Below, piece after piece: positions 1 through 32,552 of a stretch of 32,552 nt of DNA (positions are counted from its first letter, which is position 1; every line of letters begins with the position of its first letter). The DNA is from Deltaproteobacteria bacterium (lineage in GTDB: Bacteria; Desulfobacterota; Desulfobacteria; Desulfobacterales; Desulfosarcinaceae): assembly GCA_021824175.1 (NCBI GenBank), contig JAKALP010000047.1, positions 1-32,552 of the forward strand, written 5' to 3'. The notes beneath the pieces are model-generated. The model had not been told where the DNA came from, did not search any database, and saw nothing but the letters and a program-made list of their open reading frames with translations. A program made the position numbers and the translations under genes.

Positions 1-159
1 TCCATGGCGGTAGGCCCTCCTGGGCTCAAGCATAGATGTTTAGCGCCGTCAAAATAAATGAAATACCAATGGTCTAAAAGCGTTAAGAAAAACCAGCAAG
101 AATAGACACCGGCTATTGCCGGCTTAGGAAAGAAAAAAAGTAGAAGCGAAGAAGAAAAG

Positions 160-232
160 TGGCTCCACTGAACCGGAAACCCTGGCTCCCTTTCTCACCG
201 GACAAAATGGCACACTTTCTCGGTGGAACTAA
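160..232 (+). repeat. IS21-like terminal box repeats
   Basis: Three imperfect direct repeats begin at about 160, 183 and 208, 23 to 25 bp apart. Each starts with TGGCTCC or TGGCACAC and continues into a CTTTCTC..CGG-type core. Multiple spaced boxes of the TGGCTCA(N)TTT..CCGG kind are typical of IS21-family ends as I recall them. No intact istA or istB accompanies them, so this reads as the leftover end of a decayed element. The family assignment is from memory and has not been searched. Confidence 0.4.
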
Positions 233-249
233 CAAACTGGTCTCGCAGA

Positions 250-341
250 GCCGTCGGCTGCGCCATGGACGATGCCTTTTACTTTGCGGCTTTTTCCAGC
301 GAATACATCGCCAACTTGCTTGAGCAGCGGCAAAATGTCAT
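250..341 (+). pseudogene. Fragment of IS21-type transposase (C-terminal piece)
   Basis: Read in the frame of the ATG at 265, the DNA encodes a short peptide containing FSSEYIANLLEQRQ, which resembles the helix near the C-terminal part of IstA-type transposases. A stop lies just upstream (about 229) and the frame closes at 355-357, inside the inverted repeat of the neighbouring RAYT element. The fragment therefore appears to be cut by that element. It directly follows the terminal-box repeats, so an internal deletion probably preceded the RAYT insertion. It is too short for a firm family call. Confidence 0.35.
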
Positions 342-1429
342 TGGGGTCACATCTTAAATATTAAATATTGACAATTCCGCATTCATCCCATATCAATAGC
401 CATTGCTTGTCGAATTCAATTTATTAAAGCTGGAAAACCTATATGGCAAGACCCTTGCGAGTTGAGTATGCGGGTGCTTTTTATCATGTGATGAACCGCG
501 GCAACCGGAGTGAAGATATTTTCCTGAGCCCCTATGATAGAGAAAAATTCTTCGATTATCTGGCAACCATCGTCGAACGCTTCTCGATTAAAGTGCACAC
601 CTACTGTCTGATGACCAATCACTATCATTTGTTGGTCGAAACCGCGCAGCCCAATTTGAGTGCCGCGATCAAATGGCTGAATGGAAGCTATGCAACTTAC
701 ACCAATACCAAACGTCAAAAGTGGGGACACCTTTTTCAGGGGCGGTTTAAATCCATTTTGGTGCAAGCCGACGAATACTTGAAGCATCTTTCTCGCTATA
801 TTCATCTCAATCCGGTAAGGGCCAAACTGAGCGCACACCCGTCCGAGTACCCGTGGAGCAGTTATTCGGCCTATATCGGTAAAACACAACCGCCCGAATG
901 GCTTGAAACCAAGTGGCTGTTATCATGTTTTGGCAAGAGCCAAAAGGAAAGCAGGGATAATTACAAGCTCTTTGTCGAAGGCGCGGACGCCATGGCGGTC
1001 AAAAACCCTTTCGAGGATGTTACGGGTGGTTTGATTTTAGGCGATCCTGATTTTGTTGAATGGGTGAAGAAGACCTTTCTAACTGAAAAAAACGAAAGCG
1101 GCGAACTTCCCCAACTCAAACGATTAAAACCAAAACTTACACCGGAAGCAATCGTCGAAGAGGTGTGCAGGGAATTTCGTGCTGAGACAGATAAGGTAAT
1201 CGGCAAAGGAGCTAAGCTTAATGTTGCTCGAGACCTCGCCATTTATCTTTCCAAACAGTATGGTGGAGAAACTTGCAAGGCATTGGGCGAATATTATGGA
1301 CAAGTATCGGGGGCGGCCATTACCATGGCATACAATCGGATACAGACAGCCATTCTTTCCGACAAAGGACTGAAGCGGCGATTGAGTCGGATTCAAAAGC
1401 GAATATTGAATATTTAAGATGTGACCCCA
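342..1429 (+). mobile_element. RAYT element bounded by a 28-bp inverted repeat
   Basis: The left end (342-369, starting TGGGGTCACATCTTAAATATT) is matched in inverse orientation by the right end (1402-1429, ending AAGATGTGACCCCA). There is a single mismatch in 28 positions. The pair encloses one Y1-type REP-associated transposase gene. The right arm overlaps the 3' end of that gene and its stop codon. No target duplication is obvious at the outer edges. Y1/HUH transposases do not need terminal inverted repeats of the DDE kind, so the arms may instead be REP-like hairpins recognised by the transposase. The right edge lies 4 bp before the Shine-Dalgarno of the next gene. Confidence 0.75.
443..1417 (+). 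CDS. REP-associated tyrosine (Y1/HUH) transposase, RAYT
   Basis: A 324-aa protein of the TnpA_REP (IS200-like Y1) family, single-strand DNA endonucleases that recognise REP-type hairpins. It opens with the family start MARPLRVEYAGAFYHVMNRG. The metal-binding HUH pair is His60-Tyr-His62 in the segment MTNHYHLL, and the RYIHLNPVRA segment near residues 118-127 is diagnostic. Tyr112, just before it, is a candidate nucleophile. Residues from about 230 onward look like an added DnaA-type or helix-turn-helix DNA-binding tail, common in long RAYTs. The catalytic residues look intact, so it may still be active. The ribosome binding site before the ATG at 443 is weak. Its stop codon lies within the right inverted-repeat arm. 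Confidence 0.9.
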   Translation: MARPLRVEYAGAFYHVMNRGNRSEDIFLSPYDREKFFDYLATIVERFSIKVHTYCLMTNHYHLLVETAQPNLSAAIKWLNGSYATYTNTKRQKWGHLFQGRFKSILVQADEYLKHLSRYIHLNPVRAKLSAHPSEYPWSSYSAYIGKTQPPEWLETKWLLSCFGKSQKESRDNYKLFVEGADAMAVKNPFEDVTGGLILGDPDFVEWVKKTFLTEKNESGELPQLKRLKPKLTPEAIVEEVCREFRAETDKVIGKGAKLNVARDLAIYLSKQYGGETCKALGEYYGQVSGAAITMAYNRIQTAILSDKGLKRRLSRIQKRILNI

Positions 1430-1446
1430 TTTAAGGAGGAGATCCC

Positions 1447-1719
1447 ATGACCCATCGAAACATCTACCCCTTGATCCGCATATTCATTTTGGCAGTATTT
1501 GTGATCGCGGTTGTTGGTTGCAGCAAAGTCACCCAGAAGAATTTCGACAAGATCCAAGCCGGCATGACCTACACGGAAGTTGAAACCATTATTGGCGGCC
1601 CCACGAGTTGTGATTCCATGCTCGGCATGAAGCAGTGCACATGGAAAAGTGGCAAAAAGACGATTGACATCAAATTCATAAACGAAAAAGTGGTCCTCTT
1701 TTCAGGGCAAAACTTGTAG
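1447..1719 (+). CDS. Small BamE/SmpA-like outer-envelope lipoprotein (DUF3862-like)
   Basis: A 90-aa protein with an N-terminal hydrophobic signal (residues about 10-24) ending in a lipobox, VVGCS, so the mature protein would start at the lipidated Cys and be anchored in the envelope. The rest matches the compact fold seen in BamE/SmpA and DUF3862 proteins: F-D-K-I-Q-A-G-M-T-Y-x-E-V, then I-I-G-G-P-T, then a C-T-W strand and a final V-V-L-F strand. A perfect AAGGAGGA ribosome binding site lies at 1434-1440. The upstream RAYT ends only 4 bp before this site, so the native promoter is probably displaced and transcription may come from the element. A 474-aa gene follows 12 bp downstream. Exact function is unknown. 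Confidence 0.8.
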   Translation: MTHRNIYPLIRIFILAVFVIAVVGCSKVTQKNFDKIQAGMTYTEVETIIGGPTSCDSMLGMKQCTWKSGKKTIDIKFINEKVVLFSGQNL

Positions 1720-1730
1720 AGCCCCATCCG

Positions 1731-3155
1731 ATGCCCGAAACCGAAAGACCTGAATACAATCCACTGATCATGGGCTTTGACCGGGATCGAGGCCCGCTGA
1801 TCATTTCACTTAAAAAGGCTCGCCAGCAGTATGGCAAGCTGCCCAGCGATTACCAGCTGCTCTCCCTGAAGAAAAGCCGCAAAGTCAAAAAAGCCCTGAA
1901 TCTGGATATCGGCAAAATCATCAGTGTGCGGCTGAAGTTTAGCCAGGAGAACTTGAAAAAGACCGTTATCGATTTCTTCAAAAACTGGCATCGCAGCTAT
2001 GAAAATGAATTCAACGTAAATATCACACCCTTTCTTAATCTCAACGCGCTCCAAAAGGTCGAAGCCGCCATCGACGGCAACCGCAGCCTGTTGATCCGCC
2101 TGTTCAAGCTTGATATTCGCGCTGAAATACTTCGTTCCGGTTTGATCCGCAAAGATGTATTGAATTCCATTGCACCGGATGGGCTGGCCGAGACGGTTCA
2201 AACGATTCTCACTAAAAAATTGAGGCAGGCCCAAACTTCGTCGCGAGCCGAGATGCTCGATCATACCCTGGCGGAGATCAAATCCCATGCTATTTTGCAA
2301 GAATTGAGCAACGCCATCGGGATGAGCGAGGAGGGTTTCACCAAGGACCTCGCCCAAATTTTTGCGGATGATATTGCCGCGGCCCTGCACCAGATCGCCG
2401 CTCATATCCAGTTGGAGAGCGTCAAAGGACTCCAGATGGTTCGAGGACGGGGCGTGGAATTTCAATTTGCTTCCAGGGACAAGTCTTATTTAGAGTTGGG
2501 CAAGGAAACCGGCGACTGCACGGCGGATAAACCATTTTTTCAAGCTGACCAGGAGATCGAAAACATCTACTGGACCGTCTTTCCCTGGATCCTCGACCGC
2601 AATTATCAAATCCTAAAAGTCTTCTATAATGGCGAATTTATCATGAAAGCCCATTTGCTGCCGCTGTTCTATCTCTGCCCCCAGGGCAACCGGATGATAT
2701 TGGCCGTGGATGCCATCGAAACCGTGCGGGCCTTTCGAGATGATCTGGAAGACCAGGCCCGTGAGGAGCTTCTGACCCTGCGTCCCCGGATCTTCGCCGA
2801 TTTGCTGAACCAAATTCTATCGATCGCCCAGCGCATGGGCATTCAGGATGTCTATGCCGAAAAGTTCTCCAACACCCCCTGGGTGCGCGAATCCTTTTCA
2901 CATCTGCCGGAGATTTTCATCAACGTCAACCGACTCATCAAACTGGATGAACTGGAAGATGTCTACGAGCTGGCCCGGAATCTGAGCCGTGAAAGCGGTC
3001 ATGGCGAAGTCAACGATATCTTCATGGAACTTCAGATGAAGAACACGTCTCTGCTGCCCACCGTGTCCAAACGCGCCGAAGGCGTCAAATCCTATGCCGT
3101 CATCCAAGGCAGCGCGGACGATGGGATTCCGATGAAACGGGTGATTGGGATATGA
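1731..3155 (+). CDS. Unrecognised 474-aa cytoplasmic protein
   Basis: I do not recognise this family. The protein has no signal peptide or membrane segment. The N-terminal 240 residues are mostly charged and probably helical (Lys-rich to residue about 60, then Leu/Ala-rich helices). Around residue 245 the character changes to alternating strands. A distinctive block at about 258-330 contains E-T-G-D-C-T-A-D-K-P, then V-F-P-W-I-L-D, then F-I-M-K-A-H-L-L-P-L, then I-L-A-V-D-A-I-E-T. The spacing is reminiscent of an acyltransferase or nucleotidyl-transfer fold, but that is only a guess. The start follows the lipoprotein stop by 11 nt without a clear Shine-Dalgarno; Met14 (1770) is an alternative. 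It is likely cotranscribed with the lipoprotein. Confidence 0.7.
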   Translation: MPETERPEYNPLIMGFDRDRGPLIISLKKARQQYGKLPSDYQLLSLKKSRKVKKALNLDIGKIISVRLKFSQENLKKTVIDFFKNWHRSYENEFNVNITPFLNLNALQKVEAAIDGNRSLLIRLFKLDIRAEILRSGLIRKDVLNSIAPDGLAETVQTILTKKLRQAQTSSRAEMLDHTLAEIKSHAILQELSNAIGMSEEGFTKDLAQIFADDIAAALHQIAAHIQLESVKGLQMVRGRGVEFQFASRDKSYLELGKETGDCTADKPFFQADQEIENIYWTVFPWILDRNYQILKVFYNGEFIMKAHLLPLFYLCPQGNRMILAVDAIETVRAFRDDLEDQAREELLTLRPRIFADLLNQILSIAQRMGIQDVYAEKFSNTPWVRESFSHLPEIFINVNRLIKLDELEDVYELARNLSRESGHGEVNDIFMELQMKNTSLLPTVSKRAEGVKSYAVIQGSADDGIPMKRVIGI

Positions 3156-3214
3156 TATTATTACACATCATCGCAAATATTTTGGGAATGAGGATGAACC
3201 ACTCTCATAATTAA

Positions 3215-3253
3215 CTTCTGCGATCCTTTGCGGCCTTCGCGCCTCCGTGTTGA
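3215..3253. repeat. Degenerate short-period repeat (TTTGCGGCC / TTCGCGCC type)
   Basis: In the gap between two convergent genes the sequence cycles through CTGCGATC, CTTTGCGGC, CTTCGCGCC and TCCGTGTTG, a period of about 8-9 bp. Intergenic runs of this TTTGCG-type are, in my recollection, scattered through many environmental bacterial genomes. Function is unknown. The same gap shows no coding potential. Confidence 0.45.
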
Positions 3254-3309
3254 ACAAGAAAGTGAACGCGACCGCTGAATGCCATTAACGACCCGCAAAA
3301 GGTTCGAAG

Positions 3310-4305
3310 TCACTTGCTCTTGGGTATGCTGAAGTTCAGAGCGGAAAAGGTAAAACACCCCTCTTCACTCTGCCGCCGAATATCCCCTTTTACTTCCAAA
3401 TAACGCAAGTGCGCGATGGCCTCGCCGGTGGCGAACCACTTCTGGGCAATGGGAAATGCTTCCCAGGATTCGCTTTTGATATCCCAGGTCATGTATGAAG
3501 CGGTTTGGTAAGCGGTCAGAGCGCCGCGTTTGCCGAGAATCTCCAATATCTCGTCGCAGCGGGCGTGGTGGTGTTTTTTTAATTCTTCGATTCGGCCGCG
3601 GTGATCGTGAATCAACCGCCGGTGACCGGGCAGCACCAGCTCGATCTCCAACGCAAAGACCCGGTCCAGGCTCTTGAGATAATCGGCCAAGGGATTGCCA
3701 CCTTCGGACCAGCATTGGATATTGGGCGTAATGTCAACGAGGATATGATCGCCGGCCACGAAGATCTTCTTCTCGGCGTCATACAGGCAGGTGTGGCCCA
3801 TGGAGTGGCCGGGAGTATGCACGCACTTGAAGTGGTAGCGCCCGACGTCGATGGTGTCGCCGTCCTTGAGCAAACTCAATTCAGGTACCCATTCGGAGCT
3901 GTGTTTATAACCCGGATGCTGTTCCAGGGCCTTGCGCAGCTCTTCTTCCGGAAAGCCGTTCTTGGCCGCCGCCGCCAGCATGGGCTCCCACCATCCCTTG
4001 GCTTCAATCAGTTCGGCATCGGGCCGGTTGAAGTAAACCCGGCTGGAGGGGGTGGCGAGCTTGGAAACCAAGCCGAAGTGATCGGCGTGCAGATGGGTGA
4101 TGAAAAAATCGGTGACCGACAGATCCACGCCGAGTTCCTTCAGCCCGCTGCTCAAGGCTTCCAGACAAACCTTGCGGTTCAAGCCGGTATCAATGATCAG
4201 ATTTCTTTCTTTGGAACGGACCACATAGGAGTTCAAATATTTCAAAGGGCTGTTGGGTAGGGGGACTTCAATTAAAAATAGATCGGGGGATATCTCTTGA
4301 ACCAT
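3310..4305 (-). CDS. Metallo-beta-lactamase-fold hydrolase with C-terminal winged helix
   Basis: A 331-aa binuclear-metal hydrolase of the MBL superfamily. Metal ligands are visible in order: H71-L-H73-A-D75-H76, His167 in TPGHS, Asp186 in AGDH and His228 in LPGHR. Residues 241-331 form an extra C-terminal domain like the winged helix found in LACTB2-type and many bacterial acyl-CoA- or thioester-linked MBL proteins. Substrate cannot be read from sequence; a thioester or lactone hydrolase fits the acyl-CoA dehydrogenase neighbour. The start at 4305 has an AAGGAG 11 nt upstream, rather far. It is separated by 185 bp, containing an imperfect inverted repeat, from the acyl-CoA dehydrogenase on the same strand. 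Confidence 0.85.
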   Translation of the reverse strand: MVQEISPDLFLIEVPLPNSPLKYLNSYVVRSKERNLIIDTGLNRKVCLEALSSGLKELGVDLSVTDFFITHLHADHFGLVSKLATPSSRVYFNRPDAELIEAKGWWEPMLAAAAKNGFPEEELRKALEQHPGYKHSSEWVPELSLLKDGDTIDVGRYHFKCVHTPGHSMGHTCLYDAEKKIFVAGDHILVDITPNIQCWSEGGNPLADYLKSLDRVFALEIELVLPGHRRLIHDHRGRIEELKKHHHARCDEILEILGKRGALTAYQTASYMTWDIKSESWEAFPIAQKWFATGEAIAHLRYLEVKGDIRRQSEEGCFTFSALNFSIPKSK

Positions 4306-4344
4306 CGGAGGTGGGGCTCCTTATGAATGTTAACCGTCTTTGAA

Positions 4345-4396
4345 ATCGGCATCGGTATCGGAATCGAAGTTTTTTATTACCGACGCCGATACCGAG
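4345..4396. repeat. Imperfect inverted repeat of GGTATCGG-type hexamers
   Basis: The left arm 4345-4362 cycles ATCGGC/ATCGGT/ATCGGA. The right arm 4379-4396 contains ACCGACGCCGATACCGAG. The arms pair at about 13 of 18 positions around a T-rich loop. It lies between the acyl-CoA dehydrogenase stop and the MBL hydrolase start on the minus strand. It may be an interspersed repeat or an mRNA structure. It is not a convincing terminator, because no T-run follows the stem. Confidence 0.4.
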
Positions 4397-4490
4397 TAAA
4401 TAATCTTATCGATAAATTTTCCATATAGTCGTCGCGAACGAAGGATGGCAATAGCTTCCCGTTAAACACTTCTTACTTCTACTGGAAAAT

Positions 4491-5735
4491 TTATTCGTAA
4501 ATCTTTTCATCCGCCGCATTTGCTTCCTGGGCATCGGCTTCCCAGTCACGAATTACTGTCTTCTTCCTTTGGGTCGCGTACTCCCGATACCACTCGCTGG
4601 CCGTGATGGCGGACATGATTTCATTGGTACCGGTCCAGATGGAGGCCAGGCGCAGGTCCCGCACGATGCGCTCCACTGGGAAGACGTTAGTATAGCCAAT
4701 ACCGCCCATGACTTGCATGGCGTTATGAGCCACCGCTTGGCAGGACTCGGTAACGAATTTCTTGGTCTGGGAGACCATACGACGAATCTGGTTCATCTCC
4801 AGGCCGGCATCGACGGCTCTGGCTGTAGCGTAGACCATGGCCCTGCCGGCATCGAGCAGCGTCACGGCATCGGCTACCTGGAAGCTGACCCCCTGATACT
4901 GGCTGATGGCCTGGCCAAAGGCCTTGCGCCGAGTGGTGTAGGCCGTGGCCACTTCCAGAGCTGGGCGGGCCGCGCCCAGAGTCATGGCGGCTGTACCCAA
5001 GCGTTCGGGGATCATCATGGTATTGAACACGGCATAAGCGCCGTTAATTTGCCCCACCACGTTATCCTTGGGAACTTTGACATCGCGGAACACCAGACGT
5101 CCGGCGCCGCCGCCCCGGCATCCCATCAGGCCATATAAATACTTGGTCTCCACACCTGGCCCACGGTCGACGATAAAACAAGTTAAGGCTTTATGGGGCT
5201 CGGCCTTGGGATCGGTGCGGGCGTAGACTAGAAAGAAGTCGGCCCCCTCGGCGCCCACGATGAAACGCTTCTGGCCGTTGAGCAGGAAGTAATCGCCTTT
5301 ATCTTCGGCCAGGGTGCTGGTACCGAAGAAATCGGAACCGCCGCGAGGCTCGGTCAAGCACTCGGCCGCGAATCGCTCACCCCGCAGCAGAGGGGCGACA
5401 TATTTCTCCTTTTGAGAATCACTGCCGTGAAGCACAATGGCATCGCACACCAGCTCGGCGCCGACGCCGAACACGCAGGCAAAGATGTAGCCCAGGGTGC
5501 CCACCTCTTCCATGGCCATGCAGGTGGTGACCCAATCCATCTCGCGGCCGCCCCATCTTTTAGGATAACGGCAACCCATCAGATTGCGCCGTCCGGCCTC
5601 TTTGAGAAACTCTTTGGGGAACTGGATCTTGTCCTGATCCATATCCAGGATCATCTGTCGGGGAACCCATTTGACCAGATCGACAATCTCTTGCCTGAAT
5701 TCCAGGGCTTGGGGGGATAGTAAGAAATCAAACAT
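4491..5735 (-). CDS. Acyl-CoA dehydrogenase family protein
   Basis: A 414-aa flavoprotein of the ACAD family, which oxidises acyl-CoA to enoyl-CoA with FAD. FAD/substrate motifs are present: A-E-C-L-T-E-P-R-G-G-S-D at about 124-135, the R-R-K-A-F-G-Q helix at 269-275, and Q-V-M-G-G-I-G-Y at 341-348. The usual catalytic Glu in the C-terminal YEGTxEI motif is replaced: here it is W367-Thr368-Gly-Thr-Asn-Glu-Ile. A Glu is instead found at E244 (I-P-E-R-L), matching the helix-G base of isovaleryl- and long-chain dehydrogenases. The extra C-terminal tail (385-414) is acidic. RBS AAGGAG lies 10 nt before the ATG. It follows the lipoprotein gene by 14 bp and probably shares its transcript. Substrate is unknown; a branched, long or dicarboxylic acyl-CoA is possible. 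Confidence 0.9.
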   Translation of the reverse strand: MFDFLLSPQALEFRQEIVDLVKWVPRQMILDMDQDKIQFPKEFLKEAGRRNLMGCRYPKRWGGREMDWVTTCMAMEEVGTLGYIFACVFGVGAELVCDAIVLHGSDSQKEKYVAPLLRGERFAAECLTEPRGGSDFFGTSTLAEDKGDYFLLNGQKRFIVGAEGADFFLVYARTDPKAEPHKALTCFIVDRGPGVETKYLYGLMGCRGGGAGRLVFRDVKVPKDNVVGQINGAYAVFNTMMIPERLGTAAMTLGAARPALEVATAYTTRRKAFGQAISQYQGVSFQVADAVTLLDAGRAMVYATARAVDAGLEMNQIRRMVSQTKKFVTESCQAVAHNAMQVMGGIGYTNVFPVERIVRDLRLASIWTGTNEIMSAITASEWYREYATQRKKTVIRDWEADAQEANAADEKIYE

Positions 5736-5749
5736 GGCCGCAGTGCTCC

Positions 5750-6226
5750 TTATTCTAATAAGAGCTCCACCGTGTAGTCCGGCCGGATAAGAAATACAAG
5801 CGCCAAGGGTTGATTATCGCCGCCCTGGCGCAACGCGCTCCGAACATTCACGACTTGGCGGATCTCTTCTGCGTTGACTGGCTGAAATTTGACCATCACT
5901 TTTTTGGGAAGCGCCGGTGCATTGGTCGCCCGAGCCGCCTGCTGGGACGCGCCTTTGGGCACGGGCGCGATGGTCGCGTAACGGGCGCCCGACACGGAAG
6001 CATTAATGTCCGCACCCAAATACACATACGCCAAATCTACGCCCGTGGCATTGCGGATGACAATGCGCTGGGGCTCCGGTCCTGAAAGCAAAGAAGTCTG
6101 GGCGCAACCGATGACGACCAGGGCTATGGTGCCGACCAAGACCAGACATATCAATGCGCTCAGGCGCATAGGAAGTGTATTGAAACTGATCATATTGTTC
6201 TTCGCCATGGCCCTGCAGGCGGGCAT
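5750..6226 (-). CDS. Hypothetical lipoprotein
   Basis: A 158-aa protein with a hydrophobic N-terminal helix (L-I-C-L-V-L-V-G-T-I-A-L-V) ending in the lipobox VIGCA, so a lipoprotein signal is clear. The mature part is a single small beta-rich domain (R-I-V-I-R-N-A-T-G near its start, V-M-V-K-F-Q-P-V in the middle, Y-T-V-E-L-L-L-E at the end), fitting a periplasmic or outer-membrane sandwich. Internal starts at 6208, 6193 or 6169 would give a more typical signal length; none has a strong RBS, so the true start is open. It lies between ytfJ and the acyl-CoA dehydrogenase on the same strand, 14 bp before the latter. I do not recognise the family. Confidence 0.65.
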   Translation of the reverse strand: MPACRAMAKNNMISFNTLPMRLSALICLVLVGTIALVVIGCAQTSLLSGPEPQRIVIRNATGVDLAYVYLGADINASVSGARYATIAPVPKGASQQAARATNAPALPKKVMVKFQPVNAEEIRQVVNVRSALRQGGDNQPLALVFLIRPDYTVELLLE

Positions 6227-6241
6227 AAAGTAGATTTTCCC

Positions 6242-6316
6242 TTAGCCCCTTCGTCCCTAAGTGCCTCAGTGCCTTTGCCCCTCAGTCCCTTAGTCCCTCA
6301 GTCCCTTTGTCCCTTA
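6242..6316. repeat. Nine-copy 8-bp tandem repeat, consensus TYAGTCCC
   Basis: From 6242 to 6313 the DNA divides exactly into nine 8-bp units (TTAGCCCC, TTCGTCCC, TAAGTGCC, TCAGTGCC, TTTGCCCC, then TCAGTCCC, TTAGTCCC, TCAGTCCC, TTTGTCCC). A partial TTA follows, which is also the stop codon of the ytfJ-like gene. The phase is perfect although units vary. It fills the gap between the two same-strand genes. Function is unknown; replication slippage is the likely origin. Confidence 0.85.
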
Positions 6317-6850
6317 CTTATCAATATTCTCCCGAATAGCCTGAATCAATGCCTTAATATCTTCGGCATTGAGTTTGCCATCCTTTCGGAAGATCAAATT
6401 GCCGGTCTTGTCAAAGGCCAGCACATCGCTGCTGTCGTCCGCCAGACCCCAGCCGTGGACCAGCACCTTTTTGTAGTCGCGCACGTAGATCGTATCAGGA
6501 TATATCTTTTGCTTTTCTTCCAGGCTGGCGGAGATGGCGAAATTGGGCAGCCAGGTGGCGGCCATGTTGATGATGCCATAGGATTTGTACTTGTCCAAAG
6601 GAAAATTCTCTTTCTTCAAGGCTTCACTGGCATCGTTGTTCAAATCCTTTTCGTCGGGATCAACGTAGAAAACGACCGACACCTTGTCTTTGAACTCTGT
6701 GCTGCTCCACGGAGTGCCGTCAAGCCGACCACCGTCTTTGTTCTGCAAAGTAATGGTTGTCGGCACTTTGCCGATTTCCAGCCCCGCCCAGCCATTCTGG
6801 GATAACAAACATACTATCGCCACCCAACCAATGGTCATCCAATGTTTCAT
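6314..6850 (-). CDS. ytfJ: YtfJ-family periplasmic protein
   Basis: A 178-aa exported protein. Residues 1-23 are a typical signal peptide ending N-G-W-A. The mature part follows E. coli YtfJ: a start around L-E-I-G-K-V-P, then K-V-S-V-V-F-Y-V-D-P, E-N-F-P-L-D-K-Y, the S-L-E-E-K-Q-K-I-Y-P-D-T segment, and D-V-L-A-F-D-K-T-G-N with K-D-G-K-L near the end. The fold is thioredoxin/TlpA-like but the redox CxxC is absent, as in YtfJ. Its biochemical role is not established. A strong AGGAGG RBS lies just upstream of the ATG. It is the first gene of the minus-strand run toward the lipoprotein and acyl-CoA dehydrogenase, and its stop abuts the 8-bp tandem repeat. Confidence 0.85.
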   Translation of the reverse strand: MKHWMTIGWVAIVCLLSQNGWAGLEIGKVPTTITLQNKDGGRLDGTPWSSTEFKDKVSVVFYVDPDEKDLNNDASEALKKENFPLDKYKSYGIINMAATWLPNFAISASLEEKQKIYPDTIYVRDYKKVLVHGWGLADDSSDVLAFDKTGNLIFRKDGKLNAEDIKALIQAIRENIDK

Positions 6851-7459
6851 ACCTGCCTCCTTGATGAAAGTTCTTTAACCCGATGATCGTCCATTTGACA
6901 TTGCCCTCTTTTCCTTTGCGCGTCAATAAGATGCTCCGAATGACCTCTTTTGGGATGGCTTGGGGCAACCGCAACCGAATTTTTGCCCTGTGACCCTCAA
7001 ATCGAAGGTCGCCGCACCCCATTCCTATCAACCTGATAGTCAGCCCCACAAGTCTGTTCGCCCGACAGGCTGATTTTCGCCGGATAAATGACAATCCACG
7101 GCATTCGAGCCTAGACGGTTGCCGAAAGATGTTGTTGGCTGTTCGTTGTCAATCCCATTAAAACCTATTGAAATTTAGACACATTCGATGGCTTTGGACT
7201 TGAACCCAGCAGCAAGCGCGACCCTACTTTATCAGGCCAACGCATTGTCCAGGCATAAATCGAGGCGTGTGGCACACTGCTTGCTCAAATGTTGTTAAAC
7301 CCAGCAGGCAACCCATAGGCACTCGGGGTTGAGGAGGCTTGGGTAAATAAAGGAGCCCGATATGGCGTGGCGGGTTAAGTGTAACCGAAAAATCATTGGT
7401 CTCTCTTTGGCGACCATAACACATATGAAACCATTTGACTTCAAAGGTAGGTGCGAAAA
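6851..7459. other. 609-bp intergenic gap between divergent ytfJ and PilZ genes
   Basis: No convincing gene is visible. A minus-strand frame stays open from about 7155 into ytfJ. It encodes a basic stretch (C-G-D-L-R-F-E-G-H-R-A-K-I-R-L-R-L-P) that faintly resembles C-termini of some transposases, but the evidence is too thin to call a pseudogene. The rest should carry the promoters of the two divergent genes. I see no clear sigma-70 pair or known riboswitch. Confidence 0.4.
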
Positions 7460-7852
7460 ATGTTGAACTTACGACGAGCACATCGCAAGACAAACGCGGA
7501 GCTGCGCGAAGACCCGCGCATTGAGTTCCATGTGCCGGCCACGATTATCGGTGTTGATGCCAATGCCTGCATCATCGATTTCAGCCTCGGCGGATTTTAT
7601 ATTGAGACCGACGCGGCAAAAGTACCAACGGTCGGACAACGGCTGAATATTGCCCTAAAGCTGCCCAACGAAAAGACCGGCATCAGTGTGAGAGCGGAAG
7701 TCGTTTATCAGGCGAAGGATGGATTCGGCTGCAAACTGTGCGATCCCAGCCCCGATACAATGCGGGTGCTTGAACGATGTTTCAATATCTTTTCTGGTAC
7801 GCTGCCCATTACCATCACGGCGGAAGCCGGGTGCCATCTTACCGTGGCTTAG
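7460..7852 (+). CDS. PilZ-domain protein (putative c-di-GMP receptor)
   Basis: A 130-aa single-domain PilZ protein. Both c-di-GMP binding elements are present: R16-E-D-P-R20 (RxxxR) and D40-F-S-L-G-G45 (D/NxSxxG), numbered from the ATG at 7460. They are followed by the beta-barrel strands I-S-V-R-A-E-V-V-Y and F-G-C-K-L-C. The ATG at 7460 was chosen because AAAGGTAGG lies about 10 nt upstream; the in-frame GTG at 7451 is too close to it. The protein probably binds c-di-GMP and acts through a partner, as no output domain is fused. It stands alone on the plus strand, convergent with purQ. A short stem (7874-7887) follows the stop but lacks a good T-run. Confidence 0.85.
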   Translation: MLNLRRAHRKTNAELREDPRIEFHVPATIIGVDANACIIDFSLGGFYIETDAAKVPTVGQRLNIALKLPNEKTGISVRAEVVYQAKDGFGCKLCDPSPDTMRVLERCFNIFSGTLPITITAEAGCHLTVA

Positions 7853-7913
7853 ATAGCGCCCGGGCGAAAAGCTCCCATCGAAATGGGTTTGCAGCAGTCG
7901 CCGCTGCGACTAG

Positions 7914-7934
7914 AAAAAAAACCGCCTATTGGCG
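7914..7934 (-). terminator. Weak intrinsic terminator candidate after purQ
   Basis: On the minus strand a short stem, CGCC-AATA-GGCG, is followed by G and eight T residues. The stem is only 4 bp, so efficiency is doubtful, but the location 70 bp beyond the purQ stop suits the end of the long rpsB-purQ series. An adjacent stem at 7896-7911 (AGTCGC..GCGACT) is on the wrong side of the T-run. Confidence 0.35.
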
Positions 7935-8003
7935 CTGTGTTATCGACGCGAAGAAGATACGTGGAATACAGGCAGTTGGTAAATCCCGCGAAATCCGCAG
8001 TCA

Positions 8004-8819
8004 TTAGTCGATGAAATAATTCACCGCATTCTTGAAGACCCGTACTCCCGGCACCACACCTTTGGGTTTTTCAGCCAGACCGCGCTGGAGGTTCTCTTTT
8101 AAGCGCGTCCATTGGGGATGGTTGGTCCAGTGATTGTAGGCTTCCGGATGGGGCATCAAGCCGAAAACTCGTCCGGTGGGATCGCAGATTCCGGCAATAT
8201 CATCCATGCTGCCGTTGGGGTTGTGAGGGAAGACACCCCGGGCCGGTCGGCCGTCGGGTAAGGCATAACGCAAAACAATCTGCTGATTGGCGGCCAATTG
8301 CTGATAGATGGCGTTGTCAGTGAAGAATTTGCCTTCACCGTGGCGCACGGGCAATTCAATGGACTCCATGCCCTTGGTGAATACACAGGGCGAAGAAGTA
8401 TTCATCTTCAAATGCACCCAGTCGTTGCGGAAATTGCCGCAATCATTGTAGGTCAGGGCCACCGATCGGCGGGTGTAATCGCCGTCGAGCCCCGGCAGCA
8501 AGCCCAGGTTGACCAAGCATTGAAAGCCGTTGCAGATACCGATCACCAGCCGGCCCTGCTCGATGAATTGGGTCAGACGCTCGCCGATCCGGGTCCGCAT
8601 GCGCACGGCCTGGATGACGCCCGCGCCATGATCGTCACCCCAACTGAAACCACCAATGAAGGCCATGATTTGGAATTGATCCAGGCTGACCGAACCATCG
8701 ATGAGGGCGTTAATATGCACCCGGTGGGCCTGGGCGCCGGCGCGCTCGAAGGCGTGGGCCGTTTCCAAATCACAGTTCAATCCATAGCCTGTTAAAACAA
8801 GGGCGTTGACTCGACTCAT
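8004..8819 (-). CDS. purQ: Phosphoribosylformylglycinamidine synthase, glutaminase subunit PurQ
   Basis: A 271-aa class I glutamine amidotransferase that supplies ammonia to PurL for conversion of FGAR to FGAM, the fourth step of purine synthesis. The nucleophile is Cys96 in G-I-C-N-G-F-Q, and His224 and Glu226 in M-P-H-P-E complete the triad. The oxyanion region I-G-G-F-S-W-G-D-D is at 55-63. It is about 40 residues longer than small PurQ (about 227 aa), like the long PurQ that partners PurSL-type chains. Its ATG overlaps the purL stop (ATGA at 8816-8819), so the two subunits are probably translationally coupled. It is the last gene of the minus-strand series. Confidence 0.95.
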   Translation of the reverse strand: MSRVNALVLTGYGLNCDLETAHAFERAGAQAHRVHINALIDGSVSLDQFQIMAFIGGFSWGDDHGAGVIQAVRMRTRIGERLTQFIEQGRLVIGICNGFQCLVNLGLLPGLDGDYTRRSVALTYNDCGNFRNDWVHLKMNTSSPCVFTKGMESIELPVRHGEGKFFTDNAIYQQLAANQQIVLRYALPDGRPARGVFPHNPNGSMDDIAGICDPTGRVFGLMPHPEAYNHWTNHPQWTRLKENLQRGLAEKPKGVVPGVRVFKNAVNYFID

Positions 8820-11809
8820 ATAAGATCCCCAAAGGGTTTTTGCCAGGCTTGCTTCAGCGCCGGCACGGTTAAATCGATAATAGTTCTGCCATCAATACCC
8901 CGGATCTTAAGCCGGTTGTCGCCGGTCACCCGGCCCACGCAAGTGGCCGATAACCCATGGAAGAGGTTTTCGAATCGCTGGCGATGATCGGGATTGATGG
9001 TGACGATCAGGCGGCCGGCCGACTCCGAATAGAGCAGCTCATCGTTGCGTCGCATGTTTTCAGCCCGTACAGCGCTCAGATCCACCTCCAGGCCGATCTC
9101 GCCCGCCATGGCTTTCATGGCCAGATGCACGCCAAGACCGCCGCGGTAGATGCCGTGGGCCGAGGCCACCAATCCTTCGGTTATGGCCCGGCTCAAGACT
9201 TTATAACGCCGCAGGAAGCGCTCCGGTTTCACCTGGGGCACCTGACACCCCACTTCGCCGAAAAGATCATAGTATTCGGAGCCGCCCAGTTCGTTGCGGG
9301 TGGTGCCGATCACATAGATTAAATCTCCGGCCATTTTGGGGTCCAGGGTCACGCAACGGGTGATGTCGGGGACTACACTGACCGCGGAGAATTGAAGGCT
9401 TTCCAGAGCCGAGACCTTATGGGTTTCGCCAAAGCGGCCGGACAAATGGCCATCCACGTACATGCTGTCTTTGCCCGAAAGTAGCGGAATCCCATAGGCC
9501 ATGCACATCTCGCGCAAGGCCTTGCAGGAGCGCACCAATTGCGCGGCTTTGAAGCGGCCGTCGGGATTGCCCACAGGGTCGTATTGAATGGTGGGCCAGC
9601 AAAAGTTATCCACACCGCCGATGTGCTCCGGGTCACCGCCCACGGCAATCAAGCGACGCACGGCTTCATCAATGGTGCAGGTGGTCATGTGAAAGGCATC
9701 GATGCGGGAGTAGAAAGGCAGCAGGGCCTGGGAGAAAGCCAAACCGCGCTGGGATTGAAGCACGGGCCGCAGCACGGCGGCGTCCGAGTGGATGTCGCGT
9801 CCCACGCCCACCAGTGGTTTGATTACGCTGGTGCCTTGTACTTCGTGGTCATACTGCCGGGCCACCCAAGCCTTGGAGCAAATGTTTGGGCGGGCCAGCA
9901 TCTCCAGCAGTAAAGCATTATGATCCCGAGGCTCACGCAGCACCGGTTCAAACATTGCGCGATCTTCGGGCGAACGCCAGAGGGCGTAGAATTGCCATTG
10001 AGGGAAACCAGCCGTAAGCAAATCCAGATCAACATAAGCGCAGGTCTCTCCCTGGTAAGTGATATGCAGCTTGCCGGTATCGGTGTAGCGGCCGATCACG
10101 GTACTCTCCACGGCGTGCATCGCTGAAAGCTCGAAGAAACGCTGCTCGTGTTCCGGGGCAATGGCGATCGTCATGCGCTCCTGGGATTCGGAGACCCAGA
10201 TCTCCCATTGATCCAGACCCGCGTACTTCAAGGGCACTTTCTCCAATTGAATATGACAGCCATTGGAAAAACGCGCGCTTTCGCCCACGGAGCTTGAAAG
10301 CCCGCCGCCGCCATTGTCCGTGATGAAGCGGATCAATCCTTCATCCCGGGCTTCGAGAAGAAAATCGTGCATTTTCTTCTGGGTATAGGGGTCGCCGATC
10401 TGCACATGGCCAGCCGGGGTATGCTCGGAAAAGGTTTCCGATGAAGCTGTGACGCCATGAATGCCGTCTTTGCCCACCCGACCGCCGCACATGATCACCA
10501 GATCGCCGGGCAGAATGGTCTTCTGCTCGGCCGGCTGGCCCTTAACTTTGGCCGGCATGATGCCTAAGGCGGTTACATAGACCAGACATTTGCCCATATA
10601 ACCATGATCAAAAAGCACCTGGCCAAAGGGGGTGGGAATGCCGCTTTTGTTGCCCCCGTCGCGCACGCCTTCGATGACGCCGTCCAGCAGACGGCGCGGA
10701 TGCAGGTGGGGTTTCAGCTCGCCGTCATAGTCGCGCGGTCCCACGCAAAAGCCGTAGCTGCCCATGATCAGACGCGATCCCAGGCCGGTCCCTAGCGGAT
10801 CGCGGTAGATGCCCACGATGCCAGTGATGGCGCCACCATATGCTTCCATATTGGAGGGCGAATTGTGCGTCTCACCAGTGATGGTGTAGTAATGGTCGTC
10901 GTCAAAACGGCCCACGCCGGCATTGTCCCACAACACCGAGACCACCCACGGTTTGATCTTCTCCAAAGCCAGCGTAGGTTGCTCGATGAAGGTTTTAAAT
11001 AGGCTGCTGATCTTCTCTTCTTCTCCGCTGGAGAGATCTTTATAATGGAACAGGCCGCGGAAAGTATTGTGGTTGCAATGGTCGCTACGGGCTTGGGAGA
11101 TATACTCCAACTCCACGTCGGTGGGCTCGGACAGTCCCACTTGTCTGCGTTGGTTTAGAACGTCCGGGTCCAGGAAATAGGCCCGGATCACCGGTATGTC
11201 ATTGGGATTGAGGGCCAAATTGCGCTCGTTGCTCAAGCGTTGCAACGTCTCATCGCTGTCAATGGATAGTTTGGTCAAGGTTGGCGTCCGGTCCAGTCGC
11301 ACCTTGGGGATGATGATACCCACACCCTGCTCCGGGTCCCAATCCGCAGCGCTGAAGATCTTCCACTGCTGGATAATGTCATTGGCCAGCAACTGGGCGG
11401 CGATCTTGTGGGCTTCGGCTTGGGTTAAGGCCCCTTTGAGGCAGTAACGTTTGGAAGTATAAACCGATTCGTCCTTGCCCAGATGTACCCCCAGCAAGTC
11501 TTCTATGGCCTCCAAGGCCGTGGCGCCCGCATTATCGCGCACGCCGGGGCGGAATCCCACCCAAAAAATCCAATCGGCATCGATATTCAAGGGAGACAGA
11601 GAAGAGTATTGCGTTACGGGATTGGTGAAGATCTCGCTTCGAACTTTATCGAGTTGCTCCGCTGACAATTCTGCATCAATGGTCACGATATGAACGGTAC
11701 GCACGCGTTCGACCTGAACACCGAAGTAATCCCGCGCCTTGCGACGCAGGCCTTCACCTTCGGCGTCGAGCAATTCCGGTTTAAGCGTAATCTCTATTCT
11801 ACTCGGCAT
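8816..11809 (-). CDS. purL: Phosphoribosylformylglycinamidine synthase PurL with two N-terminal PurS-like domains
   Basis: A 997-aa synthetase component that uses ATP and PurQ-derived ammonia to make FGAM. Residues 1-74 and about 77-157 are two successive PurS-like ferredoxin-fold units, so the chain carries a fused PurS pair. The linker follows, with the family histidine in R-S-D-H244-C (classically SEHC). The first AIRS-type half has G-E-T-H-N-S-P-S-N-M-E-A-Y-G-G at 312-326 and the P-L-G-T-G-L-G-S-R loop; the second half contains I-G-G-V-D-N-F-C-W and L-L-S-G-K-D-S-M. No glutaminase domain is present, matching the separate purQ downstream. It starts 28 bp after rseP with a weak RBS. The HNSPSN variant of the usual HNHPS motif marks a divergent clade. 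Confidence 0.95.
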   Translation of the reverse strand: MPSRIEITLKPELLDAEGEGLRRKARDYFGVQVERVRTVHIVTIDAELSAEQLDKVRSEIFTNPVTQYSSLSPLNIDADWIFWVGFRPGVRDNAGATALEAIEDLLGVHLGKDESVYTSKRYCLKGALTQAEAHKIAAQLLANDIIQQWKIFSAADWDPEQGVGIIIPKVRLDRTPTLTKLSIDSDETLQRLSNERNLALNPNDIPVIRAYFLDPDVLNQRRQVGLSEPTDVELEYISQARSDHCNHNTFRGLFHYKDLSSGEEEKISSLFKTFIEQPTLALEKIKPWVVSVLWDNAGVGRFDDDHYYTITGETHNSPSNMEAYGGAITGIVGIYRDPLGTGLGSRLIMGSYGFCVGPRDYDGELKPHLHPRRLLDGVIEGVRDGGNKSGIPTPFGQVLFDHGYMGKCLVYVTALGIMPAKVKGQPAEQKTILPGDLVIMCGGRVGKDGIHGVTASSETFSEHTPAGHVQIGDPYTQKKMHDFLLEARDEGLIRFITDNGGGGLSSSVGESARFSNGCHIQLEKVPLKYAGLDQWEIWVSESQERMTIAIAPEHEQRFFELSAMHAVESTVIGRYTDTGKLHITYQGETCAYVDLDLLTAGFPQWQFYALWRSPEDRAMFEPVLREPRDHNALLLEMLARPNICSKAWVARQYDHEVQGTSVIKPLVGVGRDIHSDAAVLRPVLQSQRGLAFSQALLPFYSRIDAFHMTTCTIDEAVRRLIAVGGDPEHIGGVDNFCWPTIQYDPVGNPDGRFKAAQLVRSCKALREMCMAYGIPLLSGKDSMYVDGHLSGRFGETHKVSALESLQFSAVSVVPDITRCVTLDPKMAGDLIYVIGTTRNELGGSEYYDLFGEVGCQVPQVKPERFLRRYKVLSRAITEGLVASAHGIYRGGLGVHLAMKAMAGEIGLEVDLSAVRAENMRRNDELLYSESAGRLIVTINPDHRQRFENLFHGLSATCVGRVTGDNRLKIRGIDGRTIIDLTVPALKQAWQKPFGDLI

Positions 11810-11837
11810 GGTTAATATCCAATATGTGATGTACGTT

Positions 11838-13196
11838 CTAGAACCAGGTAAAAATCACATCATTATAAATCACGAAGATCATCAGCATCAGCAGCAACAC
11901 CATCCCGATCTGCTGCGCCATCTCCCTTACGCGAATACTGACCGGTTTGCGCTGTATGGCCTCAATGATGAAGAAAAGCAGATGGCCGCCATCCAATACC
12001 GGAATGGGCACCAGATTGATCACCGCCAGATTCACGCTGACAAAAGCAATGAAAAAGATAAATTGCATGAAGCCTTCCTGGGCTTGCTGATTGGCCATCT
12101 TGGCGATGCGGATAGGGCCCCCGATGGCTCCGGACGGCACCTTGCCTTGAACCAACTTCACAAAGAAACGGCCGGTCTCCCGGACCACAAACCAGCAGTA
12201 ATCAAATCCCAACTTGCAGGCACCTAAAAAACCGACCTGATCGGTAATTTTATCTTCCGCAAGCACGGGATCGGGTGGTGAAATTCCAATGCGGTAGGCG
12301 CTTTGTTTATTGCCCAGTATATCTTTTTCCTGGACCTCTTGGGGCTTAATGGGGATCTCCAGAGTTTGCCCATCCCGTTGGATGGTGAAGATGAGTTGCC
12401 TGCCTTTGGAGGAGCTGATGATATCGTGCATGGTTTGCCAGAGCTCAATGGGAGTGCCGTCGATGGCTGTAATCACATCGCCTTTGCGCAGCCCGGCCAT
12501 ACGAGCCGGCATGTCTGGCCGAGTATCCCCCACCACGGGCTTCGGTTCAGCTTCACCGCGAATGCCAATGGAGTAATAAGTCATGTTTTCATCATAGACG
12601 TTTTTCGCGGTGATTGCGGCGGGTTTCAGGGTGATGGACAAAAATTTCCCGCCCCGTTCAATTTGAAGATTCAGCGGCGCAGCTTTGTTTTCATCCACGA
12701 TGTCATTGATATTGCGCCATGATCGAACAGGCGTGCCGTTAATGCTCTTAATAAGGTCACCGGTCTGAATCCCGGCCGCTTCGGCCGGACCACTGGGGTC
12801 CACATAACGCACCACGGAGCGAATGGTGGGGATACCGGCGATCCAAAAACCACCGACATAGATCAAAATCGCCAGCAATACATTGAATAGCGGGCCAGCC
12901 GCCACGATGAGGCTGCGCTGAATCACCGGCTTATGGGTAAACGATAGATGCAAATCTTCGGGAGCCAAAGGCGCATCAGGCTCTTCGCCCATCATCTTCA
13001 CATAGCCGCCTAACGGGATTAGCGAAATCCGATAATCGGTGCGGCCCACGGTTTTGCCCAAAATGCGAGGCCCGAAGCCCAATGAAAATCGTTCGACTCC
13101 CACGCCAAAAAGCCGGGCCACAATAAAATGTCCCAACTCATGGAAGAAAATCAAAACGCCAAGCACGATGATGAAATTTAATACGATATTATTCAT
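11838..13196 (-). CDS. rseP: Site-2 intramembrane metalloprotease RseP
   Basis: A 452-aa inner-membrane zinc protease that cuts membrane-anchored anti-sigma factors and remnant signal peptides. The zinc site H19-E-L-G-H23 is in the first membrane helix and the third ligand Asp402 is in P-V-L-D-G-G-H. Two PDZ domains lie between: around 135-165 (S-G-P-A-E-A-A-G-I-Q-T-G-D) and 228-260 (M-P-A-R-M-A-G-L-R-K-G-D). Four hydrophobic helices are apparent. I chose the ATG at 13196; an in-frame GTG at 13205 (3 residues longer) is possible. It lies 158 bp after dxr and 28 bp before purL, within the conserved frr-uppS-cdsA-dxr-rseP order. Confidence 0.95.
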   Translation of the reverse strand: MNNIVLNFIIVLGVLIFFHELGHFIVARLFGVGVERFSLGFGPRILGKTVGRTDYRISLIPLGGYVKMMGEEPDAPLAPEDLHLSFTHKPVIQRSLIVAAGPLFNVLLAILIYVGGFWIAGIPTIRSVVRYVDPSGPAEAAGIQTGDLIKSINGTPVRSWRNINDIVDENKAAPLNLQIERGGKFLSITLKPAAITAKNVYDENMTYYSIGIRGEAEPKPVVGDTRPDMPARMAGLRKGDVITAIDGTPIELWQTMHDIISSSKGRQLIFTIQRDGQTLEIPIKPQEVQEKDILGNKQSAYRIGISPPDPVLAEDKITDQVGFLGACKLGFDYCWFVVRETGRFFVKLVQGKVPSGAIGGPIRIAKMANQQAQEGFMQFIFFIAFVSVNLAVINLVPIPVLDGGHLLFFIIEAIQRKPVSIRVREMAQQIGMVLLLMLMIFVIYNDVIFTWF

Positions 13197-13362
13197 GGTT
13201 ATCACCGTATGGTAGTATTTTTAAAATCCTTATGCGCAGACTCAAGGGTCGAAAAATAGAAGATGATTCTGTTCGCAAAGGGATTGTCGTCATCATCCAC
13301 CTGTAATCAGTTCATCCCTTTGGCATCAACGCATGATTCCAATACTGAACTGGCTTTTCACT

Positions 13363-14532
13363 TTATACCTTCTCGCCGCGCGCTTCAACTATGCCTTGGG
13401 CCCTACCGCGAGCCCACTGATCGGCCGCCATAATCCCCGCCAGATCCGGCGATGAATCCATCAAATGGGCGGTCATGGTTTCTTCGATCACTGTGGGGAT
13501 CGCCGTAAACGACAATTTACGCTCCAAAAAAGCGGCCACGGCCACCTCATTGGCGGCATTGAGCACCGCCGGCAATGTGCCGCCTTGGCGGCAGGCCTCC
13601 AAGGCCAGCTTTAAACAGGGGAAACGGCGCATGTCAGGCGCTTCAAAAGTCAAGGACCCCAATCGGGTCAAGTCTGGCAACGGCTGCCCTAAAGGCAGCC
13701 GCTGGGGGTAAGAAAGCGCATAGGCGATAGCCCCTTGCATGTCCGGGATACCCAATTGAGCCAGGATAGAACCATCGCAAAAAGCCACCATGGAGTGGAT
13801 AATGCTCTGGGGATGCACAACCACCTCAATACGCTCGGTTGGCACTTCAAACAGCCAATGGGCTTCAATGACCTCCAGCCCCTTGTTCATCAGAGTAGCT
13901 GAATCGATAGTGATTTTGGCGCCCATTTGCCAATTGGGATGCTTGAGAGCCTGTTCGGGCGTTAGGCGGTCAAACTGATCGGCCGGCGTCTTCAAAAATG
14001 GTCCGCCGGATGCGGTCAGCATTAGACGATCCAAGGCTTCAGCGCGCTGGCCATGCAAGCATTGAAAGATGGCGCTGTGTTCGCTGTCCACCGGCAACAA
14101 TCTCACCTTCTGGCGGGCAACCGCAGCTTTCACCAGCGCACCGGCCATGACCAGAGTTTCCTTATTGGCCAGGGCGATGTCCTTGCCTGCTTCGATGGCC
14201 GCCAGGGTCGGCGCCAACCCGGCGGCACCTACCATGGCCCCCACCACCATGTCGACCCCTTCCCAGGTCGCGGCGACTTGATAGGCCTCTGGGCCAAAAA
14301 GTATTTGGGTATCTTGCCCGGCCGGCAACCGCGCTTTCAATTGATGGGCGCCGCGGTCATCAAAGACCACCGCTAATTCCGGTTTGAACCGACTGATCTG
14401 TTCGGCCAGCAGGGCCACATTGGTTTTGGCGGCTAAGACACCAACTTTGAATTCGTCTGGGAACTTGGCGACGATTTTGAGCGTATTGCGCCCGATGGAG
14501 CCTGTAGCGCCCAGTATGGCCAGCGTTTTCAT
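13363..14532 (-). CDS. dxr: 1-deoxy-D-xylulose 5-phosphate reductoisomerase
   Basis: A 389-aa cytosolic enzyme that converts DXP to MEP with NADPH, the committed step of the MEP isoprenoid pathway. The NADPH-binding G-A-T-G-S-I-G is at 8-14. Metal ligands are Asp149 and Glu151 in P-V-D-S-E-H-S and Glu220 in M-N-K-G-L-E-V-I-E-A. The active-site loop K-H-P-N-W-Q-M-G is at 197-204 and A-S-G-G-P-F at 174-179. Length is normal. Its ATG overlaps the cdsA stop by four bases (ATGA). Products of the pathway feed UppS, encoded two genes upstream. Confidence 0.96.
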   Translation of the reverse strand: MKTLAILGATGSIGRNTLKIVAKFPDEFKVGVLAAKTNVALLAEQISRFKPELAVVFDDRGAHQLKARLPAGQDTQILFGPEAYQVAATWEGVDMVVGAMVGAAGLAPTLAAIEAGKDIALANKETLVMAGALVKAAVARQKVRLLPVDSEHSAIFQCLHGQRAEALDRLMLTASGGPFLKTPADQFDRLTPEQALKHPNWQMGAKITIDSATLMNKGLEVIEAHWLFEVPTERIEVVVHPQSIIHSMVAFCDGSILAQLGIPDMQGAIAYALSYPQRLPLGQPLPDLTRLGSLTFEAPDMRRFPCLKLALEACRQGGTLPAVLNAANEVAVAAFLERKLSFTAIPTVIEETMTAHLMDSSPDLAGIMAADQWARGRAQGIVEARGEKV

Positions 14533-15341
14533 GTCAACAGATATTCCTCAAGCAGGTAGGCTGTGGGCAACGCAAAAAGCAAGGCATCAATCCGGTCCAA
14601 GAAGCCTCCGTGACCGGGCAACAGCTTGCCAGAGTCCTTGATGCCGGCCACACGTTTGAATTCCGATTCAAAGAGATCGCCGGCCTGGCCTACGAGCCCC
14701 ACCACCACGGCAAAGAGCACGCATGCGGGCACCGAGAGGAAGGGAAGAAATAGCAGTTTATAGCCGGTACCAATGATCACGCTGGCAGCCAGCCCACCCG
14801 CCGCCCCTTCAATGGTTTTTTTGGGGCTCACCGCCGGGCACAGCTTATGCCGACCCCAATAGCTGCCCACATAGTAGGCACCAGTATCACCGGCGGCAAC
14901 CACCAGCAGCAGCAAAAAAATCCAGTGAATGCCGTTGGTGTCATTGTAAAGCAGCACAGCATACGATAGAAACAGAGGCACGTAGAAAAGGCCAAATACC
15001 TGCTTAACCGCCACTGCGGGGGCATCTGAATCGATTTTAAATCGCCATATTGATAACACGCCAGCACCGATCAGATGGATGGCCATTAAAGCGGCAGCTG
15101 CCTTAAATCCGTACTTTTCGATGGCGAATATAATGGCGATGCCGGCGGCATAGGACCAAATGGTAGATGCGGTTGGCACCGCCGGCTGGTGGCCGGCAAA
15201 GACAATATGAAAGTACTCCCATAGAGTAATGGTAGCCACTGCGGCAATGAAAATCGTAAAAAGCAACGGACCGCCCCAAACAATGAGCGCGATGAGAAAA
15301 GGTAATGCGATGAGAGCGGTGATCCATCTTTTGGCATGCAT
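14529..15341 (-). CDS. cdsA: Phosphatidate cytidylyltransferase
   Basis: A 270-aa multi-spanning membrane enzyme that makes CDP-diacylglycerol from phosphatidate and CTP, the precursor of all phospholipids. The signature spans about 222-252: D-L-F-E-S-E-F-K-R, I-K-D-S-G-K-L-L-P-G-H-G-G and L-D-R-I-D. About seven hydrophobic segments are visible, including L-I-A-L-I-V-W near the start. Length is as expected. There is a 172-bp gap to uppS and a 4-bp overlap with dxr. The ATG at 15341 fits the family start M-x-x-K-R-W-I-T-A. Confidence 0.95.
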   Translation of the reverse strand: MHAKRWITALIALPFLIALIVWGGPLLFTIFIAAVATITLWEYFHIVFAGHQPAVPTASTIWSYAAGIAIIFAIEKYGFKAAAALMAIHLIGAGVLSIWRFKIDSDAPAVAVKQVFGLFYVPLFLSYAVLLYNDTNGIHWIFLLLLVVAAGDTGAYYVGSYWGRHKLCPAVSPKKTIEGAAGGLAASVIIGTGYKLLFLPFLSVPACVLFAVVVGLVGQAGDLFESEFKRVAGIKDSGKLLPGHGGFLDRIDALLFALPTAYLLEEYLLT

Positions 15342-15513
15342 ATATGCTCCAATTCGTTTTGGGGCATCAGTAATCGGTCAAAGATCAATACTCAGCCGAT
15401 CCATCCTCACCCGCCGATATGTAAGGCCCAGAGTTAACACAAGGCCGCCCTGGGGGAAAGGGAAAAGCGTGCTTCAGCTTTCGGAACTGCATGTGGCGTA
15501 ACAGAAGTACGGC

Positions 15514-16257
15514 TTATGAATCAACCTTGCCGAAACGGCGATCCCGTTGCTGAAAACTCTTCAAAATGGAGATAAACTCTTCTGGGGTAAAATCGGGCCA
15601 CAGGGTGGGGGTGACAAAAATTTCGGCGTATGCCAATTGCCAGAGCAGAAAGTTGCTGATGCGCATTTCTCCGCTGGTGCGGATCATGATATCCGGGTCT
15701 GGCATGCCACGGGTGTATAAATGATCGGAGATCAGCGCTTCATCGATGGTAGCGGGATTCAACTGGCCGGAAGCCGCTTTGGCCGCTACGGTTTGCACCA
15801 TCTCCGTGATCTCTGTACGCCCGCCGTAACTCAAAGCCAGATTGAGCAGCAGACCGTCATTGCTGGCGGTAGATGATTTGACCCGCTCGATAGTCTTGCG
15901 TACATCTTCGGGCAGGCGCTGGAATTGACCGATGATGTTAAGTCGGATGTTGTTTTGCTTCAATTCAAGCTCTTCCTCAATGAGGAATTTCTTCAACAAC
16001 GCCATAAGGGCTTTTACTTCGGTGGCGGGGCGCTGCCAATTCTCCGTGGAGAAGGCATATAAAGTCAACACGGGGATATTGAGCTCTCGGCAAGTACGCA
16101 CGATCCTGCGAACCGTTTCCGCCCCCTTTTCGTGCCCTTTCACACGATTGAGCAACCGCTTTTTGGCCCAACGGCCATTGCCGTCCATGATAATGGCCAC
16201 ATGGCGGGGCAGTTCAGCTAAAACCGGCTCACCGATCTTAGTGGTCTTAGAACTCAA
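15514..16257 (-). CDS. uppS: Undecaprenyl (polyprenyl) diphosphate synthase
   Basis: A cis-prenyltransferase making the C55-type lipid carrier for cell-wall and glycan synthesis. Motifs: I-I-M-D25-G-N-G-R-W at 22-30 with catalytic Asp25, His42 in [15 protein letters not shown], and the C-terminal [15 protein letters not shown] set the start at TTG 16257 (247 aa), overlapping the frr stop by about 10 bases, because this gives the family's usual length. The in-frame ATG at 16350 would add 31 Lys/Arg-rich residues read from inside frr, unlike a real UppS N-terminus. Its product type is directly relevant to the lipid-linked sugar cluster at the right end. Confidence 0.93.
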
Positions 16258-16804
16258 GGATCTCTTTCTCTTTGGCTTTGGTAATATCGTCAATCTGGCG
16301 GATATATTCGTCTGTGATCTTTTGAACCTGATCTTGGGCTTTAAAGGCATCGTCTTCGGAAATATCGCCGTCCTTCTTAAACCCCTTCAGCAGTTCATTG
16401 GCATCCCGGCGGATGTTGCGCACCGCAACCTTATATTCTTCGCCGCCTTTATGCACTAATTTGACCAGATCCTTGCGGCGTTGCTCGGAGAGCGGTGGGA
16501 TGGCAATGCGGATCAGCTTTCCATCGCTAGACGGAGTCAATCCAAGATCTGACCTGAGAATGGTTTTTTCAATCTCCTTGATCACCGAAACATCCCAGGG
16601 CTGAATCGTGATCAGCCGGCTTTCGGGAACGCCAATGGTGGCCATCTGATTGAGAGGCGTCAAGGTGCCGTAGTAATCCACCTTGATACCATCCAGCAAA
16701 GAAGCCGAGGCACGCCCGGTCCGAATTCTCTGCAGTTCGGTCTTGAAGGCGGTAATGGTTTTGGCCATCCGGTCGCGGGTCTCTTGATACGTTTCTTCGA
16801 TCAT
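16247..16804 (-). CDS. frr: Ribosome recycling factor
   Basis: A 185-aa factor that, with EF-G, splits post-termination ribosomes. Length is exactly typical. Family marks: [11 protein letters not shown] at 28-38, [16 protein letters not shown], and [14 protein letters not shown], ending with the long helix [10 protein letters not shown]. An RBS of the GAGGTGAA kind precedes the ATG at 16804. It follows pyrH after 157 bp that contain a 7-bp GC-rich stem (about 16841-16862), and overlaps uppS. Confidence 0.97.
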
Positions 16805-16961
16805 GGATGTTCACCTCTATGGCGGAATTGTGTCGGGGTTCGGGGCCCGCCAATTACTGCGGGCCATGACGTCTCACACATGCCTCTCGCGGTGTGGCTA
16901 TGAATTTTTCTGGCGGCCGGCTTGGCGGTTGGCAGGCATAAAATCGCGCCACTCTAAGGCG

Positions 16962-17678
16962 CTACTTGCTGATCAACGTTCCCACGCGTTCGCCGCGGGC
17001 CACCTTGATAATGCTGCCGGCTTTCTTGAGGTTGAAAACAACCAATGGCAAGCTGTTGTCCATGGCGAGAGATATGGCGGTCATATCCATCACCTTAAGC
17101 TGCCGCTCAAGTACCTCCATGTATGTGATGCTATCGATGAATTTAGCGTTTGCATGAATGACTGGGTCGGCATCATACAAACCATCCACCTTGGTCGCCT
17201 TGAGCAGCACCTGGGCATGAATCTCCTCGGCGCGCAGGACCGCTGCCGTATCGGTAGTAAAATAGGGGTTGCCGGTACCAGCCGCGAAGATAACCACGCG
17301 CCCTTTTTCCAGATGCCGCAAGGCACGGCGCAGGATATAAGGCTCGGCCACGGCGTGCATGGCAATGGCGCTCTGGACCCGGGTTTGAATCCCGGCTTTT
17401 TCCAGTGCATCCTGCAAAGCCAAACTGTTGATCACGGTCGCCAACATGCCCATGTGATCGGCAGCGGTGCGTTCCATGCCGAACGAGGTGGCTTTTACTC
17501 CCCGGAAGATATTGCCGCCGCCAACCACTACAGCCACTTCGATGCCAGCCAAATGGGTTTGTTTGATCTCGTCGGCGACGTAGGAAAGCATTTGGGGGGA
17601 GATCCCGAACTGCTGATCTCCCATTAATGCTTCACCGCTCAATTTGAGCAAAATCCTTTTGTACTGCGGTGAATCCAA
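16962..17678 (-). CDS. pyrH: Uridylate kinase (UMP kinase)
   Basis: A 238-aa hexameric bacterial UMP kinase of the amino-acid-kinase fold that makes UDP for nucleic acids and sugar nucleotides. Evidence: [10 protein letters not shown] at 11-20, [35 protein letters not shown], and D-G-L-Y-D-A-D-P. Length is normal. It starts one base after the tsf stop, a very tight junction, in the standard rpsB-tsf-pyrH-frr order. Confidence 0.97.
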
Positions 17679-17679
17679 A

Positions 17680-18279
17680 TTATTCAGCTCCTACTTGGAA
17701 GCGGGCGAACCGTTTGATAGTAATTTTCTCACCGGTTTTGGCGACTACTTCGTTGAGGTAATCGCTGATCGTCTTTTCAGGATCGCGCACATACGCCTGG
17801 TTCATCAGGCAACTATCCTTGTAGAACTTGTTGAGTTTGCCTTCGACGATCTTATCGAGCATCTTCTCAGGCTTGCCAGTCTCCAAAGCCTGGGCGCGGT
17901 AGATTTCTTTTTCACGGTTGATGACCGCTTGGGGCACATCCTCAGCCGTGATGCCCACTGGATTGGTGGCCGCGATATGCATGGCCACGTTTTTGGCGAA
18001 CTCAATGAAGGCGTCTGTTTTGGCCACGAAATCGGTTTCACAATCGACTTCCACCATCACGCCGATTTTGCCGCCCAAGTGAATATAGGATTGAATGGTG
18101 CCTTCACTGGTGGCTCTACCCGCGCGTTTGGCGGCGGTGGCCAAACCTTTCTTACGCAAAAAATCCACCGCTTTTTCCATATCGCCATCACAGGACGCCA
18201 GCGCTTCTTTGCAATCCATAATACCGGCTCCGGATTTCTCCCTGAGCGCCTTGACCATTGCTGCACTAATCTCTGCCAT
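17680..18279 (-). CDS. tsf: Elongation factor Ts
   Basis: A 199-aa nucleotide-exchange factor for EF-Tu. The N-terminal UBA-like region has [19 protein letters not shown] at 9-27. The EF-Tu contact motif [11 protein letters not shown] is near 80-90. At about 200 residues it is the short form of the protein (E. coli has 283), as found in many non-gamma bacteria, with only one core subdomain. It follows rpsB by 34 bp with AGGAG upstream of the ATG. Confidence 0.96.
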
Positions 18280-18313
18280 GATTGCTTATTCTCCTGCTGA
18301 TTCAGCTCTTATC

Positions 18314-19201
18314 TTATCGGGAAACCTTCATATTTTCTTCATCGATGTCTTGATCATCAGCGAATTCATCTCCAGTTTTGCGGATGATTTCAACGATGGG
18401 ACCCGTGGAGCCATCGGAAATGACCTTGCGCTCGCCAGGCTTGAGCTGGGCAGCGGCGGCTTCGATCTCCGTAACTTCGTCCACGGCTTTGTCGGCCTCG
18501 GCGGTTCGCTTCTCGGAAAAACGTTTTTGGCCATCGGCACATGCATCGGCAATGCGAGTAGTAACCAAGCGTATGGCCCGAATGGCGTCATCGTTGCCGG
18601 GAATGGCGAAATCTACCTCATCAGGATCACAGTTGGTGTCCACGATCGCCACAATTGGGATCCCCAGACGCCGGCCTTCGCGCACCGCGATGGCTTCGTT
18701 TTTGGGATCAATGATAAACATCGCACCCGGAAGTCGGTTCATATTGCGGATGCCGCCGAGGGTGCTGTCCAGTTTTTCGCGTTCCTTGGCCAGCTTGAGC
18801 CGTTCTTTTTTGGGAAAAAGATTGATGGAACCGTCGTTTTCAATGTTGTTGAGGTAGTTGAGCCGGTCGATGCTTTTTTTGATGGTCTGGAAATTGGTCA
18901 TCATACCACCTAACCAACGATTATGGACATAAAACATCTCACAGCGGTTGGCTTCTTCGTAAATGGCTTCCCGGGCCTGTTTCTTGGTGCCAACAAATAG
19001 AACCGATTTACCGGCCGCCACCGTATCCACGATAAAATCATACGCGGTCTTAAACATGCGCACGGTTTTCTGCAAATCGATGATGTAAATTCCGTTGCGC
19101 GCGCCGAAGATATACGGTTTCATTTTGGGGTTCCAGCGCTTGGTTTGATGTCCGAAATGAACCCCTGCTTCCAACAACTCTTTCATTGTCACGTAAGCCA
19201 T
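18314..19201 (-). CDS. rpsB: 30S ribosomal protein S2 with acidic C-terminal extension
   Basis: A 295-aa small-subunit protein needed late in 30S assembly and for S1 docking. Marks: [14 protein letters not shown] at 6-19, [29 protein letters not shown] and D-T-N-C-D-P. From about residue 228 the protein continues for some 65 extra residues, Ala/Glu-rich then strongly acidic ([13 protein letters not shown]), beyond the roughly 240-aa core. RBS AAAGGAG lies 5 nt before the ATG. It is the first gene of the long minus-strand series. Confidence 0.96.
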
Positions 19202-19322
19202 CGTTTACTCCTTTACGATTTGGTTTGGCATCCGTCCAATTCATCCCCGACTCCGACTTTCCCTTGAAAGCACCGGGAGCCCAGGTCCATGGACGTGAGG
19301 GTTAACGGTTAAAAACCTTGGA

Positions 19323-19351
19323 TTTCTAACAAATTGGTTCTCAATCTGCAA
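19323..19351 (-). promoter_or_regulatory. Candidate sigma-70 promoter for the rpsB operon
   Basis: On the minus strand TTGCAG (19346-19351) and TAGAAA (19323-19328) are 17 bp apart, about 120 bp upstream of the rpsB start. This would leave a leader of about 115 nt, where S2 autoregulation could act. The -10 match is only partial. Confidence 0.3.
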
Positions 19352-19383
19352 TAACTTTTTGTGCTGGATTGGCGCTCATTTTA

Positions 19384-20301
19384 TTAACTAATAAGTCGGT
19401 ACTCCGAGTTTCTTTGAAGCATGGCAACTCGGTCCTGCCCGCCTAGGTCCCGGTGGAACTCAGGCCGATTATAACCATCAAATTGCTGGATGATCTCCTG
19501 TACCGCCTCGCGCTGGTCAAAGCCAATCTCTATCAAAAGCCACCCCCCGGGTTTGAGATGTTTATATGCCTGATGGACAATGAGGCGGATCTCTTTTAGC
19601 CCGTCGGGCCCACCGTCTAAGGCACGCAATGGTTCAAAGTCCCGGATATCTGGTGATAGCCCGGCTATGTCGTTGCTGGCGATATATGGCGGATTGGTAA
19701 CGATGAGATCGAATTGGATGCAATTGCAGGAAACGGCCTCGAACCAGTTGGTAACAAAAAAATTGATGCTTTGTCCCACTCGATTAAGATTGGCATTCTG
19801 ACGCGCAGTTTGAATTGCCGCCCAGGAAATGTCGGAGGCCCAATACCGGCAAGTCGGACGCTCGTGTGCCAGAGCCACAATGATTGCGCCTGACCCTACC
19901 CCCAATTCAAGTATGTTCGCTTGGGCAGAATTGTCCCGGGCCGGAAGCAGCGACAGCGCCTTTTCCACTAAACACTCGGTATCCGGCCTGGGTATTAAGA
20001 CGCCAGCCGTGACATTGAACCTCAGGGACCAGAACTCTTTAAATCCCACGATGTACGCCACGGGCTCTTTTTGAATTCTTCGCTTGATCAGCAACTTGAA
20101 GTCGGCCAATTCGGCTTCATTCAACGGCTGGTCATGGCGCAGATAAAGATCGATGCGCTGGCATCGCAGGGCGTGGGCCAAGAGAATTTCAGCATCAATT
20201 CTGGGAGTATCCAGATCGTGCTGTTTAAAATAGGCCGTGGTCCATTGAAGTATTTTGAGCACGGTCCACGGAGGTAGGCCCGATTTTGCGTCATTGGGCA
20301 T
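19384..20301 (-). CDS. prmC: Peptide chain release factor N5-glutamine methyltransferase PrmC
   Basis: A 305-aa SAM-dependent enzyme that methylates the GGQ glutamine of RF1 and RF2. It has the SAM motif E-L-G-V-G-S-G at 132-138, the catalytic N-P-P-Y at 203-206, and the upstream I-P-R-P-D-T-E substrate-loop motif at 103-109. The N-terminal helical domain (about 1-90) is complete. Its start overlaps the end of prfA by 11 bases, so enzyme and substrate are translationally linked. The N-terminal start is supported only by the overlap; the RBS is weak. Confidence 0.95.
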
Positions 20302-21355
20302 TCTGTAAAGCCTGACTCTGATAATAGGCGATAAGACTATCTATAATTTCGTCAATATCCCCCTGCAAGATGCTATCCAGGCGGTAAAGGGTCAATCCAA
20401 TACGGTGATCAGTCATCCGGCCTTGGGGGAAATTGTAAGTTCGGATGCGCTCGCTGCGGTCGCCGCTGCCCACCTGATTTTTACGGTCCTGGGAGCGCTT
20501 GGCATCCTGTTCCTGGATCATTTTGTCCAGCAGACGCGCACGCAGTACTTTCAGAGCTTTGGCCTTGTTTTTATGCTGGGATTTTTCATCCTGGCAACTG
20601 ACCACCAGCCCCGTGGGCAAGTGAGTCACGCGCACGGCTGAATCGGTAGTGTTGACCGATTGGCCGCCGGGACCAGAAGAACGAAATACATCGATGCGCA
20701 ATTCACTGGGGTCGATCTGGACCTCTACATCTTCGGCCTCAGGCAACACAGCCACTGTAACGGCCGAAGTATGAATACGGCCCTGGGTCTCGGTAGTTGG
20801 CACCCGCTGAACTCGGTGGGTGCCGCTTTCGTATTTGAGTCGGCTGTAAGCACCTTTGCCTTTGACCAGAACGATGATCTCCTTCACGCCCCCCACTCCA
20901 GTGGAATGCAGATCCATGATCTCCATGGACCAGTGGCGGCTCTCGGCATATTTGTTGTACATTTTATACAGATCCGCAGCAAATAGGCCGGCCTCATCAC
21001 CGCCTGTACCAGCACGAATCTCCAGCAGGACGTTCTTTTCATCCAACGGGTCTTTAGGTATCAAAAGGTACTTGAGCTGTTCCTCAAGTTCCGCCTTGCG
21101 GGCCGTGAGCCGGTCAAACTCCTCCTTGGCCATGCTTTTAATTTCCGGGTCTGCATCCTTGAGCAATTCTAAGCTTTCGTCCAATTCCCGGTCTGTCTGT
21201 TTATAGATCCGGAAGACATTGACGATGTCGCTCAAGTCGGCATGTTCACGGGAATATTTTTGAAACGCGCCCCGGTCCTGCAGCACCTTGGGATCGCTCA
21301 ATAACTGCTCCAGTTGGCAGAATCGCTCTTCGACACCCGCTAATTTATCAAACAT
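20291..21355 (-). CDS. prfA: Peptide chain release factor 1
   Basis: A 354-aa class I release factor that reads UAA and UAG. G-G-Q at 230-232 in [10 protein letters not shown] triggers peptidyl-tRNA hydrolysis. The codon-reading tripeptide is P186-T-T188 in [10 protein letters not shown], of the RF1 PxT type rather than the SPF of RF2. The length and the absence of a programmed frameshift also support RF1. A GC-rich hairpin lies about 17 nt before its ATG. It sits between rpmE and prmC, a common order. Confidence 0.97.
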
Positions 21356-21371
21356 TGTTTATATCGCCCTG

Positions 21372-21389
21372 CCCGCCTTTATCGGCGGG
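21372..21389 (-). promoter_or_regulatory. Hairpin just upstream of the prfA start
   Basis: A perfect 6-bp stem, CCCGCC/GGCGGG with a 6-nt loop, sits 16 nt before the prfA start codon and next to the likely Shine-Dalgarno AGGGCG. It could affect prfA translation; there is no direct evidence. Confidence 0.3.
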
Positions 21390-21425
21390 GAGACAGTATT
21401 AAAAAATTACCTTGCCCAGAACGCA

Positions 21426-21457
21426 TCAAGCTGCCACCCGGTGGGTTGGCAGCTTGA
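21426..21457 (-). repeat. Perfect 11-bp inverted repeat between rpmE and prfA
   Basis: Arms TCAAGCTGCCA (21426-21436) and TGGCAGCTTGA (21447-21457) are perfectly complementary around a 10-nt loop that can add a CCC/GGG pairing. It lies 35 bp beyond the rpmE stop on the minus strand. No T-run follows within about 20 nt (T6 only at about 21403), so it is not a standard intrinsic terminator. It may be an attenuating or processing hairpin. Confidence 0.6.
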
Positions 21458-21491
21458 CAACGTGCCTCCGGCTTGACCGGGGCTTGTGGCG

Positions 21492-21713
21492 CTACTTTTT
21501 GTCTTGGTTGTTTTTAAAATTGGCGTACTTTTTCCGGAACCGCTCAACGCGTCCGGCTGTGTCCACCAATTTCTGCTTGCCCGTGAAAAAAGGATGGCAC
21601 TGGGAACAAATTTCAACGGAAATCTCTTTTTTGGTCGATCCGACCTCAATGGTATTGCCACAGGCACACTTGATGGCCGTTTCATGGTACTCTGGATGGA
21701 TACCTGTTTTCAT
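21492..21713 (-). CDS. rpmE: 50S ribosomal protein L31, zinc-binding form
   Basis: A 73-aa L31. It is the zinc-binding (C+) form, with four cysteines, C16-x-C18 and C36-x-x-C39, suited to one zinc. The start M-K-x-G-I-H-P-E-Y and the block [21 protein letters not shown] are diagnostic. The tail (N-N-Q-D-K-K) is slightly longer than in E. coli. It follows rho by 24 bp. RBS AGGGGG is about 12 nt before the ATG. Confidence 0.96.
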
Positions 21714-21737
21714 TGTTATTTCAACCCCCTATAAGTA

Positions 21738-22985
21738 TTAGGCATTCATGGATTCTAAAAAGTCTTTATTATCTCTGGTTCCTTGCATTTTATCAAGTAT
21801 AAATTCCAGAGCATCGGCCGGATTGAGGGAAGCGAGCAGCTTGCGAATGATCCAGACCCGATTCAGAGTCTGCTCATCCAGTAACAGCTCTTCCTTACGG
21901 GTGCCCGATTTCTTGATGTCAATGGCCGGGAAAATGCGCTTGTCAGCCAACCTGCGATCCAATTGTATTTCCAGGTTGCCGGTGCCCTTGAACTCTTCGA
22001 AAATCACTTCGTCCATGCGACTGCCGGTATCGATCAGGGCGGTCGCGATAATCGTCAGACTGCCACCTTCCTCAATATTGCGGGCCGCGCCAAAAAAACG
22101 CTTGGGACGTTGCAAGGCATTGGAATCTACGCCACCGGAAAGAATTTTGCCTGAAGGCGGCATGACGGAATTGTAAGCGCGCGCTAGTCGAGTGATGCTG
22201 TCGAGCAATATGACAACGTTCTTCTTGTGCTCGACAAGCCGTTTGGCTTTTTCAATGACCATCTCTGCAACCTGAACATGCCGTTCAGCCGGTTCGTCAA
22301 AAGTAGAGCTGATGACCTCGCCTTTGACGGAACGTTGCATATCGGTCACTTCTTCAGGACGTTCATCGATGAGCAGAACAAACAAGGTGATGTCTTTATG
22401 GTTTTTTGTGATGCTGTTGGCGATATTTTGCAGCAACATGGTTTTACCGGAGCGCGGCGGTGACACGATCAAACCGCGCTGCCCGAAACCCACCGGCGTC
22501 AAAAGATCCATGATGCGGGCCGAGTAGTTTTCGGCATCTGTTTCTAGGTTAATTTTGCGGTTGGGGTAGAGAGGCGTAAGGTTGTCGAAAAGAATTTTCT
22601 CGCGGGTGATTTCTGGATCTTCGTAGTTGATTGCCTCAACTTTGAGCAGCGCAAAATAGCGCTCCGATTCTTTGGGCTGGCGGATCTGACCGGAAACGGT
22701 GTCGCCCGTGCGGATGTTAAAGCGCCGGATTTGTGAGGGCGAGACATAAATATCATCGGGACCGGGCAAATAGTTGTAACTAGGCGCCCGCAAAAAACCG
22801 AATCCATCAGGCAATATTTCGAGCGTCCCTTCTCCATAAATCAGACCGTTTTTCTCAATCTGGGCCTGAAGCAAAGCGAAGATCAGCTCCTGCTTGCGCA
22901 TGCCGGCATAGCCGTCGATCTTCAACTTTTTGGCCATAGTGGTCAACTCATTGATTTTCATGTTCTTTAATTCGGAAACATTCAT
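21738..22985 (-). CDS. rho: Transcription termination factor Rho
   Basis: A 415-aa hexameric RNA helicase that ends transcription. In order: an N-terminal helical Rho_N region (1-45), the RNA-binding cold-shock-like domain with G-F-G-F-L-R at 61-66, a Walker A S-P-P-R-S-G-K-T at 175-182, the Walker B region [11 protein letters not shown], the Q-loop [13 protein letters not shown] and the R-loop F-K-G-T-G-N. Length is normal, without inserts. RBS GGAG lies about 7 nt before the ATG. A likely promoter is about 290 nt upstream, leaving a long leader as in other rho genes that are autoregulated. Confidence 0.97.
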
Positions 22986-23537
22986 TGAACGCTCTCCATT
23001 ACGATGTCTTTACCTGATTATCTTGTGATGGCGAACAGAAAACCTGATGCGGCCATCTCTATCGGCAAGCAAAAGACCTGCTCCAAGAAAAACCGGACGT
23101 TCGAAACCCTTTCCAACCGCACAATGGTACCAACATTTTCCAGATATCCGGGTAGTTCGCCCTTCCATGGATGGTGGAACACTTGATGGCGATGGAGGAA
23201 TATGATGTTACATATTTTATGGAGAAAATTGCTTCCGAATTCTCTCCAAAAGGGCGGGTTCCAATAAGTCGTTATCATGATTATATCAGGGTATTCCGAC
23301 TGTCAAGCCAAATTTTGTTCGGAACGTTGCATATATAAACGCCGAATGTAATTCACTATTATTTGATATGAATAGCTATCCAGAGACTCCCCATGGATAG
23401 TCTTATCGGCCCATTTGCGTATGAGTTTAATAAACTTTTTGAGTCCGCCTTGCTTCGCCTTGCTTATTTAATAGGAGAATAAAACAGGTTATAGGAAATA
23501 ATGTATTGGCTGGTGCCATCCAAGATAGGATTCAATC
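22986..23537. other. Long intergenic gap: rho leader and adk downstream region
   Basis: This 552-bp stretch between adk and rho shows no convincing gene. An 86-codon minus-strand frame (23018-23278) ends 32 nt before rho but starts at the predicted transcription start, has no RBS, and its residue composition looks random. The region nearest rho is probably untranslated leader RNA. The part from about 23310 to 23537 is AT-rich spacer before the adk terminator. Confidence 0.5.
23280..23306 (-). promoter_or_regulatory. Candidate rho promoter
   Basis: On the minus strand a perfect TTGACA (23301-23306) and a perfect TATAAT (23280-23285) are separated by 15 bp, shorter than the preferred 17. Transcription would start near 23273, giving a leader of about 290 nt before the rho ATG at 22985. 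Confidence 0.55.
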
Positions 23538-23576
23538 AAAAAAAGAAACCCACGACGACGGTGCGTCATGGGTTTC
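23538..23576 (-). terminator. Intrinsic terminator after adk
   Basis: On the minus strand GAAACCCA pairs with TGGGTTTC, with an inner GACG/CGTC stem. The hairpin is followed directly by seven T residues (the A-run 23538-23544 on the plus strand). It lies about 40 bp beyond the adk stop. Confidence 0.85.
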
Positions 23577-23601
23577 GTTATTATGCTATCGCTCGCGCAT
23601 G

Positions 23602-24326
<725 letters not shown>

Positions 24327-24388
24327 TTATAAAGAGAGCGACTATTATCAAAAGAAACGATGGTGTCAACCCAATTTTAAAAATTGAG

Positions 24389-24417
24389 TTGCATTCCCAT
24401 AAAGTTGTGTGTATAAG
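24389..24417 (+). promoter_or_regulatory. Candidate promoter for rpsU
   Basis: TTGCAT (24389-24394) and TATAAG (24412-24417) are separated by exactly 17 bp in the divergent adk-rpsU gap. Transcription would begin near 24424, about 70 nt before the rpsU start. Confidence 0.45.
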
Positions 24418-24491
24418 CCGACTCTCATCAAAATAGATGATTCAATCACTAACATCCAAATATATGGATGGAACGAAGGGGGCGAGTCAGG

Positions 24492-24698
24492 TTGAAGGCC
24501 ATTACGGTTAAGGTTCAAGACAATGATCTTGAAAAAGCCATGCGGATCTTGAAGAAAAAGATTCAAAACGACGGGCTTTTTAAACGGCTGAAACTGAAAA
24601 AAAGTTATGAAAAGCCGAGCGAATACCGTCGCCGCAAAGCGCGCGAAGCGCTTCGCCGGCAACGCATTGCCGCCGCGCGCCGCAAAAGAGTGCGCTAA
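24492..24698 (+). CDS. rpsU: 30S ribosomal protein S21
   Basis: A small basic ribosomal protein of 68 aa, involved in initiation on the 30S subunit. Marks: V-K-V-Q-D-N-D-L-E-K-A-M-R-I-L-K-K-K-I-Q near the start, G-L-F-K-R-L-K, Y-E-K-P-S-E-Y-R-R-R-K, and an Arg/Lys-rich tail. I prefer the TTG start at 24492, giving (M)KAITVKV, because AAGGGGG lies about 10 nt upstream and the family starts there. The ATG at 24468 would add 8 residues and has no RBS. A terminator follows 22 nt after the stop. Confidence 0.93.
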   Translation: MKAITVKVQDNDLEKAMRILKKKIQNDGLFKRLKLKKSYEKPSEYRRRKAREALRRQRIAAARRKRVR

Positions 24699-24720
24699 GT
24701 CGAATTTCTGATTGTTATAA

Positions 24721-24757
24721 AACCCGGCTCTCACTCATGGTGAGTCCGGGTTTTTTT
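24721..24757 (+). terminator. Intrinsic terminator after rpsU
   Basis: AACCCGG pairs with CCGGGTT and inner CTCAC with GTGAG around a TCATG loop. The stem runs directly into seven T residues. It is placed 22 nt after the rpsU stop and just before folC. Confidence 0.92.
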
Positions 24758-24770
24758 CATGGAGCAGCCC

Positions 24771-26069
24771 ATGGCATCCAATGAATACAAAGACTGCCTC
24801 GAGAAAATGTTCCGGCTTCATCGGTTTGGTATCAAGCTAGGGCTGGACACCATCCGGGCCATGTTGGCCGCCCTGGGCAATCCCCAAGATCATTTTCAAT
24901 GCATTCATATCGCCGGCACCAACGGCAAAGGTTCCGTGGCCGCAATGCTTTCGACGATCTTGAAAACCGCCGGTTATAAGGTAGGCCGCTATACCTCTCC
25001 CCACCTGGAAAGCTTCAATGAAAGAATCTGCATCAACGATGAGCCCATCGATGATGCATGCGTGGTTCGGTCCTGCCAGCGCTCCATGGCCGTACAGGGT
25101 TTGGAACGGCAACCGACCTTTTTTGAGTTTACCACCGCCATGGCGCTGGACGAATTCAGCCGCCATCAGGTGCAATGGGCCGTCATCGAGACCGGCATGG
25201 GTGGCCGTCTGGATGCCACCAATATATTGACTCCGGCCCTATCAATCATCACCAATATTTCCCTGGAACACCGCAATTACCTTGGCCGGGACATTGCTAC
25301 CATTGCCGGTGAGAAAGCCGGCATCATCAAGCCTGGTGTGCCGGTAATTACCGGGGTGCACCAGCAGGCGGCCCGGAAGGCCATTGAGCGACAGGCATTG
25401 GTGAATCAGGCCACGGTTTATTGGTATGGCAAGGAGTTTCGCAGTCGGCGAGCATCCACCGGCCGTTTTCATTACAATGGAGTACGAAACAGCTGGCGTG
25501 GTTTACAACTCGGGTTGATTGGGGATCACCAGATAGAAAACACCTCACTGGTATTGGCGGCCTGCGAGCAACTTATGGCCCAGGGTAGTGTTAATCTCAC
25601 CGAAGACCACATCCGCAGCGGTATAAAGAACACCCGCTGGCCGGGCCGCCTCGAAGTGGTCTTGTCCGAACCCCTGGTCATCCTGGACGGTGCCCATAAT
25701 CTCATGTCGGCCCGCGTTTTGGGGCGTCATTTAAGTCGGTATTACAATAACAGAAAAATTACCCTAGTCGTAGGCATCCTAGATGACAAGCCGTATCGAA
25801 ATATCCTTAAAGATCTCCTTGCCCCTTGCCACCGGGTCATTATCACCCAACCTAAAATCGACCGGGCCATCCCTGCCCCTCGTCTGGCATCGGTTGCCGC
25901 GACCCTGCACCCCCAAATCGAAATCAAGGAAGATGTGGGAGCGGCCCTGATTCATGCGTTGACCACCTGTGGCAACGACGAGGTGATCTGTGTGGCCGGA
26001 TCATTATATGTGGTCGGTGAAGCAAAAACCGCCTTAAGAGAATGGCGGACAAGATCAACGGATCAGTGA
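24771..26069 (+). CDS. folC: Bifunctional folylpolyglutamate / dihydrofolate synthase
   Basis: A 432-aa Mur-ligase-type ATP-dependent enzyme that adds glutamate to dihydropteroate and tetrahydrofolate. The P-loop G-T-N-G-K-G-S is at 49-55. Other marks are Y-T-S-P-H-L-E-S-F-N-E-R-I, F-F-E-F-T-T-A-M-A, E-T-G-M-G-G-R-L-D-A-T-N, and the C-terminal-domain I-L-D-G-A-H-N. I chose ATG 24771 because GGAG lies 6 nt upstream; the ATG at 24759 falls at the end of the terminator T-run and has no RBS. How it is transcribed past the terminator is not evident; the promoter may lie in the short gap. tRNA-Arg follows 57 bp downstream. Confidence 0.95.
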   Translation: MASNEYKDCLEKMFRLHRFGIKLGLDTIRAMLAALGNPQDHFQCIHIAGTNGKGSVAAMLSTILKTAGYKVGRYTSPHLESFNERICINDEPIDDACVVRSCQRSMAVQGLERQPTFFEFTTAMALDEFSRHQVQWAVIETGMGGRLDATNILTPALSIITNISLEHRNYLGRDIATIAGEKAGIIKPGVPVITGVHQQAARKAIERQALVNQATVYWYGKEFRSRRASTGRFHYNGVRNSWRGLQLGLIGDHQIENTSLVLAACEQLMAQGSVNLTEDHIRSGIKNTRWPGRLEVVLSEPLVILDGAHNLMSARVLGRHLSRYYNNRKITLVVGILDDKPYRNILKDLLAPCHRVIITQPKIDRAIPAPRLASVAATLHPQIEIKEDVGAALIHALTTCGNDEVICVAGSLYVVGEAKTALREWRTRSTDQ

Positions 26070-26085
26070 ATTGAAACTTCTTCCC

Positions 26086-26114
26086 TTGACTTGAAAAGGC
26101 AGATCCTTTAATTT
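26086..26114 (+). promoter_or_regulatory. Candidate tRNA promoter
   Basis: TTGACT (26086-26091) and TAATTT (26109-26114), spaced by 17 bp, would start transcription a few bases before the tRNA 5' end at 26127. The -10 match is weak but the geometry is good. Confidence 0.4.
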
Positions 26115-26126
26115 GCATCGCACTAA

Positions 26127-26202
26127 GCGCCCGTAGCTCAGTGGATAGAGCACCAGCCTCCGGAGCTGGGTGTCGCGCGTTCGATCCGCGCCGGGCGCAC
26201 CA
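26127..26202 (+). tRNA. tRNA-Arg (anticodon CCG)
   Basis: A complete 76-nt cloverleaf. The acceptor stem is GCGCCCG with CGGGCGC. The D-arm contains AGCTCAGTGGATAGAGC. The anticodon stem is CCAGC/GCTGG around the loop CTCCGGA (anticodon CCG, reading CGG). The T-arm contains GTTCGATCC. The discriminator is A, and the terminal CCA is encoded (26200-26202). It reads Arg codon CGG. Confidence 0.97.
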
Positions 26203-26668
26203 GGTATTAGAACAAGAGCAGAGTGTGAAAATCCTAACCCCATTTTTAATGTAAATTGTTGGCTTTCCCCACATCATACCCGACATGCCCCATCATAAGA
26301 GAAGCTCCAAGTAGCCCCCAGGGCTTTGAGGTGGCAGCCAAATCCCACATCGTTATAACGACCAAACATAAACGGGAGAACCCACATCGACTCTATTAAG
26401 GATTCTGATCGAGCACATAAGAGATGAAGCGGTACCTGGTGGGAAGGTAAACGGAGAACAATTATAAAATCGCGTTCGGCTTCACGAAGGTTTTGATAAA
26501 ATCAGAATTCCCGAGTATAAAATTCAACTGAACTAAACTTCGCCGTCAAAACCGGATCAAGCAACCCGGGTGTTTGAATTTGCTCCGATAGCTGTAAACC
26601 AGTTGAAAAGTATTGAATAAAGCGACCTGATGAGAGCACGAGTTCTGCGCGGATAGAAAAGCAACATA
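26203..26668. other. AT-richer gap downstream of tRNA-Arg
   Basis: No gene or clear regulatory structure is visible. The base composition is lower in GC than the flanking genes, as is the small ORF that follows. I found no second copy of the tRNA 3' end in the window, so integration at the tRNA is only a possibility. Confidence 0.4.
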
Positions 26669-26983
26669 ATGTATGAAAGGGTGCATTCACCAATGCAAAC
26701 TTTCGACCCCCCCTGCTTGAAAATCCTTGGACTACTCTACGCCCTACCTGGAGAGCCCATTCCCGATTCAAACCGCGATGATGCATTCTACTTACTTAAA
26801 CATTTTGGCTTTATTAACGAAACAAAAGAAGAATGCAAGATTACACCAATCGGCACGGCCTATTACCTTGCACAAATGTATATTAGAGAGCTAGAGGCCA
26901 TGTTCAAGATCCATCGCAAAGCTCAGGCTCGATCAGAGCCTAAACGACGTTTTGCGGATTTGGATATTTGTTGGTTTGATTGA
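26669..26983 (+). CDS. Orphan 104-aa protein, winged-helix-like
   Basis: I do not recognise this protein. It is soluble, with an N-terminal helical region (L-K-I-L-G-L-L-Y-A-L-P), then D-D-A-F-Y-L-L-K-H-F-G-F-I-N and C-K-I-T-P-I-G-T-A-Y-Y-L-A, a helix-turn-strand pattern compatible with a winged-helix domain, and a basic C-terminus. The start is uncertain: ATG 26669 or ATG 26693, neither with a good RBS. It stands alone on the plus strand in an AT-richer patch between tRNA-Arg and the lipid-sugar cluster, convergent with the latter, so recent acquisition is plausible. It could also be a chance ORF. Confidence 0.45.
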   Translation: MYERVHSPMQTFDPPCLKILGLLYALPGEPIPDSNRDDAFYLLKHFGFINETKEECKITPIGTAYYLAQMYIRELEAMFKIHRKAQARSEPKRRFADLDICWFD

Positions 26984-27018
26984 AAATATGCCACCGGGAG
27001 ATATCCAGCTTGCAGAAG

Positions 27019-27756
27019 TCATAGACTCATTTTTTTAAAAAACGGTTCGGGGATGCTTTTGATGATGGCCATAATCCAGCGCCAGAACCATAGGGTGTAA
27101 ATTAGATTCTTTGATTTTAAGTAAGCCTTGAAAATGTCATTGGCCACGTCGTCGGGCGATGCCGTGAGCAGGCCAGGCAGCTGTAAATGGCGATTCATTT
27201 TGGTGTTAATGAATCCCGGCAGCACGGTGAGCACATGCACTTGGCTTTTGAACAGCCGATTGCGCAGTCCGCTCAGGTAAGCGGTCAGGGCCGCTTTGGA
27301 GGCGCCGTAGATGTAATTGCTCTGCCGGCCGCGCTCGCCGGCCACGGAACTGATGCCGATAATGATGCCCTGGCGCCGGCGTTCGAAATCCGCGGCCACT
27401 ACTTCCAGAATGCTCACTGCCCCGCTGAAGTTCGAGTCAATGATACGGTGGGCTTCTTCGAAACTGGACTGGGCGTTCTGTTGATCGCCCAACAGGCCGA
27501 AGGCCAGAACCACAATGTCAGGTTTGGGATCGAGCTGTTGATAAAAACGCGCGTGGCTGGTGTAATCCAAGGCGTTGAAGACTACTGCTTTCACCGGTAT
27601 GTCGTACCGCACCTGAATATCGTTGGCATTGCGCTCCAGCAGCTCCAGGTCGCGGGAGGCCAGACAGAGGGAAGAAATCATTTTACTTTGGGCAAACCGT
27701 CTGGCGGTTGCCATGGCCACATCGGAATTGGCACCCAAGATGGTCAGATTCATCAT
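27019..27756 (-). CDS. DprE2-like SDR: keto-pentose reductase on polyprenyl phosphate
   Basis: A 245-aa short-chain dehydrogenase. Family marks: N-terminal L-T-I-L-G-A-N-S-D-V-A, catalytic Ser137 in G-I-S-S-V-A-G, Tyr150 and Lys154 in Y-G-A-S-K. It resembles mycobacterial DprE2 (Rv3791) in specific blocks: V-V-L-A-F-G-L-L-G-D, S-S-V-A-G-E-R-G-R-Q-S-N-Y-I-Y-G and the C-terminal I-P-E-P-F-F-K-K anchor. DprE2 reduces decaprenylphosphoryl-2-keto-ribose to the arabinose form, completing epimerisation begun by DprE1. The start ATG overlaps the stop of the upstream FAD oxidase (TAATG), so the two are translationally coupled, as expected for a two-enzyme epimerase. The lipid length and the final sugar are inferred. 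It is the last gene of the cluster. Confidence 0.85.
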   Translation of the reverse strand: MMNLTILGANSDVAMATARRFAQSKMISSLCLASRDLELLERNANDIQVRYDIPVKAVVFNALDYTSHARFYQQLDPKPDIVVLAFGLLGDQQNAQSSFEEAHRIIDSNFSGAVSILEVVAADFERRRQGIIIGISSVAGERGRQSNYIYGASKAALTAYLSGLRNRLFKSQVHVLTVLPGFINTKMNRHLQLPGLLTASPDDVANDIFKAYLKSKNLIYTLWFWRWIMAIIKSIPEPFFKKMSL

Positions 27757-29054
27757 TATAATCCTATTCGTTTAGATTGCCAGGAGTTGAACTTCTTCTT
27801 CATGCCATACTGCGTGCGAAGATCTTGAAACTCTCGCCAACGCGGGTACCCCTGCATAAACATTGCCTCGCTCATGCGGCTGTCCTTAGTGAGATAAAGG
27901 CGGCCGTCGTGTTCGAGCACAATACGATCCAGCCGCTCCAGTAGCCCGAAGAGTTTGGGTTGAATCTTAAAATCCAGCGCCAGCGTATATCCCTCCATGG
28001 GAAAGGAGAGAAAATTTTCATTCTGGGGACCGAAGAGTTTAATCACCGCCAGAAATGACCCCATCCCGGCCGCTGAAATCTGTTGGAGCAAGGCCTTCAT
28101 CCCCTTGTAACTGGTCGCCATGGGCAGAACGCACTGGTATTGAACGAAACCGGCCTTGCCATACATTCGGTTCCAATGATCAATTTTATCCAGGGGGTAG
28201 AAAAAGGTCTCCAAGGGCACTCGCTGTCTTTGGGCCGGCTTACCTTTCACACGGTAGTAAATCTGATTGAACATGCTGAGGGTGTAGTTATTCAACAAAA
28301 ATGAAGGGCAGGTCACCGGCACCGACAACCGTTTGGCTTCGGGCAGTGTAAGCTCTCCATCGTCGTCATGATCCCCCACCATAAGAATTGATCGTCCCAG
28401 ACTGCTGCCGCCGGCCAAGCAGTCAATCCAGGCCACTGAATAAGGATAATGGCTGCAGCGATCATACTGGACAAAGACCTCATCCAAATTGGCGCAAGGG
28501 ATGATGTTTTCGCGGATATAGGCGCTGTTGACCGCCTTGAGTTGCAAGGTGGCATCTAAAATTACACCCGTCAACCCCATACCGCCGCAGGTGGCGCGAA
28601 AGAGCGGGACATTTTCTTCTCGACTGCATGAAGCAATAGTGCCATCGGGCAGCATGAGTCGCAGGGAGATCACCGATTCGCTGAAGCATCCCTCGGCATG
28701 GTGGTTCTTACCGTGCACATCGCTGGCAATAGCGCCGCCGACGCTGATCAATTTAGTACCGGGGGTAACTTTGAGAAACCAGCCTCTGGGAAGAAACAAG
28801 TCGATCAACTCAGCCAGGGTGATGCCGCATTCGCAGGTCACCACCCCGGTTTGCGCATCAAAATCAATGAGCTTGTTATACTCCTGGGTCAACAGCACAT
28901 GGGGTGCCAGAGCACTGTCCCCATAACTTTTGCCTTGGCCATAGGCGATCCAATCGTCGCCAGCGGAAAGCAAAGCAGCCGCGGTTGATCGTTTCTCGAA
29001 AAGATGTGCCGCGCATTCGATGATGGGATAACACCCCCAACCGGACAGTTTCAT
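27756..29054 (-). CDS. DprE1-like FAD-dependent oxidase: polyprenylphosphoryl-ribose 2'-oxidase
   Basis: A 432-aa VAO/PCMH-type flavoenzyme. N-terminal FAD domain: G-Q-G-K-S-Y-G-D-S (40-48), P-G-T-K-L-I-S-V-G-G-A-I-A-S-D-V-H-G-K-N-H-H (98-119) and M-G-L-T-G-V-I-L. The C-terminal cap has K-L-F-G-P-Q-N and Y-L-T-K390-D-S-R. These are the blocks of mycobacterial DprE1 (Rv3790). The position of the benzothiazinone-reactive Cys387 is Ala359 here (T-L-A-L-D-F). The likely reaction is oxidation of the ribosyl 2'-OH. I set the start at ATG 29054 because GAAGGAG lies 5 nt upstream; the longer frame to 29123 would overlap the UbiA gene. It lies 34 bp after the UbiA gene and is coupled to the reductase. 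Confidence 0.88.
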   Translation of the reverse strand: MKLSGWGCYPIIECAAHLFEKRSTAAALLSAGDDWIAYGQGKSYGDSALAPHVLLTQEYNKLIDFDAQTGVVTCECGITLAELIDLFLPRGWFLKVTPGTKLISVGGAIASDVHGKNHHAEGCFSESVISLRLMLPDGTIASCSREENVPLFRATCGGMGLTGVILDATLQLKAVNSAYIRENIIPCANLDEVFVQYDRCSHYPYSVAWIDCLAGGSSLGRSILMVGDHDDDGELTLPEAKRLSVPVTCPSFLLNNYTLSMFNQIYYRVKGKPAQRQRVPLETFFYPLDKIDHWNRMYGKAGFVQYQCVLPMATSYKGMKALLQQISAAGMGSFLAVIKLFGPQNENFLSFPMEGYTLALDFKIQPKLFGLLERLDRIVLEHDGRLYLTKDSRMSEAMFMQGYPRWREFQDLRTQYGMKKKFNSWQSKRIGL

Positions 29055-29088
29055 GATTCTCCTTCTATTCCCATCTTCGCTCGAAAGG

Positions 29089-29970
29089 TCATAGGGTCCG
29101 CCAACGCAAAAGCGCATAGGCATTGAGCAGCCAAAGCAAAACGATGGCTTGAAGCATTCGGTCCTTTAGAAAAACAAGCGTGGGTGATCCGCTCTTCTGG
29201 TCCACAAAAGTAATTTGGAGGTAGCGCAGCAGACCGCAGACAACCCAGAACCCAGTGATATACATATACTCCCCGTGGAGAGCGATCACAGCCGGTGAAA
29301 CAGTGTAAAGAATGTAGGCCACAATGGTAACCGAAGCCATCACGCCCATGGCCAGGGAGATAAAATCGGCGTTATACCCATCAATGGCCTTTCGCACCTG
29401 GTGGCCTTGATTTAGCAGAAGCAAATCATCCTTGCGCTTGGCCAGGGCCAGGAAGAGCGCCAGCAGAAAAGTCATAATTACGATCCAGGGGCTGATGGGG
29501 ATTTCGGCCGCCTGCCCGCCCACGAAGATGCGCATCACAAATCCCAGGGAGATGCAGATGATGTCGATAATGGGTAGATGTTTGAGGTAGAGAGAATAAG
29601 AGACGTTGAGCAAGAAATATGCGATCATGATGAATAAAACCGGTCTGGGCAACCACAACCCACTTAAAGCCAAGGATGCCGTGATCAATACCAAGAAGAG
29701 AAACAGGGCTTCTTTGATATACACCCGACCGCTGGCGATGGGCCGTTTCTTTTTTACCGGATGATTTCGGTCATCGGCCACATCGCGGATATCGTTGAGA
29801 ACATAAATGGCACTGGCCATCAAACAGAAGGCACCAAAAGCAATGGCCGCGGGGATTATCGCGGCGATGTTGGTCATTTGATTGGCAAAGAGCAAAGGCA
29901 ACCAGATAAAGCCGTTCTTGATGTATTGATGCGGTCGCATCAGCTTGGCATAAGCAGTCAGTTTGTTCAT
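29089..29970 (-). CDS. UbiA-type polyprenyl-phosphate phosphoribosyltransferase (DPPR-synthase-like)
   Basis: A 293-aa multi-pass membrane prenyltransferase-fold enzyme. The first Asp motif is N59-D60-x-x-D63-x-x-x-D67 in Y-V-L-N-D-I-R-D-V-A-D-D; it is followed by H-P-V-K-K-K-R-P-I-A-S-G. The second is Y128-x-K130-H-L-P-I-I-D136. These details (HPxKxxRPIA, LKHxxxxD) match mycobacterial Rv3806c, which transfers 5-phosphoribose from PRPP to decaprenyl phosphate, better than menaquinone- or heme-type UbiA enzymes. About eight or nine hydrophobic helices are visible. It begins 9 bp after the thioesterase and is followed by the DprE1-like gene. It probably commits polyprenyl phosphate to the pentose pathway. 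Confidence 0.87.
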   Translation of the reverse strand: MNKLTAYAKLMRPHQYIKNGFIWLPLLFANQMTNIAAIIPAAIAFGAFCLMASAIYVLNDIRDVADDRNHPVKKKRPIASGRVYIKEALFLFLVLITASLALSGLWLPRPVLFIMIAYFLLNVSYSLYLKHLPIIDIICISLGFVMRIFVGGQAAEIPISPWIVIMTFLLALFLALAKRKDDLLLLNQGHQVRKAIDGYNADFISLAMGVMASVTIVAYILYTVSPAVIALHGEYMYITGFWVVCGLLRYLQITFVDQKSGSPTLVFLKDRMLQAIVLLWLLNAYALLRWRTL

Positions 29971-29979
29971 GGATGGGGC

Positions 29980-30423
29980 TCACGATTTTTGAAGAATCAT
30001 AAAAGTCGCCATCCCTTTGGCGACCAGCTCGCCCTCTTCGGAGCGAATGCTCACTTCACCCACGGCCAGACGCGAACCTTTCTGTACAATCACCGCTTCG
30101 GCCATGATAGCGCCGCGATCAAAGGGTTTCAGATAATTGATTTTCATCTCCAGTGTAACCATGGTTTCATCACGGCCGATGAGGCCAACCAGAGCCATGG
30201 CCACGGCCGCATCCGCAGTGGAAAAGGTAGCCCCGCCATGGGCGATGCCGTCGGCCTGGGTCAACTTTTTGTCAAAGGGCAAACGCACAATGGCCCACCC
30301 TTTTTTGATATCGTGTAACTCTAGTCCCAAAAGCCCCCAGAACGGATGGACGGATGGCGCCTTCTGAATCAAGGCCTTTTTGAAATTGGGGGATATTTCT
30401 TCAAATTGGCTGTTATCGACCAT
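29980..30423 (-). CDS. PaaI-family hotdog thioesterase
   Basis: A 147-aa single hotdog-fold acyl-CoA thioesterase. Family marks: P-F-W-G-L-L-G-L-E-L (28-37), H62-G-G-A-T-F-S-T-A-D71 with the active-site region, N-Y-L-K-P, and V-I-V-Q-K-G-S-R-L-A-V-G-E-V. The likely substrate is a small or aromatic acyl-CoA. The RBS GAGG lies 7 nt before the ATG. It sits 9 bp before the UbiA gene; its relation to the pentose pathway is not obvious. Confidence 0.85.
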   Translation of the reverse strand: MVDNSQFEEISPNFKKALIQKAPSVHPFWGLLGLELHDIKKGWAIVRLPFDKKLTQADGIAHGGATFSTADAAVAMALVGLIGRDETMVTLEMKINYLKPFDRGAIMAEAVIVQKGSRLAVGEVSIRSEEGELVAKGMATFMILQKS

Positions 30424-30598
30424 GGCAAATCCTCGTGTGGATTGCTTCCATTTAATGCAAAGGAGATTTTTGCTCCAAACATCCCGCTCAAAGGATTCAA
30501 GTCAGCCGGGGGGGCTTTCCGGGTCCATATACCAAAACGAGTTGTCTAAGTAAACGATCGGTTCAAGTTGTATGCGCGGAAAATTCGAAGCAGGTCCT

Positions 30599-31120
30599 TC
30601 ATGATGATACAGCGCTTCGCTCCACCTTTAGGGTCATGTCCAGAATGGAGTTCCGGAATTCATTATACTGGTGTTCGGAAAACTCTCCAGTCAGAATCCA
30701 CTCCAACGCATAATGGACACCCAAATAGTCATAGCTGTAAATGCCAAATGTGTTACGCAACACATCAATGGCGCTTCGACATAAAAAAGATAGACAGACT
30801 GGACTCTTGTGGGTCGCCAGCACACATCCTTTGGCCGGATTATGATAAGGACAGGGTGAAACCGGATCGTTCCAATGGTATTGCTCCGGTTTGCCAAAGA
30901 GGAGTTCCCTCTCCCGCCGCAACAGCTCAAAGGCCGGATGATCCAAATCATATAGCGCGTAGTATTTCTTGGTGCAGCAGGCGGCCGTGGGCTTATGGCC
31001 GCTATTTTGGATCTCAGGTGTAATGCATCTTGGCAGACAATAGTCAAACGTGGCGAAAAAGGCGTTGAGCAGCCGTTCGATCTCCAGATATCGTCTTATA
31101 TCTCTATCTATCGTCCTCAT
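30599..31120 (-). CDS. Cys-rich protein resembling YkgJ/UPF0153 cysteine-cluster proteins
   Basis: A 173-aa soluble protein with eight cysteines: C28-x3-C32, C48-C49, then C90-x8-C99-x9-C109-x4-C114. The last set (C-P-Y-H-N-P-A-K-G-C-V, then K-S-P-V-C-L-S-F-L-C) resembles the YkgJ/UPF0153 arrangement thought to hold zinc or an iron-sulfur cluster. ATG 31120 has a GAAGAAG-type RBS and starts at the ordered part. A longer frame starts at ATG 31270, overlapping the PAP2 stop in an ATGA junction with GGAG immediately before it; either could be used. It lies between the PAP2 and thioesterase genes. Function is unknown. Confidence 0.7.
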   Translation of the reverse strand: MRTIDRDIRRYLEIERLLNAFFATFDYCLPRCITPEIQNSGHKPTAACCTKKYYALYDLDHPAFELLRRERELLFGKPEQYHWNDPVSPCPYHNPAKGCVLATHKSPVCLSFLCRSAIDVLRNTFGIYSYDYLGVHYALEWILTGEFSEHQYNEFRNSILDMTLKVERSAVSS

Positions 31121-31266
31121 TAAAAACTCTTCTTCGGGAAATCTTCGCAGGCCAGAGGCTTTTATCAGCTCTTGGGGTGGGAACGATTGGTGCCTATGCC
31201 GTGTCGCTATGCGCCCGCAATCAATCCGCTGTGCAGCCATCCGTTTAATTTTTGGAATTGCTGGAA

Positions 31267-31920
31267 TCATCTCCTATCAGGGGATAGTTTGCGTTCTACC
31301 ATCAAGTAGTACACACCGCTGGCAATGGCGGCACCGCCCACAATATCCATGAGAACATGTTGTTTGACAAACAGGATTCCCACCGCGGTGATAACGAACA
31401 TGAGGTAAAAAATTGCCCCGAGCCAACGGTTTTGACGGTACATAATCATGGCCGCCAGCAGTGAGGTGGAGACATGCAGGCTGGGGAAGCCGCATACCGG
31501 GCGATCCGTGGTATACATGGCGGCCACCAATCGCTCGGAAAGGTTGTTGGCCACAAAGTCGGGTCGCGGTACCTGCACCGGGATCAGGATGAACAGCAGG
31601 ACCGAACCCAGGATGAGCACCATAAAGGCATATGCCATGGCCCATAGCAGTTTGCGATCCTTGATCATAAAGGCCGGCAGTACCAACATGCCATATAAAA
31701 CCCAGATCGGGTAAATAAACGCAGGAATAAAACGGGTGGCGCGATCAAAAGGGGTCGAGAAGTCGAAGGCCTCCGCTACATTTATGAATCGATTGGCCGA
31801 CAAATAGGCGATCAGGAAAAATCCATATACGAGGAACACCAATCCCAGGCGTTCTTTTAATGAGATCCCAGCGGCACCATCGGTCGAGGACAAGCAAGTT
31901 GTATCTGCAGTTTCGGGCAT
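31267..31920 (-). CDS. PAP2-superfamily membrane phosphatase
   Basis: A 217-aa integral membrane protein with about six helices. PAP2 motifs: V-P-R119-P-D (C1-like), F-P-S-L-H149-V-S (C2), and F-V-K-Q-H188-V-L-M-D192 (C3, with Lys for the usual Arg at its start). The pattern is close to the AUR1/inositolphosphorylceramide-synthase-like subfamily, so a phosphotransferase is also possible. In context it could remove the 5-phosphate from polyprenylphosphoryl-5-phosphoribose, the role assigned to Rv3807c in mycobacteria. I prefer ATG 31920 over GTG 31932; RBS evidence is weak for both. It is the first gene of the cluster. Confidence 0.8.
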   Translation of the reverse strand: MPETADTTCLSSTDGAAGISLKERLGLVFLVYGFFLIAYLSANRFINVAEAFDFSTPFDRATRFIPAFIYPIWVLYGMLVLPAFMIKDRKLLWAMAYAFMVLILGSVLLFILIPVQVPRPDFVANNLSERLVAAMYTTDRPVCGFPSLHVSTSLLAAMIMYRQNRWLGAIFYLMFVITAVGILFVKQHVLMDIVGGAAIASGVYYLMVERKLSPDRR

Positions 31921-32025
31921 TGTTCGCTTCACATTATTTTTGCCAGCATCTCAAAAAACGGATTTGGATTCAAGCCCCCGTTACAAATCACGGGGCTGGC
32001 GCGGGAAAAGTTCAGAAACCTGAGA

Positions 32026-32552
32026 TCACTTATTGCTTTTTATGAATTTTGGATAGTGTTTGGCCGCGCATTCCGGGCACACGCTGTGGCTCACATCGGC
32101 TTCAGAATGTTGTTTGAGGTAAACGTCCACCTGATTCCAATAGCCCTGGTCATCACGGATTTTTTTGCAGAAAGAACACAATGGAAGAATACCGCGCAAG
32201 GTTCTCACTTCGGAGAGCGCCTGCCGGAGATTGGCATTGATTTGAGTCAGCCTGGCTTCCCCGAGGGTAACCGTTTCAGCATAGAGATAAGCCTGATGCC
32301 CCAATAGCCCGAAGAGTGCGATAATGTTTCCATAACGGATGACTGCCATGGTTGTTGAATGAATGCCGCCGATCCGATAGGCTCCCCCTAACCTGGTATC
32401 CAGGGCAAGATAAACCAGGCAGAGCAGGATGGTGAGAATGATCTTTTGGACATTGGTGCGATTGGCATTGACCAACGTGTGGGGCACCAGAACGATCAGA
32501 TAATATTGAAAACCGCTTTCAAACCCCAGCAAGGCCGAAGCCAGCACTGCGT
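32026..32552 (-). CDS. Membrane protein with C-terminal Cys-x2-Cys pair module (partial)
   Basis: The frame is open through the right window edge, so the N-terminus is missing. The visible part has about three hydrophobic helices (F-Q-Y-Y-L-I-V-L-V-P, I-L-T-I-L-L-C-L-V-Y-L-A, I-A-L-F-G-L-L-G), like the membrane halves of some sensor kinases and cyclases. A short probable coiled coil follows (I-N-A-N-L-R-Q-A-L-S-E-V-R-T-L). The tail L-C-S-F-C-K-K-I-R-D-D-x-G-Y-W, then V-C-P-E-C-A, is a four-Cys module I have seen at the C-terminus of many Desulfobacterota signalling proteins. No kinase or GGDEF domain is present in the visible part. It precedes the PAP2 gene by about 100 bp on the same strand. 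Confidence 0.7.
   Translation of the reverse strand, partial: AVLASALLGFESGFQYYLIVLVPHTLVNANRTNVQKIILTILLCLVYLALDTRLGGAYRIGGIHSTTMAVIRYGNIIALFGLLGHQAYLYAETVTLGEARLTQINANLRQALSEVRTLRGILPLCSFCKKIRDDQGYWNQVDVYLKQHSEADVSHSVCPECAAKHYPKFIKSNK

Follow-up and report, generated by a model that had tools for sequence, protein, structure and literature searches.

The window analysed here, which is the whole stretch of 32,552 nucleotides, carries three adjacent minus-strand genes that are best read as a pathway for synthesis of a polyprenyl-phospho-D-arabinofuranose donor from PRPP, with substrate and product both predicted. This reading follows from the assignment of the trio to the Rv3806c/DprE1/DprE2 type by sequence, conserved residues and the UbiA fold, and from the retention of the UbiA motif and of active-site residues. 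The trio very probably makes a lipid-anchored arabinose for the cell surface. Tuberculosis bacteria and many other bacterial groups carry this gene set too, which makes the trio a further instance of an already known pathway. Our full explanation, in which we have good though not complete confidence, is that the trio makes a lipid-linked D-arabinofuranose donor that, once flipped, serves a GT-C glycosyltransferase coded elsewhere in the genome. The basis for it is homology, conserved residues, the predicted fold of UbiA and gene coupling.

Results

The trio and the genes upstream of it are as follows.

27019..27756, minus strand: DprE2-like SDR reductase, 245 aa (by homology); its start overlaps the DprE1 stop
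27756..29054, minus strand: DprE1-like FAD oxidase (putative 2'-oxidase of polyprenyl-phospho-ribose), 432 aa when counted from the likelier ATG (by homology and residues)
29089..29970, minus strand: predicted UbiA-superfamily polyprenyl-phosphate 5-phosphoribosyltransferase (Rv3806c / PPPRS type), 293 aa (by homology, fold and motif)
29980..30423, minus strand: hotdog-fold thioesterase (family match), 9 bases upstream of UbiA and co-directional
30599..31270, minus strand: cysteine-rich protein, sharing 4 bases with the PAP2 gene
31267..31932, minus strand: PAP2-superfamily membrane protein (Pfam PAP2_3 46.3 bits, PAP2 34.3 bits), upstream of the trio

A sequence-only reading of this DNA had described three adjacent minus-strand genes of the UbiA, DprE1-like and DprE2-like kinds, the last two coupled by TAATG. 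Indeed, all three frames are open and adjacent at 27019-29970, and the window text reads ggattaTAATGatg, so the DprE1/DprE2 overlap is real. The DprE1 frame as listed runs from 27756 to 29123 on the minus strand (455 aa). The ATG at 29054 is the likelier start, since AAGGAG lies just ahead of it and relatives begin with MKLxxWG; it yields 432 aa and puts a small gap between the UbiA stop and DprE1. The base composition of the trio is within the range of the contig, with no shift over the three genes. Promoter-like sites are at chance level (6 found versus 7.7 expected), and no weight was given to the terminator-like ones (13 versus 7.5 expected). The list of window frames holds 77 ORFs with a length of at least 90 aa, a large share of which overlap, and the Pfam scan covered 29 proteins.

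The UbiA protein is best read as a predicted PRPP-dependent polyprenyl-phosphate phosphoribosyltransferase. A phmmer search against PDB chains gave only two matches at E<=0.001, both decaprenyl-phosphate phosphoribosyltransferase (DPPRS; 8j8j, E 1.3e-36), and the AlphaFold model (pLDDT 93.1) has the same 8j8j as its best fold match (TM 0.86, E 3.1e-12), ahead of the best non-DPPRS match, 4tq4 (TM 0.72, E 4.8e-7). Thus, by sequence and fold alike, it is nearer to the solved DPPRS than to other UbiA enzymes, while being distant from mycobacterial Rv3806c (27% identity in structural alignment). The NDxxDxxxD motif of loop II is present, and N59, D60, D63 and D67 as well as R179 of loop IV are invariant in an alignment of 21 proteins. 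The loop-II residues matching these four matter for activity in Citrobacter ORF15, according to the available text of PMC11127046. At position 182 the window protein has Asp; some relatives have Glu there, corresponding to Glu369 of Citrobacter ORF15. Against three NCBIfam decaprenyl-phosphate phosphoribosyltransferase models, the protein passed one cut-off (210.9 versus 207) and fell below the other two (230.4 versus 234; 150.9 versus 474).

The oxidase matches DprE1 among PDB chains (phmmer, E 1.8e-75) and has a FAD-binding domain by Pfam. The NCBIfam DprE1 model NF053785 is its best match, yet the score of 379.6 bits is below the cut-off of 500, and we therefore file the protein as DprE1-like and not as a DprE1 equivalog. 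The model looks narrow, as only 1 of 14 control genomes exceeds its cut-off. The residues aligned to Y60, H132, K134, W230, K367 and K418 of the M. tuberculosis enzyme, among them H132, K418 and others that we take to be active-site residues, are kept in the window and invariant in 108 distinct DprE1-like proteins. Two other positions differ. Tyr314 is replaced by Phe in all 108, and Cys387, the benzothiazinone target of mycobacterial DprE1, is Ala in the window and Ala (106) or Thr (2) in the relatives. With this cysteine replaced in 108 of 108 proteins, such bacteria are predicted to escape covalent DprE1 inhibitors.

The reductase is filed as DprE2-like. Its top match among PDB chains is DprE2 (phmmer, 21gq_C, E 3.1e-31; the next is at 9e-15), and it carries the S-Y-K set in SS and YGASK motifs. 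A general SDR model, NF005489, ranks first and is passed (325.9 versus 267), and the NCBIfam DprE2 model NF053786 comes second and is missed (183 bits versus 250). The comparison with Rv3806c, Rv3790 and Rv3791 that the sequence-only reading had suggested is favourable in the PDB matches, where the homology lies far beyond chance, in the UbiA fold and at one NCBIfam UbiA model, and falls short at the NCBIfam cut-offs for DprE1, DprE2 and the other two UbiA models.

Around the trio, the locus is unusual in being stripped down, without a linked flippase, GT-C or HAD phosphatase. Consistent with the earlier remark that no GT-C is visible, none was found by Pfam among the 29 window proteins scanned, nor was a flippase of the MATE or GtrA type. 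A search beyond the window for such genes, also proposed at that time, revealed three PMT_2 GT-C proteins, one GT87-type and one GtrA elsewhere in the genome. The sole GtrA match lies in a sugar cluster on C42 beside a GT2 (GtrB-like, named by reading) and the GT87-type GT-C, and because of this clustering we rejected it as a dedicated flippase; it more likely belongs to a separate system. The genome has no orthologue of the GT-C that lies nearest to the trio in relatives, the best of the three PMT_2 proteins matching it weakly (23-32% identity). A homologue of the relatives' second GT-C (52-54% identity) is present on C30 near an LpxB homologue. Close to the PMT_2 GT-C on C30 there is also an ORF that, from a reading of its sequence, is PilC/GspF-like.

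Phosphatase genes of differing families adjoin related trios, and a separate phosphatase is therefore expected for the window. HAD genes occur at 36 of 91 loci (one member scanned), HAD-IA directly upstream of UbiA at 6 of 38 (two scanned), and a divergent PAP2 (DUF212) beside UbiA at 5 of the 6 loci that form its cluster (two scanned). In our own genome, profile searches recovered neither a common-type HAD phosphatase (E<=0.001) nor a HAD-IA one (E<=1e-25; 7 of 20 first-look candidates scored). From its position and family we tentatively nominate the PAP2 protein as the 5'-phosphatase, a proposal we would not press. A search of 59 other genomes at E<=0.001 returned no match to it, and loci L013-L102 have none either. 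Its absence from the trio-bearing relatives G029, G035, G042 and G053, four in number, led us to reject it as a conserved partner and keep it as a local candidate. A PAP2-like motif scan of neighbourhood ORFs, with a pattern that would miss DUF212, found only this protein and one ORF in L194. The cysteine-rich protein has no family match in NCBIfam or Pfam. The thioesterase is probably outside the pathway; across the 90 loci L013-L102, blastp returned no match to it (E<=1e-6).

The sequence-only reading had presented the trio as a mycobacterial-type pathway in a Gram-negative. That such a trio is remarkable outside Actinobacteria is not supported, as DprE1 relatives are common and the pathway class has been published for Gram-negatives (PMC11127046, in the text available). 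One scan returned at least 587 stretches; the best 80 relatives of one scan represent, by record title, at least nine phyla outside Actinobacteria. Counting our own genome, 31 of the 389 genomes from the order and 26 of the 395 from the phylum have such relatives, and trios or DprE1 relatives occur on plasmids too. None of ten same-genus genomes gave a match at E<=1e-60, one having a contig-end fragment of 39% identity. Over 91 loci, the window included, called genes comprise 84 DprE1, 81 DprE2 and 73 UbiA or UbiA fusions, all undercounts where ORF calling preferred an overlapping frame. Trios without a called adjoining GT-C, GtrA or HAD recur (L013, L014, L015, L205 and others). A large polytopic protein of L024 was rejected as a GT-C and is an acyltransferase. 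Phosphatase, flippase and transferase genes thus vary around a constant UbiA-DprE1-DprE2 core.

Discussion

In the proposed pathway, UbiA would transfer phosphoribose from PRPP to a polyprenyl phosphate, and a phosphatase outside the trio would remove the 5'-phosphate. DprE1 would then oxidise C2' and DprE2 re-reduce it to give polyprenyl-phospho-D-arabinofuranose. Once flipped, this would serve as donor for a periplasmic GT-C whose gene lies elsewhere in the genome. The arabinose-donor assignment made by the sequence-only reading is supported as the best reading by sequence, residues and UbiA fold. Its "decaprenyl" is probably wrong for the window, since undecaprenyl phosphate is the carrier expected in typical Gram-negatives (PMC11127046, available text), and the carrier here would be C55.

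Since ten same-genus genomes gave no match at E<=1e-60, the locus has no linked partners, and trios or DprE1 relatives are also found on plasmids, the trio might be an orphan cassette of recent acquisition that has no functioning outlet and is heading for loss. We consider this unlikely, in view of three intact frames with conserved residues and a stop/start overlap, a base composition within the range of the contig, and the recurrence in relatives of trios without called adjoining GT-C, GtrA or HAD. Nor does it seem at all probable that the contig contaminates the bin of an organism without a trio of its own. A contamination of 3.44% is listed for the bin, and the window makes up an entire contig; however, the contig is shared with core genes (ribosomal protein S2, Rho, release factor, DXP reductoisomerase and FGAM synthase), and the order has DprE1 relatives in 31 of its 389 genomes.

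The sugar itself deserves caution. In three relatives of the same DprE1 clade, the UbiA slot is taken by a fusion of a sugar-1-phosphate nucleotidyltransferase with a GT2 (NTase-GT2 fusion) and no UbiA of the window's type was found in the genome, so that a DprE1/E2 pair alone is no proof of arabinose; in these relatives the pair may epimerise another lipid-linked sugar. That the window pair likewise acts on another polyprenyl-phosphate sugar, or that the trio makes a different pentofuranose epimer, is improbable: the window does encode UbiA, the motif residues of this protein are invariant, its best fold match is 8j8j, and DprE1/E2 homologues are linked with Araf in the available text of PMC11127046. 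A more speculative idea, which we rather doubt, is that DprE1/DprE2 of this clade form a movable 2'-epimerase module fed either by UbiA through the PRPP route or by the NTase-GT2 fusion, the latter, in the three relatives, leading to C2 epimerisation of a polyprenyl-phospho-hexose (e.g. from the glucose to the mannose configuration) to supply a PMT_2 GT-C that acts on LPS. If true, lipid-level sugar epimerisation by DprE1/DprE2 would extend beyond pentofuranoses, and the UbiA-less relatives make such use testable. The fusion as an exclusive replacement of UbiA is weakened by its co-occurrence with UbiA in four DprE1-bearing genomes (G118, G138, G199 and G227) and its presence in four without a DprE1 match at 1e-60 (G046, G110, G168 and G299).

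Granted the arabinofuranose donor, its destination may be considered. GT-C enzymes are encoded elsewhere in this genome, and some relatives point to LPS. Trios of some clade relatives lie near PMT_2 GT-C, HAD-IA phosphatase, LptF/LptG-family or LpxB genes, a hint from relatives and not from the window that LPS (lipid A, core or O antigen) could be the acceptor, which we offer tentatively. In 6 distinct genomes, each of them scanned, a PMT_2 GT-C lies within one gene of UbiA or DprE1; LptF/LptG-family pairs are nearby in 4, and LpxB with an ABC exporter in one. Alternatively, the donor may be made as described and destined for an exopolysaccharide or for a glycan on proteins such as pilin or S-layer. 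We offer this as tentatively as the LPS acceptor: related systems have a pilin and Nod factors as reported or proposed acceptors other than LPS (PMC11127046, PMC2443382, available text), the only GtrA of the genome sits in the C42 sugar cluster, and the PilC/GspF-like ORF is near a PMT_2 GT-C, whereas in some same-clade relatives, whose neighbours were identified in part and may include a pilin, LptF/LptG-family genes or LpxB are close to the pair or trio. The trio adds a clade to the D-arabinofuranose pathway in which the gene neighbours of several members suggest an LPS destination. Our literature search, judged by title and start of abstract, returned no on-point paper on arabinofuranose in Desulfobacterota.

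Comparison with known systems

The mycobacterial DPA pathway (Rv3806c (DPPRS), Rv3807c, DprE1 Rv3790 and DprE2 Rv3791) resembles the trio in its three enzyme families and expected chemistry, with the window DprE1 differing at Tyr314 (Phe) and Cys387 (Ala). In the three-component pentofuranose systems of Kelly et al. 2024, PPPRS and a phosphatase, with or without an epimerase, produce undP-pentofuranose, and DprE1/E2 homologues are reported in candidate systems for Araf-bearing glycans (PMC11127046, available text). A predicted PPPRS is present in the window as well, which offers the PAP2 protein as a candidate phosphatase in a genome where no HAD of the common kind was recovered. The characterised Citrobacter locus, in contrast, has a PRP domain fused to PPPRS and linked MATE and GT-C (GT136) genes, as given in the same available text, none of which was seen in the window. 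Unlike the window, Pseudomonas-type loci and many plasmid records have GtrA beside DprE1, and Pseudomonas-type loci have a DUF212 PAP2 beside UbiA. Rhizobial plasmid relatives, among the matches listed (25 of 64), are 40-45% identical to the window DprE1, a figure that does not imply a link to noe genes. The Pseudomonas type IV pilin D-Araf system and Azorhizobium noeCHOP represent related enzyme sets outside Actinobacteria, with pilin as the acceptor in the former and Nod factor in the latter (PMC11127046, PMC2443382, available text).

Trio genes and their likeness to the mycobacterial enzymes

Judged from their sequences, the adjacent UbiA, DprE1-like and DprE2-like genes (the trio) form a real, intact and probably working polyprenyl-phospho-D-arabinofuranose module. 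The genome that carries them spans 6.07 Mb in 61 contigs, and the window is its entire contig C19. The trio lies among the following features.

24759-26069: folC, beyond the short plus-strand frame
26127-26202, plus strand: tRNA-Arg (ccg), between folC and the trio
26669-26983, plus strand: short open frame of no family, converging on the trio from downstream
27019-27756, minus strand: DprE2-like, intact, third of the trio
27756-29054 (open frame to 29123), minus strand: DprE1-like, intact, second of the trio
29089-29970, minus strand: UbiA, intact, first of the trio
29980-30423, minus strand: hotdog thioesterase, upstream of the trio and co-directional
30599-31270, minus strand: cysteine-rich protein of 223 aa, upstream and co-directional, with a 4-base overlap with the PAP2 gene
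31267-31932, minus strand: PAP2-family protein, upstream and co-directional

The sequence-only reading had described three neighbouring minus-strand genes of these families with the last two coupled, and this is borne out by the intact frames and by TAATG, in which the DprE1 stop overlaps the DprE2 start; AAGGAG precedes the DprE1 ATG at 29054. The cysteine-rich protein has no family match in Pfam or NCBIfam. Genes for tRNAs are a usual site of inserted DNA. Elsewhere in the window, the frame at 443-1417 carries an IS200-like Y1 transposase domain (Pfam) together with a DnaA C-terminal-like helix-turn-helix that falls below the Pfam cut-off.

Comparison with solved structures likewise supported assignment to the Rv3806c, Rv3790 and Rv3791 types, as UbiA (by sequence and predicted fold), DprE1 and DprE2 match those enzymes first or strongly. 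The sole PDB matches of UbiA at E<=0.001 in a sequence search are the solved mycobacterial decaprenyl-phosphate phosphoribosyltransferase, and its AlphaFold model (pLDDT 93.1) matches 8j8j first (TM 0.86), with archaeal UbiA homologues ranking behind at TM 0.73 and lower. N59, D60, D63 and D67 of the UbiA NDxxDxxxD motif are invariant in an alignment of 21 proteins, and the corresponding loop-II residues of Citrobacter ORF15 are described as important by Kelly et al. (PMC11127046). The DprE1-like protein matches PDB DprE1 at E 1.8e-75 and keeps the residues aligned to Mtb Y60, H132, K134, W230, K367 and K418. It differs at Y314, which is Phe here as in 108 of 108 distinct DprE1-like proteins, and at C387, the benzothiazinone target of Mtb DprE1, which is Ala (as in 106 of the 108 distinct proteins, the other 2 having Thr). 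For the DprE2-like protein the top PDB match is 21gq_C. All three names are used with caution, since UbiA passed one of three UbiA-type NCBIfam equivalog models and the DprE1-like and DprE2-like proteins missed their equivalog cut-offs.

Candidate phosphatase, flippase and GT-C

The PAP2-family protein, which has PSLH and HxxxD motifs, is by its position a candidate phosphatase of the pathway. The case is positional only, since a search of 59 other genomes gave no match to this protein. DUF212 divergent PAP2 genes adjoin UbiA in Pseudomonas-type loci. Rv3807c is a PAP2-type protein. PMC11127046 calls Rv3807c unrelated to HAD-family PRPs (phosphatases of this pathway) and says no more of its family. 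Profile searches of our genome found neither the common HAD phosphatase nor, at E<=1e-25, the HAD-IA phosphatase, two distinct kinds that occur near related trios.

The sequence-only reading had pointed beyond the window for a GT-C enzyme or flippase. The genome does hold three PMT_2 proteins, one GT87-type protein and one GtrA, but it showed no orthologue of the GT-C that lies closest to the trio in relatives. GtrA (C42:246584) is clustered with a GtrB-like GT2 and the GT87-type protein. Two PMT_2 proteins are on C30 and one on C31. The protein at C30:54999-56585 shares 52-54% identity with the second GT-C of relatives' loci, and its neighbours include homologues of LpxB, of a PAP2 and of a GT2. 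Another has an exporter before it and heptosyltransferase-like genes after it (names read from sequence).

Related loci and the possible acceptor

A tree of 53 DprE1 proteins, its bootstrap not fully settled, grouped the window with relatives from its order and phylum in a clade of 26 rows (97/91), where it joins loci L014 and L193 to form a set of three (98/93); a tree of 61 agreed on this placement (99 for a 6-row clade). In the latter tree, the sister group (n=11) has a linked HAD in 8/11, GtrA in 7/11 and UbiA in 11/11. Some of its loci have polytopic neighbours, four of which were scanned against Pfam. Those of L027, L029 and L033 matched no Pfam family and may be GT-C enzymes; that of L024, also considered as a GT-C, is an acyltransferase.

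Across 38 order and phylum loci (window, L013-L016, L023 and L181-L212, L023 and L185 being one sequence), 28 had a called UbiA, six a GtrA, including L201 and L210 of the window's clade, and none the common HAD. L203 and L204 pair UbiA with DprE1 but have no DprE2 close by, the only SDR, 33% identical, lying ~4 kb off. On a Cloacimonetes contig (L046:9560-12058), DprE1 and DprE2 matches share a single 832-aa open frame, and UbiA is encoded elsewhere in that genome.

Three relatives carry a fused nucleotidyltransferase-GT2, not UbiA, immediately upstream of DprE1 (two of the three scanned):

L182:255-1742, fusion in the UbiA slot
L023:8490-9974, the same (L185/L023)
L187:10365-11876, the same

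Profile searches of 18 chosen genomes gave no phosphoribosyltransferase-type UbiA at E<=0.001 in G062, G065 and G139, which are exactly the genomes with the fusion in this slot (completeness 94-97%); each of the other 15 was matched at least once, G773 having weak matches alone (best 3.5e-15). This pattern is suggestive of replacement of UbiA by the fusion, but contig breaks lie close to the genes in two of the three relatives and the fusion is present too in UbiA-bearing and in DprE1-less genomes.

By analogy with relatives, LPS is slightly favoured as a single candidate acceptor, because a PMT_2 GT-C lies no more than one gene away from UbiA or DprE1 in 7/38 loci (six distinct genomes, all six scanned), LptF/LptG-family pairs lie close to DprE1/DprE2 in 4/38 (L181, L183, L187 and L192, four genomes), and L023 begins with LpxB and an ABC exporter. 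This exporter, which we would read as MsbA, shares 63% identity with one that our genome encodes within an LPS-like cluster. A second, related PMT_2 GT-C is found in 6/38 loci (5 genomes). This tie to LPS is one of gene neighbourhood in part of the relatives and is not seen in most of the 38 loci. HAD-IA stands immediately upstream of UbiA in 6/38, and its gene occurs in 10/389 genomes, seven of which also have DprE1 (Fisher p 1e-6, which overstates independence because the carriers largely belong to one family, f34, with 6/10 genomes and 5/7 of the DprE1-bearing ones, and trio-linked copies were used to build the profile).

Distribution and relation to known systems

A genome-contig scan with the window DprE1 as query returned at least 587 relatives, the best 80 of which fall, by record title, in Pseudomonadota, Campylobacterota, Thermodesulfobacteriota, Bacteroidota, Chlorobiota, Kiritimatiellota, Nitrospirota, Kryptoniota and Cloacimonetes, with one Actinobacteria bin and 'Deltaproteobacteria' bins placed in Myxococcota by taxonomy. 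The distribution is patchy: at E<=1e-60, DprE1 is matched in 31/389 genomes of the order and 26/395 of the phylum (our genome counted in both) and in 0/10 other genomes of the genus. One same-genus genome has a DprE1 piece at a contig end (39% identity). Relatives also occur in 64 plasmid records; in the one examined, the UbiA-DprE1-DprE2 trio is complete.

In PMC11127046, PPPRS (polyprenyl-phosphate 5-phosphoribosyltransferase) activity is demonstrated, undecaprenyl-phospho-ribofuranose is proposed as the common entry, DprE1/E2 homologues are reported from systems put forward as candidates for making Araf-bearing glycans, and further candidate systems are mentioned in Gram-negatives, Gram-positives and one phage. 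The view that the trio is remarkable outside Actinobacteria is not supported. Because its relatives span many phyla, a share of the order's genomes and plasmids, there is nothing unusual in a Gram-negative having such a trio, and the pathway class to which it belongs is already published.
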